A stretch of DNA of 64,000 nucleotides from Bacteroidia bacterium (lineage in GTDB: Bacteria > Bacteroidota > Bacteroidia > Flavobacteriales_E > Vicingaceae), in assembly GCA_030426475.1 (NCBI GenBank), contig JAUHYR010000001.1, positions 62,001 through 126,000 of the forward strand. Reading direction: 5' to 3'. The notes under the pieces were generated by a model, which was given only the letters and a program-made list of their open reading frames with translations, was not told the DNA's origin and did no database searches. The translations under genes and the position numbers were made by a program. Positions 1 through 64,000 of this stretch are shown here, piece by piece (within the stretch, counting starts at the first letter, position 1; every line of letters starts with the position of its first letter).

Positions 1-621
1 GCAGAACAATATGTTTATAGATGGGTTGCCTTTATTTAAGGTAATAAGATATTTTGCTTTTTTTTCTTCGTAAGGGAGAAAGGAAGCAGCATAGTACTTA
101 ATAATTGCATCAATAAATTGTCGTTTATTAAATGCATACCCATATATTCCTAAAGTTTTTAAAGAGTCTTTTAAATGAAGGGAGGGTTCAACAATATGAC
201 CACATAAATCAATAGATGACGCGAGACAATAAATAGAATCATTTTTAATTGGAAACTCTCCCTCATTTAAAAGACTCAAAACGCTCCATTTTTTATTGTT
301 TACTTTTTTTAGAAAAAATAAACTTTGTTGTCCTACACTATATTCTGTCCACCTTTTTGGTGGACAAACACCTGCATGGATGTCTTGTCTATTAACTGTA
401 ATAATTGTAGGTTTTCCATTAATTTTATCTATTAATAGACTATCAATAGAAAGTTCAAAAGTGCGATTATTTACAGAAGTAATTTTTCCAACAACTGCAA
501 TATCACATGTTTTAATCAACTCATGAATTTTATATGGACGATATTTTCCATAGGAAAAACCAGAATACAAAAGCCCTAAGAGGAGGGAAAGAACTAGAAG
601 TTTATGCCTTGAATAATCCAT
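1..621 (-). CDS. Secreted protein of unknown function, 3' end cut by window edge
   Basis: An open frame begins with ATG at 621, overlaps the 3' end of the upstream glycosyltransferase gene by 20 bases, and stays open to base 1, so 207 residues are visible and the C-terminus is missing. Residues 1-25 form a signal peptide (MDYSRHKLLVLSLLLGLL followed by YSGFSYG). The mature part includes IKTCDIAVVGKITSVN and later two cysteine-containing stretches. The text around residues 30-110 suggests a small beta-rich domain, but I do not recognise the family. The overlap makes it the last visible gene of the tatA-gatA operon. Function unknown; reality of the gene is supported by continuous coding-like composition and the signal peptide. 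Confidence 0.7.
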   Translation of the reverse strand, partial: MDYSRHKLLVLSLLLGLLYSGFSYGKYRPYKIHELIKTCDIAVVGKITSVNNRTFELSIDSLLIDKINGKPTIITVNRQDIHAGVCPPKRWTEYSVGQQSLFFLKKVNNKKWSVLSLLNEGEFPIKNDSIYCLASSIDLCGHIVEPSLHLKDSLKTLGIYGYAFNKRQFIDAIIKYYAASFLPYEEKKAKYLITLNKGNPSINILFC

Positions 622-1312
622 ACTTAAAAATACAATAGATAGCTCTGAAGCCGTCTTTCCAACCAATTTTTTTGCCTTCCTGATAGGTTCTTCCGTAATA
701 GGAAATTCCTACTTCATATATTCTGATGCCTTTTATTCGGGAAAGCTTGGCAGTTATTTCAGGTTCAAAGCCAAATCGGTTTTCTTTTAGTTTAATCTTT
801 TTGGCATAGTCACTTCTAATTAACTTGTAGCATGTTTCCATATCGGTCAAGTTAAGGTTGGTAAACATATTGCTCAAAAAAGTGAGAAACTTGTTTCCGA
901 GCGAATGCCAAAAAAATAAAATTCTGTGCGGCTTTCCGCCCATAAAACGAGAGCCGTAAACTACATCTGCTACACCGTCAACGGCAGGCTGTAAAAGCAA
1001 ATTAAACTCTTCAGGATTATACTCTAAGTCGGCATCTTGAACAATTAAAAAATCACCGCTTGCGAGCTCAATTCCTTTTCGAATAGCAGCGCCTTTTCCT
1101 TGATTTTTTTCTTGGTGAAACAGTTTAATATTTGAGTTAGAGGTAGCAGAAAAATCTTCAATTACCTTTTTGGTATTGTCTGTAGAACAATCATTTACTA
1201 CAATAACTTCTTTTTCTACATCGCCAATCAAAGTTACGTCTACCACTTTTTGAAGCAATTTTACAATTGTTTTTTCTTCATTATAAGCGGGTATGATAAC
1301 TGATAATTTCAA
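602..1312 (-). CDS. GT2 family glycosyltransferase (dolichol/polyprenyl-phosphate mannosyltransferase-like)
   Basis: A 236-residue GT-A fold glycosyltransferase. The N-terminal VIIPAYNEEKTI and VVNDCSTDNT motifs bind the nucleotide sugar, and QDADLEYNP near residue 93 supplies the metal-binding DxD-type motif. The length and the absence of C-terminal membrane helices match the DPM1-like class that transfers a sugar to a polyprenyl phosphate at the inner membrane. The sugar is not readable from sequence. The start is TTG at 1312, directly abutting the stop of the DUF4837 gene (zero gap), so translation is probably coupled. It overlaps the next secreted-protein gene by 20 bases. Confidence 0.88.
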   Translation of the reverse strand: MKLSVIIPAYNEEKTIVKLLQKVVDVTLIGDVEKEVIVVNDCSTDNTKKVIEDFSATSNSNIKLFHQEKNQGKGAAIRKGIELASGDFLIVQDADLEYNPEEFNLLLQPAVDGVADVVYGSRFMGGKPHRILFFWHSLGNKFLTFLSNMFTNLNLTDMETCYKLIRSDYAKKIKLKENRFGFEPEITAKLSRIKGIRIYEVGISYYGRTYQEGKKIGWKDGFRAIYCIFKYGLFKA

Positions 1313-2302
1313 TTAAAGATTAAACTTTAAAGTAGCTGCAATGGCTTCTGTTTGTCTTAAATATTCTCTTTTATCAAACCTTGGAGCATAAACATAAGTG
1401 TCTATCACCGTAATTTTACTTTCCTTGTTGTTTACAAAAGCAAAATTAACGAACGGTCCACCCATAAAGCCGTTTTCAAGTTTCCATAAACCTCTGGTTA
1501 CATAACAATCCTTTTCAGCCACTTTACTTAATAAGGTTAAAGGCGGAACTAGTTTTTCATGTGTCATGTAGGTATTTTCTTTTCCTCCTTCAATCCATCT
1601 TTTGGTAATAGAATCTCTCACGGCAACTAGCATTTCAGAAGTAATCTCGCTGTCTGTCATAGGAAATTCGTACATAAAAAATGACTGGCTAATGGGGTGA
1701 CCGCCACTTTCATATTCCTTTCTTAGCCATAAAAAGTTTGCGGAATCCATTGCTACTTGATAACCTGTAGGAACTGAAAGTGAGATATTAAATTTACTTG
1801 ATATTAGTTTTTTCAAAACATCATCCGGTTCAGAAATGTATTCTTTTGCAATTTTAGAAAGCTCTTCATTTCTAAATTTCTCAAGAATCCCAACTTTATT
1901 CTCTTTGATATAACTGGCTATTTCAGTTGCGTTTTTACCGGATATGTTCATTACGAACTGATTCTTTGCCCAATTATCGTAAGCAACGGTTATTTTAGGC
2001 TCAGACAATGTTTTGTCAAACGAAAAAAGCAAAATGCTTCTGGCGGTTTTAAAAATGCTGGTAAATGCCTGATTAGGAACTCTGATTAATGTAAAAGCGG
2101 GCTCAGCCTGAGGTAAGCCGTATTGGGCAGAGGCTAAGCACTCAATCACATTATTGCCCAAAGCATCATTCCAGTGTATAGTGTCTATTACTACAACTAG
2201 TTCACCGGATTTTCCGGTGCTGTCAACCATTAATTTTTTTGCGGACTCTTCGCATGAAAAAAGAGAGCAAATAACAAGAAGGCTAAGAAATAATCGTATC
2301 AT
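1313..2302 (-). CDS. DUF4837 family lipoprotein
   Basis: A 329-residue envelope lipoprotein with a lipobox-type signal peptide (cysteine at residue 17, in CSLFSCEES). The body resembles the Bacteroidota-specific DUF4837 family, recognisable by the early GKSGELVVVID segment and the IRVPNQAF region. Its function is unknown. It lies one base downstream of the lytic transglycosylase gene and directly abuts the glycosyltransferase gene, so it belongs to the same operon. The neighbour suggests an envelope role, but this is inference. ATG start at 2302. Confidence 0.85.
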   Translation of the reverse strand: MIRLFLSLLVICSLFSCEESAKKLMVDSTGKSGELVVVIDTIHWNDALGNNVIECLASAQYGLPQAEPAFTLIRVPNQAFTSIFKTARSILLFSFDKTLSEPKITVAYDNWAKNQFVMNISGKNATEIASYIKENKVGILEKFRNEELSKIAKEYISEPDDVLKKLISSKFNISLSVPTGYQVAMDSANFLWLRKEYESGGHPISQSFFMYEFPMTDSEITSEMLVAVRDSITKRWIEGGKENTYMTHEKLVPPLTLLSKVAEKDCYVTRGLWKLENGFMGGPFVNFAFVNNKESKITVIDTYVYAPRFDKREYLRQTEAIAATLKFNL

Positions 2303-2303
2303 A

Positions 2304-3812
2304 TTATTTTACTTTTAATTTCATTCCTACCTGCAAGCTATTTCCGTTTAACGATGGATTTAATGCTTTTATTGATTCAATGGTGACGTCATATTTATTA
2401 GCAATAGCCCATAAATTATCACCACTTACAACAGTATGATAAACACTACTTCCATTTGTGCTTGCAACAACCGTAGGGTTTTTAGTTGTAGTAGTAGATG
2501 TTGAAGTAGGCTTATTTGCATAAATTTTTAGCTTTTGACCTATATAAATATTAGTTCCTCTTAAATTATTCCAGTCTCTAATTTGATTTACTCTTACATT
2601 ATATTTTTCTGCAATCATGCCTAAATACTGCCCGCTCTTAACCACATGAATAAAATAACTTCCGTCAGAACTTGCTCCGGAATAGCCCGGAATTTTTATT
2701 TCTTGAGCAGCGGCAATACTGTCTTTTACTTCTTGCTCTGAACGTAAAGCATAAATAGCATCTTCATTTGAAACAAAAAGCCCCACTTTATCATAAGGAA
2801 GCCTCAATGTCAAAGGTTTTTCATGAGCGGGAATCACATTCTTTTTGTATTCGGGATTTAGTAATTCAAGAGTAGAAACAGGAATATCAAGTGACTCGGA
2901 AATTTGATAAAATGACACCATTTTTTTTACAAAAACAGTATCAGTTTTAGTGTAAGGAAGTTTAGGGTTAACAGGATAAATATTGTGTTCTTTATGGTAG
3001 TTCATCACGTAATTAACAGCTATAAATGCAGGAACGTAACCTCTGGTTTCTCTTGGCAAATAATCATAAATTTCCCAAAAGGTTTTTTTACCACCACCGG
3101 CTCTGCGAATAGCTTTATTTACATTTCCGGGACCACAGTTATAGGACGCAAGAGCTAAATCCCAATCTCCATAAAGCCCATACAGCATTTTTAGATATTG
3201 ACATGCGGCATCAGTAGATTTGTGAACACTCATTCTTTCATCGTAATATGAGTTAACATCCAGGTCATACATTTTTCCTGTGCGATACATAAACTGCCAT
3301 AACCCGGCAGCTCCGGCATGAGAAATTGCTCTTGGATTTAACGCAGACTCAATAATGGACAAATATTTTAGTTCTAATGGCATTTGATACTTGTCCAAAT
3401 ATTCTTCAAAAATTGGAAAGTAAATTTTTGACAAACCAAGTTCTCGTGCGGTTAGCTTTCTTCTTTTGTCAGCATATAAATGAATAAAAGCATGTACATA
3501 GTCATTATAGGTTAGCGTCATAGGCGTTTTTGAATCAAGCAGGGCCATTCTTTTTTTGTAGGTAGCTTTATCAAAAGAGGGAATAACGTCTTCTTTAAAA
3601 GGTGCGGGAACTTCAGTTTCATCTGCAAAGCCGTAGGCTTTGAAAAATTCATCCGCAAAAATGCTGTCTATATAAAGCAAAAGTGGATCATCGTCAATAA
3701 TGGCTAATGACGAATCTTGTTTCGATGATAGATTAATCTTCTCTGTTCCTGTTTGGGCAACAGCAAAAGAAGTAACAGTTAAAAATAAGACCCCTCCAAT
3801 AAATTTTTTCAT
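2304..3812 (-). CDS. Membrane-bound lytic murein transglycosylase (MltD-like) with two LysM domains
   Basis: A 502-residue exported protein that should cleave peptidoglycan between MurNAc and GlcNAc, forming 1,6-anhydro ends. It has a signal peptide (residues 1-19), an SLT catalytic domain around residues 135-260 with the catalytic glutamate in LSIIESALNP and the family motif HAGAAGLWQFM, then two C-terminal LysM peptidoglycan-binding domains (about 386-430 and 456-502, each beginning HVVKSG or HTVVSG). A Ser/Thr-rich linker (TSTSTTTT) separates them. It lies 17 bases downstream of gatA and one base before the DUF4837 gene. Confidence 0.92.
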   Translation of the reverse strand: MKKFIGGVLFLTVTSFAVAQTGTEKINLSSKQDSSLAIIDDDPLLLYIDSIFADEFFKAYGFADETEVPAPFKEDVIPSFDKATYKKRMALLDSKTPMTLTYNDYVHAFIHLYADKRRKLTARELGLSKIYFPIFEEYLDKYQMPLELKYLSIIESALNPRAISHAGAAGLWQFMYRTGKMYDLDVNSYYDERMSVHKSTDAACQYLKMLYGLYGDWDLALASYNCGPGNVNKAIRRAGGGKKTFWEIYDYLPRETRGYVPAFIAVNYVMNYHKEHNIYPVNPKLPYTKTDTVFVKKMVSFYQISESLDIPVSTLELLNPEYKKNVIPAHEKPLTLRLPYDKVGLFVSNEDAIYALRSEQEVKDSIAAAQEIKIPGYSGASSDGSYFIHVVKSGQYLGMIAEKYNVRVNQIRDWNNLRGTNIYIGQKLKIYANKPTSTSTTTTKNPTVVASTNGSSVYHTVVSGDNLWAIANKYDVTIESIKALNPSLNGNSLQVGMKLKVK

Positions 3813-3829
3813 GCTTTCAGTTTAACTGA

Positions 3830-5251
3830 TTAATTATGGGAAAAATTGTCCACTATTTCCTTGGAGAAAGATAACATTTCTCGCTCACAAAAGTTTTTAC
3901 TAATAACTTGAAGCCCAAAAGGAAGCCCATTGGAGTGCTTTCCTACAGGTAGTGAAATAGCAGGGTTTCCGCTAAGGTTAGCCAATACAGTAAATATATC
4001 TTCCAAATACATTTTAATAGGGTCGTCCACCTGCTGACCAATTTGAAATGGGGTGTGCGGGCTTGTTGGAATAACAATATGATCAAACTTTTCAAAAAGT
4101 TCGTCCATGGTATTCTTTAGCAATCTTCTAACTTTTTGTGCTTTACTGTAATAAGCATCATAATAACCCGAGCTCAACACAAAAGTACCAAGCATAATTC
4201 TTCGCTTTACTTCCTCTCCAAACCCTTCTGTTCTTGACTTTTTATAAGCCGTTTCCATATCAACGGTGTTTTCGCTTCTATAGCCATAATGAATTCCGTC
4301 ATATCTGGCAAGGTTGCTGGAAGCTTCAGCGGTAGTTAACACATAGTAAGTAGGCACTAAATAGTCTAAATACGGAAAATCAACAGCTTCTACTTCATGC
4401 CCTTGGGCTTCTAGTTTAGAAAGAATGGAATTAATGCCATTTTTTACTTCATGGTCAATTCCGCTGTGATTAATAAAACTGGAAAATATGGCGATTTTAT
4501 TTTTTTTCTTTTCAAAAGACAGGTAATCATCAGTAGGCTTTGAAGAGCTTGTACTATCCATTTCATCTTTTCCGGCCATCACTTGTAGCAACAATGCGGC
4601 ATCTTCAATAGTATTGGTTAGTGGACCGATTTGATCAAAAGAAGATGCATAAGCAATAAGTCCATACCTAGATATTCTTCCGTAAGATGGCTTAAGCCCC
4701 ACAATATCACAAAAAGAAGCGGGCTGACGGATAGAGCCGCCTGTATCTGAACCAAGAGCAGCCATACACAATCCAGCTTTAACTGCAGCAGCAGAACCAC
4801 CGGAAGAACCACCAGGCACTAATTTGTTGTTGATAGGGTTTAAAACTTTTCCATAGGCTGAGTTTTCATTGGAGCTTCCCATAGCAAACTCATCGCAATT
4901 TAATCTACCAATAATAATAGCATCTTCGTCAAGCAAACGCTGAACAGCTGTTGCGGTGTAAAGGGATTTAAACCCTTCTAAAATTTTTGAAGAGGCAGAA
5001 ACCTTGTGACCTTTATAGCAAAGATTATCTTTAATACCGATAACCATTCCTGCTAATTTGCCGGCTTTGTTTTGGGAAATTTTTTTGTCAATCTCACGCG
5101 CCCTATTAAGCGCATCATCCTCAAAAACCTCTAAAAAAGCATTTAGGTGCTTATTTTTTTCTATTTGAGAAACATAGTGAGCGACAACTTGTAGAACAGA
5201 AGTTTTATTCGTACTGAGGTTAGATTTTAACTCAGAGTAAGAACGATACAT
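3830..5251 (-). CDS. gatA: Asp-tRNA(Asn)/Glu-tRNA(Gln) amidotransferase subunit A
   Basis: A 473-residue amidase-signature enzyme, the glutaminase subunit of GatCAB, which converts misacylated Glu-tRNA(Gln) or Asp-tRNA(Asn) to the amide forms. The Ser-cisSer-Lys catalytic set is visible: Lys in GIKDNLCYKG, the glycine/serine loop GGSSGGSAAAVKAG, and the nucleophile region GSDTGGSIRQPASFC. The length is normal for GatA. The gatB and gatC genes are not in this window, so the complex is encoded at separate loci. It lies 8 bases downstream of tatA, in the same operon. Confidence 0.95.
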   Translation of the reverse strand: MYRSYSELKSNLSTNKTSVLQVVAHYVSQIEKNKHLNAFLEVFEDDALNRAREIDKKISQNKAGKLAGMVIGIKDNLCYKGHKVSASSKILEGFKSLYTATAVQRLLDEDAIIIGRLNCDEFAMGSSNENSAYGKVLNPINNKLVPGGSSGGSAAAVKAGLCMAALGSDTGGSIRQPASFCDIVGLKPSYGRISRYGLIAYASSFDQIGPLTNTIEDAALLLQVMAGKDEMDSTSSSKPTDDYLSFEKKKNKIAIFSSFINHSGIDHEVKNGINSILSKLEAQGHEVEAVDFPYLDYLVPTYYVLTTAEASSNLARYDGIHYGYRSENTVDMETAYKKSRTEGFGEEVKRRIMLGTFVLSSGYYDAYYSKAQKVRRLLKNTMDELFEKFDHIVIPTSPHTPFQIGQQVDDPIKMYLEDIFTVLANLSGNPAISLPVGKHSNGLPFGLQVISKNFCEREMLSFSKEIVDNFSHN

Positions 5252-5259
5252 CAGCTAAA

Positions 5260-5463
5260 CTAAGATTTAGCGGGTTTATCATCATCTTTTTTTTCCTCAG
5301 CGCCTTCTTTCATGCCGTCTTTAAACTCTTTAACTCCGCTGCCCAAACCTCTCATTAATTGAGGAATTTTTTTAGCGCCAAAAAGCAAAATAAGGATTAC
5401 GGCAATTAAAACGATTTGCCATGGTCCAACCATCCCTAAAAGAATATTTAATAAATTAATCAT
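5260..5463 (-). CDS. tatA: Sec-independent translocase subunit TatA/TatE
   Basis: A 67-residue TatA-type subunit that forms the protein-conducting assembly of the twin-arginine pathway in the inner membrane. One transmembrane helix (about residues 12-30) is followed by the conserved hinge LLFGAKKIP, then an amphipathic helix (QLMRGLGSGVKEFKDGM) and a charged tail. It is the first gene of the operon running to the left edge. An exact TAnnTTTG element at 5481-5488 lies 17 bases upstream of the ATG. No tatC is present here. Confidence 0.93.
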   Translation of the reverse strand: MINLLNILLGMVGPWQIVLIAVILILLFGAKKIPQLMRGLGSGVKEFKDGMKEGAEEKKDDDKPAKS

Positions 5464-5480
5464 AACAATGAATTGAGCTG

Positions 5481-5488
5481 CAAAGGTA
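5481..5488 (-). promoter_or_regulatory. Bacteroidota -7 promoter element of the tatA-gatA operon
   Basis: The minus strand reads TACCTTTG, an exact match to TAnnTTTG, 17 bases before the tatA ATG. No clear -33 TTTG at the usual distance. Confidence 0.55.
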
Positions 5489-5508
5489 CAAAAAATTGAA
5501 TAGATAGT

Positions 5509-7101
5509 TTATTTCTGCAAGGAATTAAGAGACCTATTTTCAAGTAACAACAAGAAAATATTCAAAAATGCAAAAAAGGTTACGCCTGCTTGACTTTCAA
5601 GAGTATCTTCAGTAAACATAGAAAGTATGGCAATTACCACAAAACTAATGTACAGATAGCTGTCCGTTATTTTAAAAAGTGGGTATATAATAGAAAAGAT
5701 AAAAACCAGTAACCCAATAATACCAAAGCTTACTAAAAAAGTAAGAAATTGGTTGTGGGCTCGTAGTCTATATTCACCGGACAGAATAGAGTTCTCTATT
5801 TGATATTGTTTTTCAATTTCATCCCTTATGTCTCCTGTGCCAACTCCAATCCAACCATTATTTCTTTTCCAAGTGTGAAGTGCATTTTCAAAAAAGGCAA
5901 GTCGCATTACCACAGAGTGACCATTGTAATTTCCTCCTTCAAAGTAGTTGTCGAATTCCCAAATTATTTTTTGAACCCTTAATTTTAAAGGATTGTAAGT
6001 TAAATAAAGATGGTTTGATGTTCCATTTTCGATAGCAGCAACCTCTTCTTCAGATAATTTATTTACTCCGTCAGCGTCTTTTTTTAATCCCTTAGAAGTT
6101 AAAAAGCGAACAAGTGTTTCTTTTAAGGGTTGATTTTTTTTATCCATTCCATCAAAGGGAATGGAGCTTCTTTTATTCCAGCTTTGCTCAAGCTCTTGCC
6201 AGGCAATATGTCTCCAAAGAAAATATCCGTTTTCTTTCATTTGGCTATAATCTCCTTCTAAAGTGTGTACATATTCTTCTCCCTGGAGGGTTGATTTTTC
6301 AATAGGAATAGGATCCGGTTGATTTTTTAGAGTATAAAACTCATTAACATTTGAATAGATTAAAGTAACAAACACAGCAATGACAAAAAGAACCAAAGAA
6401 GGGAAAAAGAACTTTGCTTTTTTTCCTCCTGTATTTAAAAAGTAAAATGAAAGCATAAAAAGAGAAGAAAATAAAATGACTATAATACCGGTAATGCTTC
6501 CAAGTATAAATAAAGAGATGATTAGCCATGCAGCTGCAAATAACCAAAACATTCTGTTTTTATTTTGAGTGCTAAAAAGGTAAACACAACAGAAGAAAGC
6601 TATACAAATCATCAGGCTAAAACGAATGTGCGAAATAAATAGCGACAACTCTCTTTTGTCTAAAGGAACTTCACCTAACCAACCAATGTTTTTAAAAAAG
6701 CTTAACAAGGTTCCTATAAGGATTCCAATTACAAAGAACTTTAAAACTAGCCTATAACGAAATCTAAGTAAGAGCGGTGTACTAAGGAAGATAAAGGGTA
6801 AAATGAATAACGGTAGTTTTATTTTAATGTCGTTAAGAGCATAATCAAAATTTTGGGTATAGATTAAACCTATTAAATGAATAAGGAAAATGCTGCTTAA
6901 AGCCCAAAACAACTTGTTTTTAAAAACACTGGATAAACGAACTTTATAGTTGCCATATAACAGCCATGAAATCCCCAGCCCAATTTGAGCGATACTCATA
7001 GTAAACTTCGACAAGGGAAGGCTTACGGCAAGCAATAAGGCACTTAAAAAGAAAAAGTTATCGGGCGTTATAAACCAGCTCCATGCTTTTTTTAACGTCA
7101 T
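5509..7101 (-). CDS. O-antigen ligase family membrane protein (Wzy_C type)
   Basis: A 530-residue polytopic inner-membrane protein with about ten to twelve helices and one large hydrophilic periplasmic loop (roughly residues 255-420) before the last helices. The segment RAHNQFLTFLVSFGIIGLL is typical of the Wzy_C/WaaL superfamily, whose members transfer or polymerise lipid-linked glycans on the periplasmic side. Whether this one is a ligase or polymerase cannot be told. It is 6 bases downstream of the S41 protease gene, at the end of the kinase-rnpA-protease run, and near glycosyltransferase genes. Confidence 0.82.
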   Translation of the reverse strand: MTLKKAWSWFITPDNFFFLSALLLAVSLPLSKFTMSIAQIGLGISWLLYGNYKVRLSSVFKNKLFWALSSIFLIHLIGLIYTQNFDYALNDIKIKLPLFILPFIFLSTPLLLRFRYRLVLKFFVIGILIGTLLSFFKNIGWLGEVPLDKRELSLFISHIRFSLMICIAFFCCVYLFSTQNKNRMFWLFAAAWLIISLFILGSITGIIVILFSSLFMLSFYFLNTGGKKAKFFFPSLVLFVIAVFVTLIYSNVNEFYTLKNQPDPIPIEKSTLQGEEYVHTLEGDYSQMKENGYFLWRHIAWQELEQSWNKRSSIPFDGMDKKNQPLKETLVRFLTSKGLKKDADGVNKLSEEEVAAIENGTSNHLYLTYNPLKLRVQKIIWEFDNYFEGGNYNGHSVVMRLAFFENALHTWKRNNGWIGVGTGDIRDEIEKQYQIENSILSGEYRLRAHNQFLTFLVSFGIIGLLVFIFSIIYPLFKITDSYLYISFVVIAILSMFTEDTLESQAGVTFFAFLNIFLLLLENRSLNSLQK

Positions 7102-7107
7102 TAAAGA

Positions 7108-8805
7108 TTATCTGTTTATTGATTCGGGATGAAAAGTGCCGGCTAAAATTCCATTGTACTTTTCTTTATCTTTAAGAATATCTAAAGCATCTTTTAAAAC
7201 AACATCTTTTTTAAGATTAGCCTCCATTCTTCCTTCACGATAATAATATCTTCCAATGATTTCGTCTGCCAGCATGGTTTTTATTTCATCTTTAAATTTA
7301 ATAAGGTCATTTTTCTTTCTTTCTTCAAGTACATTTTGTAGGTGCTCAAAGTCGTGTTTTGCATCTTCATAATACTTTTCTTCCTTAGCTTTTTCAGCTA
7401 ATTTTTCAAGCACTTTTTCGGTTTCTGTGGTGTAAGAATAATCTTTACCTGAAAGAAACTCCACAAACTTGTTATACTCTTCTTCTGTTATTTCAAACTC
7501 TTTTGGAGATGCAATAGTAGAATGCTCTAGAGTAAATTGGGTAGCGTAATCAAAAATGTGATATTTTCCGTAAAGCGCTGCCGAAACATTACTAAATGTA
7601 GGTTGAGTAGAAATTAAATCGGGAGTAATACCGTCACCATCATAAACGGTTCTTTTATTTTTAACTGTTTTAAAAGCTACTTTCAGTGAATCGGGAACTT
7701 TGGTTGCCTTTCCGTCTTCGCCTTTTTTAGAGTAATCTAGTTTTTGAATACATCTTCCTGATGGAATATAGTATTTCGCAACAGTAACTTTTAACGTAGC
7801 ATTATAGCTAAGCGGTCTAGGTTGTTGAACCAAGCCTTTTCCAAATGAATTTTCTCCAACTAAAACGGCTCTGTCGTGATCTTGCAAAGCGCCAGAAACA
7901 ATTTCAGAAGCAGAAGCAGAATTGTCATCAATTAATACAGTAATAGGAATTTCCGTATCTAGTGGGTTACTTAGGGCTTTGTGGGTTTGCTCCCACTCTT
8001 TTATTTTCCCTTTTGTGCTAACTACCATTTCTCCTTTCGGAATAAAAAAGTTAACAATGTTTACCGCTTCTCTTAAAAGTCCTCCGCCATTTCCTCTTAG
8101 GTCAAAAACCAAAGATTTCATTCCTTTTCCTTTCAAATCATTAAAGGCGTCTTTTACTTCTTGTGAAGCGGTTTGTGTAAAGCCTGTTAATTTGATATAA
8201 CCTACTTCATTATTTAACATTCCATGGTAAGGAACATCTTTTATTTTTACTTCTTCTCTGGTAACTGTTTTTTCAATGATATCTTCTGTTCCGGGTCTTT
8301 TCACTTTTACCTTAAGAGAAGTTCCGGGTTCGCCAATTAAGAACTCTCTTACATCACTCACGGTTTTTCCTTTAACCGATTTTCCGTCAATTTCTAAAAT
8401 TTTATCTCCGGCTTTGAGCCCTGCTTTGTCTGCCCCAAAACCTTTATAAGGCTCTCCAATAACAACATACTCATCTCGTTGTTGAATAATTGCACCAATA
8501 CCACCATACTGACCGGTAGTCATTATTTTATAGTCTTCCATTTGAGACTCAGGAATGTAATTGGTGTATGGGTCTAACGAGTTAAGCATTGCATCAATGC
8601 CTGTTTTCATTAGCTCTCCCGGATCAGTGTCATCTACATAGTAAATGTTTAATTCTCTGAAAAGAGTTCCAAAAACATCCAGGTTTTTAGAAATTTCAAA
8701 GTAATTGTCGGTCATTGCCAAGGAGAAAAACCCGGCAAAACCTATGGTTAAGGCAAGAAGAGAAATTTTAATTCGCTTTTTCCAGTGTTTTATATTATTC
8801 ATCAT
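7108..8805 (-). CDS. S41 family C-terminal processing peptidase (CtpA/Prc-like)
   Basis: A 565-residue periplasmic serine protease anchored by an N-terminal helix (residues about 13-31). The PDZ domain spans about residues 95-170 (GGIGAIIQQ, AGLKAGDKILEIDG), followed by the S41 catalytic core. The nucleophile lies in the SASASE motif at residues 296-301 and the catalytic lysine is Lys323 in SFGKGLVQ. Such enzymes trim or degrade envelope proteins from a C-terminal tag. The C-terminal 150 residues are charged and helical. The start overlaps the end of rnpA by 11 bases, indicating co-translation. Confidence 0.93.
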   Translation of the reverse strand: MMNNIKHWKKRIKISLLALTIGFAGFFSLAMTDNYFEISKNLDVFGTLFRELNIYYVDDTDPGELMKTGIDAMLNSLDPYTNYIPESQMEDYKIMTTGQYGGIGAIIQQRDEYVVIGEPYKGFGADKAGLKAGDKILEIDGKSVKGKTVSDVREFLIGEPGTSLKVKVKRPGTEDIIEKTVTREEVKIKDVPYHGMLNNEVGYIKLTGFTQTASQEVKDAFNDLKGKGMKSLVFDLRGNGGGLLREAVNIVNFFIPKGEMVVSTKGKIKEWEQTHKALSNPLDTEIPITVLIDDNSASASEIVSGALQDHDRAVLVGENSFGKGLVQQPRPLSYNATLKVTVAKYYIPSGRCIQKLDYSKKGEDGKATKVPDSLKVAFKTVKNKRTVYDGDGITPDLISTQPTFSNVSAALYGKYHIFDYATQFTLEHSTIASPKEFEITEEEYNKFVEFLSGKDYSYTTETEKVLEKLAEKAKEEKYYEDAKHDFEHLQNVLEERKKNDLIKFKDEIKTMLADEIIGRYYYREGRMEANLKKDVVLKDALDILKDKEKYNGILAGTFHPESINR

Positions 8806-9196
8806 GACGCTTTTCTTTAAGCTGTTCTACTAAACGATTAATGAGCTCTTTTATTTTATGCTCAATTTCAGAATAAGGTTCAATATTTTCCGAAAGATAA
8901 ACCAAAATTAAGTTTAATTGAAGATGATTAGATGTTAAAAATTCATAAAGCTCATTTTTATTTTTTCTGTAGGCCTCTTTTATTCTGCGTTTGGCTAAGT
9001 TTCTATCCACTGCTCGTTTAAATTTTTTCTTTGGAGCACTAATTAAAACTCTAGCAGGAAAATGAGATTCAAACGGAGTTTTAGAGTACAAAAGTAGGAA
9101 AGAGGGAGACTTAATATTTTTGCCATTAGAAAAAAGCTCATCAATGGTTTTTTTATGATATAAGCGTTCTTCTTTTTTAAAGCTTTGGCTAGACAT
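8795..9196 (-). CDS. rnpA: Ribonuclease P protein component
   Basis: A 133-residue basic protein, the subunit that assists the RNase P RNA in removing 5' leaders from tRNA precursors. The family signature is visible as KKKFKRAVDRNLAKRRIKEAYR. I chose the ATG at 9196; the frame extends to a TTG at 9217, but that would only increase the overlap with the upstream kinase gene. With this start it overlaps the kinase 3' end by 8 bases and the S41 gene by 11. The usual neighbour rpmH is not next to it here. Confidence 0.93.
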   Translation of the reverse strand: MSSQSFKKEERLYHKKTIDELFSNGKNIKSPSFLLLYSKTPFESHFPARVLISAPKKKFKRAVDRNLAKRRIKEAYRKNKNELYEFLTSNHLQLNLILVYLSENIEPYSEIEHKIKELINRLVEQLKEKRHDE

Positions 9197-12100
9197 TTTC
9201 TTTACGTAATTGAACAAAAAAGCTAGTTCCTTTATCTAAGCTAGTTTCAAACCAGATTTTACCGCCACTGTTTTCAATAATGTTTTTTACCATAGCTAAG
9301 CCTAAGCCCATTCCGGCTGTTTTGGTGGTAAAGTTAGGGGTAAATATTTTATTCTTCATTTCATCGGCAATGCCGGTTCCATTATCAGTTATCTTGATAA
9401 GATAGCTGTTTTCTTTTTCTGATAAATGTACCTCTACCTTTCCTTTTCGGTCATACGGTATGGCCTGGATAGCATTTTTGATTAAGTTGTTGAAGACTCT
9501 GTTCATTTGGTTTTTGTCGGCACTTATGGTTGCGTTTTCAACGGTAGAAACAAATACAACTTCTGTATTTTCGTCATTGTTTGCATAAAGGTCAACCACT
9601 GAAGATAATAATTGGTTTAGTGAAAAGTTTTCATTTTTTGCAACAGGCATTTTAGCAAAGTTTGAAAACTCATTGGCAATATTGGTAAGTGTTTCTATCT
9701 GCTCTAACAAAGTGTCAGTAGTTCTATTTAATCGGTCTTTTAAGTTTGAATCATTTTCATTGGAAGAACGTTGAAGCATTTGTACGCTCAGCCGCATTGG
9801 AGTTAATGGATTTTTTATTTCATGTGCCACTTGCTTTGCCATTTCTCTCCATGCAGACTCCCGCTCTGACTGAGCTAATTTTTCTGCACTAATAGCAAGT
9901 TCTTCTACTTTTTTGTTGTATTCCTGAACCAGTTTTCCTATTTCATCGGTGCCTTTCCATTGAATTTTTTCATTTAAACTACCCAGCTGTAGTTTACCAA
10001 TTTTTTCTCCTATTAATTTAATAGGTCTTGAAATATAGTTAGAGTAGAAAACCGCAACAATAAGCATTATAATTAATAGAAAAACATAGATGTTTATTAA
10101 GGTAGAAATGAAAACAAACAGTTCTTCCTGAAGTTCGTTTTGTTTTGCGAAATAAGGTAAGTTTAGATAAGCAAGTATTTCGTTTTCATTGTTTCTAAAA
10201 GGAACATAAGCGGATAAATATTCAAGCTGCCCTACTTTTTCTTTGTGAATATATTCTGCCATATGTTTGTTTTTCATGGCATCCAATGCTTCGGGATTCA
10301 TGAATCTTCCCGTCAAGTTTTTTTCAAAAACTTCATTTCTGGAAGTAGCAATCATGTTTCCGTTTTTAGCGTAAATATTAATATCTGCGTAAAAGACATT
10401 CGAAAATTTAACAAGGTAAAAAGTAAGATAGTCGTTTATAGAAGGGTCAAGAATATTGTTTTCACCAAGCTTTTGTTCCATTTCAATTAAAATAGAACGG
10501 GTTTTTTCGCTTATCTGCCGTATGTTTTTTTCGTCATAATTTTTTTTGATGTAATAACTTGCTCCCGCACCAAAGACAAAACAAAGCAGTAAAATAGTAA
10601 TTACTAAAAAGGCCTGTATTTTAGTACTGAAACTAGAGTACCTTATTTTAAAAGCCACAGGAAATTGCCCTATAAAAAGCGAAAGAAATAACATAAAAGC
10701 TCCGGCAAAGGCAAATAAATAAGAGAAATAGGTGATTCCATCTATTCCGGTTATTTCTTCTGACGAGAGGATAATCTGTTTGTTTTTATCAGGAGAATAA
10801 ATGAGGTGGTTATGATGATTAGAAGAAGCTATGCTAAACTCTTCTTTAACCGAAATCCATGAAGAATCTATAATTAAGGCATATTTGTGTTCTCCCGATT
10901 GGTCTGTCAGCTCACCATTTACGTATCTTGCATAGTGGTATTTTCCTACGGAAGAGAGTTCTTTAATCTCTTTATTGTCTAATAATAATTCAGGGTAACC
11001 TTCATTTTTTTGAAACAGCTTTGGAATTAACTCTAAATATAATTTTACCGGCCCAAGCTGCTTAGACTTAGAATCAAACAACTCTATTATTCCTACATAT
11101 TGAGAAGAGTATTCATTTTGGATATGATAAAAATTTGCATCTTCTACTTTTTCAGCATTACTAAGCTTTTTTTCAAATATTTCATGACATTTTTTTGGTA
11201 TGTTTTCTGGCTGAACAAGTAAGGAATCATCTTCTCTACATGCCGTACAATACAGTTCATATTTATTCCAATACCCTGAAAAATATTTTTTTGATAAATA
11301 CTCTTTTATCACGGTATTGTTATACCAGTTGTCGCTTAATGTGTCTTTAAAAGAAGCATCTTCTTTAATTTTTCTTTCAATTTCTTGATATAAAAACTCG
11401 GCCAAAGGATCTTTTTCTTCAGCCAGTTGCTGAGCTAATAACTCCCTATTATTTAAATCTTTTTTCGATTGACCGGAAATTAAATTGGTTGCGGTAGCAA
11501 CGGAAAAAACGGAAAGCAGAATGATAATATTCCACAATGGAATTTGTTCTCGCTGTTTAACAAAGAAAAGAGCAGATAAAAACAAAACAGGCCATGTTAG
11601 GGATATCACCGAAATAGTTGAAAACAGAAAGCCTCCAATAAAAAGGAAAGCAATATACGGAAGTAGGAAAGAGGTCAACGAACCTTCTTTGCAAAGCTTT
11701 ATAGCGGTAATAGCAGTTAACAAAAAAGAAGTAAAAAGAATGGCAATAATTAAAATGGACAGAAAGCTGTACAAGTCGAATTTATAAATCTCATTTAGGT
11801 TGAGGTTAATGTTAGAGTGTATAACTAAACTTTCTACCCAAATATTAATCAGCAATGAATAGCAAAGAGCTAAAAGGATAACAACAAAACGGAGAACTTT
11901 ATTTGTGAGGGTGATTTTTTTAAAACTTCTAAAAATGAAGTAACTCAGGTAAAGTAACACAGCGCTATTTAATAGCAAATCACCTAACGATGACAATAAT
12001 TCAGAGGCAGCATACTTATCCGGAAAAAACAAGGGCAACTCATAAAACACTTTTGGAAATTGTGACTCTATCATGGCATAACGCAAAAGAAGAATCACCA

Positions 12101-12872
12101 AAACATGAAATAAAACCAAAAACTTTGACCATTGCATTTCTTTCACACACCAAATAAAAAAAACTTGTAAGGCATAAATAACAAGACATATCCCTATAAT
12201 TATGATAAGCGAAAGAATACTGTAATAAAAACTTTTTCCTGAACTGTTTTTATAAGGAGTTAAAGCAAAAAGAAGTTCATCGTTAGTGGAGTATATACCA
12301 TAACTTCCTGAGCTTTTACCTAAGCTAAGTGTATATCCTGAAAGACTATACTCTTGGAAAAAATCATTTTTTAGGTATTGATTTTCGTGAGGGTATTGAT
12401 TTTTAATTAATAAAAAGGAAACCAGAGAAACTTCTTTAGACAGCTTTTTTTGTTGAATGTAATACCAGCCATTTCCATATTTTTGGACGGCATTTGATTG
12501 AATATCATTTTTTAAAAATTCTTTTGAGGGAATATGGTTTTGTGAGTTGTAAACTAATTTATTTTCTTGATATAGAGCAAACCCAAGCCCTCTTTTATAA
12601 TATAATTCGTCAAAAAAGTTAGACTTATTTAATAAGAAATCAACTTTATTTTTTTCGTCTTTTAAAGCTTCAGTGATTTCGAGTTCTTGAGAATTTAAGA
12701 CTGAAATATTTTCTTGTATGCTTTCTTCAAAAGAACTTAACTCATACTCATAAAAAAGCTGCTGAACATGAGTTGAGTTTAAAAAAGAACCTGATAAAAC
12801 AAGAACAACTCCTATGAGAGCATATAAACTTATTGGGAGGATGGGAAGTTTATGCTGATTATTTTGTTGCAT
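9189..12872 (-). CDS. Very large NtrY-like membrane sensor histidine kinase
   Basis: A 1227-residue sensor kinase. The N-terminus has a helix (about 13-31), an extracytoplasmic region, then a block of several helices (about 213-470), a second extracytoplasmic region, further helices around 740-790 and 925-950, a HAMP domain, and the kinase core. HisKA carries phospho-acceptor His1017 in AHEIKNPLTPMR, the NtrY-type variant. HATPase motifs are NNLIKNAIQA (N box), DNGTGI (G1) and GMGLGLAMVK (G2). No response regulator is adjacent. It begins the operon kinase-rnpA-S41-ligase; an exact TAnnTTTG element lies 21 bases before its ATG. Confidence 0.92.
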   Translation of the reverse strand: MQQNNQHKLPILPISLYALIGVVLVLSGSFLNSTHVQQLFYEYELSSFEESIQENISVLNSQELEITEALKDEKNKVDFLLNKSNFFDELYYKRGLGFALYQENKLVYNSQNHIPSKEFLKNDIQSNAVQKYGNGWYYIQQKKLSKEVSLVSFLLIKNQYPHENQYLKNDFFQEYSLSGYTLSLGKSSGSYGIYSTNDELLFALTPYKNSSGKSFYYSILSLIIIIGICLVIYALQVFFIWCVKEMQWSKFLVLFHVLVILLLRYAMIESQFPKVFYELPLFFPDKYAASELLSSLGDLLLNSAVLLYLSYFIFRSFKKITLTNKVLRFVVILLALCYSLLINIWVESLVIHSNINLNLNEIYKFDLYSFLSILIIAILFTSFLLTAITAIKLCKEGSLTSFLLPYIAFLFIGGFLFSTISVISLTWPVLFLSALFFVKQREQIPLWNIIILLSVFSVATATNLISGQSKKDLNNRELLAQQLAEEKDPLAEFLYQEIERKIKEDASFKDTLSDNWYNNTVIKEYLSKKYFSGYWNKYELYCTACREDDSLLVQPENIPKKCHEIFEKKLSNAEKVEDANFYHIQNEYSSQYVGIIELFDSKSKQLGPVKLYLELIPKLFQKNEGYPELLLDNKEIKELSSVGKYHYARYVNGELTDQSGEHKYALIIDSSWISVKEEFSIASSNHHNHLIYSPDKNKQIILSSEEITGIDGITYFSYLFAFAGAFMLFLSLFIGQFPVAFKIRYSSFSTKIQAFLVITILLLCFVFGAGASYYIKKNYDEKNIRQISEKTRSILIEMEQKLGENNILDPSINDYLTFYLVKFSNVFYADINIYAKNGNMIATSRNEVFEKNLTGRFMNPEALDAMKNKHMAEYIHKEKVGQLEYLSAYVPFRNNENEILAYLNLPYFAKQNELQEELFVFISTLINIYVFLLIIMLIVAVFYSNYISRPIKLIGEKIGKLQLGSLNEKIQWKGTDEIGKLVQEYNKKVEELAISAEKLAQSERESAWREMAKQVAHEIKNPLTPMRLSVQMLQRSSNENDSNLKDRLNRTTDTLLEQIETLTNIANEFSNFAKMPVAKNENFSLNQLLSSVVDLYANNDENTEVVFVSTVENATISADKNQMNRVFNNLIKNAIQAIPYDRKGKVEVHLSEKENSYLIKITDNGTGIADEMKNKIFTPNFTTKTAGMGLGLAMVKNIIENSGGKIWFETSLDKGTSFFVQLRKENV

Positions 12873-12893
12873 TAAAAAAGTGATGAGTAGCTA

Positions 12894-12901
12894 CAAATGT
12901 A
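12894..12901 (-). promoter_or_regulatory. Promoter of the sensor kinase-rnpA operon
   Basis: Minus strand TACATTTG matches TAnnTTTG exactly and sits 21 bases before the kinase ATG. A TTTG (-33) lies at 12924-12927, 22 bases upstream, inside the 3' region next to comB. Confidence 0.6.
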
Positions 12902-12929
12902 GTTTTAATAGTGAAATACTGCACAAAGA

Positions 12930-13688
12930 TTATGCCTCAACTTTAGAGGCAGGCAGAACAATTTTTCCGTTAATCAGTTCCGGAACGATGGAATATTTAT
13001 CTGTGGTAAGGCAAAAAAGAATGTCTTCTTCCATGTTTAGCCTGCTCAATCTTTTTCGGTGTGAAGAGTTTTCTAAAAACTTAAACAAGTTTTCTTTGGC
13101 ATGATTGTAAATAAATTTAGCTGAAATAGCAGAGTCAGAAAGGTCACTAAACCTAATGTTTCTTCTAGTTAATTCATCAACTACTGCGCCTGCAAAAAGG
13201 GTGTCTTCTAAGTTAAATCTGTTTTTCCAGCCAGCGCATAAAAGAATAACATCTTTGTCTAGCTCTTCAAGTTTATTACAAACGGCAGAAAGGTTTAAAA
13301 AACTACCGATTAATAAATGGTTCGCATTTTTTGCTTTTTCTACAGCTTGAGTCCCGTTAGTTGTAGTAATTACAATGCTGGCATCTTTAATGTCTTCACT
13401 CATATAGTCGAAAGGAGAATTGCCAAGCTTAAAGCCATCGAGCTTTTCGCCTTTTCTTTCGGCAGCCACTTCAAATCCTTTTTTTTGATATTCTAAAGCT
13501 TCATCTAATTCAGCAACGGGAATCATTTCTTTTATTCCATGAGCAAATGCTGTTACCATGGCAGAGGTTGCTCTAAACACATCAATAACCACCACAACAC
13601 AGTCAGGGTCGTCAAAGTATGCATCAAATAATGCCGGAGAATGGCAAACTTCTAATTTGCTTTTATGTGGAGCAGACTCTTCAGCCAC
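12930..13688 (-). CDS. comB: 2-phosphosulfolactate phosphatase (ComB family)
   Basis: A 252-residue ComB-family Mg-dependent phosphatase. The archaeal prototype dephosphorylates 2-phosphosulfolactate in coenzyme M synthesis; bacterial homologues are widespread and their substrate in Bacteroidota is uncertain, possibly sulfolactate metabolism. Family segments include VVVIDVFRATSAM, ITTTNGTQAV and LLCAGW. The start is GTG at 13688, three bases after the gcvT stop, so it is the second gene of a gcvT-comB pair. The conserved core is complete; the physiological role is inference. Confidence 0.88.
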   Translation of the reverse strand: MAEESAPHKSKLEVCHSPALFDAYFDDPDCVVVVIDVFRATSAMVTAFAHGIKEMIPVAELDEALEYQKKGFEVAAERKGEKLDGFKLGNSPFDYMSEDIKDASIVITTTNGTQAVEKAKNANHLLIGSFLNLSAVCNKLEELDKDVILLCAGWKNRFNLEDTLFAGAVVDELTRRNIRFSDLSDSAISAKFIYNHAKENLFKFLENSSHRKRLSRLNMEEDILFCLTTDKYSIVPELINGKIVLPASKVEA

Positions 13689-13691
13689 TTT

Positions 13692-14792
13692 TTATCCTTT
13701 ATAAAACGGAAACTTTACAATTTTAGCTTTTACTTGTTTGTCTCTGATTTTCACAAAAATTTCGTTATCCACTTTTGCTAAATCTTTTTTAACGTATCCC
13801 ATTCCTATACCTAAGTTAAGCGAAGGAGACATGGTGCCACTGGTAACTACACCAATATTATTTCCGGAAGCATCAACTAATTCATAGCCATGTCTTGGAA
13901 TACCTTTTTCAATCATTTCAAACCCAACCAATTTTCTGGTAGTTCCTTCTTCTTTTTGTTTTTTCAGATTTTCAGAATTGGTAAAGTCTTTGGTAAACTT
14001 GGTAATCCATCCTAATCCGGCTTCAATAGGCGAAGTAGTATCATCAATATCATTTCCGTAAAGACAGAAGCCCATTTCTGTTCTTAGGGTGTCTCTACAT
14101 GCTAAGCCTGCGGGCTTAATTCCAAAATCTTTTCCTGCTTCAAATACAGCATCCCACAATTTTTCAGCGTCTTTATTTTTTACATAAATTTCAAATCCTC
14201 CTGCTCCGGTATATCCTGTTGCTGAAATAATAGCGTTTTCAATTCCGGCAAATGTGTCAATCTTAAAGGTATAATACTCCATTGCTTTTAAGTCAACGGA
14301 AGTTAATGACTGCATAGCTTCAACAGCTTTAGGACCTTGAATGGCCAATAATGAAATGTCATCAGATATATTTTCTAATTGAGCATCAAAAGTATTTAAG
14401 CCATTAATCCAATTCCAGTCTTTTTCAATGTTAGAAGCATTTACGACCAACATATATTCTTCGTCATTAATTTTATAAACTAAAAGGTCGTCAACGATTC
14501 CCCCTTTGTCATTCGGTAAGCACGAATATTGAACTTTTCCGTCAAATAGTTTTGAAGCATCGTTTGAAGTAACTTTCTGAATTAAATCTAACGCTCCTTT
14601 GCCTTTTACCATAAACTCCCCCATGTGTGACACATCAAATACGCCAACAGCATTTCTTACGTTTAGGTGTTCATCCGTCAAACCGGTATATTGTAGAGGC
14701 ATATTATAACCGGCAAAAGGAACAATTTTAGCCCCAAGAGCCTTGTGCTTTTCTAATAACGCAACATCTTTTAATGTAGTAGCTGTTTCCAT
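13692..14792 (-). CDS. gcvT: Glycine cleavage system aminomethyltransferase (T protein)
   Basis: A 366-residue T protein. It takes the aminomethyl group from lipoylated H protein, releases ammonia and forms 5,10-methylene-tetrahydrofolate. Visible family features are [14 protein letters not shown], the folate-binding [11 protein letters not shown], and [12 protein letters not shown]. Length is standard. The gcvH and gcvP genes are not nearby. An exact -7 element lies 19 bases upstream, inside the 3' end of the adjacent glycosyltransferase gene, so it can be transcribed independently. Confidence 0.95.
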
Positions 14793-14802
14793 GAATTAAA
14801 TA

Positions 14803-15870
14803 TTAAGTGAACAAATGTAAAAAATTAGCCGAATTTGACTTTACTGAATAGTTTTCTTCAACCGTTTTTCTAGTCTTTTCTGAAAAGGAAGTAAGGATAG
14901 ATTTTTCTGATAATAATTGAACGAGCAGTTGCTTCCACTCTTCTTTATTGTGACAAACAAACCCATTACTCTGATTGACTATTTGCCTGTTAACCCCAAC
15001 CGGACTAACTATTGCCGGAATTCCAAGTGCCATGTATTGCAGTGCTTTAAAGCCACATTTACCTTTACTCCATTCGTTTTCAATCAAAGGCATTATGCCT
15101 ACATCTATCTTTAATAAATCATCTATTTCTGTTTCTTTTTTCCACTGCACATATTCCAAAGAGTTTAAATTAAATTTAGGTTTTTCGTCAGAAATTACCT
15201 GAAAAATAAAAACGAAATTTTTTTCTAACTCTTGAAGAATTGGAACAATTTCCGAAAGGTATTTAATAGTGCTATGTGTTCCCGTCCAACCAATTACCAA
15301 TGGTTTTGTTAAATCATATACTTTGGTTTTGTTGTGATAATTTTCCGTATCAATTGTGGTCGGATTTAAAAGAGTTTTGACATTATATTTCTTTGCAAAA
15401 TCTTGTAAATATTCATTTCCGCAAGAAACCTTGTGCGCCCACCTACAAAGACGCTTGGTATTAGAATAATTCTTCAAAAATGAAAACCATCTATTGTAGT
15501 AAGAATAGTTGGGAAGCCAGATAGCATCATCAAAATCAAAAATTATTTTTTTCTTCAATACCCTACTTGCAAACCAAGAAAATAGTGGTGGGCCAACAGG
15601 GCTAACCTCTCTATGAATAAATATATAATCATATTTTCCTACGGTAAAAAGAAGAAGCATTCTTTTAAATAAAGAGCCAATCAAAAAAACGGCTTTTCTA
15701 AAAAAGTGTCCGTTTTCATAAAAGATAGCCCACATGCGTTCACTCCAAAAAGAGCTGACGGTTATTTCAAATCTGTTTTTTTTGAGTAACGGATAGTACT
15801 GTTCAAACCTAAAGCGTTGGCTGGCAGCAGTGCCCTCAGGGTAAGGGGTTATAAACAGTATCTTCTTCAT
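14803..15870 (-). CDS. Glycosyltransferase of GT-B fold (GT1/GT4 type)
   Basis: A 355-residue GT-B glycosyltransferase. It begins MKKILFITPYPEGTAASQR, has a Rossmann-like N-terminal domain and a C-terminal donor-binding domain starting near LVIGWTGTHSTI, with the late segment IGIMPLIENEWSKGKCGFKALQYMALGIPAI characteristic of GT4-like donors sites (read as separate motifs GIMPLI and GFKALQYMALG). The IIFDFDDAIW motif is common in Bacteroidota surface-polysaccharide transferases. I chose the ATG at 15870; an upstream in-frame start at 15903 would add 11 residues without similarity. It lies divergently from the CapD-like gene. Sugar and acceptor unknown. Confidence 0.88.
   Translation of the reverse strand: MKKILFITPYPEGTAASQRFRFEQYYPLLKKNRFEITVSSFWSERMWAIFYENGHFFRKAVFLIGSLFKRMLLLFTVGKYDYIFIHREVSPVGPPLFSWFASRVLKKKIIFDFDDAIWLPNYSYYNRWFSFLKNYSNTKRLCRWAHKVSCGNEYLQDFAKKYNVKTLLNPTTIDTENYHNKTKVYDLTKPLVIGWTGTHSTIKYLSEIVPILQELEKNFVFIFQVISDEKPKFNLNSLEYVQWKKETEIDDLLKIDVGIMPLIENEWSKGKCGFKALQYMALGIPAIVSPVGVNRQIVNQSNGFVCHNKEEWKQLLVQLLSEKSILTSFSEKTRKTVEENYSVKSNSANFLHLFT
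14812..14819 (-). promoter_or_regulatory. Promoter element of gcvT-comB
   Basis: Minus strand TACATTTG (exact TAnnTTTG), 19 bases before the gcvT ATG and located within the last codons of the upstream glycosyltransferase gene. No convincing -33 partner. Confidence 0.5.
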
Positions 15871-15912
15871 TTTTGGTAAAAATACATATCCTTTAGCCTT
15901 CAATCAAAATTG

Positions 15913-15920
15913 TATATTTG
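15913..15920 (+). promoter_or_regulatory. Promoter element of the CapD-like dehydratase gene
   Basis: TATATTTG, an exact TAnnTTTG match, 14 bases before the ATG at 15935. A weak -33 candidate TTTA lies 17 bases further upstream. Confidence 0.55.
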
Positions 15921-15934
15921 ACAAGGAATTTATT

Positions 15935-17809
15935 ATGCAGCTTTTAAAAGGGAATACGCCCAGATGGGTCATTTTTTTTATTGATATTACAGTCTGTGTA
16001 ATTTCTTTGGCTGCAGCTTACCTTATCCGTTTTGACTTTGATGTTCCTCAGATTGAAATTGATAGACTGCATGTAGTTTCGGCATTAATTATTGGTATTC
16101 GTGCACTTAGCTTTTTCTTCGCCAAGACTTATGCAGGGATGATTCGTTATACCGGAACAACCGATGCGCAGAGAATTTTTGTTACACTTATTTTAGGGTC
16201 CATAGCTTTTGGCTTTTGTAATTTGGTGTCTTATTTTACTTGGCACGGAAGATATATTATCCCTCTTTCTATCATTTTAATTGAGTTCTTGGCGACTATG
16301 TTTTTGCTGTTTAGTTACAGAATGGTTGTTAAGGCACTTTACTTTGAAATAAAAAATTCTTCTGAAGAAAAGCAGGAAATCATCATTTTTGGAGCAGGCG
16401 CAGCCGGTGTAATTGCAAAACAAGCTATTGACAGAGATACAAAATCAAAATATAAAGTGGCAGCTTTTGTTGATGATGAAGAAAAAAAGGCAAACAAAAA
16501 AATAGAGGGCGTTACCGTTTATCATTCTTCCAAACTTGAAAAACTTTTTCAAGAAGGCACCATTAAGCATATTATTATCAGTCCCCAAAAAATAAAGTCG
16601 AAAAAGCGAAATACAATTACAGAACTAGCCATTAAGCATGGTGTAAAAGTGTTGAATGTACCTCCTGTTACCAAGTGGACAAATGGTGAACTCAGTTTTA
16701 AGCAAATGAAAAAAGTAAAGATTGAGGATTTACTTGGACGTGATGAAATTAAGCTGAGTAATGATAAAATTATTCAACAGCTAAAAGGAAAAATTATTTT
16801 GGTTACAGGTGCTGCCGGCTCTATTGGCAGTGAACTGGTGAGACAAATTGTAAAATATCAACCTAAAAAAGTAATCTTACTTGACCAAGCAGAATCCGGT
16901 TTGTATGAAGTGGAGTTTGAGTTAAAGCAAGCTGCCCAAGGTCATTTAATGGAGGTGGTGGTTGGCGACATTTGCAATTACGAACGAATGGAAAATCTCT
17001 TTAAAACATTTACTCCTCAAGTTGTTTTTCATGCGGCAGCCTACAAACATGTTCCTTTAATGGAAGAAAACCCCTCTGAAGCAATTCATGTAAATGTTGG
17101 TGGAACCAAAAACTTGGTAGAATTATCGGTGCAAAATGGTGTAGAAAAATTTGTAATGGTTTCTACCGATAAGGCTGTTAATCCAACCAGTGTGATGGGC
17201 GCTTCCAAACGTATTGCTGAAATTTTTGCGCAAAGCACCAATGGAAAGTCAGCAACAAAATTCATTACTACCCGCTTTGGAAATGTGTTGGGTTCAAACG
17301 GTTCGGTTATTCCACTTTTCAGAAAACAAATTGAGCAGGGAGGACCAATTACAGTTACTCACCCAGATATTACAAGATATTTTATGACCATTCCTGAGGC
17401 TTGTCAATTAGTGTTAGAAGCAGGAACAATGGGAGAAGGTGGAGAGATTTTCATTTTTGACATGGGCGAGTCGGTTAAAATTGTGGACTTAGCTAAAAAA
17501 ATGCTGAAGCTTTCGGGTATGGAGTTGGGCAAAGACATACAAATTGTTTATACAGGCTTACGACCCGGAGAAAAGCTTTATGAAGAATTATTAAATAACA
17601 AAGAAAATACGATTTCTACACATCACCCTCAAATTATGGTGGCAAAAGTGAGAGAGTATGAGTTAACAGAAATTACACCTAAAATTGAAGCTTTGGTGAG
17701 TCTTTACCGCCAACAAGACAATTTGGCCATTGTAAAAGCTATGAAAGAATTAGTGCCCGAATACAAAAGCAACAACTCTGTTTATGAGAAGTTGGATGCC
17801 AAAGTGTAA
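15935..17809 (+). CDS. Membrane-bound UDP-sugar 4,6-dehydratase (CapD/WbpM/PglF family)
   Basis: A 624-residue polysaccharide-biosynthesis enzyme. Residues 10-135 hold four membrane helices. A first nucleotide-binding domain starts with FGAGAAG at 152-158, and the catalytic short-chain dehydrogenase domain with TGAAGSIG at 291-298. The active-site stretch reads STDKAVNPTSVMGASK (410-425): Met421 replaces the Tyr of ordinary SDR enzymes, as in the WbpM/PglF subclass that makes UDP-4-keto-6-deoxy-GlcNAc with retention at C5. It supplies precursors for 6-deoxy amino sugars. Promoter element 14 bases upstream; the glycosyltransferase gene diverges from it. Confidence 0.92.
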   Translation: MQLLKGNTPRWVIFFIDITVCVISLAAAYLIRFDFDVPQIEIDRLHVVSALIIGIRALSFFFAKTYAGMIRYTGTTDAQRIFVTLILGSIAFGFCNLVSYFTWHGRYIIPLSIILIEFLATMFLLFSYRMVVKALYFEIKNSSEEKQEIIIFGAGAAGVIAKQAIDRDTKSKYKVAAFVDDEEKKANKKIEGVTVYHSSKLEKLFQEGTIKHIIISPQKIKSKKRNTITELAIKHGVKVLNVPPVTKWTNGELSFKQMKKVKIEDLLGRDEIKLSNDKIIQQLKGKIILVTGAAGSIGSELVRQIVKYQPKKVILLDQAESGLYEVEFELKQAAQGHLMEVVVGDICNYERMENLFKTFTPQVVFHAAAYKHVPLMEENPSEAIHVNVGGTKNLVELSVQNGVEKFVMVSTDKAVNPTSVMGASKRIAEIFAQSTNGKSATKFITTRFGNVLGSNGSVIPLFRKQIEQGGPITVTHPDITRYFMTIPEACQLVLEAGTMGEGGEIFIFDMGESVKIVDLAKKMLKLSGMELGKDIQIVYTGLRPGEKLYEELLNNKENTISTHHPQIMVAKVREYELTEITPKIEALVSLYRQQDNLAIVKAMKELVPEYKSNNSVYEKLDAKV

Positions 17810-17828
17810 TCTAACTCACAGTAATTTC

Positions 17829-17836
17829 TATCTTTG
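17829..17836 (+). promoter_or_regulatory. Promoter element of ndk
   Basis: TATCTTTG, exact TAnnTTTG, 27 bases before the ndk ATG at 17864. No clear -33 TTTG at usual spacing. Confidence 0.5.
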
Positions 17837-17863
17837 CCGCAAATTTTAAAAAAGAAATACAAG

Positions 17864-18286
17864 ATGGCTGGCAACAGAACTTTTACCATGATTAAACCGG
17901 ATGCAGTTGAAAAAAACTATATCGGTGGAATTTTAAAAATGATTAATGATGCAGGATTTAAAATCGTTGCAATGAAATACACTAAACTTAGCAAAGAGCA
18001 AGCTCAAAAATTTTATGAAGTTCATGCAGAGCGTCCATTTTATGGTGAATTGGTAGATTATATGAGCTCTGGTCCAATTGTAGCTGCAGTATTAGAAAAA
18101 GACAATGCAGTAGAAGATTTCAGAAAATTAATTGGTGCCACCGACCCTGCTGAAGCTGCAGAAGGAACCATCAGAAAATCTTACGCTGAGTCAAAAGGAA
18201 AAAATGCAGTACACGGCTCTGATAGTGATGAAAATGCTACCATTGAAAGTAATTTCCATTTTAAGCCGGAAGAAATTTTTGCGTAA
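17864..18286 (+). CDS. ndk: Nucleoside diphosphate kinase
   Basis: A 140-residue NDP kinase that balances nucleoside triphosphates by transferring the gamma phosphate through a histidine. The family start [18 protein letters not shown] and the active-site histidine in KNAVHGSDS are visible. The ATG at 17864 is the right start; the frame extends upstream to 17834, but that would begin inside the promoter element. Its neighbours are nucleotide-sugar genes, yet promoter and terminator suggest that it is a single-gene unit. Confidence 0.96.
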
Positions 18287-18367
18287 TTGAAATGGTCATT
18301 CTGAGCATTTGATATTAAGAGGAGAAAGCAAAGCTTTCGGTTGTATAGTAAATAAGAATGAAAACAT

Positions 18368-18399
18368 TAACCCCATTCATTATTTGAGTGGGTTTTTTT
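18368..18399 (+). terminator. Probable terminator downstream of ndk
   Basis: AACCCCATTCA and TGAGTGGGTT form an imperfect hairpin with a short loop, followed by seven T residues. It lies about 80 bases after the ndk stop. Confidence 0.6.
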
Positions 18400-18424
18400 G
18401 TGCCTTTTCCACAAAATCTTTAGT

Positions 18425-18432
18425 TACATTTG
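18425..18432 (+). promoter_or_regulatory. Promoter of the glycosyltransferase-heptose operon
   Basis: TACATTTG is an exact TAnnTTTG match, with TTTG at 18398-18401 as a -33 candidate, 23 bases upstream and inside the ndk terminator. Only 5 bases separate it from the GTG start at 18438, so the transcript may be almost leaderless. Confidence 0.6.
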
Positions 18433-18437
18433 TTGGC

Positions 18438-19571
18438 GTGAATAAACAAAAGAAGATAGTTATACTTGGAACTGCTTATCCGTTCAGAGGCGGCCTAGCT
18501 TCTTATAACGAGCGATTGGCATTGGCTTTTAATCAAGAAGGTCATCAATGTAAAATAGCTACTTTCACTACTCAGTATCCGGCTTTTTTATTTCCCGGAA
18601 AAACACAATTTTCAGAAAGTCCTGCTCCAAAAAACATTGAAATTACCAGAGCTATAAGCTCCATAAATCCATTTACTTGGTTCTGGTTGGGCAGAAAACT
18701 CAAAAAAGAAAAACCGGATATTTTAATTATAAAATATTGGTTGCCCTTTATGGCTCCTTGCTTTGGAACAGTAGCCAGAATAGTAAAAAAGAACAAACAC
18801 ACTAAAGTAGTTTGCATTATCGATAATATTATTCCGCATGAAAAGCGAATAGGAGACAATGCACTAACAAAGTATTTTGTAAAACCCATAGATGCGTTTT
18901 TGGCAATGAGTGAAAATGTATTGGACGACCTTAAAAAGTTTGATACTACAAAACCCAGAACACTAAATCCGCATCCTGTTTTCGACAATTTTGGAGAGCC
19001 TGTTTCAAAAGAAGAAGCTTGTCAAAAATTAGGCTTAAACCCAAACGAAAAACACATTTTATTTTTTGGAATAATCCGAGATTACAAAGGCTTGGATATT
19101 TTGCTTGAATCATTAAATAACGACAAAGTAAAACAACATAATGTTAAAGTAATTGTGGCGGGAGAGTTTTACAGCAATGAAGAAAAGTATCGTCAAATTA
19201 TTGAAAAAAATAAACTACAAGATCAACTTGTTTTAGCTACTCACTTTATTAAAGATGAAGAAGTTAAATATTATTTCTCTGCGGCAGATGTGGTGGTACA
19301 ACCATACAAACATGCTACTCAAAGTGGAGTTACACAAATTGCCTATCAGTTTGAAAAAGCAATGATAGTTACCAATGTTGGGGGGTTGCCTGAGCTGGTT
19401 CCTCATCTACAAGCTGGATTAGTGGTTGAGCCTAATCCTAAAGAAATTGCCAATGCCATAGACGAATTTTTTAGCGGAGACAAAAACAAGTTTTCATTAG
19501 GTGTAAAAGCCCAAAAAGAAAAGTTCGGATGGGATAAAATGGTGCAGCAACTTTTGAAATTGTGCGAATAA
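18438..19571 (+). CDS. Glycosyltransferase family 4 protein
   Basis: A 377-residue GT-B glycosyltransferase. It begins MNKQKKIVILGTAYPFRGG (GTG start), has the glycine-rich acceptor-side loop GGLASYNE, and a C-terminal donor domain with FFGIIRDYKGLDIL, VVQPYKHATQSG and VTNVGGLPELV, as in GT4 retaining enzymes. The frame is open 43 codons further upstream to 18309, but that segment crosses the ndk terminator and the promoter and is not protein-like. It is immediately upstream of the heptose genes, with 15 bases to hddA, so it may use a heptose or related donor. This is inference. Confidence 0.9.
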   Translation: MNKQKKIVILGTAYPFRGGLASYNERLALAFNQEGHQCKIATFTTQYPAFLFPGKTQFSESPAPKNIEITRAISSINPFTWFWLGRKLKKEKPDILIIKYWLPFMAPCFGTVARIVKKNKHTKVVCIIDNIIPHEKRIGDNALTKYFVKPIDAFLAMSENVLDDLKKFDTTKPRTLNPHPVFDNFGEPVSKEEACQKLGLNPNEKHILFFGIIRDYKGLDILLESLNNDKVKQHNVKVIVAGEFYSNEEKYRQIIEKNKLQDQLVLATHFIKDEEVKYYFSAADVVVQPYKHATQSGVTQIAYQFEKAMIVTNVGGLPELVPHLQAGLVVEPNPKEIANAIDEFFSGDKNKFSLGVKAQKEKFGWDKMVQQLLKLCE

Positions 19572-19586
19572 GCTTTATTTTGCGGT

Positions 19587-20609
19587 ATGATAATTAGAAG
19601 CAGAGCTCCATTACGTTTAGGATTAGCCGGAGGCGGAACTGATGTCAGCCCGTATTCTGACCAATTTGGCGGAGCTATTTTAAATGCAACTATTTCGCTT
19701 CAAACTTATGCTTCTTTAAAACCAACCGATAACGGAAAAATTGTTTTTAGAGCAGTTGACCGAAACGAACATTTTGAAACAGAAGCAACTGATTTTATTG
19801 AACCGAAAGGAGATTTACTATTACACAAAGGCGTTTATAATCGAATTATAAAAGAGTTTTCAAAGCAACCGATGAGCTTTGAACTAACTACTTATTCTGA
19901 CGCTCCGGCAGGTTCCGGGTTGGGAACATCTTCCACTTTAGTAGTGGCTATTTTAGGCGCATTTGTAGAATGGTTAAAATTACCGTTGGGAGAATATGAC
20001 ATTGCTAAACTTGCCTATGATATTGAACGAGAAGATTTAGGTATGGCAGGAGGAAAGCAAGACCAATATGCAGCAACTTTTGGCGGTGTCAACTTTATGG
20101 AGTTTTTACCCAATGATAATGTAATTGTAAATCCACTTAGGGTTAACCCGATTTTTTTAAATGAACTTGAACATAACTTGTTGCTCTACTATACACAGAC
20201 TAGCAGAGTTTCTGCAAATATTATTGAGAAGCAAAGCCAAAATGTAAAAGAAAAAAATACGCAATCGGTTGATGCCATGCACAAATTAAAAGAGCAGGCT
20301 CAAATGATGAAAGAAGCCATGCTTAAAGGGCAGCTAGAAAAGATTGGAAAAATTTTGGATTTTGGCTGGCAAAACAAAAAGCAAATGGCAGAAGGTATCA
20401 GCAACTCTCAAATAGATGAAATATACGATGCTTGTATGAATGCGGGCTCTATTGGTGGAAAAATTTCCGGAGCAGGCGGAGGCGGGTTTATGATTTTTTA
20501 TTGCCCTGAAAACACCAAGCATAAAGTAGCTGAAGTACTAAGTCAATTAGGGGGACAAGTAAAAAAATACCACTTTACAAAAAACGGATTAACTACATGG
20601 ACGATATAG
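19587..20609 (+). CDS. hddA: D-glycero-D-manno-heptose 7-phosphate kinase
   Basis: A 340-residue GHMP-family kinase. It should phosphorylate the anomeric position of heptose 7-phosphate to give the 1,7-bisphosphate, the second step towards GDP-heptose. Visible are the N-terminal RSRAPLRLGLAGGGTD, the ATP-binding loop SDAPAGSGLGTSST, the GGKQDQYAATFGG segment and the C-terminal GKISGAGGGGF. Neighbouring gmhA and hddC-gmhB make the pathway assignment firm. It overlaps gmhA by 13 bases. A near-consensus promoter (TATTTTG) precedes it, but cotranscription with the upstream glycosyltransferase is likely. Confidence 0.92.
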   Translation: MIIRSRAPLRLGLAGGGTDVSPYSDQFGGAILNATISLQTYASLKPTDNGKIVFRAVDRNEHFETEATDFIEPKGDLLLHKGVYNRIIKEFSKQPMSFELTTYSDAPAGSGLGTSSTLVVAILGAFVEWLKLPLGEYDIAKLAYDIEREDLGMAGGKQDQYAATFGGVNFMEFLPNDNVIVNPLRVNPIFLNELEHNLLLYYTQTSRVSANIIEKQSQNVKEKNTQSVDAMHKLKEQAQMMKEAMLKGQLEKIGKILDFGWQNKKQMAEGISNSQIDEIYDACMNAGSIGGKISGAGGGGFMIFYCPENTKHKVAEVLSQLGGQVKKYHFTKNGLTTWTI

Positions 20610-21175
20610 TAACTATAAAAAACAGAATTCAAGCTTCTATTGAGACGAAACAAAAACTACTTGCTAATGAGGCATTGATGCAAACCATTGAAAAAGTAGT
20701 TGAAGAAAGCGTAAAGTGTTTTAAAAATGACGGGAAACTATTGTTTTGTGGTAACGGAGGAAGCGCAGCGGATGCTCAACATTTGTCGGCTGAATTTACA
20801 GGAAGATTTTATAAAGACAGGGAACCGCTTTTTTCTGAAGCATTACATGTAAACACCTCTTACCTTACTGCAGTTGCTAATGATTACTCATACAATGAAA
20901 TTTATTCAAGATTGGTAAAAGGAAAAGGAAGAAAAGGAGACATTTTATTTGGAATATCTACTTCAGGAAATTCCGGAAATATTGTAGAGGCGTTTAAAGT
21001 TTGCAGAGAAAGAGGAATTATAACTGTTGGAATGACAGGAGAGGGTGGCGGTAAGTTGAAAGAGCTTTCTGATTTTCTAATTAATATTCCTTCTACCGAT
21101 ACGCCAAGAATTCAGGAATGTCACATTTTAGTAGGCCACATCATTTGTGAAATGGTGGAAGAAAAAATGTTGTGA
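20597..21175 (+). CDS. gmhA: Phosphoheptose isomerase
   Basis: A 192-residue SIS-domain enzyme that converts sedoheptulose 7-phosphate to D-glycero-D-manno-heptose 7-phosphate, the first step of heptose synthesis. Family motifs include FCGNGGSAADAQHLSAEFTGRF, read here as CGNGGSAADAQH plus LSAEFTGRF, then GISTSGNSGNI, and the C-terminal helix ECHILVGHIICEMVE with a metal-site histidine. It starts inside the 3' end of hddA (13-base overlap) and ends 3 bases before the GNAT gene, so the cluster is translationally linked. Confidence 0.94.
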   Translation: MDDIVTIKNRIQASIETKQKLLANEALMQTIEKVVEESVKCFKNDGKLLFCGNGGSAADAQHLSAEFTGRFYKDREPLFSEALHVNTSYLTAVANDYSYNEIYSRLVKGKGRKGDILFGISTSGNSGNIVEAFKVCRERGIITVGMTGEGGGKLKELSDFLINIPSTDTPRIQECHILVGHIICEMVEEKML

Positions 21176-21178
21176 GTA

Positions 21179-21721
21179 ATGCAAACTGCTATCCCACAAT
21201 TTGAAACAGAACGATTAATTCTTAGAGAGGTTTTAGAAAAAGACATACCTTCTTATAAAAAGAACTTTATAGATTATGATGTTATTAGGTGGTTGTCTTC
21301 AGCTATTCCATGGCCGTATCCTGAAAATGGAGTAGAGGATTTTTTTGAGAACACCCTTCTTCCTAATCAAGGAAAAGATAATTGGGTTTGGGGCATTTTT
21401 TTGAAAGAAGATAACACAGAATTAATAGGTGTAGTTCATTTGTGGAGGGAGGGAAGACCTGAAAATAGAGGGTTTTGGTTAGCAAAAAAGCATTGGAACA
21501 AAGGAATAATGTCGGAAGCGGTTAAACCAGTTCTTAATTACGCCTTTTCCTCTCTTGGCTTTGAAAAGCTTATTTTTGCAAATGCTTTGGGAAATGTTGC
21601 GTCAAGAAAAGTAAAAGAAAAAACAGGCTGCAAATTAATTGAAATTAGAGAAGGAAGTTTTGTAGATAAAGCCTTAAAAAAACAAGAGATTTGGGAGCTT
21701 AAAAAAGAAGATTGGAAGTAA
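21179..21721 (+). CDS. GNAT N-acetyltransferase (RimJ/RimL type)
   Basis: A 180-residue acetyltransferase of the RimJ/RimL-like branch. It opens FETERLILREVLEKD and has RGFWLAKKHWNKGIMSEAV near residues 100-118, the acetyl-CoA pyrophosphate-binding region, and a typical ending RKVKEKTGCKLI. The substrate may be a protein N-terminus, an antibiotic or an amino sugar. Its place between gmhA and hddC-gmhB, with overlaps on the 3' side, suggests a link to sugar modification, but neighbouring position is the only support. Overlaps the next gene by 10 bases. Confidence 0.87.
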   Translation: MQTAIPQFETERLILREVLEKDIPSYKKNFIDYDVIRWLSSAIPWPYPENGVEDFFENTLLPNQGKDNWVWGIFLKEDNTELIGVVHLWREGRPENRGFWLAKKHWNKGIMSEAVKPVLNYAFSSLGFEKLIFANALGNVASRKVKEKTGCKLIEIREGSFVDKALKKQEIWELKKEDWK

Positions 21722-23004
21722 ACTATAAAATACTCATACTAGCAGGAGGATTAGGAACCAGATTAAAATCTGTAGTTTCCTTACCAAAGTGTATGGCACC
21801 CATCCATGATGTTCCGTTTTTAGATTATCAACTTAATTATTTAATTACTCAAGGTATCAGTGAAGTTTTTTTGTCCATTGGTCATCAATCAGAGGTGATA
21901 AAAAAGCATTATGCAAGTCAATTTAAGTCACTACAAATAAATTATATAGAAGAGCCCGAGCCTTTGGGAACAGGCGGAGCGATAAGATTAGCTTTTAAAA
22001 AAATTGGTGCTCAAAGTTTATTAGTTTTAAATGGGGACACTATGTTTCCTATTAATATCAACGATTTAGCAACCTTTCATCAATCAAAAAATGCTGACTG
22101 CACAATTGCTTTAAAACCGCTAAAGAATTTTGAAAGGTATGGAGCAGTGGAAACAAATGAGGAGAAAAGAATTACAGCCTTTCATGAAAAGAAACTGGTT
22201 TCATCAGGCCAAATAAACGCAGGAGTGTATCTGCTTAACGGAAATGTTTTTATGAAACACTGTGCCCAAGAAAAATTTTCCATTGAAAGAGATTTTTTTG
22301 AAGCAAAAGTGCGTGAGTTAAACTTTTATGGATTTTCTACCGATACTTATTTTATAGATATCGGAATACCTGAAGACTATCAAAAAGCACAAAAAGAATT
22401 ACCCGAAATGTTTAATGAAGACGTTTCCGCTAAGCCCAGTATGACGAACCAAAACGCCACATTTGGCGGTGGAGAGAATTCCGTTTTTGCTATTTTAAAA
22501 GAATGGAAAGTAGATAAAAGTTGGACGCTTTTTTTAGATAGAGACGGAGTGATAAATGAAAGAATTGTGGACGGATATGTGAAAACTGTGGAGGAATTCA
22601 TATTTAATGACGGAGTATTAGATACGATAAAAAAGCTTTCTGAAGTTTTTGGAAGAATAGTAGTGGTAACTAATCAGCAAGGAATAGGAAAGGGGTTAAT
22701 GACAGAAGAAGACTTAAAAAAAGTGCATGATTATATGTTGTCGGAAATTGAAAAGGCAGGAGGGAGAATAGACAACATTTATTTTGCACCAAGACTAGCT
22801 TCTCCAACCAATGAATTAAGAAAACCAAATATTGGAATGGCAATACAAGCCCAAAAAGATTTTCCTGAAATTAATTTTTCTAAATCTGTAATGATTGGTG
22901 ATTCATCAAGCGACATAGAGTTTGGTAAAAATGCGGGCATGAAAACCATTTTTGTCGGAAAGGAAAATGACTTGGCGGATGAAGTTATTCCATCACTTAG
23001 CTAG
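21712..23004 (+). CDS. hddC/gmhB: Fused heptose-1-phosphate guanylyltransferase and heptose bisphosphate phosphatase (HddC-GmhB)
   Basis: A 430-residue bifunctional protein. Residues 5-230 are a nucleotidyltransferase with LILAGGLGTRLKSV and PKCMAPI, the NTP-binding signature, and LVLNGDTMFP with the metal-binding Asp. After a linker of about 40 residues, 270-430 form a HAD phosphatase: FLDRDGVINE (Asp276, Asp278), VVVTNQQGIGKG, and GDSSSDIEFG. Together with gmhA and hddA it completes the route to GDP-heptose. The Cys/His zinc loop of classical GmhB is absent (segment FAPRLASPTNELRKP). TTG start at 21712 within the GNAT gene. The end overlaps the convergent DUF6435 gene by 8 bases. Confidence 0.9.
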   Translation: MEVNYKILILAGGLGTRLKSVVSLPKCMAPIHDVPFLDYQLNYLITQGISEVFLSIGHQSEVIKKHYASQFKSLQINYIEEPEPLGTGGAIRLAFKKIGAQSLLVLNGDTMFPININDLATFHQSKNADCTIALKPLKNFERYGAVETNEEKRITAFHEKKLVSSGQINAGVYLLNGNVFMKHCAQEKFSIERDFFEAKVRELNFYGFSTDTYFIDIGIPEDYQKAQKELPEMFNEDVSAKPSMTNQNATFGGGENSVFAILKEWKVDKSWTLFLDRDGVINERIVDGYVKTVEEFIFNDGVLDTIKKLSEVFGRIVVVTNQQGIGKGLMTEEDLKKVHDYMLSEIEKAGGRIDNIYFAPRLASPTNELRKPNIGMAIQAQKDFPEINFSKSVMIGDSSSDIEFGKNAGMKTIFVGKENDLADEVIPSLS

Positions 23005-23167
23005 TCTTTAGCCTTTCTATTTCTTGCATTACCTTTTCTGCTTCAGCTAGTTTTTCATCACCCAATTTTCTATTGGTGTGCGAAAGTTCATAAGCTTCTT
23101 TGGTTAACTTTTCATAACTTTCTTGAAGCTTTTGTAAAGGTGTTTTCTTTTTAAAAATTCCGAACAT
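22997..23167 (-). CDS. DUF6435 (Lacal_2735) family small protein
   Basis: A 56-residue protein starting MFGIFKKKTPLQKLQESYEK and ending in RLKTS. It matches from memory the short Flavobacteria-specific DUF6435/Lacal_2735 family, which begins with MFG-FKKK and consists of a charged helix with the pattern KL..Y.KL..E...LS..NR. The protein is hydrophilic, predicted to be helical and soluble, without known function. The coding end overlaps the hddC-gmhB stop region on the opposite strand by 8 bases. A weak -7-like AATCTTTG lies about 15 bases upstream. Confidence 0.82.
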   Translation of the reverse strand: MFGIFKKKTPLQKLQESYEKLTKEAYELSHTNRKLGDEKLAEAEKVMQEIERLKTS

Positions 23168-23203
23168 GTTTTATTTATTAAACAAAGATTTAATATGGAT
23201 AGT

Positions 23204-23398
23204 TCAGAAACTTTTAAATTTTTTGATTAACCTAATTAGTAATAAAACCCATATAACGGAGCCAATTATTAATAGCGAATAGGTCAGATATTTACTGGTG
23301 GCGGTTTTAAAATCTAGTATTAATAGCAACCAAACAGCTATTGGCCAAAAAAACCATAGTAGCCAAACCCTTCCTTTCCATGAGTTTTCAACTTCCAT
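23204..23398 (-). CDS. Small two-helix membrane protein, unknown function
   Basis: A 64-residue protein with two membrane helices (about 13-28 and 38-58) and a basic end, IKKFKSF. It starts at ATG 23398 (MEVENSWKGRVW); an in-frame TTG at 23407 could add three residues. I do not recognise a family. It lies between the DUF6435 gene and a hypothetical gene, all on the minus strand, near dps, in a cluster of small proteins. Confidence 0.65.
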   Translation of the reverse strand: MEVENSWKGRVWLLWFFWPIAVWLLLILDFKTATSKYLTYSLLIIGSVIWVLLLIRLIKKFKSF

Positions 23399-23429
23399 AA
23401 TTGCCAATCATTAGTTTACAATTAACTAT

Positions 23430-23900
23430 TTAAGGCCAAACCACATTATAGTCGTCATCAAAAAATGGCGCAAACTGTATTTCAGCTAATTTGCCATTGT
23501 CTAACCAAAAGTTAATATCTAAATCTTCGGAACGAACCAGCTTATGGTCAGGGCTTTCTTTGGTAGATAAATCTTCAACGGTCAAATCTTTTAAGCCAAG
23601 CCCTTTAAGCGTGTCTAACAATTCTTCTTCAGAAGAACCGATTAGGCTTTTTCCTTTGTAGGTAAACTCAGGAGAACTTACGGCAATGGCTACCATTTTC
23701 CAGTCATGCTCTTCTTCGAAAGAAGCAGAAAGCTCAAGACCGTCATAGTGCCAACATTCCGCCTGACTTTCTTCATCATCTTCGTAAGCGTACTGTTCAA
23801 TTTCACTAGGCTCACCTAATATTTTTTTTAGCTGTGGTCTGGTAATTCCAAACTTCACTTCGCCAATGCCTTCTCCGGCTACAATTTGTTTGTTTTTCAT
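23430..23900 (-). CDS. Acidic hypothetical protein near dps
   Basis: A 156-residue acidic soluble protein with no signal peptide or membrane helix. Two halves share a similar layout: IGEVKFGITRPQLKKILGEPSE at the start (shown as GEVKFGITRPQLKKILGEP) and SSEEELLDTLKGLGLKD in the middle, a pattern seen in small domains that begin with a G-x-x-(F/I)-G-x-T motif followed by a helix and a GEP turn. I do not recognise a named family. It follows dps by 9 bases, so it is probably in the same operon. Confidence 0.75.
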   Translation of the reverse strand: MKNKQIVAGEGIGEVKFGITRPQLKKILGEPSEIEQYAYEDDEESQAECWHYDGLELSASFEEEHDWKMVAIAVSSPEFTYKGKSLIGSSEEELLDTLKGLGLKDLTVEDLSTKESPDHKLVRSEDLDINFWLDNGKLAEIQFAPFFDDDYNVVWP

Positions 23901-23909
23901 GTATGGTTT

Positions 23910-24377
23910 TTACTTATTTAAAAATGCTGAATACATCCACACTAGCTTTTCTTGTTCTCTAATATAATCACTCATTTGAGCATTTGTACCTTCATCATCA
24001 TCGGCTGAAAGACTTAGCAAGTGGCGTTGTTTTATTAAAAGAGTTTTAAAGGAATCTAAGATGTTTTCTACTGCTTTGTAGCCATCATTTACAGAACTAC
24101 TTTCTTTTATTTGAGAGGTGTCGGCATAATCACTAAACTTGTGTTGTGGAGTATGTCCAAGCGTTAAAATACGCTCAGCAACTTCATCAATTTTTAAAAA
24201 CAAATCGTTGTATAATTCTTCAAATTTTAAATGAAGTTCAAAAAACTTTTCTCCTTTAATATTCCAGTGATAGCCTCTCACGTTTTGATAAAACATAGAA
24301 TAATTAGCCAATAAGTCATTCAACAATTCTGCTAATTCCTTACTTTTTTCTGAATTTAATCCTATTCTGTTTGTCAT
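23910..24377 (-). CDS. dps: Dps family ferritin-like DNA-protection protein
   Basis: A 155-residue Dps subunit, which forms dodecamers that oxidise and store iron with hydrogen peroxide and may shield DNA. The ferroxidase signature is clear: YHWNIKGEKFFELHLKFEELYND, here split as YHWNIKG, FELHLKFEELY, then LKIDEVAERILTLG. The first histidine (in YHWN) and the Asp/Glu of KIDEVAER align with the shared metal site at the subunit interface. No strong basic N-terminal tail is present, so direct DNA binding is uncertain. No exact TAnnTTTG precedes it, which may reflect stress control. Confidence 0.92.
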   Translation of the reverse strand: MTNRIGLNSEKSKELAELLNDLLANYSMFYQNVRGYHWNIKGEKFFELHLKFEELYNDLFLKIDEVAERILTLGHTPQHKFSDYADTSQIKESSSVNDGYKAVENILDSFKTLLIKQRHLLSLSADDDEGTNAQMSDYIREQEKLVWMYSAFLNK

Positions 24378-24448
24378 TTTCCTTCCTGTTTTTTGATTTA
24401 CACTTATATAACTATCTACAATATAAGAAAGTTCAATTCAAATACAAA

Positions 24449-25780
24449 TTAAATCATTCCTCTTGACTTTAGCTCTAAATATTTGTTAATAGTATTTACA
24501 TTTAAGTCTTCCGGCTTTGTTAAAATAGAGTGAATACCAAACTTTTTCAATTCATTTACCATTTTATACTTTTCTTCAATAAAATTTCTGGCTATGGTTT
24601 GATGATAAATATCCTCTAGTGTTTTACATTCTTTTTCAGCCATTTTTAGTATTTCCGTATTCACAAAAAAGATAACGACTAAAAGGTGATGCCTATTTAT
24701 TTTTCGTAATACAGGTAAAACCCTTTCTAGACTGTAAATACTTTCAAAATTGGTATAAAACATAAGCAAGCTTCTGCTTGAAATAAGTTTCCGTACGGCA
24801 TAAAACATGAGCTCATAATTGGCATCTGTTTTTCTTTCTTTTTCTTTGTAAAGAGCTTCTAAAATTGCTCTTAATTGTTTGTTACTTTTTTCTGCTTTTA
24901 AGGTGCTTCCTAGTTTATCCGAAAATGTAATCAATCCGGCTTTATCATCTTTCAAAAGTGCAATATTGCTCATTACTAATGCACTATTAATAGAATGGTC
25001 TAACAAACTAAGTCCGTTAAACGGCATTTTCATACTACGGCTTTTGTCAATGATGCAGTAAATACTTTGCGATTTTTCATCTTCATAATGATTTACCATC
25101 AGTTCACTTTTCTTTCCGGTAGCTTTCCAGTTAATGCTTCTATAGTCATCGCCTTTTACATAGTTTTTAATTTGGTCAAACTCATAACTATGCCCCAACC
25201 TTCTTAGTTTTTTAATGCCGTGCTCATGTGTTTGACGAGAAAAAGCGCGAAAAGCATACTTTTTCATTTGTAATACCGATGGGTAAACAGGTGCTTTTTT
25301 ATGAGCTTTAATGGTAAACCTCCTGGTAACTAAGCCTAAAAAAGTGGAAGCATAAATATTGATGTTTTTAAAAAAATATTCGCCCCTAACTATCGGAGTA
25401 ATGATATAGTGAAACTGCTCTTCAGCTTGTGGTTTCAATTCGGCATTAATGGTAAAATTTCTCTCCTGAAGTTGTTCGGGAAGCTCATCAATAATCTTTA
25501 ATCGTAAATCGAGATTTGAGTGATTTTCAATATGGATATGAATAAAGTTTTCATCTCCCAAAGAAAGAAGCTGAGGCAACATTCTTTTGGCAGAAAGCTT
25601 CACACTTTTTTGATATAAAAAGGCAATATCTACTAATACAAATGCAATGGCAAAAATTAAAACTCCTTGACACATAATAAGCAAAAAGGGCAGCCAATAG
25701 GAAAAAGCAAAGAGTATCGCTACTGAAAAAAACAGTACAAAAAAACGATTGGGAAGATATAGCGACCTAAAGAATTTCAA
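24449..25780 (-). CDS. DUF58 domain protein (VWA-like) of the MoxR island
   Basis: A 443-residue membrane-anchored protein. Two helices occupy residues 12-53, then a beta-rich region, then the DUF58 core with FDQIKNYVKGDDYRSINWK (201-219) and a VWA-like metal site motif DKSRSM starting at Asp245. DUF58 proteins nearly always accompany MoxR ATPases, and the pair resembles AAA/VWA chaperone systems. The start is TTG at 25780, directly next to the MoxR stop, so translation is coupled. It ends the six-gene unit. Exact role unknown. Confidence 0.9.
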   Translation of the reverse strand: MKFFRSLYLPNRFFVLFFSVAILFAFSYWLPFLLIMCQGVLIFAIAFVLVDIAFLYQKSVKLSAKRMLPQLLSLGDENFIHIHIENHSNLDLRLKIIDELPEQLQERNFTINAELKPQAEEQFHYIITPIVRGEYFFKNINIYASTFLGLVTRRFTIKAHKKAPVYPSVLQMKKYAFRAFSRQTHEHGIKKLRRLGHSYEFDQIKNYVKGDDYRSINWKATGKKSELMVNHYEDEKSQSIYCIIDKSRSMKMPFNGLSLLDHSINSALVMSNIALLKDDKAGLITFSDKLGSTLKAEKSNKQLRAILEALYKEKERKTDANYELMFYAVRKLISSRSLLMFYTNFESIYSLERVLPVLRKINRHHLLVVIFFVNTEILKMAEKECKTLEDIYHQTIARNFIEEKYKMVNELKKFGIHSILTKPEDLNVNTINKYLELKSRGMI

Positions 25781-26869
25781 CTACCTTGGAACTTCAACTT
25801 TACTAATAATTTCTTTAATTACTTCTTCCGTTTGAGTGCCTTCCATCTCTTTTTCGGGAGTTAAAATAATTCTGTGATTGAGCACAGGGTAGCACACATA
25901 TTGAATGTCATCAGGCGTAACAAAATCTCTTCCTTTAATAGCGGCTAAAGCTTTTGCGCTTTTTAGAATAGCTAATGAAGCTCTTGGCGATGCGCCCAAG
26001 AAAATATCTCCGTTATTTCTGGTATCGTGAATAATGGAAGCGATGTAATTCATCAGCTGGTCAGACACATACACTTGATTTATGATATCTCTGTTTTCTT
26101 TAATTTTTTCAGGGGTGATAACGGCCTTTACATTTTCAGAAAAGTCTTTTCCTAAATCATTTTTAAAACGCTGTAAAATTTGATTTTCTTCTTCAAGAGA
26201 AGGATACTTTAATTTTATTTTAAACAAAAATCGGTCAAGCTGAGCTTCAGGAAGTTTGTATGTACCTTCTTGTTCCACAGGATTTTGAGTAGCGATTACA
26301 AAAAACGGGAAGCTCATCGGATAAGTAATTCCATCAACAGTAATTTGTTTTTCTGCCATTACTTCAAAAAGAGAAGCTTGTGTTTTTGCCGGTGCTCGGT
26401 TTATTTCATCAATTAAAACAATGTTAGAAAAAATAGGGCCTTTGCTAAAGAAGAACTCAGATGTTTTCATATTAAAGACAGAAGTTCCGGTAACATCTGT
26501 TGGCATTAAATCAGGGGTAAATTGTATTCTTGAAAAATCGGCATGAAAAGATTTCGCTAACAGTTTTGCCATTAATGTTTTGGCAATACCCGGTACACCT
26601 TCCAGTAAAACATGGCCGTCTGCAAAAAGAGCAATCAGCATTTGCTCAATCACTTCTCCCTGACCAATAATTACCTTAGAAAGTTCGTTATGAATAGCTC
26701 TGATATCATTACTAAACTTTTCTACTTGCACTCTGTTGCTACCCCAGTTTTGTTGTTCTTGTTGAGGCAAGGGTTCGCCAACAGCCGGTTTAGGTATAAA
26801 TTCTTCATTTGTAGAAGGGGTGATGTTTTCGGTGCTTTTATTTTCTTCGTTTTTGTTTTCTTCAGTCAT
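25781..26869 (-). CDS. MoxR family AAA+ ATPase
   Basis: A 362-residue MoxR-type AAA+ ATPase. A 50-residue polar N-terminus precedes the core. Walker A is the family variant GVPGIAKT, Walker B is VLIDEINRAPAK, and ATQNPVEQEGTYKLPEAQLDRF covers sensor 1 and arginine-finger-proximal elements (noted as NPVEQEGTYKLPEAQLDR). The C-terminal lid contains GASPRASLAILKSAKA. MoxR proteins act as chaperones for assembling or inserting metals into protein complexes, often with a VWA partner, which here is the DUF58 protein next door. Confidence 0.95.
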   Translation of the reverse strand: MTEENKNEENKSTENITPSTNEEFIPKPAVGEPLPQQEQQNWGSNRVQVEKFSNDIRAIHNELSKVIIGQGEVIEQMLIALFADGHVLLEGVPGIAKTLMAKLLAKSFHADFSRIQFTPDLMPTDVTGTSVFNMKTSEFFFSKGPIFSNIVLIDEINRAPAKTQASLFEVMAEKQITVDGITYPMSFPFFVIATQNPVEQEGTYKLPEAQLDRFLFKIKLKYPSLEEENQILQRFKNDLGKDFSENVKAVITPEKIKENRDIINQVYVSDQLMNYIASIIHDTRNNGDIFLGASPRASLAILKSAKALAAIKGRDFVTPDDIQYVCYPVLNHRIILTPEKEMEGTQTEEVIKEIISKVEVPR

Positions 26870-26889
26870 AATTCAAATTTTTGAAGGGT

Positions 26890-28152
26890 CTATTTTGCTT
26901 TGTTATAAAACTCTTGTATTAGTTGGTGAAAATAAATCAATGTTTCATCAGAAACAACCGATTCTTTTTCAATAATGAAATGATTATCAATTATTTTTTG
27001 AATCAAGTTAGTTGGAATTTGTGATTTAACACTCAATTTTTTAATAAACTCTTTATCCAATTTTGTAGTTGTAATTCCATATTTTTTTCTGACAAATGAA
27101 AGCCAATGCTCGGATTGTCTTTCGGCCAACTGCTTGTTATTTTTTTGTAAAAAATAAAGCCTTCCAATGGTATTTACAAAATCTAAAGAGGTGTTTTCAT
27201 TAGCCGGCAAAACAGGAATAATTTGTTGTTGTCTTTTTGCTCTAAACAACATAAACAACAGTGCAACACACAACAAAATATACCAGGCCCATTTTAATGC
27301 AGGTTCTGATAAAATGAAGTTTAACGGAGAACGGGACAAAGATGTATTGTCATTAAAATTATAATCAGGTATTTTACTTTTTTCATCCCAATAAATATCT
27401 CCATTTCCAAAGTGGGTTAAAAAAGCAGTTAGATAATCATAACCATTGGTATCTATTACAAAAAAGTTGGTAAAAAGAATGGGGTTAGAATGAAAATAAA
27501 AGTAACCGTCACCATGTTTTACTCTCACAAAATTAGTTCTCTCTTTATCCAGTTTTCCCAGCTCTTGATAAACCATGCTGCTGTCGTAGAATACTTCTAA
27601 ATCAATATGTTCCCAGTAGTAAGGGAAATATTTGTCCCGATATTTGTATCTAAATTCGTAAGGCTTTTCCCTTTTTAAATTAGGGTGTAAAAAGTAAGGG
27701 TGAATTACACTGTCTTCATGATAATCAAACGGAGTGGTATAACTGTCTTCTTGTATATAAACTTCATCGTAAGAGAGGTTGTCAATAATTTCATAGGGAA
27801 TATATTTTGAAACAATAAATGCGTTGTTGCCTTTATCTACAAAGGTCATCAGATGATCTAAGCTTATGCTGTCTAAATACAAATTATTACCTATAAAAAG
27901 GTAGTTTGAAATGTCCTGTCCGTTATACTTTACTTCTTCTTTTATACTTTCCTTAACAACATTAAAGTCTTGTTTAGGCAATAGGGTTTGTAAGACATCT
28001 ATCGTAATTTTAAAATCGTACGGCTGCTCTCCATCATGCTTGTATGATTCGTACCATTTGTATTTATCTCCGGTAGAAAAGAAATAAAGCAATACGCCCA
28101 CTAAACCTATTAGCCCCAGTATTCCTAATATGAGCCCGGTTTTATTCTTCAT
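26890..28152 (-). CDS. DUF4350 domain membrane protein
   Basis: A 420-residue protein with an N-terminal helix (6-26), an extracytoplasmic DUF4350-type region (about 40-270), a second helix at about 288-304 and a 110-residue cytoplasmic end with helical charged segments. The ORF encodes typical DUF4350 features such as a segment with QPYDFKITIDVLQTLLP and LMTFVDKGNNAFIVS. The family is tied to MoxR islands. It overlaps the DUF4129 gene by 11 bases and lies 20 bases before MoxR. Confidence 0.82.
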   Translation of the reverse strand: MKNKTGLILGILGLIGLVGVLLYFFSTGDKYKWYESYKHDGEQPYDFKITIDVLQTLLPKQDFNVVKESIKEEVKYNGQDISNYLFIGNNLYLDSISLDHLMTFVDKGNNAFIVSKYIPYEIIDNLSYDEVYIQEDSYTTPFDYHEDSVIHPYFLHPNLKREKPYEFRYKYRDKYFPYYWEHIDLEVFYDSSMVYQELGKLDKERTNFVRVKHGDGYFYFHSNPILFTNFFVIDTNGYDYLTAFLTHFGNGDIYWDEKSKIPDYNFNDNTSLSRSPLNFILSEPALKWAWYILLCVALLFMLFRAKRQQQIIPVLPANENTSLDFVNTIGRLYFLQKNNKQLAERQSEHWLSFVRKKYGITTTKLDKEFIKKLSVKSQIPTNLIQKIIDNHFIIEKESVVSDETLIYFHQLIQEFYNKAK

Positions 28153-28855
28153 CTTTCTTTAATAAAGTTTTTTGGGCGTTTAACATGGAAATGCTTGAGA
28201 TAAAATTTTGTTCGACCGTTTTAAAAGTCACATCATCTAATACTACTTCGCCATACCAAACCCTTTCAAACATGAGCGTAAGCAGTCTGAAATCAGTATA
28301 AAACTCTTTTGAGTAAAGCTCTCGTAAATATTCGCTGTTGGTTTTATCCTTTTTCCATTTTATCCACTCCAATTCCATTAAGTGCTTTAAGACTTTTAAA
28401 TAATATAAACGGATAGCCAGACGATAATTTTCTTGGTTAATGGCATCAAACAAAAACGGGTCAACGTCTGCTTTGTCAAGGTTTTGTTCAATGTCATCAA
28501 TGTCAACCAACCTTATTTTTTTAACTTTTTTGTTGGCTCTATAATTGGAGTTGGCAATCAGTTTATAAATGATGAATGCCAGAAGAAGAATGACTAGGCT
28601 AAACAAAAAAACTTTACCTGCTTGTCCAATATTAAGACTAGGAAAATTAAAATTACTTGGCTTTTTATCCTTTTTTTCTTTTTTCTTTTCAGGAGTTTCG
28701 GAAAAGTCTTTTCCGTCAACAATTTTTTTCCAGGCCTTTTTGTCTTGTTCAATGGGCGTAATATCTTCTTGTATATATTCAGCAGTTTTTTCTTCTGCCG
28801 AACAAAAAAGAACCAGACCAAATAACAGTGATATTGAAAAAAGGAATTTTTTCAT
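28142..28855 (-). CDS. DUF4129 domain protein
   Basis: A 237-residue protein with a signal peptide (MKKFLFSISLLFGLVLFCSA), a charged lysine-rich region (55-70), one membrane helix (about 80-103) and a C-terminal cytoplasmic domain of DUF4129 type, containing YRLAIRLYYLKVLKHLMELEWI and LTLMFERVWYGEV (both shortened here). DUF4129 proteins are typical of MoxR and transglutaminase loci. It abuts the spoIIM gene stop and overlaps DUF4350 by 11 bases. Confidence 0.82.
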   Translation of the reverse strand: MKKFLFSISLLFGLVLFCSAEEKTAEYIQEDITPIEQDKKAWKKIVDGKDFSETPEKKKEKKDKKPSNFNFPSLNIGQAGKVFLFSLVILLLAFIIYKLIANSNYRANKKVKKIRLVDIDDIEQNLDKADVDPFLFDAINQENYRLAIRLYYLKVLKHLMELEWIKWKKDKTNSEYLRELYSKEFYTDFRLLTLMFERVWYGEVVLDDVTFKTVEQNFISSISMLNAQKTLLKKDEE

Positions 28856-30757
28856 TTAAGCCCGTTCCCGTTCAATACCTTTAATCAGTCGTTTAACTTG
28901 AATATTATCAATGGTTTTAAAAAGATTGTTGGCTTCGTTTCTTTCTTTTTGAGAGAAGTAGTAAAATCCAACTCCAATAAAAGAAATAGGAATGAGTAAT
29001 AAAATTCCCAGCACGCTTATAAAAGCAAAAAACCCTATCACCATCATATTTACAGAATCTGAGCTCAGTTCAAAATTCCAGTTCAGCATGTCAAAAAGCC
29101 CCCATAAAAAAGTAGAAGTATTGATAAACATAAAGATTAAGCTTACCAAAACAGCTACGTAATACACTCCAAGTAATTTCCAGAATCCGTTACCTATTAA
29201 ACCAAACATTTTACTAATAGCTGCAAATGGGTTTTTCTTTTCCATGATGGCGATTAAATATGACAGCATAATAAACGGAAGAAGCTGAAGCGATAAAAAC
29301 ACCCAGCCTTCAAGTGCTAAAAAAGGCAATGCGAACAAGGCACCAAAAAACAAACTAGAAAAAATATTTTTACCTAAAAAGGTAAAATACTTTCTGCTTT
29401 CAAAATAGGGTTTTGGCTTACTATGTCGATAATCTGTTTTAAATAGATAAGCTAAAAGAGAAAGCAGTAAAGTCATTAAGCCACTTATGGCAACAAAAAA
29501 CATAGGAAACCTTTCAAAAGAAAAGAAAACAGAAATTTCTCGAAAGTAGGCAAACAGTTTATAAATAACCCCCCAAAACCCAAAGTATTGATAGTTAAAA
29601 TTAAGGGCAAAATCTTCTTGGTGAATGACGCCAAATGCAATGGCAAAAATTATGGCGCTGATAAGCGAAAAGAAAAAAACAGGATTGAAAAACTTCTTGT
29701 AAAATTTAAAGGAGTCGTTAAAAATAGCCTCATTTCCTCTAATCTTGTCGTAAGTAAAAACAGGAGGTTTGTCAGGGTTTAGTTGTAATTTTCTAAAATC
29801 TGCCTCTCTACCCGAACGGGCTTTCAGGAATGGATAAATAACAAAATAAAACAGAATAAATGCCGCACAGATAAAGATAAATAATGCTCTTACAGCGTTT
29901 GGTGTATCGGTATAACGTGTTAAAAAGCTTTCAATAATTCCTGCTAAAACAATAATGGGAAAAATGCCTAGCATAATTTTTATACCCGACTTTGCCGAAA
30001 TCAAAAGCGATTGTATTCGATTGTAGGTTCCCGGAAAAACCAAGCCTTTGCCCATTACAATTCCTGCGGCACCGGCAATAATTATGGCAGAAATTTCTAA
30101 CGTTCCGTGCACCCAAATGGTTAAAAACGATTCCCAAAACAATCCTTTTTCGTAAAAGAAATGCTGAAATGTTCCAACCATAATTCCATTATATAACATA
30201 ATGGCGATAGCTCCAATAGCAAAGAAAATCCCCAAAGCAAAAGTTCTAAATGCAACCATGAGATTATTTACCGTAATTCCCAATACCATGTCCATTTGAC
30301 CGGAACTTTTATAAACAGCCATTGGGTCACCGTTTTTAATATTTTCAATCGTCATTTGCACATAACCCTCACCCAAAATAGTTTTTACAAACTCAGGGTC
30401 TTGGGTAGAAGAAAACCAGCCAATAGCAAACGAAAAAGCAAACAATAAAAAGGAAACTAAAAATTCTTTTCTGGAGTGGTAAACTAAAAGCGGTAAGTCA
30501 TCTTTCCAAAAATCAATAAACTTTGCAATGCGAAATTTTTTACTGCGATAAATTTTACTGAATATTTTTTGAGCTAATCCGTTTAAATAAACTCTTACGG
30601 AACGATTGGAATAAAAGCTTCTGGCATAGGATAAATCATCTGTAACTTTTACAAAAAGTTCATTTAATTTTTCAGGATTTTTGTCCTTTCCTGCAAATAG
30701 TTTTTCAAATTCTAACCATTTCTCTTTATTTTGCTCTATAAAGTCGCTTTCTCTCAT
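28856..30757 (-). CDS. SpoIIM family multi-pass membrane protein
   Basis: A 633-residue inner-membrane protein with about ten helices. Residues 1-330 carry the SpoIIM-like (stage II sporulation protein M) region, beginning MRESDFIEQNKEKWLEFEKL, with helices near 98-112, 165-190, 200-235 and 260-310. A second membrane half fills 355-610. The name comes from Bacillus, where SpoIIM helps forespore engulfment, but this organism is not a spore former; the role here is unknown. It is the first gene of the minus-strand island and diverges from the RDD gene with only 30 bases between the two starts. Confidence 0.88.
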   Translation of the reverse strand: MRESDFIEQNKEKWLEFEKLFAGKDKNPEKLNELFVKVTDDLSYARSFYSNRSVRVYLNGLAQKIFSKIYRSKKFRIAKFIDFWKDDLPLLVYHSRKEFLVSFLLFAFSFAIGWFSSTQDPEFVKTILGEGYVQMTIENIKNGDPMAVYKSSGQMDMVLGITVNNLMVAFRTFALGIFFAIGAIAIMLYNGIMVGTFQHFFYEKGLFWESFLTIWVHGTLEISAIIIAGAAGIVMGKGLVFPGTYNRIQSLLISAKSGIKIMLGIFPIIVLAGIIESFLTRYTDTPNAVRALFIFICAAFILFYFVIYPFLKARSGREADFRKLQLNPDKPPVFTYDKIRGNEAIFNDSFKFYKKFFNPVFFFSLISAIIFAIAFGVIHQEDFALNFNYQYFGFWGVIYKLFAYFREISVFFSFERFPMFFVAISGLMTLLLSLLAYLFKTDYRHSKPKPYFESRKYFTFLGKNIFSSLFFGALFALPFLALEGWVFLSLQLLPFIMLSYLIAIMEKKNPFAAISKMFGLIGNGFWKLLGVYYVAVLVSLIFMFINTSTFLWGLFDMLNWNFELSSDSVNMMVIGFFAFISVLGILLLIPISFIGVGFYYFSQKERNEANNLFKTIDNIQVKRLIKGIERERA

Positions 30758-30787
30758 TCAAATTTTAATGAGATAAATATAACCAAG

Positions 30788-31537
30788 TTGAGACAAATAG
30801 AAATAAATACCACACAAAATGTTACCATTCAATATGAATTGGCAAATTTGCGTGATAGAGGTTTGGCTCTTATACTGGATTGGCTGATTATTTTTTTTGG
30901 GGGCGGACTGGTGATTTTGATCCTTTCTTTTTCTTTGGCCTTTTTGGGAATAATGGATGAAACGTTGGCCTATATTATCTATACAGTGTGGATAGCCATT
31001 TTCTTTTTTTATACGCTTGTTTGCGAAGTGTTTTTTAATGGGCAAACCATTGGAAAAATGGCTTTGGGAATGAAAGTGGTTAAACTTACCGGGAAACAAC
31101 CCAATTTTAGTGATTATGCCTTGCGTTGGGCTTTTCGTCCTATAGATATTTACTTTTCTATTTGCAGCATCGGTGCTATTATGATTAGCTCTACGGAGTA
31201 CGCACAGCGCTTGGGAGATTTACTGGCAAACACCACCTTAGCCAAAAAGGAAACTACCTTTAAATTAAGTTTGCGAGAGCTTTTAAAAATCGGAAAAAAA
31301 GAAAATTACGAACCTACTTATCCTGTTGCTGTTAAGTTAAGTGAAAACGATATGCTTTTTGTAAAAGAAACGATTGACAAATACAGAAAATATAAAGACG
31401 AAGTACACCGAAAAGCAATTATTCAACTTTCAAACAAGCTAAGTGAAGTATTAGAAATAGCAAAGGAAAATAAACCTAAAGACCATCTTAAGTTTTTAGA
31501 AATGTTATTGAAAGATTACATTATTTTAACAAGGTAA
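30788..31537 (+). CDS. RDD family membrane protein
   Basis: A 249-residue protein with three or four membrane helices in its first half and a soluble C-terminus. The RDD-type residues lie in LRDRGLALILDWLI. I place the start at TTG 30788 (RQIEINTTQNVTIQYELA), since homologues begin with a short MRQI-like leader; a longer reading from 30731 would overlap the spoIIM start. RDD proteins are frequent partners of SpoIIM and MoxR genes and sometimes act as transporters, but this one is unassigned. It converges on the EF-hand protein gene with a gap of 6 bases. Confidence 0.85.
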   Translation: MRQIEINTTQNVTIQYELANLRDRGLALILDWLIIFFGGGLVILILSFSLAFLGIMDETLAYIIYTVWIAIFFFYTLVCEVFFNGQTIGKMALGMKVVKLTGKQPNFSDYALRWAFRPIDIYFSICSIGAIMISSTEYAQRLGDLLANTTLAKKETTFKLSLRELLKIGKKENYEPTYPVAVKLSENDMLFVKETIDKYRKYKDEVHRKAIIQLSNKLSEVLEIAKENKPKDHLKFLEMLLKDYIILTR

Positions 31538-31543
31538 TTGCAT

Positions 31544-31948
31544 TTATTTAGCCATTGTTTTTTGCAGTTTTGAGGAAATTATTGCCAAAAAGTATATGCT
31601 AGAAGAAATAGCAAGAGAAAAAAGAAATCCGGTTATGAACACTAAATTTCTTCCGGTATCATTAATCAAGTTCTGCATAGCTTGTTTTTGTTCCTCAGTT
31701 ACTTCATTTCCACTAAATATCCCATCTTTATTAAGGTCATATTTATTTAAAGTAAGTTGGCAAGAAATTCTATCATATTCAGCAAGGCCTAGAAAAGACA
31801 TATAAAGTAAGAAGAACAATATTAAGCTTATAAAAAGGTATTTATTTTTTGAATACAGCTTTTTTCTAAATAGTAAAATAGTTACTAGAGAAATAATACA
31901 GCATGTAAAAATCATTATATGGTGATATGCCAATGTTATTTCGCTCAA
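31544..31948 (-). CDS. Small membrane protein with a single EF-hand loop
   Basis: A 134-residue protein with three membrane helices (about 10-27, 37-56 and 100-125). Between helices 2 and 3 is DLNKDGIFSGNE at 71-82, a perfect 12-residue EF-hand calcium-loop pattern (Asp1, Asn3, Asp5, Gly6, Glu12). The positive-inside rule (RKKLYSKNK after helix 1, SKLQK at the end) places the EF-hand in the periplasm. The start is TTG at 31948, 18 bases after the rnhA stop. I recognise no named family. The frame is coding-like, but the start is less certain. Confidence 0.68.
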   Translation of the reverse strand: MSEITLAYHHIMIFTCCIISLVTILLFRKKLYSKNKYLFISLILFFLLYMSFLGLAEYDRISCQLTLNKYDLNKDGIFSGNEVTEEQKQAMQNLINDTGRNLVFITGFLFSLAISSSIYFLAIISSKLQKTMAK

Positions 31949-31966
31949 AAAAATTATTTGTTAAAA

Positions 31967-32443
31967 TCACTCACTAAAAAGCCCTTTTTCTTCTGCTTCA
32001 TAAAAAGAATCCACACTTAGTTTATCCGATTCGGCAGCTTCTACAGCCAGCTCATCACATCGTTCGTTGTATTTATTTCCGGCATGGCCTTTTACCCAAA
32101 TAAACTTTACATTGTTTTTAGGGTAAACGTCTAAAAAACGTTTCCATAAATCAGGGTTTTTTTTGCCTTTAAACCCTTTTTTTACCCAACCAAAAAGCCA
32201 TTTTTGCTCCACTGCATCTACCACATATTTTGAATCGGAATAAACAGTAACCTCATTATCTCCACCTTTCAAACTTTCTAGACCAACAATTACACTCAAC
32301 AACTCCATTCTATTGTTGGTGGTTTTTCTAAATCCTTGCGAAAGTTCTTTGTAATGTTTGCCGGACATCAATATCGTTCCGTAACCTCCCGGTCCGGGAT
32401 TGCCTTTTGATGCTCCGTCAGTATATATAGTAATTTTTGCCAG
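31967..32443 (-). CDS. rnhA: Ribonuclease HI (probable CTG start)
   Basis: A 158-residue RNase HI that degrades RNA in RNA-DNA hybrids. Starting at the first ATG or TTG (32371 or 32368) would lose the first catalytic carboxylate. Reading upstream in frame gives ITIYTDGASKGNPGPGGYG, so the protein must begin before it; the only non-stop codons between the upstream TAA (32447-32449) and this motif are CCT, CTG, GCA, AAA. With CTG at 32443 the catalytic set is Asp9, Glu47, Asp70, Asp130, with His120. The gene begins 3 bases after the lipoprotein stop and in the same frame. Confidence 0.88.
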   Translation of the reverse strand: MAKITIYTDGASKGNPGPGGYGTILMSGKHYKELSQGFRKTTNNRMELLSVIVGLESLKGGDNEVTVYSDSKYVVDAVEQKWLFGWVKKGFKGKKNPDLWKRFLDVYPKNNVKFIWVKGHAGNKYNERCDELAVEAAESDKLSVDSFYEAEEKGLFSE

Positions 32444-32446
32444 AGG

Positions 32447-33127
32447 TTAAACTTCTTCTACTTCAGTATGTTCTAATGAATCAAAATCAATTGACTTAAC
32501 AGCTTCACGTATTAGCTTATAGTCATCGGTTCCTTGTGCATTAATTTGTACTACAAATCGATAATCAACGCCAACCATTAGTTCTACTCTTTTGTTTCCC
32601 TCTTTGGTATGAACTGTTTCCATTCCTTTGTAGCCTTCATCAAACTCAATGGTTCTTGAAACCATATCATCCGCTTCCATTTTATAGCCGGTTTTTGCAA
32701 CACCAAGCATGGAAGTATAAAGCGTATAAACACCTGAATAATCCATAATGGTTACTTTAATGGTATTGCCATCAGCATTTTTATAATTAGCCGTTGCCGT
32801 TGAATATGACCCCATTCCGTATTGTACAGATGAACCTTCATCTTTCTCTTTTTCGTAGCCGCTAATTTCGGGCATAATAGCTTTTAGTTGTTTAAAGTGA
32901 AAAGGAATAGTGTCTCCGCTTTCAAGTCTTTTTTCTAGTGCTTCGGAAGCATTTTTTTGCTCTTCAACAATGCCTTCGCCCATTTTTTTAATGGCGTTTA
33001 ATTTTCCAAACAGCCCTTTTTCTTCAAAATTTTCTTCACCTTGCTCAACACCATCCTCTTCAGATTTAGAGTTTGAACAAGCCATAATAAAAGCTGAAAC
33101 AAATAATAGTAAAAGATACTTTTTCAT
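32447..33127 (-). CDS. Hypothetical lipoprotein upstream of rnhA
   Basis: A 226-residue lipoprotein. The signal peptide MKKYLLLLFVSAFIMACSNS carries a lipobox with Cys at residue 17. The mature part starts with a low-complexity acidic linker and an unassigned domain (GISGYEKEKDEGS and IMDYSGVYTL are useful landmarks). No named family recognised. It has its own promoter (33156-33163) and its TAA stop is in the same frame as RNase HI, 3 bases upstream of that gene. Probably an envelope protein transcribed with rnhA. Confidence 0.8.
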   Translation of the reverse strand: MKKYLLLLFVSAFIMACSNSKSEEDGVEQGEENFEEKGLFGKLNAIKKMGEGIVEEQKNASEALEKRLESGDTIPFHFKQLKAIMPEISGYEKEKDEGSSVQYGMGSYSTATANYKNADGNTIKVTIMDYSGVYTLYTSMLGVAKTGYKMEADDMVSRTIEFDEGYKGMETVHTKEGNKRVELMVGVDYRFVVQINAQGTDDYKLIREAVKSIDFDSLEHTEVEEV

Positions 33128-33155
33128 AGTTAGTTGGTTTTTTGGTTAGTAATTA

Positions 33156-33163
33156 CAAAGCTA
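33156..33163 (-). promoter_or_regulatory. Promoter of the lipoprotein-rnhA unit
   Basis: Minus strand TAGCTTTG, exact TAnnTTTG, with TTTG at 33186-33189 as -33, 22 bases upstream. It lies 28 bases before the ATG. Confidence 0.6.
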
Positions 33164-33222
33164 AAAAATACGACAAGAATAATGGCAAAACACCACATTA
33201 ATTTAGCATCTTTGTAAAACCA

Positions 33223-33945
33223 ATGGATGCAAAAAACAGAAAAGTTATTTTTCATGATTTAGGTCTTGTAGATTACAAAGAGACTTGGGATTTTCAGGAA
33301 GAACTTTTTTCTAAAACGGTTAATTTAAAGCTGCAAAACAGAAAAAACGAATTGGCAAATTTGCCTCAAACCACAACGGAAAATCATTTAATTTTTTGCG
33401 AACATCCACACGTTTACACACTAGGAAAAAGTGGCTCATTAGATAACCTGCTATTAAACGAAGAACAGCTTAAACAACACCAAGCCACATTTTATAAAAT
33501 TAATAGAGGCGGAGATATTACCTATCACGGTCCGGGACAGCTAGTTGCTTACCCCATTTTAGATTTAGACCATTTTTTTACCGACATCCACAAATATTTG
33601 CGATTGCTTGAAGAAGCAGTCATAAAAACCATAGCCGAATACGGAATTATAGGAGATAGACTAGATGGTTATACCGGAGTTTGGGTTGAGCCTGAAAATG
33701 AAAAAAGAGCCAGAAAAATATGCGCAATGGGTGTACGTTGTAGTAGATGGGTAACCATGCATGGAATAGGGTTTAATGTAAATTCTGATTTGAGTTACTT
33801 TAATCACATTATTCCTTGCGGCATAAAAGAAAAAGATGTTACTTCTATTGAAAAAGAAACAGGCAAAAAAGTAGACATGGATGAGTTAAAACAAAAGCTA
33901 AAAACCCATTTGCAGGATATTTTTGAAATGGAAATTGTTGAATGA
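33223..33945 (+). CDS. lipB: Octanoyltransferase (lipoate biosynthesis)
   Basis: A 240-residue LipB, which transfers octanoate from acyl carrier protein to lipoyl domains such as those of glycine cleavage H protein and 2-oxoacid dehydrogenases. Visible are GGDITYHGPGQLV, the lysine in RKICAMGVRCSRW and the catalytic Cys in PCGIKEKDVTS. The start ATG at 33223 follows a near-consensus -7 (CATCTTTG) by about 10 bases. It overlaps the next gene by 4 bases (ATGA), so lipB heads an operon with a serine hydrolase, a conserved protein and an exonuclease. Confidence 0.95.
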   Translation: MDAKNRKVIFHDLGLVDYKETWDFQEELFSKTVNLKLQNRKNELANLPQTTTENHLIFCEHPHVYTLGKSGSLDNLLLNEEQLKQHQATFYKINRGGDITYHGPGQLVAYPILDLDHFFTDIHKYLRLLEEAVIKTIAEYGIIGDRLDGYTGVWVEPENEKRARKICAMGVRCSRWVTMHGIGFNVNSDLSYFNHIIPCGIKEKDVTSIEKETGKKVDMDELKQKLKTHLQDIFEMEIVE

Positions 33946-35087
33946 AGAAAATAAAAACAATAGCGATTTATTTTATAGGAATAGTAGTTATTCTTAATGC
34001 TATAATTCTTCTTTCCGGTAATCAGCATTTATATAAAGGAATTGTGAACACTTATCTTAAAGGCAAAAAAGGCCCAGACATTGATGAATATCAAATTTTT
34101 GAAAATAGGAAAATACCATCTACAAACCCTCAGCCTTTTGAGGTAAAGCAAAGTAGCATAGAATTAACGACTGAGCAAGAAGAGTATTTAAAAAACCTTG
34201 AAACTACAGCATTATTTGTCATAAAAAATGACAGCATAGTATTCGAGAAATATTGGGACGGGTATAATCAAAGCTCGGTTACTAATGTGTTTTCTGCGGC
34301 AAAATCTGTAGTAAGCATGCTTATTGGTGCTGCAATAAAGGATGGGTTAATACAATCAGTAAATCAAAAAGCTAAAGAAATTATTCCTGAGTACGAATCA
34401 ACTTTGGGCGATGTAACGATTAAAGAGTTACTACAAATGACATCTGGGATTAATTTTGATGAAAGCTATACCAATCCATTTGCTTTTCCTGCTAAAGCAT
34501 ATTACACAAGTGATTTAAAATCTTTAATGCACAATTATCAACCTCAAGAACCTCCCGGAACAATATGGAAATATAAAGGAGGAGATACTCAGTTTTTGGC
34601 TTTTATTTTGGAAAAAGTAACCGGAAAAACGGTTTCGGAGTACGCTCAAGAAAAACTATGGAGCTCATTAGGAATGAGTGAAGATGCCTATTGGAGTTTG
34701 GATGATGAAAATGGAGTGGAAAAAGCCTCTTGCTGTATTAATTCCAATCCAAGAGATTTTGCTAGACTAGGTATTTTAATGTTAAAAATGGGTAATTATA
34801 ACGGAACTCAAATCATAGACTCATCATTTGTAAAAGAAAGCATAACGCCTGTAAATTTACCTGACGAAAATGGTAAACAGGTTAATTATTATGGATATCA
34901 GTGGTGGCTTTATCCTCAGGGAAATGAAACTATTTTTTATGCAAGGGGTATATTAGGGCAATATTTAATTATTATCCCATCTTGTAATATGGTGATGGTT
35001 AGATTTGGTAAAAAAAGAGAAAAAGAAAATGTTGAAGGACATCCTAAAGACTTTTTTGAATATATAAAATTGAGCAAAGAATTTTAA
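33942..35087 (+). CDS. Serine hydrolase of the beta-lactamase/penicillin-binding class C family
   Basis: A 381-residue protein anchored by an N-terminal helix (7-25), with a class C serine hydrolase domain. The nucleophile motif S-x-x-K is Ser118-Ala-Ala-Lys121 (FSAAKSVV), and a later segment reads KYKGGDTQFLAFILE in the place of the YxN region, followed by YARGILGQYLI. Such enzymes are esterases, peptidases or beta-lactamases; the substrate is unknown. It overlaps lipB by 4 bases and ends one base before the next gene. Confidence 0.88.
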   Translation: MKKIKTIAIYFIGIVVILNAIILLSGNQHLYKGIVNTYLKGKKGPDIDEYQIFENRKIPSTNPQPFEVKQSSIELTTEQEEYLKNLETTALFVIKNDSIVFEKYWDGYNQSSVTNVFSAAKSVVSMLIGAAIKDGLIQSVNQKAKEIIPEYESTLGDVTIKELLQMTSGINFDESYTNPFAFPAKAYYTSDLKSLMHNYQPQEPPGTIWKYKGGDTQFLAFILEKVTGKTVSEYAQEKLWSSLGMSEDAYWSLDDENGVEKASCCINSNPRDFARLGILMLKMGNYNGTQIIDSSFVKESITPVNLPDENGKQVNYYGYQWWLYPQGNETIFYARGILGQYLIIIPSCNMVMVRFGKKREKENVEGHPKDFFEYIKLSKEF

Positions 35088-35088
35088 A

Positions 35089-35499
35089 ATGATTGAAAAC
35101 ATTGACTTTCCTAAAGTAGAAGGCGTTGCAATAGCCATTGTTCACGAACAAATACCGGACGAAGAAGATAAGGCTTGGTATGTATATATTATCAATCAAA
35201 ATGAAAAGCCTCTACAGAATGTATTGGTTACCTCTAAAGGCTATGGGGAAAACCTGGAAGGAGAAAAACAAAAGACAACTACTCTTCGGTATAATATAGA
35301 GGAATTAAAACCGCATACGGCAGTTAAGCTAGAATCTATCATTGAGGAGGTTTTTGCACTGCATAATGAATATTGGGTGAGCTATTATATTGACAAAAAA
35401 ATTTACGATAAAAAGTTTATTTTTCCTCCCGAAAGTATTGTAAAAGAAAACCTTACCAACATCCCTATTTTAGAAACTAAAGGCATATTACATAAATAA
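35089..35499 (+). CDS. Conserved Bacteroidota protein of unknown function
   Basis: A 136-residue soluble protein. From memory it resembles a short Flavobacteria family often mislabelled phenylalanyl-tRNA synthetase subunit alpha; landmarks are DFPKVEGVAIAIV, WYVYIINQNEKPL, LVTSKGYGENLEGEKQKT and WVSYYIDKKIYDKKF. The protein looks like a single beta-sandwich domain. No real aminoacylation motif is present. It sits between the serine hydrolase and the exonuclease, with one-base gaps, so it is cotranscribed. Confidence 0.78.
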   Translation: MIENIDFPKVEGVAIAIVHEQIPDEEDKAWYVYIINQNEKPLQNVLVTSKGYGENLEGEKQKTTTLRYNIEELKPHTAVKLESIIEEVFALHNEYWVSYYIDKKIYDKKFIFPPESIVKENLTNIPILETKGILHK

Positions 35500-35500
35500 A

Positions 35501-36211
35501 ATGACCGAAAATATCAGCAAAATATTGTTTTTGGATATTGAAACTGTTCCGGCTTATCCATCTTTTGAAAAAGCTCCTGAAACCTATCAAAACTTATGGA
35601 AAAAGAAAGCGGTTTACTTAAAAAAAGAGGATGAGTCAGATGCTGAAATTTATGGAAGAGCAGGCATTTATGCCGAATTTGGAAAAATAGTTTGTGTTTC
35701 TAGCGGAGTGATTCACTACGAGCATGGACAACGACACTTAAGAATAAAATCATTTTACGGTGATGATGAGAAAAAACTATTGCTGGAGTTTGCCGAAATG
35801 CTGGATAAGCACTTTTTTCATGACGACTCCCGCCTTTGTGCCCACAACGGAAAAGAGTTTGACTTCCCATATCTATGCAGAAGAATGTTGGTGAATAATA
35901 TTGAAATTCCTAAAGTGTTGAATTTAAGAGGAAAAAAACCATGGGAAGTTCAACATATAGATACCATGGAGCTATGGAAATTTGGCGACTATAAAAACTT
36001 TACTTCCCTTGAAACCTTGGCATACCTATTTGGAATACCCTCACCAAAAGAAGATATTGACGGGAGCATGGTAAAAGTGGTTTATTGGCAAGAAAAAAAT
36101 ATTGAAAGAATTGTAAAATATTGCCAAAATGATGTGAAAACACTAACCAATTTATACCTCAAAATGACCAGCCAGGACGTTATTTCAGAAGAAAATGTTT
36201 CTTACGTTTGA
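35501..36211 (+). CDS. Predicted 3'-5' exonuclease (PolB-like exonuclease domain)
   Basis: A 236-residue RNase H-like exonuclease of the PF10108 DNA_pol_B_exo2 type. The three exonuclease motifs are visible: Exo I FLDIETVPAYP (residues 10-20), Exo II LCAHNGKEFDFPYLCRR, and Exo III YCQNDVKTL. It has no polymerase domain, so it is a free-standing 3'-5' nuclease, with a possible function in DNA processing or repair. It ends the lipB operon. Confidence 0.85.
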   Translation: MTENISKILFLDIETVPAYPSFEKAPETYQNLWKKKAVYLKKEDESDAEIYGRAGIYAEFGKIVCVSSGVIHYEHGQRHLRIKSFYGDDEKKLLLEFAEMLDKHFFHDDSRLCAHNGKEFDFPYLCRRMLVNNIEIPKVLNLRGKKPWEVQHIDTMELWKFGDYKNFTSLETLAYLFGIPSPKEDIDGSMVKVVYWQEKNIERIVKYCQNDVKTLTNLYLKMTSQDVISEENVSYV

Positions 36212-36238
36212 TTAGTTAGAAAAAAGCAATACTTTAGC
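36208..36238 (+). promoter_or_regulatory. Promoter of the glycine-rich lipoprotein gene
   Basis: TTTG at 36208-36211, 19 bases, then TACTTTAG at 36231-36238 (one base off TAnnTTTG). The ATG follows 23 bases later. Confidence 0.5.
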
Positions 36239-36261
36239 AGGACAAAACAAAACAACTAAAA

Positions 36262-36768
36262 ATGAAAAAAGTAATATTTTACCTATTTGTAGGATTAATT
36301 TTAGCCTCTTGCGGTGGAGGAGGCGGTGGTAGCCATAGCGAATTATACAACCATATCATGAAAGGAACCAGCGGCATTTTTAGAGGAGCTGACATGGGAA
36401 TGTCTATTGATGATGTGAAAAAACTGGAAGATGCTGCCATGTTGACAGATGATGAGGAAGATTACCTTTATTATGACTACAACTTAGGTGGAGACGACAG
36501 CTATACGGTTTCTTATACGTTTTATGACGAAGCTTTAGTAGATATGGAAGTTCAAACTTACATTGATTCTAAAGAAAATGCAGCCAAATTGTTTACTGAA
36601 ATGAAAGCCGCTTTTGATGAAAAATACGGTAACGGCACTTTAGCTGATGATGGCTATACTGTTTGGAAAGGCAAAGCAGGAAATGGCAACAATTTTGAGA
36701 TTGCTTTAATTGATGATAGCGACTCTTATGGTTACGTTCAAATGTTCATAACAGACTTAGACTATTAA
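36262..36768 (+). CDS. Hypothetical lipoprotein with glycine-rich linker
   Basis: A 168-residue lipoprotein. The signal peptide MKKVIFYLFVGLILASCGGG has the lipid-attachment Cys at residue 17 and a run of seven glycines. The mature domain begins with a helix, MGMSIDDVKKLEDAAML, then three beta-rich segments, as in small periplasmic domains that start with a G-M-S-x-x-(E/D)-V motif. No family name recognised. Single-gene unit, with its own promoter. Confidence 0.78.
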   Translation: MKKVIFYLFVGLILASCGGGGGGSHSELYNHIMKGTSGIFRGADMGMSIDDVKKLEDAAMLTDDEEDYLYYDYNLGGDDSYTVSYTFYDEALVDMEVQTYIDSKENAAKLFTEMKAAFDEKYGNGTLADDGYTVWKGKAGNGNNFEIALIDDSDSYGYVQMFITDLDY

Positions 36769-36834
36769 AATTTCTTTTTCAGAGTAAGTATTACTGCTTT
36801 TGTCTGTAATATTACTTTGTCGGTCTAATTTTCT

Positions 36835-36864
36835 TTTGATTATTTGTAAATACTATTACCTTTA
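36835..36864 (+). promoter_or_regulatory. Promoter of the ABC ATPase gene
   Basis: TTTG at 36835-36838, 18 bases, then TACCTTTA at 36857-36864 (one base off TAnnTTTG), 20 bases before the ATG at 36885. Confidence 0.5.
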
Positions 36865-36884
36865 GCACCCTTCTTAAAAAGGAT

Positions 36885-38696
36885 ATGGTCGAGAATAACC
36901 TATTACTTGAAGTAAAAAACCTAGTTACTGAATTTCGTACGGAAGACGAAACAGTTAGAGCCGTTAATGATATTTCTTTTACTCTAAAAAAGGGTGAAAC
37001 AGTAGGTATTGTTGGTGAGTCAGGATCAGGAAAGTCGGTTACTTCACTTTCTGTAATGCGATTAATTCCTAATCCTCCCGGAAGAATCTCTAACGGAGAA
37101 ATTATATTTCATTCTGACAATGGTCCTGTAGATTTAGTGAAGCTTTCTGAAAAGGAAATGCGAAGCTATAGAGGCAACGATATAGCAATGATTTTTCAGG
37201 AACCGATGACTTCTTTAAATCCTGTATTTACCTGTGGTAACCAAGTGATGGAGGCCATTATTTTGCATCAAAAAGTAAGCAAAGAAGAAGCTAAGTCCAG
37301 AACCATTGAATTATTCAAAAAAGTACAATTACCTAGACCAGAGAATATCTTTGATTCATACCCACACCAAATTTCCGGAGGTCAAAAGCAAAGAGTAATG
37401 ATTGCCATGGCGATGTCATGCAACCCGTCTATACTTATTGCCGATGAACCAACAACTGCGCTTGACGTTACGGTTCAAAAAACCATTTTGGAGTTAATGA
37501 CCAAGCTTCAGCAAGAGCAAGACATGGGAATTATGTTTATTACTCATGACCTTGGTGTTATTGCAGAATTAGCAGACAAAGTGGTGGTAATGTACAAAGG
37601 AAAAATTGTGGAGCAAGGAAATGTGCTTGACATATTTTCTAATCCACAACACCCTTATACCAAAGGACTATTGGCCTGTCGTCCGCCATTAGGAAAACGA
37701 CTTCATGTGCTTCCTACCATTACTGATTTCATGAAAACGGATGAAAACGGTCAGTTAGTTGAGGTCAAAAAATCAGTGCAGGAAGTAACCACCAGATATG
37801 AGGTAAGTGCTGAAGAAACAGCAGAAAAGCATAAATTAATTTATGCGCAAGAGCCTTTACTTGAAATTAAAAATCTTAAAACCTATTTCCCAATAAGCAA
37901 AGGACTGTTTGGCAGAACAAAAGATTATGTAAAAGCAGTTGATGATGTTACGTTTAAAGTTTATCCCGGTGAAACATTAGGGTTAGTGGGAGAATCAGGT
38001 TGCGGAAAGACAACTTTAGGTAGAACAATCTTAAAATTAGTTGAGCCTTCAGGAGGTAATATCATTTATAAAGGAAGAAACATTACTGAGCTCACTACTA
38101 AGGAAATGCGTGAGTACAGAAGACACATGCAAATTATTTTCCAAGATCCATACTCATCTTTAAATCCAAGAATTACTATTGGAGAAGCGATTATGGAGCC
38201 GATGAAAGTTCACGGAATATTAGGTTCTGATAAAGAAAGAAAAGCAAGAGTAATTGAGCTTTTAGAGAAAGTTTCGCTTAGTGAAAATCATTTCTATCGT
38301 TATCCTCACGAGTTTTCGGGTGGTCAACGTCAGCGTATATGTATTGCAAGAGCTTTATCCTTAGACCCACAATTTATTATTTGTGATGAGTCGGTTTCTG
38401 CTCTTGATGTTTCCGTTCAAGCCCAAGTATTAAATCTTTTAAATAAACTAAAAGAAGAGTTTAAGTTTACTTACATCTTTATTTCTCATGACCTTTCTGT
38501 GGTAAAGTTCATGTCTGACCGAATGATAGTAATGAACAAAGGAAAAATAGAGGAAATTGGTAAAGCTGATGATATCTATAATAATCCATCTACAGAGTAC
38601 ACTAAAAAACTAATTGCAGCTATTCCGAAAGGAGAGTTAGAAGACATAAAAGCTTCTATTGCTAAGAAGAAAGCAATCAAAAGCGAGTTAGTTTAA
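36885..38696 (+). CDS. Double ATP-binding subunit of an oligopeptide ABC transporter (DppD-DppF fusion)
   Basis: A 603-residue protein with two ABC ATPase domains. The first has Walker A GESGSGKS, signature ISGGQKQR and Walker B region ILIADEPTTALD; the second has GESGCGKT, FSGGQRQR and FIICDESVSALD. The layout matches the OppD/OppF- or DppD/DppF-type pair joined in one chain, energising peptide or nickel import. Each half ends with the short oligopeptide-type C-terminal region (YTKGLLACRPPLGKR is visible in the first). No permease or binding protein adjoins it. Its stop overlaps the convergent ACMSD gene by 4 bases. Confidence 0.92.
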   Translation: MVENNLLLEVKNLVTEFRTEDETVRAVNDISFTLKKGETVGIVGESGSGKSVTSLSVMRLIPNPPGRISNGEIIFHSDNGPVDLVKLSEKEMRSYRGNDIAMIFQEPMTSLNPVFTCGNQVMEAIILHQKVSKEEAKSRTIELFKKVQLPRPENIFDSYPHQISGGQKQRVMIAMAMSCNPSILIADEPTTALDVTVQKTILELMTKLQQEQDMGIMFITHDLGVIAELADKVVVMYKGKIVEQGNVLDIFSNPQHPYTKGLLACRPPLGKRLHVLPTITDFMKTDENGQLVEVKKSVQEVTTRYEVSAEETAEKHKLIYAQEPLLEIKNLKTYFPISKGLFGRTKDYVKAVDDVTFKVYPGETLGLVGESGCGKTTLGRTILKLVEPSGGNIIYKGRNITELTTKEMREYRRHMQIIFQDPYSSLNPRITIGEAIMEPMKVHGILGSDKERKARVIELLEKVSLSENHFYRYPHEFSGGQRQRICIARALSLDPQFIICDESVSALDVSVQAQVLNLLNKLKEEFKFTYIFISHDLSVVKFMSDRMIVMNKGKIEEIGKADDIYNNPSTEYTKKLIAAIPKGELEDIKASIAKKKAIKSELV

Positions 38697-39706
38697 TCAA
38701 AAATTTTCTTATCCAATTTTAACCAATCAAGCGCTGATTGATGTAATAAGTAATCGGTTGTTTTTTGGTCGTAATTCATACTATGAATTAATTTACCCGG
38801 TTCAAGTTCACCCAATGGAAAAGGGTAATCCGTTCCTAAACAAATTTTATCAGCGCCCATAAGTTTTACAACATAATCCAACATTTCTTTGCTGTGCACC
38901 AGAGAGTCAATCCAAAACTTCCCTAGGTATTCAGTTGGAGCCACATTATTATCAACCGCACAAAGATCCGGGCGAACATCAAAACCATGCTGAACTCTAC
39001 CAATGGTTGCAGGAAAAGAACCACCGCCATGAGCAAACGCAACTCTGAGTTTTGGCAGTCGTTCAAACACACCGCCAAAAATCATAGAGCAAATAGCTAA
39101 TGATGTTTCTGCAGGCATCCCCACTAGCCAAGGTAACCAATATTTTTCCATTTTGTTTTTTGCCATCATATCCCAGGGGTGCACAAACACACTCATTTCT
39201 AATTCTTCGCAGGCTTGAAATATGGGGAATAAATTTTCATCATTCAGGTTCCATTCATTAATATGTGAGCCAATTTGAATGCCCACTAAACCAATTTTTT
39301 TGCAGCGCTCTAATTCTTTAATAGCTAATTCAGGAGCTTGCATGGGCAATGTACCTAAACCAATGAAACGTTTAGGATAATCATGCACAATACCTGCAAT
39401 ATGGTCATTTAAAAACATGGCCACCTCCATTGTGTCTTGTGGTTTCGCCCAATAGCTAAACATTACAGGAACGGTTGATAATACCTGTACATCTACATGA
39501 TGAACACTACATTCTTTCATCCTTGCTTCAGGACTCCAGCAGTTGTCTTCAATTTCTCTGAAAAACTTATCGTCCATCATCATTCTAGCACAACAAGGCT
39601 TGTGATGGTCTAGATGAATAAAACCACCATAACCGAATTTCTTTTTAAAATGAGGAATGTTTTCCGGTAAAATGTGCGTGTGAATATCTATGGTAAGACT
39701 CTTCAT
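38693..39706 (-). CDS. ACMSD-like amidohydrolase (2-amino-3-carboxymuconate 6-semialdehyde decarboxylase)
   Basis: A 337-residue metal-dependent decarboxylase of the amidohydrolase superfamily. Metal ligands are in DIHTHILPE (first two His), MSVFVHPWD, HGGGSFPATIGR and GTDYPFPLG (final Asp). ACMSD removes CO2 from the kynurenine-pathway intermediate 2-amino-3-carboxymuconate 6-semialdehyde, and diverts tryptophan carbon from NAD synthesis to oxidation. I chose ATG 39706; an in-frame TTG at 39727 would add seven residues. It lies 60 bases downstream of the PLP dehydratase gene. Confidence 0.88.
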   Translation of the reverse strand: MKSLTIDIHTHILPENIPHFKKKFGYGGFIHLDHHKPCCARMMMDDKFFREIEDNCWSPEARMKECSVHHVDVQVLSTVPVMFSYWAKPQDTMEVAMFLNDHIAGIVHDYPKRFIGLGTLPMQAPELAIKELERCKKIGLVGIQIGSHINEWNLNDENLFPIFQACEELEMSVFVHPWDMMAKNKMEKYWLPWLVGMPAETSLAICSMIFGGVFERLPKLRVAFAHGGGSFPATIGRVQHGFDVRPDLCAVDNNVAPTEYLGKFWIDSLVHSKEMLDYVVKLMGADKICLGTDYPFPLGELEPGKLIHSMNYDQKTTDYLLHQSALDWLKLDKKIFD

Positions 39707-39766
39707 GAATTTTGTTTGGACACCCAAAGTTAAAATAATTTTTAGGCTTTGCGTAGGAAGTAATGT

Positions 39767-40702
39767 TTAGAAGGGAAGCTGAGATAAATCTACATTTCCG
39801 CCTGATAAAACCACACCTACTTTTTTGCCTTTATATTTTGCCTTTTCTTGAATTAGGGCAGCCAGAGCAACTGCAGAAGAGGGCTCTACAACTATTTTCA
39901 TTCGCTCCCAAATTAATTTCATGGCGTCTATAATTTCTTGTTCAGAAACTCTTACAATATGGTCAACATATTGTTGAATAATCGGGAAGTTTCTGTCGCC
40001 TAGCTGTGTTTTTAAACCATCTGCTATGGTGTTTGTGCTGGCATTGCTTTCTATTTTTCCACTTTGTAATGAGCGGAAAGCATCATCTACTTCCATGGGT
40101 TCGCCACCAATTACTTTACAGTTTTTTCCAAAAAAATGGGCATACAAAGCTGTGCCAGCAATTAAGCCTCCGCCACCGACAGGCGTAAAAACAAACTCAA
40201 TATTTGGGTAGTCTTGTAGTAGTTCATAACAGGCCGTTCCTTGTCCTAAAATTACATTATCATCATTAGACGGATGAATAAATGTAGCTCCTTCCTTTTC
40301 TTGAATTTCTTGAGCAGCCTTTTCTCTTGCGGCTAATGTAGGTTCACATTCTATTACTATTCCGCCATAAGATTTAACGGCTTCTTTTTTTACGGCAGTG
40401 GCGTTATTGGGCATTACAATAAAGGCTTTTACACCGCTATTTTTTGCAGCTAAGGCTAATGCCTGAGCAAAATTACCCGAAGAATGAGTTACTACTCCTT
40501 TTTGTTTTTGTTCATCCGTTAATTTCAAAACTGCATTAGTAGCACCCCTAAATTTGAATGCGCCCATTTTTTGAAAGTTTTCACACTTAAAAAATACATC
40601 AGCACCAATTAATTCATTGATTAAGCGAGATTGTAAAACAGGTGTTTTATGTACGTGAAGAGAAATTCTATTGTAACAGTTTAGCAGGTTTTGATTCGTC
40701 AT
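39767..40702 (-). CDS. PLP-dependent threonine/serine dehydratase or serine racemase
   Basis: A 311-residue fold-type II PLP enzyme. The Schiff-base lysine is Lys50 in KMGAFKFRGA; the phosphate loop is VGGGGLIAG and the substrate loop SSGNFAQALA. It lacks the C-terminal ACT regulatory domain of biosynthetic threonine deaminase IlvA, which suggests a catabolic dehydratase or a serine racemase. The exact choice among these cannot be made from sequence alone. It is 3 bases downstream of mog, in the operon desaturase-hemB-mog-dehydratase. Confidence 0.88.
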   Translation of the reverse strand: MTNQNLLNCYNRISLHVHKTPVLQSRLINELIGADVFFKCENFQKMGAFKFRGATNAVLKLTDEQKQKGVVTHSSGNFAQALALAAKNSGVKAFIVMPNNATAVKKEAVKSYGGIVIECEPTLAAREKAAQEIQEKEGATFIHPSNDDNVILGQGTACYELLQDYPNIEFVFTPVGGGGLIAGTALYAHFFGKNCKVIGGEPMEVDDAFRSLQSGKIESNASTNTIADGLKTQLGDRNFPIIQQYVDHIVRVSEQEIIDAMKLIWERMKIVVEPSSAVALAALIQEKAKYKGKKVGVVLSGGNVDLSQLPF

Positions 40703-40705
40703 AGA

Positions 40706-41239
40706 TTATTTCTTTTGCCTAAATACCTTAATGTTTTCGGCATTACATTCTAAGTAAGGCCCTTCAATTAAATCAATACAGTAGGGAATTGCCGGAAAAA
40801 CGGCATCCAAACACTCTTTAATAGATTTAGGCTTGCCGGGAAGGTTAACAATTAATGAGTTGCCTCTTATACCTGCCGTTTGCCTAGATAAAATAGCAGT
40901 AGGAACATACTGTAAAGAAACGGCTCGCATCTGTTCACCAAATCCGGGCAATAGTTTTTCACATACCTTTTCAGTAGCTTCTGTGGTAACATCTCTTTTT
41001 GATGGGCCTGTGCCACCTGTGGTTACTATTAAGCAACAATTTTCTTTGTCGGCTAATTCGATTAAGGTGGATTCAATTAAGTGCTGCTCATCGGGCAACA
41101 GTCTATAAATAGGTTCCCACTCTGAGATGAGATAATTGCTTAAGCAGTCTATAATAGCTTTGCCGCTGAGGTCTTCGTAAACATTGTTGGCGGCTCTGTC
41201 AGAGGCGGTAACTATTCCTATTTTAATTTTTTTGGACAT
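40706..41239 (-). CDS. mog: Molybdopterin adenylyltransferase (MogA/MoaB family)
   Basis: A 177-residue MogA-type protein. It adenylates molybdopterin before molybdate insertion. Family features are IVTASDRAA, IVTTGGTGPSKRDVTTEAT and NLPGKPKSIKECLDAVFPA. The TGGTG motif forms part of the binding pocket. MoaB-like paralogues share these motifs, so the adenylation role is likely rather than certain. It is 6 bases after hemB and 3 bases before the dehydratase gene; other Moco genes are absent here. Confidence 0.9.
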   Translation of the reverse strand: MSKKIKIGIVTASDRAANNVYEDLSGKAIIDCLSNYLISEWEPIYRLLPDEQHLIESTLIELADKENCCLIVTTGGTGPSKRDVTTEATEKVCEKLLPGFGEQMRAVSLQYVPTAILSRQTAGIRGNSLIVNLPGKPKSIKECLDAVFPAIPYCIDLIEGPYLECNAENIKVFRQKK

Positions 41240-41245
41240 AAAAAG

Positions 41246-42223
41246 CTATGCTTTCTTTTTATACCAAGCAGCAAAATCTTTTGCGGAATAAGTTAAAATC
41301 ATGTCGGCCCCTGCACGTTTGATGCTTGTCAGCATTTCTACCATAGCAGATTCATAATTTAACCATCCGTTTTGGGCCGCAGCTTTTAGCATAGCGTATT
41401 CGCCACTCACATTGTAAGCCGCAATGGGTAAGGTCGTGTTTTGTTTGATGTCTTGGATAATATCTAAATAACAAAGAGCCGGTTTTACCATTAACACATC
41501 AGCCCCTTCACTTTCGTCTAAAAAAGCTTCACGTAAGGCCTCTGTTTTATTGGCAAAATCCATCTGATATGTTTTTTTATCTCCCTTTTTTGGAGCTGAA
41601 TCTAATGCTTCACGGAATGGCCCGTAAAAACTACTGGCGTATTTTGCGGTGTACGACATAATGCCTATTTCCTTAAATCCATTATCGTCTAGTTCTTCAC
41701 GAATGTATTGCACTCTTCCGTCCATCATATCCGATGGGCCAATCATATCAATGCCTGATTCGGCTTGAGCAACAGCCATTTTCCCCAACACTTCCAGAGT
41801 TTCATCATTTAAGATTTTTCCGTTTTTTACCAAGCCGTCATGACCGTCAGAGCTATAAGGATCAAGAGCAGCATCACTAATTAAAAAAGCTTTTGGAAAT
41901 TTCTTTTTAATGGTTGCAATGGCATCAAAGTAAAAACAGTTTTTAGAGTAAGCATTTTTAGCATCTTTGGTTTTATACTTTTCATCTACCACCGGAAAAA
42001 GCACAAAGGAAGTAATGCCCAATTTCATACAAGCTTCTATTTCTTTTAAAGCATTATCGATAGAAAAACGAAACATGCCAGGTAGCGATTTGATAGCAAT
42101 TTTTTTCTTGCTACCATTCACTAAAAAAAGCGGATAAATTAAATTACTTGGCAACAGAACGGTTTCTCTCATTAAACCTCTTATCGCCTCATTAGCTCTA
42201 TTTCTTCTTGGTCGAGATAACAT
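41246..42223 (-). CDS. hemB: Porphobilinogen synthase (delta-aminolevulinate dehydratase)
   Basis: A 325-residue enzyme that condenses two 5-aminolevulinate molecules to porphobilinogen in heme synthesis. The two active-site lysines are in MSYTAKYASSFYGPFR and DVLMVKPALCYLD; the GPSDMMDGRV segment and YNVSGEY are also diagnostic. Length and order are normal. It is 3 bases downstream of the desaturase gene and 6 bases upstream of mog, in a four-gene operon. Confidence 0.96.
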   Translation of the reverse strand: MLSRPRRNRANEAIRGLMRETVLLPSNLIYPLFLVNGSKKKIAIKSLPGMFRFSIDNALKEIEACMKLGITSFVLFPVVDEKYKTKDAKNAYSKNCFYFDAIATIKKKFPKAFLISDAALDPYSSDGHDGLVKNGKILNDETLEVLGKMAVAQAESGIDMIGPSDMMDGRVQYIREELDDNGFKEIGIMSYTAKYASSFYGPFREALDSAPKKGDKKTYQMDFANKTEALREAFLDESEGADVLMVKPALCYLDIIQDIKQNTTLPIAAYNVSGEYAMLKAAAQNGWLNYESAMVEMLTSIKRAGADMILTYSAKDFAAWYKKKA

Positions 42224-42226
42224 AAA

Positions 42227-43207
42227 TTAAGCGTAAAGTTCTTTTTTGGTAAGCATTCTTCTTTTTTCAGGGTCCCAAACTTTTAATTGAAGACATTTCA
42301 TAATATCACGAATGCTCAAGCTAGTTTTTTTAGCATTTTGAAACTCTTTAACGTTTTGATATACCTCAGGTAATCTGTAAAAAGGAATTCTTGGGTTGGT
42401 GTGATGAATATGGTGGTAGCCTATGTTTCCTGTAAACCAATGCATGACAGGGTTTAAATCCATGTAACTGGATGAATTTAAAGCCGCACCAATATAAGTC
42501 CAACCTTCCTTTTCTTCATAAACTACATCAGGAAAATTATGCTGTGCATAAAACAAATAAGAGCCCATTGCACTTGAAAGTAAAGCTGGAATTAAAAAGG
42601 CACATAATCCGATTTGCCAACCGCCAAAATAAAATATTAGTGTGCCAATACTAAAATGAAATACAAGAGCAACAATGGAATCCCAATGTTTTGATAAACT
42701 AGAGGTGGCAGAGCGAAGACACATTCCTATAATAAATGCAAAAATGTAACCCAGTGCAATGGTGAAAGGATGACGGATAAACATATACATAAAGCGCTCT
42801 GACTTAGGCGATGAAAAAAACTTGTCTTTAGTCACCACAGGAAAAGAACCTATACTTGACGTATAAAGTTTAGAGTTATGTGCATGGTGATAATCATGCG
42901 AACGTTTCCAAATGCTTACGGGAGCTAGAATGTACCAACCGTAAATGGTAAAAATAATTTTTGCCAAAAGAGAGTTTTGTAAAATGGAATGATGCAAATA
43001 ATCATGGTAAATTATGAATAGTCTAACAATGGTTAAACCAATGAGAATTGCAAAAAGCAAACGAACAATAAAATAGGGAATAAAAACTACTCCCGCATAA
43101 CCAATTCCCAAGACAAGCAAAGTACTGATTAAGTAAAACCAACTTTTCTTTCTGTCTTCTTTGGCAAATTGATTGGTGGCTAGAATAAGTTGTCTTCCTT
43201 CAAGCAT
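42227..43207 (-). CDS. Membrane fatty acid desaturase family protein
   Basis: A 326-residue membrane enzyme of the fatty acid desaturase/hydroxylase family. Three histidine boxes bind the di-iron centre: HDYLHH, HDYHHAH and HHIHH; four or more helices surround them. The family makes double bonds or hydroxyl groups in acyl chains or carotenoids; the substrate is unknown. I place the start at ATG 43207 (MLEGRQLIL); a TTG two codons upstream overlaps the promoter element. An exact -7 box ends only 3 bases before the ATG. First gene of the hemB operon. Confidence 0.88.
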   Translation of the reverse strand: MLEGRQLILATNQFAKEDRKKSWFYLISTLLVLGIGYAGVVFIPYFIVRLLFAILIGLTIVRLFIIYHDYLHHSILQNSLLAKIIFTIYGWYILAPVSIWKRSHDYHHAHNSKLYTSSIGSFPVVTKDKFFSSPKSERFMYMFIRHPFTIALGYIFAFIIGMCLRSATSSLSKHWDSIVALVFHFSIGTLIFYFGGWQIGLCAFLIPALLSSAMGSYLFYAQHNFPDVVYEEKEGWTYIGAALNSSSYMDLNPVMHWFTGNIGYHHIHHTNPRIPFYRLPEVYQNVKEFQNAKKTSLSIRDIMKCLQLKVWDPEKRRMLTKKELYA

Positions 43208-43210
43208 ATG

Positions 43211-43218
43211 CAAAGGTA
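43211..43218 (-). promoter_or_regulatory. Promoter element of the desaturase-hemB operon
   Basis: Minus strand TACCTTTG, exact TAnnTTTG, with only 3 bases to the ATG at 43207, so the mRNA is probably leaderless or nearly so. No clear -33 at usual spacing. Confidence 0.5.
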
Positions 43219-43241
43219 AAGTTTATTCGTCAATAAGTCTA

Positions 43242-44981
43242 TTAATTAGCAAAAACCATCCATTTACTTGAAACAGGTTTTCCATCAATTACAAGTGAAT
43301 AAAGGTAAGAACCAATTTGATTATAACCATGAGTATATAATACTTCATTAACTCCATAATTTAATGGAATGTCAATTTTCTCAACTAGTTTTCCCTGAAT
43401 GTCTCTAATTTCAATAAAGGCTGAATTGTACCTGTAGTTATGCTCATCTACTTTTACAGAAATGTAGGTAGCTTCATCAAACGGGTTAGGCCTATTTTGA
43501 AGCAATTCTATTGGCTTTTTTCCTTCGTTAACCAATTCTACTTCACCAACTGCTGCAAAATTTGTTTCATCAGAAAATAAACTTTCCACTCCATTAGAAT
43601 CTACCGATGCAACTGTGATAAAAACTGTTCCGCCATTAGGAGGATATATGGTATCTACTTGTGTATTAGTAAAAGTATAAACGGTATCAAAATCAATCAT
43701 GGTAGTTCTTACGCCTACTCTATAATTCATATAATTTAATGGGTCGTTAATAGTTACAATAATTCCCTTGTTGTATTTTACACCTGAAAAAGTGGGTGTT
43801 TCCGGGCCAATAGCTGCCATAGCAGAAGCGGTAGCATTAATGGCTGCATTGCGTAACAAGTATTTGATGTTTACAAAAAGTGAATCAATAATATTATCAT
43901 TATTGGTATCAACACCTAAAATGTCATCATCGGTATGTTGTCTGTCGGTATAGCCCGGTCCGTTTGAAGCATCGCCATGCTCGTTGGCAGAGCAAAAGCG
44001 CATGGCTGTATATCCTTTTTGTCGAAATGGAATATGGTCGCCACCTCTGCCGGTCCTGTCTTCAGCAGACATTAACGTAAGTAACATAGGAACCTGAACT
44101 AAAGGCAATAATTCTTCTTGGTATTCTAGTTTAATAAATCTGCATAAACTTTTATTTTTTGAGTTAAAACTACCTGAACTAAACAACCTTACTTGTGTGC
44201 TGTCGATATGATTTAATCCCGGGCAAGATGGGGCAGAAGAAGTTTGTCCGCAAATGATACCGCCAATCACATCATTATTAAAAACAGCTTTTACATTTAT
44301 TCCTTTTTGTTGCACATAATCAGAAAAAGCATCGGCACCATACAAACCTTGCTCTTCACCAATGGTGAGCATAAACACAATGGTATGGTCGTAAGAATAT
44401 TTGCTCATTACTCTTGCCAACTCCAATACTAAAGCAGAACCCGAAGCATTGTCTTCAGCACCTTCAGCCAAACAGGCGGTATCGCAAGACCCTTGACATC
44501 TGCTGTCTAAGTGTGCTTCAATAATGATAATTGAATTGTCGGTGGAGTCCATTCCGGGTAAAACAGTAAAAATATTTCGGTGCTGATTGATGTTACAAAT
44601 CAATCTGTCGAATTGTAGGTAAGAAGTAACTAATCTGTTTTCGGAAGCGGCACTAAACTCTTGAAACTTTTTGAATGCCCATCTTCTGGCAGCACCAATT
44701 CCTTTCACTGAAGAAAGTGTGTCAGAGCCCGTATTTCTGTTTTGAAAAGAAACGATTCTTTCTAAATAACTTCTTACGGAATCTTGGTTGAGGTTATTGT
44801 AAACACCACTAACAATACTATCAGGGTGTATGATAACGTTTGTTGCTTTGTAATTAGTGGGAGAATAATTTCCCAGCATAATCTGCTCGGCAGTAATGTT
44901 GGTACTTAAAATATTAGTTTGCGAAAACGCAACTAATGAGCAAAGAGAAAATAAAAACAAAAACAAAAAGTACTTTTTCAT
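43242..44981 (-). CDS. Secreted M28 family metallopeptidase with T9SS sorting domain
   Basis: A 579-residue exported zinc peptidase. A signal peptide (1-20) is followed by an M28 catalytic region (about 120-370) with ligands in EAHLDSRC, EDNASGSALV and TIGEEQGLYGADAF. A fibronectin-like segment (390-480) is followed by a C-terminal type A T9SS sorting domain (LLQNRPNPFDEATYIS onwards, ending SSKWMVFAN), which directs outer-membrane export. The enzyme should release amino acids from peptides outside the cell. The gene follows kbl by 36 bases. Confidence 0.9.
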   Translation of the reverse strand: MKKYFLFLFLFSLCSLVAFSQTNILSTNITAEQIMLGNYSPTNYKATNVIIHPDSIVSGVYNNLNQDSVRSYLERIVSFQNRNTGSDTLSSVKGIGAARRWAFKKFQEFSAASENRLVTSYLQFDRLICNINQHRNIFTVLPGMDSTDNSIIIIEAHLDSRCQGSCDTACLAEGAEDNASGSALVLELARVMSKYSYDHTIVFMLTIGEEQGLYGADAFSDYVQQKGINVKAVFNNDVIGGIICGQTSSAPSCPGLNHIDSTQVRLFSSGSFNSKNKSLCRFIKLEYQEELLPLVQVPMLLTLMSAEDRTGRGGDHIPFRQKGYTAMRFCSANEHGDASNGPGYTDRQHTDDDILGVDTNNDNIIDSLFVNIKYLLRNAAINATASAMAAIGPETPTFSGVKYNKGIIVTINDPLNYMNYRVGVRTTMIDFDTVYTFTNTQVDTIYPPNGGTVFITVASVDSNGVESLFSDETNFAAVGEVELVNEGKKPIELLQNRPNPFDEATYISVKVDEHNYRYNSAFIEIRDIQGKLVEKIDIPLNYGVNEVLYTHGYNQIGSYLYSLVIDGKPVSSKWMVFAN

Positions 44982-45017
44982 AAGCAGTAGAGTTTATGTA
45001 AAAGTAGTGAAAATCTG

Positions 45018-46208
45018 TTACTTAATTACACCAAGCTGTTTGCCCACTTTGGTAAATGCTTCTATAGCTTTATCTAAGTGATGCTGATCGTGAGCAGCAG
45101 AAATCTGAACTCTTATTCTTGCCTGACCTTTTGCTACCACCGGATAGAAAAATCCGATAACATAAATACCTTCTTTCAATAATTCGTTCGCAAAATCTTG
45201 AGAAAGTTTAGCATCATACAACATAATAGGCACGATAGGAGAATCTCCTTCTTTGATGTCAAATCCGGCTTCTTTTATTTTTTGCTTGAAGTAAACGGTG
45301 TTTTTTTCAAGCTTATCTCTTAACTCTGTGGTAGAGCTTAAAATATCGAACACTCTAATTGCAGCACCAACAATAGAAGGAGCTAAAGAGTTTGAAAATA
45401 AATAAGGTCTGGAGCGTTGACGAAGCATTTCAATAATTTCTTTTTTAGCGGTAGTGTATCCACCCATTGCACCACCTAGCGCTTTACCTAAAGTTCCGGT
45501 AATAATATCTACTCTTCCCATTACGTTGCAGTATTCTGCTGTTCCTCTGCCTGTTTTTCCAATAAATCCGGCAGCATGACATTCATCTATCATTACCAAT
45601 GCATCATATTTATCAGCTAAATCACAAATTTTATCCAGCTTGGCGATGTCTCCGTCCATTGAAAATACACCGTCTGTTACAATAATTCTGTGGCGTTGTG
45701 CCTGTGCTTTTTTTAATTGCTCTTCCAGGTCTTCCATATTGCTGTGCTTGTATCGATAGCGTTGCGCTTTACATAATCTAACACCATCAATGATGGAAGC
45801 GTGATTAAGTTCATCCGAAATTATGGCGTCTTCTTCTCCAAATAATGGTTCGAAAACTCCACCGTTGGCATCAAAAGCAGCAGCGTATAAAATAGTATCT
45901 TCTGTTCCGTAAAACTTGGCAATTTTAGCTTCCAGCTCTTTGTGGATGTCTTGTGTACCACAAATAAAACGAACCGATGACATTCCAAAACCATGTGTGT
46001 CCAGTGCATCTTTTGCCGCCTGAATAACTTCAGGATGAGAAGAAAGCCCAAGATAGTTGTTGGCACAAAAGTTAATTACATTATCTCCGGTGCTAACTTT
46101 AATATCTGCACCTTGAGGGTTTACAATAATTCTTTCGGATTTGTATAAACCGGCTTCTTTAATGTCGCTTAATTCTTTGCTGAGGTATTCTTTAATTTTT
46201 CCGTACAT
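45018..46208 (-). CDS. kbl: Glycine C-acetyltransferase (2-amino-3-ketobutyrate CoA ligase)
   Basis: A 396-residue PLP enzyme of the alpha-oxoamine synthase family. Kbl cleaves 2-amino-3-ketobutyrate with CoA to glycine and acetyl-CoA in threonine breakdown. Family segments include [13 protein letters not shown], the aspartate region [17 protein letters not shown], and the PLP lysine in [15 protein letters not shown]. No threonine dehydrogenase adjoins it, so the pathway partner is elsewhere. Near-consensus promoter TAACTTTA at 46235-46242. Confidence 0.94.
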
Positions 46209-46234
46209 AATTTAGTGATAAAGTTGAAAGTTTG

Positions 46235-46242
46235 TAAAGTTA
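46235..46242 (-). promoter_or_regulatory. Probable promoter element of kbl
   Basis: Minus strand TAACTTTA, one base off TAnnTTTG, 26 bases before the ATG. Confidence 0.35.
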
Positions 46243-46306
46243 TAAGATGTTGGCTTAAAGATAAAATTTTAGTTGGAGGAATTTGAGCTAAAAGGAAATA
46301 CTGTTA

Positions 46307-46987
46307 TCACCAGCAACTGCCTATAACAACAATGGCATTTGGATAAATTACTTTTTCCTTTTTGTCAATTACCGTTTCTAATAATTCAAAATTTACACAA
46401 TCTATTTTTTGAATTTTCCATTCTTCTTTTTGTTTAACGAAGAAAAATAAAAATATAGTATAGCGCTCTGGCCTGAACACTTCTATACCTAAAAAGGCTT
46501 TATTGCTCTCAAGATAAAAAGGGTTTGAATAAACCAGAATACCGTTGTTTCTAGAAGAACCAGAATAACTGCTCCAATCAATTATAGAGATTGAGTCTTT
46601 TAATAAAGCTGGAATATCTTCATATGAGATTGTTTGACTTTCGTAATTTAATGGCTGCCAATCATACACATAAGGAACAGAATCTAACTTCTTTTTAGTT
46701 TGTATTAGGTCTATTTTTAAACTAGGTAATTGTTGGGCCCCAATTTTACATAATCCATTGAACTCAATAAAGGTATTGTTTTTAAATGTATCTACTTTTA
46801 GGAGATTTCTATTTTGAGGCATAAATTCTAAATTCATTTCCTTAATGTCAAGAGAGTCAATAGCTAATTCTAGAATTTTGTCATTGTCTGTGTAAAAATC
46901 AACTTGATTAGGCTGCTTATTAGTACAACACATAAGCAAAAAAATAATGTATATGAAGATCGTAAATTTTGATAAAATGTTTAACAA
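46307..46987 (-). CDS. Hypothetical lipoprotein after glyS
   Basis: A 226-residue protein with a hydrophobic N-terminus (LSKFTIFIYIIFLLMCC) and a lipobox-like cysteine near residue 20. The rest is soluble, with landmarks LKIDLIQTKKKLDSVPY and YTIFLFFFVKQKEEWK; no recognised family. Its TTG start at 46987 overlaps the glyS stop by 7 bases, so it is translated in coupling with glyS. Function unknown; an unrelated passenger gene of the glyS transcript is likely. Confidence 0.72.
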   Translation of the reverse strand: MLNILSKFTIFIYIIFLLMCCTNKQPNQVDFYTDNDKILELAIDSLDIKEMNLEFMPQNRNLLKVDTFKNNTFIEFNGLCKIGAQQLPSLKIDLIQTKKKLDSVPYVYDWQPLNYESQTISYEDIPALLKDSISIIDWSSYSGSSRNNGILVYSNPFYLESNKAFLGIEVFRPERYTIFLFFFVKQKEEWKIQKIDCVNFELLETVIDKKEKVIYPNAIVVIGSCW

Positions 46988-48519
46988 CTTAACAAACTCC
47001 TAATATCGGTTTTTTGTATTACTTTTTCTATGGCTTCTTTGATGCTAATTCGCTCTTGCTCCATGCTGTCTCTGTGGCGTAAGGTAATGGTGTTGTCTTC
47101 TAATGTTTGGTGATCAACGGTAATGGCAAAAGGAGTTCCAATGGCATCATTTCTTCTGTATCGCTTACCAATAGAGTCTTTTTCATCATAATTGGTTTGT
47201 ACAAATGGTCGTAATTGGTTAAAAATTTCCATTGCTTTTTCGGGTAAGCCGTCTTTTTTCACTAACGGAAGTATAGCCACTTTAACAGGTGCTAACGCCA
47301 TTGGAATTTTTAATACCACTCTTTCAGAACCGTCTTCTAATTTTTCATTTTGGTAAGAAGCGCAAAGCGTAGCCAAAAACATTCGGTCTAAACCAATAGA
47401 TGTTTCTACTACATACGGAATATAATTTTCGTTTGCTTCAGGGTCGAAATAGCGTAATTTTTTCCCTGAAAACTCTTCATGTTGCTTCAGGTCAAAGTCT
47501 GTTCGGGAATGTATTCCTTCTAATTCTTTAAAGCCCATCGGAAAGTCAAACTCAATGTCGCTGGCGGCATTGGCGTAGTGTGCTAGCTTTAAATGGTCGT
47601 GCAGTCTGTATTTGTTTTCGCCAAAACCAAGTGCGTTATGCCATTTTAAACGAGCTTCTTGCCAGTATTTGTACCACTGTAATTCTTCTCCGGGTTTTAC
47701 AAAAAACTGCATTTCCATTTGCTCAAACTCACGCATTCTAAAAATAAACTGGCGAGCTACAATTTCGTTACGAAAAGCTTTTCCGATTTGTGCAATTCCA
47801 AACGGAATTTTCATCCTTCCGGTTTTCTGCACATTTAAAAAGTTTACAAAAATTCCTTGAGCCGTTTCGGGACGTAAATAAATTTTAGCGGCATCTCCTG
47901 CTACAGAGCCTAGCTCAGTTGAAAACATTAAGTTAAACTGACGAACTTCCGTCCAGTTTTTGGAGCCGCTAATCGGGCAAGCAATTTCCAAATCAATGAT
48001 TAATTGCCTTAGTGCATCTAAGTTGCTATCGTTAAGTGCAGCTTCTAATTTTGTATTTATCTCATCAATCTTTTCTTGATTTCGTAATACGTTTGGATTG
48101 GTTTTTAAAAACTGCTCGGTATCAAAAGCGTCTCCAAATCGTTTTTGTCCTTTCTCAACTTCTTTCTGAATTTTAGCTTCGTATTTTGCAATGTGTTCTT
48201 CCACTAAAACATCAGCACGATATCTTTTTTTACTGTCTTTATTGTCAATTAAAGGGTCATTAAAAGCGTCCACATGGCCAGAGGCTTTCCATACGGTAGG
48301 ATGCATAAATATGGCGGCATCAATACCTACAATATTTTCGTGCATTTGCACCATTGACTTCCACCAGTATTCTTTGATGTTGTTTTTGAGTTGTGCGCCC
48401 AGTTGTCCGTAGTCGTAAGTTGCACTTAAACCATCATAAATATCGCTGCTTGGAAAAACAAAGCCATACTCTTTAGCATGACTGATAATGTTTTTTAATG
48501 AATCTTCATTTGTTGCCAT
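46981..48519 (-). CDS. glyS: Glycyl-tRNA synthetase (dimeric class II)
   Basis: A 512-residue alpha2-type GlyRS that charges tRNA(Gly) with glycine. Class II motifs are present: AFRNEIVARQFIFRMREFEQ covers motif 2 (read as GKAFRNEI and RMREFEQMEM), STELGSVAGDAAK and YLRPETAQGIFV precede it, and GLDRMF lies in motif 3. The C-terminal anticodon-binding domain begins near PVKVAILPLVKK. A promoter element lies 7 bases before the ATG. It is followed by a lipoprotein overlapping by 7 bases. Confidence 0.96.
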   Translation of the reverse strand: MATNEDSLKNIISHAKEYGFVFPSSDIYDGLSATYDYGQLGAQLKNNIKEYWWKSMVQMHENIVGIDAAIFMHPTVWKASGHVDAFNDPLIDNKDSKKRYRADVLVEEHIAKYEAKIQKEVEKGQKRFGDAFDTEQFLKTNPNVLRNQEKIDEINTKLEAALNDSNLDALRQLIIDLEIACPISGSKNWTEVRQFNLMFSTELGSVAGDAAKIYLRPETAQGIFVNFLNVQKTGRMKIPFGIAQIGKAFRNEIVARQFIFRMREFEQMEMQFFVKPGEELQWYKYWQEARLKWHNALGFGENKYRLHDHLKLAHYANAASDIEFDFPMGFKELEGIHSRTDFDLKQHEEFSGKKLRYFDPEANENYIPYVVETSIGLDRMFLATLCASYQNEKLEDGSERVVLKIPMALAPVKVAILPLVKKDGLPEKAMEIFNQLRPFVQTNYDEKDSIGKRYRRNDAIGTPFAITVDHQTLEDNTITLRHRDSMEQERISIKEAIEKVIQKTDIRSLLSC

Positions 48520-48526
48520 AGGAGGG

Positions 48527-48534
48527 CAAAGTTA
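48527..48534 (-). promoter_or_regulatory. Promoter element of glyS
   Basis: Minus strand TAACTTTG, exact TAnnTTTG, 7 bases before the ATG. A TTG at 48558-48560 lies 23 bases further upstream. Confidence 0.55.
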
Positions 48535-48574
48535 AAAATGTTTAGAGTTTGAAATAGCAACTAATGAGAATAAA

Positions 48575-49327
48575 TTATTGCACTAAAAACTCTCTGTAGC
48601 CAGTATCGTTAAAAGGAGAAAAAACGACTTCATTTTTTGAGTTAACCAGTTGTAGCCTTAAACTGTGCTTGCCTTTTGGTAATTCAGAGATTAGATGTGG
48701 TTTGTTTTCGGTAATGTAAAAAGTTTGTGTTTCGTCAATAGTGGCTTTAATCTTCATGGTAGAAAAATCAACATCGTAAGCGAAAAAGTCTAACACAATG
48801 TTTTTTTCAGCTACAGTATCTAGCGGTGAAATGTAATAAAGTAATGGCGTTCCTTTTGTCCACTCATTACTAACGGGCATCAGTAAGTGTGTGTTTCTGT
48901 TGCTTCCTTTTCCTTCCGTCCAGTCAAAAAAGGCAATGATGTTGTCTGTTTTGGTGGTAAAAACATCAATGTAGTTTGCTTGAGCAAAAATGGGATTATC
49001 ATTATTGTTTATTGCTCCAACGATTTGGTCGCCTAAGCTTCTTTTAAAAGAAAATTTTTGAATAGGAAAATTGAGCTTTTTGGGGTTTGATGAAGATATT
49101 AAGTCAAGCCTGATGTTTGGAGGCAGTTCAACGGGTGTAATTTCAAAATCTAATTTTTGTACAGACTCTACCAGTGTGTCGGCCGAAATAATGAAAGTGG
49201 TATCGGTTGCTTTAACGGTATTAGTTTCAGAAGTTTCTTTTTCTTCTTTAGGTTCGCTACACGAATGAACTAAAAAAGCCACTCCAAGAATGAATGGAAT
49301 GGCTTTGTATGGATTAAATAATTTCAA
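48575..49327 (-). CDS. Hypothetical lipoprotein
   Basis: A 250-residue lipoprotein with a signal peptide and lipobox Cys at residue 23 (FLVHSCSEPKEE). The rest is soluble and rich in beta segments, with FSFKRSLGDQIVG and LLYYISPLDTVAEKN as landmarks, ending KNEVVFSPFNDTGYREF. No named family recognised. TTG start at 49327, 4 bases after the YceI-like gene stop, so cotranscribed. An envelope role is likely, not proven. Confidence 0.72.
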   Translation of the reverse strand: MKLFNPYKAIPFILGVAFLVHSCSEPKEEKETSETNTVKATDTTFIISADTLVESVQKLDFEITPVELPPNIRLDLISSSNPKKLNFPIQKFSFKRSLGDQIVGAINNNDNPIFAQANYIDVFTTKTDNIIAFFDWTEGKGSNRNTHLLMPVSNEWTKGTPLLYYISPLDTVAEKNIVLDFFAYDVDFSTMKIKATIDETQTFYITENKPHLISELPKGKHSLRLQLVNSKNEVVFSPFNDTGYREFLVQ

Positions 49328-49331
49328 AGTA

Positions 49332-49982
49332 TTATTCGCAAGTTTTGTTAAGTGTAGTTTCTATTATTACCTCAACATCCGGCCATAAAACGCTTTTGCC
49401 GTCAGTTCCCTTATGTAAATCGTTACAAACTTTGTTTAAAGAAGCAATAGCATCTTGTCCGTTAAAGTCATTCATGTTTAGTGCAACGTTAATCTTTAGA
49501 ACTTCACCTTCCATGCTTACATTTCCTGTCACCTCTTTTTCTACATCATTTAATTTTAACTTAATAGTAGCCGTGTTGTCCATAATTCCCATTACGGTTC
49601 CGGTAATGGTAGATGTGTTCATCATTTTTCCAAAGAAACTTTCTGCAATTTTTTGGTCTCTTTCCGGATTGTCAGAGTTTACGGAAGAAGTATAAATAGT
49701 AAATGAAGTGTTATGAACTAAATCGGTTACTGTTTCCACATTATCACTATATCCAGAAACTTCAATAGAGTCAAACTTACCTTTTACGCCTGTTTTTTCA
49801 GTAAACTTAAAAGCTGTCCAGTAAACTCCTGTAGTGGAGTGATTGTAAGAATATTTACAAACGGGCTCTGTAGCCACAGTATCTTTTACTTCGTTTTCAG
49901 TATTCGTTTCGTTTCCACCACCACAAGAAGTGATGATAGTTAAAAATGAGATGCTAATTGCTGTAAGGAATAAATTTTTCAT
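49332..49982 (-). CDS. YceI-like lipoprotein
   Basis: A 216-residue lipoprotein starting MKNLFLTAISISF (ATG at 49982; an upstream in-frame start at 50027 would overlap the biotin carrier gene). The Cys of TSCGGGNE is residue 20. The mature domain has the YceI-type beta pattern: TGVKGKFDSIEVSG, SSVNSDNPERDQKIAES and later strands. YceI proteins are lipocalin-like and bind polyisoprenoid or amphiphilic molecules in the periplasm; the ligand here is unknown. It lies downstream of the biotin carrier gene. Confidence 0.78.
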   Translation of the reverse strand: MKNLFLTAISISFLTIITSCGGGNETNTENEVKDTVATEPVCKYSYNHSTTGVYWTAFKFTEKTGVKGKFDSIEVSGYSDNVETVTDLVHNTSFTIYTSSVNSDNPERDQKIAESFFGKMMNTSTITGTVMGIMDNTATIKLKLNDVEKEVTGNVSMEGEVLKINVALNMNDFNGQDAIASLNKVCNDLHKGTDGKSVLWPDVEVIIETTLNKTCE

Positions 49983-50013
49983 AATGCTTATAGTTTTAAA
50001 AACACAAATTGTG

Positions 50014-50523
50014 TTAGTGATATTCAATTAATAATTGATTCTTTTCTACCGCTTGACCTTTTTCGACTTTAATGTTTTTAATTTTTCCATCAATAGGAGA
50101 TTTTAAAACATTTTCCATTTTCATGGCTTCCAAAATTAAAATAGAATCTCCTTTTTTTACATCAGCATCTTTATGAGCTACAACTTCCAATACCAAGCCC
50201 GGCATAGGAGCTTTAATATCTGATATTTTGTTGTCTGCCATGGCGTCTATTCCCATGGTGGCCAATAGTTCGTCTAACTCATCCTGAACCTTAACATTAT
50301 ATCGGTTGCTATTTACTTTAATAATTAAAGTTTTAGAAACATAGTCCGCCTCAATAATTTCTACATTGTAAGACTGGTGGTTAGACAGAACATGAAATAG
50401 TTCTTCGTCAATAGTGTTAATATCTAAATCAAAAGATTTTCCTTCCATTTTTCCGGAAGACTTTTCTTCAAAAACAATCTCTTGTTTTTTATCGTTAATG
50501 ATTGTAGTTAGTTTCTTTTTCAC
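50014..50523 (-). CDS. Biotin carboxyl carrier protein-like subunit
   Basis: A 169-residue biotin-attachment protein. The C-terminal domain (about 95-169) has the biotinylation motif EAMKMENVLKSP with the target lysine, preceded by IKAPMPGLVLEV. The N-terminal part is an unassigned region typical of carrier subunits of propionyl-, acetyl- or methylcrotonyl-CoA carboxylases. No carboxylase genes adjoin it. GTG start at 50523, 4 bases after an exact -7 element, so the mRNA is almost leaderless. Confidence 0.88.
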   Translation of the reverse strand: MKKKLTTIINDKKQEIVFEEKSSGKMEGKSFDLDINTIDEELFHVLSNHQSYNVEIIEADYVSKTLIIKVNSNRYNVKVQDELDELLATMGIDAMADNKISDIKAPMPGLVLEVVAHKDADVKKGDSILILEAMKMENVLKSPIDGKIKNIKVEKGQAVEKNQLLIEYH

Positions 50524-50527
50524 AAAA

Positions 50528-50535
50528 CAAAGGTA
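50528..50535 (-). promoter_or_regulatory. Promoter element of the biotin carrier gene
   Basis: Minus strand TACCTTTG, exact TAnnTTTG, 4 bases before the GTG start. It adjoins the T-tract of the M43 gene terminator. Confidence 0.5.
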
Positions 50536-50536
50536 T

Positions 50537-50566
50537 AAAAAAAGACGACCATTTCCAGTCGCCTTT
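50537..50566 (-). terminator. Terminator of the M43 metalloprotease gene
   Basis: On the minus strand AAAGGCGAC pairs with GTCGTCTTT (one G-U pair) around an 8-base loop, followed by a T run. It lies about 30 bases after the stop at 50595. Confidence 0.75.
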
Positions 50567-50594
50567 TAAACCTATTATGATTAAAAAACAATAC

Positions 50595-52766
50595 TTATTT
50601 AGTAAGTACTATTTTTTGAGTTGAGACTTGTTCGCCAATTTTAACTTTTACAAAATAGACGCCATTTGGTCTATCTTTTAAGTCAATAGTGAGATAGTTC
50701 TTCTGAAAGCCTGAATAATTATATACTATTTCTCCTAACATGTTTAGTACATATATTTCTGACATATTGCTTTTAGGCATCAATATTTTTACTTCTCCGT
50801 TACTCGGGTTAGGAAATACTTTTATTTCAGGAACCTCAACTAAAGCTTCTTCTTCACCCGTTATAATATTACACGCAATTGGAATAATTGCCGCAGAGTG
50901 GTTTACGCTATAAGTAGATAATGCCGTCCAGGCAGGCGTAGATTCGTAAGCCCACATGGTTGCAGTTGTTTTTGGTGTGGAGAAAAGAGCTACCGTATCT
51001 CCTGTTCCTCCCGTAGTTGGATGGTCAAAGCCCACAAAGAAATTTCCATTTAGCGCAGGCCTTGGAGAAAGAGTCCATACTTTACCTTGTGCCGGAGTTA
51101 TGGTAGAAATTCCAATTGTTGATGAAGCCATTACATTTGAGTTGTTTGGTTCTCCGCCTGTTGCTTGTCCCCAAACCTTTAATCTTATGTTTCCTGTTCC
51201 TTTAGCCGCACCGAAGAAATAAATAACTTCTTTTAACTCTTTTCCGGATTGTGAAAAGGTTACTTTATCTGCCCAGCCGTTATCATCATAAGCGTTTCTT
51301 CCCATTACATAGCCATTTCCTGCTCCCCAAGTATAAACTCCTGTTTGAGAGTTTCCACCGTCAGGATTTAAAAGCCAGTTTCCTACCGAATCACAAGTTA
51401 CTGTTCCCACTGGATTTACTAGTATGTAAGAGGTTTTTGTTTCAGTGTTAGTTGAAGTTCCGTCACCAACAGTTAATGAAACTGTATAAGTTCCGGGAGT
51501 ATTATAAGTAACTACATGAGGCCCTTGAGTATTGGCAGTTGAAGGAGTTCCTCCTGTAGAAAAATTCCAGCTCCAAGTTGTAATAGGGTTAGGTCCTGTA
51601 GATTGGTCAGTGAAAGTTACGCTTTGACCGGCATTGATGGTAGTTACGTTAGCAGAAAACTCTGCGTCTAGGTTAGCCGGATTACAAACGGTAGAAGCAT
51701 TTAGGGTACTTCTTCTAGGAGAATTTTGCATAACAGTAACCATTCTTGCTTTTTGGTTTAATGAAAACATGTTCATGCATGCATCATTAGTATAGTCCAT
51801 ATAATTCATAAACTGGTCTGCGGAGCTACAAGTTGTTCTTGGGTGTGTAGGACAACCACTTGATAAATATTGTTGAGTAGGTGTGTCGTTACAATAATCA
51901 GTTCCACAGTTTGAATCGCCATTGATGTGACGTAAGCCTAGCCAATGTCCGATTTCGTGTGTAGCTGTTCTTCCTTTATTAAATGGTGCTGAAAGAGTTC
52001 CTACTCTTCCAAAATAATTGTAGCCAATTACTACTCCGTCAGTATTTGCAGCTCCATTATTATTGTTTATACCACTTAACCCGGAACTATTTGGGAATTG
52101 TGCATAACCCAACAGTCCTCCTGAAAGCTGACAAACCCAAATATTCATGTATTTGGTTGGGTCCCATGAGGTAGCAGGTTTTATAGTATTGTCACATGTG
52201 TTCATTGAATAACCACTGGTAGTATTGCTTAATCCAGAGATAGATGTTGCAGAAACCCTGTGAATACCCGGTTCGACAAGAGGAGTGCCATTAGGGTCTC
52301 TTAGTGCTTTACAAAAGTTTATTTCACAATCTGCGGCAACACTTACAAAGGTTGAAGGTGTTTGTGAGGCATCTGTATTTGTTCTTCTAAAATCTTCATT
52401 TAAAACATCAAACTGAGAGTAAACTTGGGCTTGAGAAATATTACGACCACTTCCCACATTTTCATTTGAATTATGAATAACATGAACAATAACCGGAATG
52501 GTATATACTACCTTTTTGGCATTGCTGCCAGCTATCATCTGCTCGTATTCTTTTACTTTAGGAGCTAACCATTTTTCGAAATCTTCTACGGTTTCCATTT
52601 GCGGAAACTTTTCTTTCATCATTTTTTCATATTCAACAGCACCACAATTTCTTACTGCAGGTGCTTCAGGAATATTACTAGAAGATGAATTTTGGATGGT
52701 TGGTCTTTGTGCATTTGCAGAAAGAATTAAGGCAAATGCAAATAAAGAAAGTAAAGTTTTTTTCAT
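50595..52766 (-). CDS. Secreted M43 family metalloprotease with PKD and T9SS sorting domain
   Basis: A 723-residue exported zinc protease. A signal peptide (1-19) is followed by a propeptide-like region, then the M43/pappalysin-cytophagalysin catalytic domain with H270-E-I-G-H-W-L-G-L-R-H280 and a Met-turn MNYMDYT. A PKD domain (about 366-450; FTDQSTGPNPITTWSWNF) follows, then a lectin-like region, and a C-terminal type A T9SS sorting domain (VFPNPSNGEVKI to KIVLTK). Typical of extracellular proteolysis in Flavobacteria. The terminator follows directly. Confidence 0.93.
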   Translation of the reverse strand: MKKTLLSLFAFALILSANAQRPTIQNSSSSNIPEAPAVRNCGAVEYEKMMKEKFPQMETVEDFEKWLAPKVKEYEQMIAGSNAKKVVYTIPVIVHVIHNSNENVGSGRNISQAQVYSQFDVLNEDFRRTNTDASQTPSTFVSVAADCEINFCKALRDPNGTPLVEPGIHRVSATSISGLSNTTSGYSMNTCDNTIKPATSWDPTKYMNIWVCQLSGGLLGYAQFPNSSGLSGINNNNGAANTDGVVIGYNYFGRVGTLSAPFNKGRTATHEIGHWLGLRHINGDSNCGTDYCNDTPTQQYLSSGCPTHPRTTCSSADQFMNYMDYTNDACMNMFSLNQKARMVTVMQNSPRRSTLNASTVCNPANLDAEFSANVTTINAGQSVTFTDQSTGPNPITTWSWNFSTGGTPSTANTQGPHVVTYNTPGTYTVSLTVGDGTSTNTETKTSYILVNPVGTVTCDSVGNWLLNPDGGNSQTGVYTWGAGNGYVMGRNAYDDNGWADKVTFSQSGKELKEVIYFFGAAKGTGNIRLKVWGQATGGEPNNSNVMASSTIGISTITPAQGKVWTLSPRPALNGNFFVGFDHPTTGGTGDTVALFSTPKTTATMWAYESTPAWTALSTYSVNHSAAIIPIACNIITGEEEALVEVPEIKVFPNPSNGEVKILMPKSNMSEIYVLNMLGEIVYNYSGFQKNYLTIDLKDRPNGVYFVKVKIGEQVSTQKIVLTK

Positions 52767-52968
52767 TTTTTTAGTTTAATCAGTTGAAAATCAATCTATA
52801 TAAGCAATTAAGACGAGCACTAAAGTAACTATTAAATGGTGCGAAGGAGAAGATGATTTGTTTTATTATTGATTTTCTAAATCAAAATTTAATTTATAAA
52901 TTATTGAAAACAAATGGCTTAAGTGATGTAAAAATTTGAAATCTAAATGAATTTTTTGAAACGATAGA
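52767..52968. other. AT-rich intergenic region
   Basis: 202 bases, the longest gene-free stretch in the window. On the minus strand TACTTTAG at 52820-52827, one base off TAnnTTTG, may be the M43 promoter, with a 53-base leader. No hairpin, RNA gene or small frame was recognised. Confidence 0.4.
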
Positions 52969-55401
52969 TTAGTCAAATTTTATTCTAAAAGAAAACTTAT
53001 ATGTGAAATTATCTTTTGCATTTTGTAATTGATACGGTCCGAAACGGTAGTATGAAGCTATTCCAAAGGAGCTAAAACCAAGCGTAAATAGATGATGCAA
53101 TTCAACGCCTGTTTCATGAAAACCTTTTTCTAATGTATTAAAAGAATAATTACGGTGATTTTGTATGTTTATCATCTTACCCCATGCTGTAGAATATACC
53201 ACCACCACCTCCGGCTCAAAATCTTTTGTTTTTAATAATAAGGAACCAAAGCTATGTCTGAAAAAGCCATGGAAATATTCATCAGAATAAAACTCCTGTA
53301 AGCGCATGGTTTCGAATGAATACTCTGAAGTGATGAAACCATTTTGAAAAGCCGCAGGATGGGCCACAAGTTTTTGTAAAGGAACGTCTCCTATGACTTT
53401 TCCGGCTGCCAGTCTAAAGCTGCTTTTTCCAAGATTTTTGATGTAGAAAGTTTTATCAAGCTTTAAGTCTATTTTTTGAAACTCAAAGTCATTACCTATT
53501 TCATAAGGAATGTTTTGTGAATATTTGAAATAAATAATAGGATATTTAGTGCCTAGCGAAACAGAGCCATCTTGGGTTAATAAATACTTTTCTTTGTAGG
53601 CAAACCTTACTTGTATACCACCTTCTAAAAATGTAAAGTTATTTCTTAATGAAGTTATTTCTGGAGATAATTTTTTTGCAAACTGATAATCGTTAGTGGC
53701 ATTATACTCACTTTGTAATCCAAAAAGATGAAATGTAAAATGGCTTAATGCTCTAAAGTAAAAGAAGCCGCCAATTTCCTGAACACTATCCATTCGGTTA
53801 ATCAAGAAGTTTCTAGTAGTTTCTGTTGAAAGCCATCTTTTCTTTTCGAAAAAAGTAATGCTTCCGGTTTCTTTTACATCAACTTGGTACCATGTTTTAA
53901 AACCAATTCCTTTTCTTCTATTTATTTTCCATTCAAAATCACCACCGTATTTAAAAGCTTTATCTTTAAACCCGTAGGCACCATAACCGGAAAGACGCCA
54001 TTTTTCAGATATTTTAAAATTAGTAGTAACACCCATACCAAGCCGGAAACCTTCATAAGCATTTGCATCTAACAACCTATTTAAATCTAAATTAACCGGA
54101 CCAATAGGTAAATAACCGTTTGTAGCCGCTTCAAAAAACTTTAATTTTAACTCTAAATTTTCCGCTTCGCTTATACTATCAATTACCTGGTAAGTGGTTT
54201 TTTCTTTTTCGGAAAGAGTGTCTATTCTATGTTCGTTCCAAAACCCTTCTTCTTGTTTGTAAGCTTCTTTATTTAAGTCAACGGCAACGCTTCCAAATTC
54301 CCGCTTTTTGAGTTCAGGATTTATTTCTATGTTTTTAATATATGATCGACCAATACCAACTAAGCTGTGGTTGTTGACCATAGTATTAGGAAAAGAGAGT
54401 AATGTATTCAACTGAGTAGGAAACCACTGATTATTTATTTGCTCGTATTTTTGAGTGATTTTTATATTGGAAAGTTCAGATTTTTCACAAGCTTCAGCTA
54501 TTACATTTTGAATGGCATATCCGTTTGTGTTAATAAACAAAACTCCCTGAAGGCCTTTAAAGTTTTTGTCTTTTAGCGGGCGAAAGGAAATGACAAAAAT
54601 GCTATCGGTTTCGTTTTGATAAAGCGTATCTTGAATTAAAAACAAGTATTTTTCAGTACTTCTATTTCCGATGGGATTAAGATAAGTAGTATAATTAATA
54701 ATCATCGGGTCATTATAAAATGAAAATGACTGGAACTGTGTGGCTAAGGCTGTAAATGATGGGTTTTTAAAACCAGAAACTCTTGACGCCAACACTTTTT
54801 CATAGCTATTATCCGGAGGAATAAACTTACGCTCGGTGACCGATTCCATCATAAAAAGATGTTGCTTATTAAAAAACTCAATGGTTTTTTGGTCGGTTGT
54901 ATCTAAAGAGTTAATTGTGTCGGGATTGTTTAGTATAAAACTGTCAATAGCTGCTGTGAAAATAAACTTGTTGTAGGTTTCATACTTAAAAGAAATGGAT
55001 TCGGGATTATTTGTCTTTCTGTTTTCAGAAGCTTTTTTAATTATTCGATGTGCCGGATTTTCTCCCGGTTTTACCACAAACTCACCTAAAGAATATGAAA
55101 CAGGAGTTAGTTTAACGGTAATTGGTTTTGAAAAGTCTATTTCATCGGAACTAATTTCTTTTGGTTTATAGCCAATAAAAGAAAGAGAAATTTTAGTAAT
55201 CGGGATGCTTGAGTTAATGGTAAACTTTCCGTCAATATCAGTATTGGTTCCTTGTTGAAGTCCGTTATAAGTAATGGTTACAAATGGCATAAACTCTCCA
55301 TTTTTTTCATCAGCAACTGTTCCTGATACAGAGTATTGAGCACTTGAGGTTAAGGCGCAAAAAGAGAGAAGAAAAAACCAGCTAACTTTTTTAAATTCCA
55401 T
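52969..55401 (-). CDS. DUF5686 outer-membrane protein with carboxypeptidase-like regulatory domain
   Basis: An 810-residue exported protein. A signal peptide (1-21) precedes a carboxypeptidase D regulatory-like (Ig-fold) domain (22-115; VSGTVADEKNGEFMPFVTI, GTNTDIDGKFTIN) followed by the DUF5686 region, probably a beta-barrel in the outer membrane ending YKFSFRIKFD. Such proteins are Bacteroidota-specific and resemble TonB-linked proteins but lack the plug motifs. It diverges from the radical SAM gene. An exact -7 element lies 7 bases before the ATG. Confidence 0.88.
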   Translation of the reverse strand: MEFKKVSWFFLLSFCALTSSAQYSVSGTVADEKNGEFMPFVTITYNGLQQGTNTDIDGKFTINSSIPITKISLSFIGYKPKEISSDEIDFSKPITVKLTPVSYSLGEFVVKPGENPAHRIIKKASENRKTNNPESISFKYETYNKFIFTAAIDSFILNNPDTINSLDTTDQKTIEFFNKQHLFMMESVTERKFIPPDNSYEKVLASRVSGFKNPSFTALATQFQSFSFYNDPMIINYTTYLNPIGNRSTEKYLFLIQDTLYQNETDSIFVISFRPLKDKNFKGLQGVLFINTNGYAIQNVIAEACEKSELSNIKITQKYEQINNQWFPTQLNTLLSFPNTMVNNHSLVGIGRSYIKNIEINPELKKREFGSVAVDLNKEAYKQEEGFWNEHRIDTLSEKEKTTYQVIDSISEAENLELKLKFFEAATNGYLPIGPVNLDLNRLLDANAYEGFRLGMGVTTNFKISEKWRLSGYGAYGFKDKAFKYGGDFEWKINRRKGIGFKTWYQVDVKETGSITFFEKKRWLSTETTRNFLINRMDSVQEIGGFFYFRALSHFTFHLFGLQSEYNATNDYQFAKKLSPEITSLRNNFTFLEGGIQVRFAYKEKYLLTQDGSVSLGTKYPIIYFKYSQNIPYEIGNDFEFQKIDLKLDKTFYIKNLGKSSFRLAAGKVIGDVPLQKLVAHPAAFQNGFITSEYSFETMRLQEFYSDEYFHGFFRHSFGSLLLKTKDFEPEVVVVYSTAWGKMINIQNHRNYSFNTLEKGFHETGVELHHLFTLGFSSFGIASYYRFGPYQLQNAKDNFTYKFSFRIKFD

Positions 55402-55408
55402 TATCCTC

Positions 55409-55416
55409 CAAAGCTA
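55409..55416 (-). promoter_or_regulatory. Promoter element of the DUF5686 gene
   Basis: Minus strand TAGCTTTG, exact TAnnTTTG, 7 bases before the ATG at 55401. It lies back-to-back with the radical SAM promoter, 26 bases apart. Confidence 0.55.
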
Positions 55417-55441
55417 AAACAAAAACCCAAATCTAAATAGC

Positions 55442-55449
55442 TAACTTTG
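55442..55449 (+). promoter_or_regulatory. Promoter element of the radical SAM gene
   Basis: TAACTTTG, exact TAnnTTTG, 5 bases before the GTG start at 55455. Confidence 0.55.
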
Positions 55450-55454
55450 TATCG

Positions 55455-56477
55455 GTGGTAATATATATTTACGATAGGCTTAAATTGTTAAAATCACTTA
55501 GTTTTTCTAGGGTTTTAAATAGCACAATTGTGGTATGGAGTTATTTTATTTCTAAAATGACTAAAAAAAACTTTCATGCAGGGATGCCTTTAAGCATTGC
55601 TATTGAGCCAACTACTGCTTGTAATTTAGGTTGCCCTGAATGTCCTAGCGGATTAAAGCAATTTACAAGAAAAACCGGCAATGCCAATTTAGAATTTTAT
55701 AAAACCATTATTAACCAAGTTAAAAATAAAGCGGGTTATCTCACACTTTATTTTCAGGGAGAGCCATATATCAATCCTCAGTTTTTGGAAATGGTAAAAT
55801 ATGCGGAAGAACAAAAAATATATACGGCAACTTCTACTAATGCTCATTTTTTAGATGATGAAAACGCCAAAAAAACAGTAGAAAGTGGCTTAAGCAGACT
55901 GATTGTTTCTATTGACGGAACCACACAAGAAGTGTATGAGCAATATCGAATAAACGGCAAGTTGGATAAAGTATTAGCGGGAACAAAAAATGTAGTTAGG
56001 TGGAAAAAGCAATTAAAAAGTAAGACTCCACACATAATTTTTCAGTATTTAGTGGTAAAGCCAAACGAGCATCAAATAGAGGAGGTTAAAAGTTTAGCAA
56101 AAGAGTTGGGTGTGGATGAGGTAAGGTTTAAAACAGCTCAGGTGTATGATTATGAAAACGGAAATGAGCTAATTCCTGAAAATGAAAAATATGCTCGCTA
56201 CAAAAAACAAACGAATGGAAAATATACGATAAAAAACCCACTGGAAAATCATTGTTGGAAAATGTGGAGTTCTTGTGTTATTACCTGGGACGGAAATATA
56301 GTTCCTTGCTGTTTTGATAAAGATGCTACTCACACTTTAGGGAGTTTACAAAACCAAAGCTTTAAAGAAATCTGGCAAAGTGAAGCCTATAACAACTTTA
56401 GGAAAGCAGTGGTTACCTCAAGAAAGCAAATAGATATTTGTGCCAATTGCAGTGAAGGAAGTATGGTGTGGGCTTAA
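55455..56477 (+). CDS. Radical SAM/SPASM domain protein
   Basis: A 340-residue radical SAM enzyme. The 4Fe-4S cluster motif is ACNLGCPEC (C-x3-C-x2-C, about residue 60), and the C-terminal SPASM domain has cysteines in VPCCFDKD and DICANCSEG, binding auxiliary clusters. SPASM enzymes modify peptides, carbohydrates or lipids. This one is free-standing, without a peptide-precursor gene. The GTG start keeps the 40-residue N-terminus shared, from memory, with Bacteroidota homologues; ATG 55557 would cut it short. It converges on dusB with a 4-base overlap. Confidence 0.88.
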   Translation: MVIYIYDRLKLLKSLSFSRVLNSTIVVWSYFISKMTKKNFHAGMPLSIAIEPTTACNLGCPECPSGLKQFTRKTGNANLEFYKTIINQVKNKAGYLTLYFQGEPYINPQFLEMVKYAEEQKIYTATSTNAHFLDDENAKKTVESGLSRLIVSIDGTTQEVYEQYRINGKLDKVLAGTKNVVRWKKQLKSKTPHIIFQYLVVKPNEHQIEEVKSLAKELGVDEVRFKTAQVYDYENGNELIPENEKYARYKKQTNGKYTIKNPLENHCWKMWSSCVITWDGNIVPCCFDKDATHTLGSLQNQSFKEIWQSEAYNNFRKAVVTSRKQIDICANCSEGSMVWA

Positions 56478-57463
56478 AAAACAACTTCTTCAAAAACATT
56501 TTCAATTTTATCTAAGCATTGAAAAAGTTCTTCTAAATTTTCTGAAGTAACCAAGATAATTCTGTAGTCTTTAAAGTTTGGGATGCCTCTAAAATATTGC
56601 CCGTAATGTCTTCTCATTTCCACTATTCCTGTATGCTCTCCTTTCCACTCCACACTCATTTGTAAATGTCGCTTTGCTGCTTTAACTCTATCTGCTAATG
56701 TGGGCTTTGGCAAATGCAAACCGGTATTTAAAAAATGTTTTATTTCATTAAATATCCATGGATAGCCAATGCTTGCTCTTCCAATCATAACACCATCAAC
56801 TCCAAATTTGTTTTTCATCTCTAACGCTTTTTCGGGCGTATCCACATCGCCATTTCCAAAAACGGGAATGTGCATTCTTGGGTTATTTTTTACTTCACCT
56901 ATCAGTGTCCAATCTGCTTCGCCTTTATACATTTGTTTTCTGGTTCTTCCATGAATAGAAATCGCTTTTATTCCAACATCTTGGAGCCTTTCAGCAACTT
57001 CTACAATATATTTTGTGTTTTCATCCCAGCCCAATCTTGTTTTAACAGTAACCGGAAGATGTGTTGATTTAACAATTTCGGCAGTTAGCGAAACCATTTT
57101 TGGAATGTCTTGTAAAATTCCAGCACCGGCACCTTTACAAGCAACTTTTTTTACCGGACAGCCATAGTTTATATCAACAATATCAGGATTTGCCTCAGTG
57201 GTAATTTCAGTAGCTTGCTTCATAGAATCAATGTCACTTCCAAAAATTTGAATACCAATAGGTCTTTCGTATTCAAAAATATCAAGCTTCATTCTGCTTT
57301 TTGCAGCATCTCTAATTAAACCTTCAGAGGAGATAAACTCGGTGTACATCAAGTCTGCTCCGTTTTCCTTACATAACTTACGGAAGGGGGGATCACTAAC
57401 ATCTTCCATTGGCGCAAGCAGCAAAGGGAATTCTCCCAACTCTATATTGGCAATTTTTACCAT
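56474..57463 (-). CDS. dusB: tRNA-dihydrouridine synthase B
   Basis: A 329-residue FMN enzyme that reduces uridine to dihydrouridine in tRNA D-loops. Visible are APMEDVSDPPFRKLC, IDINYGCP-like VDINYGCPVKKVACKGAG with the catalytic Cys, and VFGNGDVDTPEKALEM plus GVMIGRASIG in the FMN phosphate site. The length is standard. An exact -7 element (57471-57478) lies 7 bases before the ATG. Overlaps the radical SAM gene end by 4 bases. Confidence 0.94.
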   Translation of the reverse strand: MVKIANIELGEFPLLLAPMEDVSDPPFRKLCKENGADLMYTEFISSEGLIRDAAKSRMKLDIFEYERPIGIQIFGSDIDSMKQATEITTEANPDIVDINYGCPVKKVACKGAGAGILQDIPKMVSLTAEIVKSTHLPVTVKTRLGWDENTKYIVEVAERLQDVGIKAISIHGRTRKQMYKGEADWTLIGEVKNNPRMHIPVFGNGDVDTPEKALEMKNKFGVDGVMIGRASIGYPWIFNEIKHFLNTGLHLPKPTLADRVKAAKRHLQMSVEWKGEHTGIVEMRRHYGQYFRGIPNFKDYRIILVTSENLEELFQCLDKIENVFEEVVF

Positions 57464-57470
57464 TTGCCTA

Positions 57471-57478
57471 CAAAATTA
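57471..57478 (-). promoter_or_regulatory. Promoter element of dusB
   Basis: Minus strand TAATTTTG, exact TAnnTTTG, 7 bases before the ATG. Confidence 0.5.
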
Positions 57479-57492
57479 AGGAAATAAGATTT

Positions 57493-58710
57493 CTAAAGAG
57501 GTAAAGTAGGCTTAAGTTTATTTTGGTAAGGAGTAATAGTTTTTTGGAAAGTGGTAATATCTTTTACCGGTTCAGCCGAAGGAACTTCTTCTTTTCTATG
57601 GTCAACCTGAGCATTATTTTTCCAAAATCGGTAGCATACATGAGGTCCAGTAGCAAGCCCGGTACTTCCCACATATCCAATTACTTCTCCTTGTTTAACA
57701 AAGTCACCTGTTTTAACGGCTCTTTTACTCATGTGTAAATATTGAGTAGTATAAACACCATTATGCTTAATCTTTACATAATTTCCATTGTATTTTTTAA
57801 AAGCAGACTCTATTACTTTTCCATCACCTGTAGCTAAAATTGGAGTTCCTGTTGGCGCAGCATAATCGGTTCCGTAATGTGGCTTATTGACTTTTTGTAC
57901 AGGATGAAAACGTTTTAAGGTATAACCAGAAGTTAACACACCAAATTTGAGCGGAGATTGTAAAAAGGCCTTTCTTAAGTTTTTGCCTGTTTCATCAAAG
58001 TATTCTGTAACATTATTCTCAGTATATCTATACGCTTGAAACTCTCTTCCATTATGATGAAAAATAACGGCTTTTATTTTATCAATTTTAACAGGCTTAT
58101 CCTCAACTAGAAGTTCATCGTAAATAACAGTAAAACTGTCATTTTTTTGAATGCGGTAAAAATCAATACTCCAGGCATAGATGTTTGCCATTTCAAGAGC
58201 CAACAATGGGTCTGAGCCCGACTTTTGAATAGACTCATACAAAGAAGAATGAATAATTCCTGATGTTTGCTTTTCTTTTAGGGAAGTTTTTTTCTTGGCT
58301 TTATAAACTTTTAAGCTATCTATAAATTGAAATACAACATACTCAATTTGATTGGCTTCATATACAAAGTGTGTTGCCAAGCTTTTACCGGAATCTTCTT
58401 TAAAAATGATAGAGTAGTTTTTTCCGGCAGCAATTTTTCTTAAATCAAATATGTCTTTTGACTTCTCCTTTAGCTGGTGTATTTGTTGGTAAGACACTCC
58501 ATAAGGAAGAAGTAAATTAGACAAAAACTCATTGTTTTTGATTTTCCCCTTGAAAACGTTCAAGGAATCAATGTTTATTCCATAATGTAGTTTAGGAATA
58601 TATTTTTCTTCTACTTTGTCAATTACTTCATCTACAACTTCATTGCTATCAATAAAACTACACGAGTTAACAATAAAACCAATTAATATTATTCCTAAAA
58701 ACTTTTTCAT
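57493..58710 (-). CDS. M23 family peptidoglycan endopeptidase lipoprotein
   Basis: A 405-residue lipoprotein (lipobox Cys at residue 18 in FIVNSCSF). The catalytic M23/LytM domain is at about 285-385: HYGTDYAAPTGTPI supplies the first His and Asp ligands. The final motif reads GPHVCYRFWKN, where most M23 enzymes have HLH; the second metal ligand is therefore Cys. It should cleave cell-wall peptide cross-links. Start ATG 58710 rather than an upstream in-frame start at 58782, because of the lipoprotein signal. It overlaps the TDO stop by one base (TAATG). Confidence 0.88.
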   Translation of the reverse strand: MKKFLGIILIGFIVNSCSFIDSNEVVDEVIDKVEEKYIPKLHYGINIDSLNVFKGKIKNNEFLSNLLLPYGVSYQQIHQLKEKSKDIFDLRKIAAGKNYSIIFKEDSGKSLATHFVYEANQIEYVVFQFIDSLKVYKAKKKTSLKEKQTSGIIHSSLYESIQKSGSDPLLALEMANIYAWSIDFYRIQKNDSFTVIYDELLVEDKPVKIDKIKAVIFHHNGREFQAYRYTENNVTEYFDETGKNLRKAFLQSPLKFGVLTSGYTLKRFHPVQKVNKPHYGTDYAAPTGTPILATGDGKVIESAFKKYNGNYVKIKHNGVYTTQYLHMSKRAVKTGDFVKQGEVIGYVGSTGLATGPHVCYRFWKNNAQVDHRKEEVPSAEPVKDITTFQKTITPYQNKLKPTLPL

Positions 58711-59675
58711 TATAGTTTTTTTGAAAAGATATTTTCGTATACCCAACTTTTTCCCCATTCTTCTTTTTCTTGCTCTGTCCATAAATCAGGGAAGAAAATT
58801 CGCTTTTGAAATCTTGGCGGTAAATATTTTTGCCAGTTGGTTCCTCCAGTTGCTGCAATATCATCAGGATTTCTATGAAGATACCTTGCCGCTGTTTTAT
58901 AGTGTGCCAAAGGCCAAAGAACATTTACTTGTAAATCAAGCTTTTTCAACATGTCTTTTATGTCATGTTTAGATTTTTCTTCCTCACTCAAATTCTTATA
59001 CAGTTCTTTTAAATTTTTGTTTCTGTATTCACTAGCATGCTTAATAAACTGAGCTGCATATTTTTCTTCAAATTGTCTAAGAGTAAGTGTTTTTTTTCCG
59101 GTGGCCAATTCTGTTGCTCCATTTTTCCAATAAACATATTCGTACATTTCTTCTATCGTAGAGGAGCCGTTAAATTTACTTCTATGCTCTTTATCTACCA
59201 AATTAATTAGGTCTGTACAAGAAAACTCAACTAGCCTATATTGTGCAGATTGAAATCCACTAGCAGGCAGTAGAGCCATTCTATATTTTAAAAATTGTTC
59301 TTGTTCCATTCCTTCCGACATAATATCAAAAGAAAGTGTCAGTGCTTCAAAATACCTTACAACTCTTCTAACTCTTTCATAAAAAAACTTTCCGGTTAAA
59401 TTTTCTTGACTAGCAATTTGCTCCAATTCATGTAAACTAAGTTTGAAATATAGCTCAGTTATTTGATGGTACATGATGAAAATTTTTTCATCAGGAAAGC
59501 TTGTTTTAGGTTTTTGTAAACTAAGTAACGTATCGGTTTGAATGTAATCCCAATAGGTTAGATAATCAGCATATAGCAAACCGTCTAAATAGGAAGTCAA
59601 GTCTTGCCCCATGGCGGCATACTTTTCTTCTAACAGTTTTAGTCGTTCAAGTACTTCAGGTTTAAAATCTCCCAT
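58710..59675 (-). CDS. kynA: Tryptophan 2,3-dioxygenase
   Basis: A 321-residue heme dioxygenase that opens the indole ring of L-tryptophan to N-formylkynurenine, the first step of the kynurenine pathway. Family features are the N-terminal DLTSYLDGLLYADYLTYW-like segment (here split as LTSYLDGLL and YADYLTYWDYI), IMYHQITELYFKLSLHEL and LLPASGFQSAQYRLVEF. It overlaps the M23 gene by one base and lies just after a terminator hairpin of the DUF3108 gene. An ACMSD-like gene lies 20 kb away. Confidence 0.94.
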   Translation of the reverse strand: MGDFKPEVLERLKLLEEKYAAMGQDLTSYLDGLLYADYLTYWDYIQTDTLLSLQKPKTSFPDEKIFIMYHQITELYFKLSLHELEQIASQENLTGKFFYERVRRVVRYFEALTLSFDIMSEGMEQEQFLKYRMALLPASGFQSAQYRLVEFSCTDLINLVDKEHRSKFNGSSTIEEMYEYVYWKNGATELATGKKTLTLRQFEEKYAAQFIKHASEYRNKNLKELYKNLSEEEKSKHDIKDMLKKLDLQVNVLWPLAHYKTAARYLHRNPDDIAATGGTNWQKYLPPRFQKRIFFPDLWTEQEKEEWGKSWVYENIFSKKL

Positions 59676-59676
59676 T

Positions 59677-59704
59677 AAAAAAGCCCTATTTAGTTAAGGG
59701 CTTT
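59677..59704 (-). terminator. Terminator after the DUF3108 gene, next to the TDO start
   Basis: On the minus strand AAAGCCCT and AGGGCTTT pair around a 9-base loop, followed by six T residues. The T run ends only one base before the TDO ATG at 59675, so the hairpin sits in the TDO leader region. Confidence 0.75.
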
Positions 59705-59747
59705 AAAATTAATTAAAAAAGAGGTACATAGAATCTGATAAAAATCA

Positions 59748-60563
59748 TTATTCAACAATGTTAAGTGGATTAGCTAAGCCATCACTTTCTATAAGCTCCA
59801 TTTTTATTGAGCCTACAAGTATTTTTGCTTGTGCCATTAATGGAATTTTATTTCCATCATTAGAGATATATACCGTTAAATCTTCTTCATTTTTGAAAAT
59901 ACGACCTTTTTGTACTACAGGATGAAATTTAAGAGTATTATATTTTACTCCGTCCATTTTTAATACTGCTGTTCCGGCATATTTAATTTGTAGCGGAAAT
60001 ATTTCGTCATCAACAAAAGTAGTCACAGTATATACGTCTCCTTTTTTGGCTTTACTAAAATCAATAGTTCTAGCATAATAAAAAGCACTTAGCATATCTT
60101 GAATTCCTTCAGGAGTGTCAAATGTCTGACCTTCTCCATTATCTACTTTATTCTTGTTTTGATAGAATTTATAGTCTTGGTTAATCTTATAACCACCTTC
60201 ATCAACTCTTCTTACAAATAACCATGGAAAAACCCCATCAGCATCCATATAGGTTTCGTATCGGTCTCTTACTTTAAAAAACCAATCAAAAGTTCCTTTA
60301 CTATAGCCGTTACCCACCATGTGATAAACTTTTCTTCCTGCTATGGTTGTCGGGTATTCTTTTACCTCAAGAACAGCTTCTCCTGCATCAATAATGCCGT
60401 AATGCAAGCGATACTTTAGTTTTTCTCCCGGCTGAAATGCTTTATGGGAAATTTTACGATAGCCATTATCATCTTTAACAGGCTCTTTCGCTTTTGTTTG
60501 AGGGTTAAAAGCACTTAGTCCAACAAAACAGACACTTAATGTAAATAAAATTAACCTTTTCAT
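59748..60563 (-). CDS. DUF3108 domain protein
   Basis: A 271-residue exported protein with a signal peptide (MKRLILFTLSVCFVGLSAF). The body matches DUF3108: FQPGEKLKYRLHYGIIDAGEAVLEV, then MVGNGYSKGTFDWFFKVRDRYETYMD and FPLQIKYAGTAVL (shown shortened). DUF3108 proteins are predicted beta-barrel-like periplasmic proteins of unknown function. I chose ATG 60563; a longer reading from 60599 adds 12 residues without signal-peptide quality. A terminator follows the gene. Confidence 0.86.
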   Translation of the reverse strand: MKRLILFTLSVCFVGLSAFNPQTKAKEPVKDDNGYRKISHKAFQPGEKLKYRLHYGIIDAGEAVLEVKEYPTTIAGRKVYHMVGNGYSKGTFDWFFKVRDRYETYMDADGVFPWLFVRRVDEGGYKINQDYKFYQNKNKVDNGEGQTFDTPEGIQDMLSAFYYARTIDFSKAKKGDVYTVTTFVDDEIFPLQIKYAGTAVLKMDGVKYNTLKFHPVVQKGRIFKNEEDLTVYISNDGNKIPLMAQAKILVGSIKMELIESDGLANPLNIVE

Positions 60564-60637
60564 ATTTAGCGATTTTAAGGGTTGTTTGTTATAAAACAAA
60601 CCTTATGCCAATCTAACGAAAAACAATAAAAAATGTT

Positions 60638-60669
60638 ATAAAAAAAGCCATTCAAATCTGAATGGCTTT
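60638..60669 (-). terminator. Terminator of the gliding-motility C-terminal domain protein gene
   Basis: On the minus strand AAAGCCATTCA pairs perfectly with TGAATGGCTTT around a 4-base loop, followed by a T run. It lies about 20 bases after the stop at 60689. Confidence 0.85.
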
Positions 60670-60688
60670 GAAAAAGAAATAATTGTTT

Positions 60689-61948
60689 TTATCTACTTAA
60701 GGTAAAGAACCCTTGATGCGTATAAGTTTCACAGTCGGTTCCTTCTGCTGTAAAGTAGTAGTAATATGTTCCCTCAGCAGCTTTTTTGCCTGCTAATGTT
60801 TTACCATCCCAAGAGCCGCTTACATCAGTCCATGAATACACTTTTTTCCCCCATCTATCATAAATTTGTACATCAATAGAGGTTAAATCCTGTGTTCCAA
60901 AGTGAAACAAATCATTTTTTCCGTCTCCATTAGGTGTAAAGATGTTTGTCCGAATAATATTAGGGGTTGGTGGTGGCGATGGCGTGACGTTGACGACCGT
61001 ATCCTTTGTACACCCATTTTCTGAAGTAATGGTTAATTTCATCGTAAAGGAACTTCCATCTCTCGGGAAGTTTCTAAACTCCGGGTTAGGGCCAATAGTA
61101 TCAATATTTCCATCATTATTAAAATCCCACTCCCATTTGGTTACGTTTCCTGTACTTGTAGAAGTTTCTGCCCCTCCGGTAAACACTATTTCATGGCAGT
61201 AAGTAACTTCAGAAAAACTTGGCCTTGGAAGAGGTGCTACAGTAAATGTAAAAGCAGTGTCAATACAGCTATAGTAAACAGAGCAAACTGAAACAATAGG
61301 CGCCAAAGTATTATTTAATGCTAAAAAAGGAGCTATATTACCTGCACCACTTGAGCCTAAACCTATAGTTGTATCACTATTGCTCCAAGTATATACAACT
61401 CCAGGTTGTGGTGGAAATATAACTGGAGGGAATGAATCCCCTGCACAAACAGTTAAATTAGAAACAGGTAAAGATGATTTTCCACAAGGTACAGTAAAAG
61501 TACCCGAGCTAGCAGGATACATATTACATCCATCAGAGGTAAAAGCAGTACTTCCTGAGATTACACTAAATGATACCGGAACGCCACAAGGAACGGTAGG
61601 GAAATCGTAACTAACCCAGTCATTATAATAATTTGCTGTTTGTGGGCCTGTTCCAGGGCAGCTTGCAAATACCGTTAATGGAGTGGCACAGCCTGGAAGT
61701 TTTGATGCAGGTGTGTCTTGTAAATTGACAAGAGGAGATCCTGTATAAGTTGTAGTTACACCATTTACTGTAACGGAGATAGTCATTGTTGTAGTCGAAG
61801 GGTCTTCGGTTGAATGCCAATGTTCTAAGTATAACCTTAAAACATCATCACAGTTTACACAATATCCTATTTGTACAACATGGGCATTAGTGTTTTTTGA
61901 TACAATAAGTACAAACAAAAAAGGAAGTAAAAGAAGTATTTTTCTCAT
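60689..61948 (-). CDS. Secreted PKD protein with gliding-motility-type C-terminal domain
   Basis: A 419-residue exported protein. A signal peptide (MRKILLLLPFLFVLIVSKNTNA) is followed by a cysteine-rich N-terminal domain, a PKD-like region (about 235-310) with KWEWDFNNDGNID, and a C-terminal type B sorting domain (about 325-419) beginning IFTPNGDGKNDLFHF and ending HQGFFTLSR. The domain order marks it as a T9SS substrate anchored to the surface. I chose ATG 61948; an in-frame start at 61972 adds eight residues. It lies just downstream of the repeat protein, which it resembles. Confidence 0.9.
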   Translation of the reverse strand: MRKILLLLPFLFVLIVSKNTNAHVVQIGYCVNCDDVLRLYLEHWHSTEDPSTTTMTISVTVNGVTTTYTGSPLVNLQDTPASKLPGCATPLTVFASCPGTGPQTANYYNDWVSYDFPTVPCGVPVSFSVISGSTAFTSDGCNMYPASSGTFTVPCGKSSLPVSNLTVCAGDSFPPVIFPPQPGVVYTWSNSDTTIGLGSSGAGNIAPFLALNNTLAPIVSVCSVYYSCIDTAFTFTVAPLPRPSFSEVTYCHEIVFTGGAETSTSTGNVTKWEWDFNNDGNIDTIGPNPEFRNFPRDGSSFTMKLTITSENGCTKDTVVNVTPSPPPTPNIIRTNIFTPNGDGKNDLFHFGTQDLTSIDVQIYDRWGKKVYSWTDVSGSWDGKTLAGKKAAEGTYYYYFTAEGTDCETYTHQGFFTLSR

Positions 61949-62013
61949 AGCATTTAGTTTAATCCGTAACAAGACTCTAAAAATAATTAAAAGGTTGCAT
62001 ATAAAGGGAAAAA

Positions 62014-64000
62014 TTATCTAATCAGCGTAAAGGCTCCTTTTCTGCCGTACGTTTTTCCATCAATTCCTTCGGCATTAATTAAGTAATAATAAGTTCCGTC
62101 AGGAGAATCTTTACCGGAAGGAGCCTTTCCATTCCAATAGCCATCAACTCCTTCCCAAGAATACATCTCAAGCCCCCATCGGTCATAAATTTGAACATTT
62201 AATGAGTTTAAGTTTATTGATGTTATTTTAAAGACATCATTTTTTCCATCACCGTTAGGTGTAAATACATTTGGAATTAAAATACTTGACTCGTCAATAA
62301 CTTCAATAATTACTCTAGCTGTATCCCAACAAATACCATCGTTAACTATTAACAAAACATTGTAGGTTCCGGATGGAAAAGTTTGAGTTGATGTAAAAGA
62401 GGTGTCTGTAGTTCCGTTATTAAAATCCCAAAAATAATTGGTTGCTCCAGTACTTCCGTTTCCAAAAAACACAGTTAAAGGAGACAGTCCGGTTTCAGGG
62501 CTTGCATTTATTTGTGCAATTACTTCATGAATATTTATAGTTTGTGTTTGGGACTCGGCACATGGACTAGTTCCGACAGTATATGTCAAACTAATATTTG
62601 TATTGCCAAGACCAGAAGGATTTAAATAATTCCCATTAACACCCGGGCCACTCCATGTTCCACCAGGAGTTCCTGTAACAAGGCTGCTTAAATCTACTAA
62701 TCCATAATTTGCACAAATCGGACTTGGGTTAGTCCAAGAAGGGTCTACATCAGGATAAACAATTATAGTTTGTGTAAGCGTGTCTTGACAAGGAATATTT
62801 CCTATAGTATAAGTAATATTTTGGGTTCCCGCATTTGGATTAAACATATTGCCCGTTACACCATTCCCACTCCAAGTTCCTCCCGGTGTACCAGTAAGAA
62901 GACTATCCAAATTAATAGTACCATTTACAGCACAAATTGGGCTAGGGTTAGTCCAAGACGCATCTACTGAAACTACCGTAATCGTTTGGGTAAAAGTTTC
63001 TTGGCAAGGGGCTGTTCCGACTGTATAAGTTACGCTTTGTGTTCCAGCCGCAGGGTTAAAGGTGTTTCCCGTCACACCATTTCCACTCCATGTTCCCCCA
63101 ATGGTTCCAGTAACTAAACTATCCAGATTAATTATTCCGGAAGCTAAGCATATTGGACTAGGATTAGTCCAAGAAGAATCTACATCAGGAACAACATTAA
63201 TAGTTTGTGTTAGTGACTTTTGACAAGGAGCCCAGCCAACGGTATAAGTTATACTTTGTGAGCCAAAAGCAGGAGAAAAATTATTTCCTACAACCCCTGT
63301 TCCACTCCAAGTTCCTCCCGTTGTTCCAGTAATTAAATTATTTAAATTTATCGGTCCGCCTGAAGCGCAAAGTGGGCTAGGGTTAGTCCAAGAAGAATCT
63401 ACTAAAGGGTTTACAGTTATGGTGTAAGTTACTGCCGTTCCAAAGCACCCGTTATTAACAGGGGTAACTGTTATAGTTGAGGTTACAGGGGTACTGCCGG
63501 TATTATTAGCCGTAAAACCAGGAGTATTTCCCGTGCCAGATGCGCCTAAACCAATTGATGTATTACTATTTGTCCAATTTGTAGTGGCTGTTGTGGGGTT
63601 AGTCGTATAATTTGAAGCCGGGATAGGGTCTCCATGACATACAACAATATTGCCTGGTTGTGTCATAGTAGGAGTTGACGCCCCCCCAGTTGAACAATTT
63701 AATAGACTTGAAAATTGGTTTGCTATAAAGTCAATAAGAGTATTATTATTAGGAGTTCCTAATATCCCGGTAGCAGTACATGACCCAGATGTTGGAAAAA
63801 TGTTAAAGTCTCCCGTACCAATTAGCGCTCCTTTACCGGAAATCATATCACAATTTCTAAATTGCACACCAATAATATCTCCAGTTGTTATTGTTCCACC
63901 ACATACATTATTGGCGCCAAATAAAACATTTACCGCAGGAGTTCCGGGAAAGGGTCTTGCTGCTGCACCATGGACATTCATAGGCGTACATCCATTACTG
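62014..64000 (-). CDS. Large repeat adhesin-like protein with gliding-motility C-terminal domain, 5' end missing
   Basis: The frame is open from the window edge (64000) to the stop at 62014, at least 661 residues; the true start lies outside. An apparent ATG at 63981 is internal. A domain resembling other T9SS surface proteins (VCHGDPIPASNYTTN) precedes four tandem repeats of about 72 residues, one PKD domain (IINASPETGLSPLTVFFGN) and a C-terminal type B sorting domain (PNVFTPNGDGKNDVFKI, ending RKGAFTLIR). Such proteins are exported by T9SS and linked to the outer membrane; an adhesive role is inference. Confidence 0.88.
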   Translation of the reverse strand, partial: SNGCTPMNVHGAAARPFPGTPAVNVLFGANNVCGGTITTGDIIGVQFRNCDMISGKGALIGTGDFNIFPTSGSCTATGILGTPNNNTLIDFIANQFSSLLNCSTGGASTPTMTQPGNIVVCHGDPIPASNYTTNPTTATTNWTNSNTSIGLGASGTGNTPGFTANNTGSTPVTSTITVTPVNNGCFGTAVTYTITVNPLVDSSWTNPSPLCASGGPINLNNLITGTTGGTWSGTGVVGNNFSPAFGSQSITYTVGWAPCQKSLTQTINVVPDVDSSWTNPSPICLASGIINLDSLVTGTIGGTWSGNGVTGNTFNPAAGTQSVTYTVGTAPCQETFTQTITVVSVDASWTNPSPICAVNGTINLDSLLTGTPGGTWSGNGVTGNMFNPNAGTQNITYTIGNIPCQDTLTQTIIVYPDVDPSWTNPSPICANYGLVDLSSLVTGTPGGTWSGPGVNGNYLNPSGLGNTNISLTYTVGTSPCAESQTQTINIHEVIAQINASPETGLSPLTVFFGNGSTGATNYFWDFNNGTTDTSFTSTQTFPSGTYNVLLIVNDGICWDTARVIIEVIDESSILIPNVFTPNGDGKNDVFKITSINLNSLNVQIYDRWGLEMYSWEGVDGYWNGKAPSGKDSPDGTYYYLINAEGIDGKTYGRKGAFTLIR
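62524..63402 (-). repeat. Four tandem ~72-residue repeats inside the T9SS adhesin-like gene
   Basis: Counting from the ATG at 63981, repeats start at residues 194, 267, 339 and 412, with periods of 73, 72 and 73. Each begins VD-x-SWTNPSP and contains TGT-x-GGTWSG, then TYTVG-x-x-PC and TQTI. The last repeat is slightly longer. The consensus keeps two cysteines per unit. Confidence 0.9.

What the first reader, a model, noticed from the sequence alone, without database searches (positions are those of the whole stretch)
21712..23004. HddC nucleotidyltransferase fused to GmhB phosphatase in a complete GDP-heptose operon
One protein joins the guanylyltransferase and HAD phosphatase domains that catalyse the last two steps towards GDP-D-glycero-D-manno-heptose; gmhA and hddA precede it. 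In most organisms these are separate genes. Fusion could channel the 1-phosphate between the two sites. The presence of the alpha-anomer kinase hddA points to GDP-heptose rather than ADP-heptose.
Basis: partly seen in the sequence, partly recalled or inferred. Interest (0 to 1): 0.52.

Follow-up and report, generated by a model that had tools for sequence, protein, structure and literature searches.

The report
Two heptose-pathway enzymes fused, ordinary
A gene in an unnamed bacterium joins the last two enzymes for making an activated seven-carbon sugar (GDP-heptose) into one protein; the join is real in the assembly, but the same join is common in a related bacterial family, so it is a modest curiosity rather than a discovery.

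Summary
Window 21712-23004 is one 430-codon ORF with an HddC-type guanylyltransferase domain (residues 6-233), a linker and a GmhB-type HAD phosphatase domain (266-429). It ends a gene run GT4-hddA-gmhA-GNAT-hddC/gmhB. Catalytic residues and the guanine-recognition motif are intact. The architecture is not rare: I verified it in at least 36 of 394 sampled genomes of one family of the same class, in one other genome of the window's order, and it occurs in alphaproteobacterial plasmid proteins annotated "HAD-IIIA family hydrolase". In many relatives hddC and gmhB are adjacent or overlapping genes, so fusion is a short step. Channelling is unsupported: the model shows two confident domains and an unstructured linker. 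"GDP rather than ADP" is incomplete: the genome also encodes RfaE-I-like, RfaE-II and HldD proteins, with one gmhA and one GmhB-type phosphatase, so the fused phosphatase probably serves both branches. One base separates this ORF from an hddC stop at the usual place, so an assembly indel is not excluded for this genome. No paper on the fusion was found in the open-access library searched. Verdict: real, largely ordinary.

The parts
18396..19571 (+). GT4-type glycosyltransferase gene (internal in-frame start of the ORF 18309-19571); plausible user of the activated heptose
   Evidence: Pfam Glycos_transf_1 9.4e-21; role inferred from its position 15 bases before hddA
19587..20609 (+). [quoted passage not shown]
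   Evidence: NF049969 442.4 bits, cut-off 600
20597..21175 (+). gmhA: sedoheptulose 7-phosphate isomerase; only copy found in the genome
   Evidence: TIGR00441 195.5 bits, cut-off 209.45; single match in own genome
21179..21721 (+). GNAT acetyltransferase gene between gmhA and the fusion; not known to belong to the pathway
   Evidence: Acetyltransf_3 1.3e-26; no GNAT of this kind found at the other loci scanned
21712..23004 (+). hddC-gmhB fusion gene, 430 aa, TTG start
21727..22410 (+). HddC guanylyltransferase domain (residues 6-233): guanine-recognition Glu81 in EPEPLGTGGA, Lys26, Asp216 present
   Evidence: PDB 6jq8/5xhw E 1.3e-36/2e-36, Foldseek 3.0e-22; residues against PMC6981941
22411..22506 (+). 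linker (residues 234-265), predicted disordered at 237-254
   Evidence: pLDDT; sequence
22507..22998 (+). GmhB HAD-IIIA phosphatase domain (residues 266-429): Asp276, Asp278, Thr320, Asn321, Lys371, Asp397 present; the Cys/His cluster of solved GmhBs replaced (Ala359, Arg361, Asn367, Leu369)
   Evidence: PDB 4pnh 4e-20, 2gmw 9.9e-19; residues

Best explanation
[quoted passage not shown] GmhA makes heptose 7-phosphate, HddA phosphorylates C1 in the alpha configuration, the C-terminal HAD domain removes the 7-phosphate, and the N-terminal domain transfers GMP from GTP to the resulting 1-phosphate. The fusion arose from the common gene order hddC-gmhB, in which the two genes are already adjacent or overlapping. 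It most likely gives equal, coupled production and loose tethering of the two enzymes, not a closed channel. The phosphatase domain is the only GmhB-type enzyme found in this genome and so probably also serves an ADP-heptose branch. Shown: domains, residues, gene order, distribution of the fusion, gene counts. Inferred: substrates, direction, shared use, absence of channelling.
For: Domains and partners. Motif EXXPLGTGGA, whose Glu binds guanine in Yersinia HddC (PMC6981941, passages), present in the window; the Glu column is E in 123 of 124 HddC rows. HAD Asp-x-Asp, Asn and Lys columns invariant in 127 of 127 phosphatase rows. Separate but adjacent or overlapping hddC and gmhB in many loci. 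At least 36 of 394 genomes of family f3 fused (DNA checked). Own genome: 1 GmhA, 1 TIGR01656 match, RfaE-I-like, RfaE-II, HldD, 3 GT9. In 21 of 24 fused genomes no stand-alone GmhB-length frame over the cut-off; HisNB-length frames in 17. Flexible linker.
Against: All four pathway proteins fall below NCBIfam equivalog cut-offs, so another sugar is possible. RfaE-I is below its cut-off. The genome is 97.66% complete in 139 contigs, so a second phosphatase could be missing or belong to another HAD family. No expression or enzyme data. A low pTM does not disprove a functional interface, for instance in an oligomer.
Confidence: 0.72

Rival explanations
1. Substrate channelling: the fusion holds the two active sites so that heptose 1-phosphate passes directly between them.
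For: Consecutive steps in one chain. Fusions appear in two families of the class.
Against: Disordered linker and low pTM; the gap between the domain matches varies from about 5 residues in most f3 fusions to about 32 in the window and 31 in L115; the domains are separate genes in most relatives; the phosphatase is the only GmhB-type one found in the genome, so its product may also leave for the ADP branch.
Confidence: 0.12
2. In this genome the fusion is an assembly or sequencing indel joining two ordinary neighbouring genes.
For: In the +2 frame a TAA at 22413-22415 falls just where hddC ends in relatives of the same family (ELPNLFL, ELPGLLS, ELQSF as C-termini); an in-frame ATG at 22441 could start gmhB. 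The genome is a 139-contig assembly.
Against: Fusions verified in 37 other genomes, one of them in the same family. No in-frame start codon at the place where relatives' GmhB begins, and the implied GmhB would carry about 20 extra N-terminal residues. The TTT there is a short run for an indel error (general knowledge).
Confidence: 0.12
3. The pair acts on another sugar bisphosphate and not on heptose.
For: Scores below the equivalog cut-offs; the second-best model is a mannose-1-phosphate guanylyltransferase one (NF052502, 156.3 bits).
Against: gmhA and hddA in the same run; HddC model clearly ahead of the mannose model (217.8 against 156.3 bits); closest solved structure is HddC.
Confidence: 0.1

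Closest known systems
HddC of Yersinia pseudotuberculosis (PDB 6JQ8, 5XHW; PMC6981941)
   Same: Same fold and guanine-recognition motif EXXPLGTGGA; top hit by sequence and fold
   Different: Stand-alone, 225 residues; no phosphatase domain
GmhB heptose bisphosphate phosphatases (PDB 2GMW, 4PNH)
   Same: HAD-IIIA fold family and catalytic residues
   Different: Window domain is fused and lacks the Cys/His cluster aligned in 4PNH and 2GMW; that this cluster binds zinc is recalled
Bacteroides thetaiotaomicron GmhB BT_0477 (alpha-anomer preference, Wang et al. 2010, as reported in PMC8204981 and PMC4380924)
   Same: A Bacteroidota GmhB that prefers the alpha-anomer bisphosphate
   Different: Its architecture was not examined here; the 2010 paper is not held
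Fused HddC-GmhB proteins of family f3 (e.g. L137, L138, L006) and alphaproteobacterial 'HAD-IIIA family hydrolase' proteins (e.g. WP_136701517.1)
   Same: Same domain order, about 408-460 aa
   Different: f3 linkers are mostly short; the three alphaproteobacterial proteins tested score only 97-130 bits to the HddC model and have no hddA or gmhA annotated within about 4 kb
FKP of Bacteroides fragilis (fucokinase/GDP-fucose pyrophosphorylase; PMC6468028, search listing with start of abstract only)
   Same: A Bacteroidota enzyme joining two steps of a GDP-sugar pathway
   Different: Kinase plus nucleotidyltransferase, not phosphatase plus nucleotidyltransferase

Membership tests
[quoted passage not shown]
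   217.8 bits, though the best-scoring model for that half; relatives L137, L138, L054 score 234-249, also below
[quoted passage not shown]
   Glu81, Lys26, Asp216 against PMC6981941
[quoted passage not shown]
   needs an enzyme assay
GmhB (heptose 1,7-bisphosphate 7-phosphatase) | HAD-IIIA / histidinol-phosphatase domain over cut-off (TIGR01656) | tested here: met
   117.4 bits, cut-off 84.15
GmhB (heptose 1,7-bisphosphate 7-phosphatase) | GmhB-specific cut-offs (NF006506 178, NF050049 250, TIGR00213 149.6) | tested here: not met
   126.5, 111.4 and 97.6 bits
GmhB (heptose 1,7-bisphosphate 7-phosphatase) | catalytic Asp-x-Asp, Asn, Lys | tested here: met
   invariant in 127 of 127 rows including the window
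GmhB (heptose 1,7-bisphosphate 7-phosphatase) | four-residue Cys/His cluster of solved GmhBs (zinc role recalled) | tested here: not met
   Ala359, Arg361, Asn367, Leu369 in the window; among 127 rows Cys kept in 94 at the first place, His in 7 at the second, Cys in 29 at the fourth; the third place was gapped in 125 of 127 rows and so not countable
GDP-heptose operon | gmhA, hddA, gmhB, hddC together | tested here: met
   19587-23004

The most novel reading that the evidence does not exclude
The genome's only heptose-bisphosphate phosphatase is welded to the GDP-branch guanylyltransferase while an ADP-heptose branch also exists, so one fused protein would partition heptose between a GDP-sugar glycan and ADP-heptose, accepting both anomers; the same would hold in up to 21 of 24 fused genomes if they too make ADP-heptose (not tested).
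Probability: 0.3. Interest if true: 0.4.

Novelty: new member of a known kind. Interest (0 to 1): 0.2.

Why it matters
It documents that hddC-gmhB fusion is a frequent outcome of an adjacent gene order in one bacterial family, and offers a single polypeptide for making GDP-heptose in vitro. It also raises a small testable question: whether one fused phosphatase feeds both the GDP- and ADP-heptose branches.

Tried and rejected
Rarity: rejected. The search tool's open_frame_aa value proved unreliable as a fusion test (G091, G017 and G032 were shown at 432, 408 and 417 aa but carry stops between the domains), so every counted fusion was checked on fetched DNA; 9 of 40 candidates turned out separate, and G577, G620, G694, G188, G357 and G736 showed no fusion either.

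Single origin of all fusions: on the GmhB tree all 38 fused rows as one clade are rejected (p-AU 3.84e-05), but after freeing L115 and L054 the test of the window with the main f3 group is borderline (p 0.055), and the HddC tree does not reject one clade (p 0.088). The HddC-tree minimum is 5 label changes, of which starred branches force 1; the GmhB-tree minimum is 8, of which starred branches force 4. So repeated fusion or splitting is likely, but an independent origin of the window's fusion is suggested, not shown. The groups were named after the trees were seen. The test of the window plus L054 alone was not finished.

Loss of the Cys/His cluster as a special trait of the window: rejected, since the cluster is degenerate in nearly all these relatives. 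The phage, E. coli, viral and metagenome collections were not searched. Papers: eight searches listed no description of this fusion; the library is open-access only, and I read passages of six papers, not whole texts.

Full report
Observation. The ORF at 21712-23004 is continuous, starts with TTG and encodes 430 residues; the same frame is found in the window's own genome assembly. Residues 6-233 match HddC (PDB 6jq8, 1.3e-36; Foldseek 3.0e-22; NF049965, 217.8 bits). Residues 266-429 match GmhB-type HAD-IIIA phosphatases (4pnh 4e-20, 2gmw 9.9e-19; TIGR01656 over cut-off). Upstream lie gmhA and hddA, a GT4 glycosyltransferase gene, and a GNAT gene wedged between gmhA and the fusion. None of the pathway proteins reaches its NCBIfam equivalog cut-off, so the names rest on best match plus context.

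Residues. PMC6981941 (abstract and passages) describes Glu80 in EXXPLGTGGA as the guanine-holding residue of Yersinia HddC, with Lys24 and Asp210 near the ligand and metal. The window has Glu81, Lys26 and Asp216; the Glu, Lys and Asp columns hold in 123, 124 and 124 of 124 HddC rows. In the phosphatase, Asp276, Asp278, Asn321 and Lys371 sit in columns invariant in 127 of 127 rows, and Thr320 in a column of 112 Thr and 15 Ser. The Cys-x-His...Cys-x-Cys cluster seen in 4pnh and 2gmw is replaced by Ala359, Arg361, Asn367 and Leu369. This is a trait of the whole group: only one row (L011) had all four letters in the columns counted, though the third column was gapped in 125 of 127 rows. That the cluster binds zinc is recalled.

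Distribution. All of 395 genomes sampled across the phylum have some match to one of the domains, which says little, because both superfamilies are universal. In the order of the window (46 genomes) 21 have a match at E <= 1e-45 and two, the window and G435, carry the fusion. In family f3 of the same class, 362 of 394 genomes have a match at E <= 1e-38. I verified fusions on DNA in G269 and G115, G796, G1042 and G849 and 31 of 40 fetched candidates: at least 36 of 394, a lower bound because the listing was cut and the candidates were chosen by long open frames. Elsewhere the genes are separate: in-frame neighbours with stops between (L003, L012, L021), near neighbours (L110-L114, L116-L135) or overlapping open frames (L032, L033; L078-L082). 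The two-domain architecture also occurs as single CDSs annotated 'HAD-IIIA family hydrolase' on alphaproteobacterial plasmids (Azospirillum, Niveispirillum, Methylosinus); there the HddC model scores only 97-130 bits in the three tested, and no hddA or gmhA is annotated within about 4 kb, so the substrate may differ. 70 of 744 plasmid records with a match cover at least 80% of the query in one place, some of them as two adjacent genes.

Origin. Trees of 124 HddC and 127 GmhB domains place the window's phosphatase domain in a set of 45 rows with 43 separate genes and G435 (SH-aLRT 99), away from the main f3 fusions. One clade for all 38 fused rows is rejected on GmhB (p 3.84e-05), borderline when L115 and L054 are freed (p 0.055), not rejected on HddC (p 0.088). 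The gap between the two domain matches is about 32 residues in the window and about 5 in most f3 fusions. I read this as probable repeated fusion, with the window's independence unproven.

Mechanism. AlphaFold2 on a 36-row alignment gives mean pLDDT 91.9, pTM 0.63, and a linker at 237-254 below 50: two well-formed domains without a confident mutual arrangement. This gives no support to a fixed channel and does not disprove transient contact.

Pathway. The operon points to GDP-heptose. C. [quoted passage not shown] The window's genome also has RfaE-I-like (325.9 bits, cut-off 345), RfaE-II (185.4, over cut-off), HldD (376.3, over) and three Glyco_transf_9 matches, scattered over contigs, with one GmhA and one TIGR01656 phosphatase, the fused one. 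So the phosphatase is probably shared, a mirror image of C. jejuni. Among 24 fused genomes, 3 (G1106, G868, G1127) also have a stand-alone GmhB-length frame over the cut-off and 21 do not; 17 have a HisNB-length frame. PMC8204981 (passages) and PMC4380924 (passages) report that B. thetaiotaomicron GmhB prefers the alpha anomer while others prefer beta; the anomer choice of the fused domain cannot be told from sequence here.

Caveat. In the +2 frame TAA lies at 22413-22415, just where relatives of the same family end hddC. One base therefore separates fused from unfused in this assembly. The existence of the fusion elsewhere does not depend on this genome.

Novelty. Eight paper searches listed no description of the fusion, in an open-access library only. 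The architecture is nonetheless plentiful in genomes, the chemistry is known, and a common gene order explains it. Interest 0.2.

Noticed in passing
21179-21721: A GNAT acetyltransferase gene sits between gmhA and the fusion, overlapping its start by 10 bases; not found at the other loci scanned.
   Followed up: partly
15935-18286: A polysaccharide-type dehydratase gene (Polysacc_synt_2) and an ORF that looks like a nucleoside diphosphate kinase (named from recall, not from a call) lie upstream of the heptose genes; a link to GTP supply is only a guess.
   Followed up: no
G000 contigs C2, C57, C68, C32 (L104-L107): HldD, RfaE-II and RfaE-I-like genes are dispersed single genes rather than an ADP-heptose cluster; a Glyco_transf_9 gene lies about 30 kb upstream of the fusion on the same contig.
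   Followed up: partly
L100, L101, L102 (genomes G694, G620, G188): The genome search reported GmhB matches in frames of 505-695 aa, but the fetched DNA shows ordinary ORFs of 179-191 aa; open_frame_aa should not be taken as protein length.
   Followed up: yes
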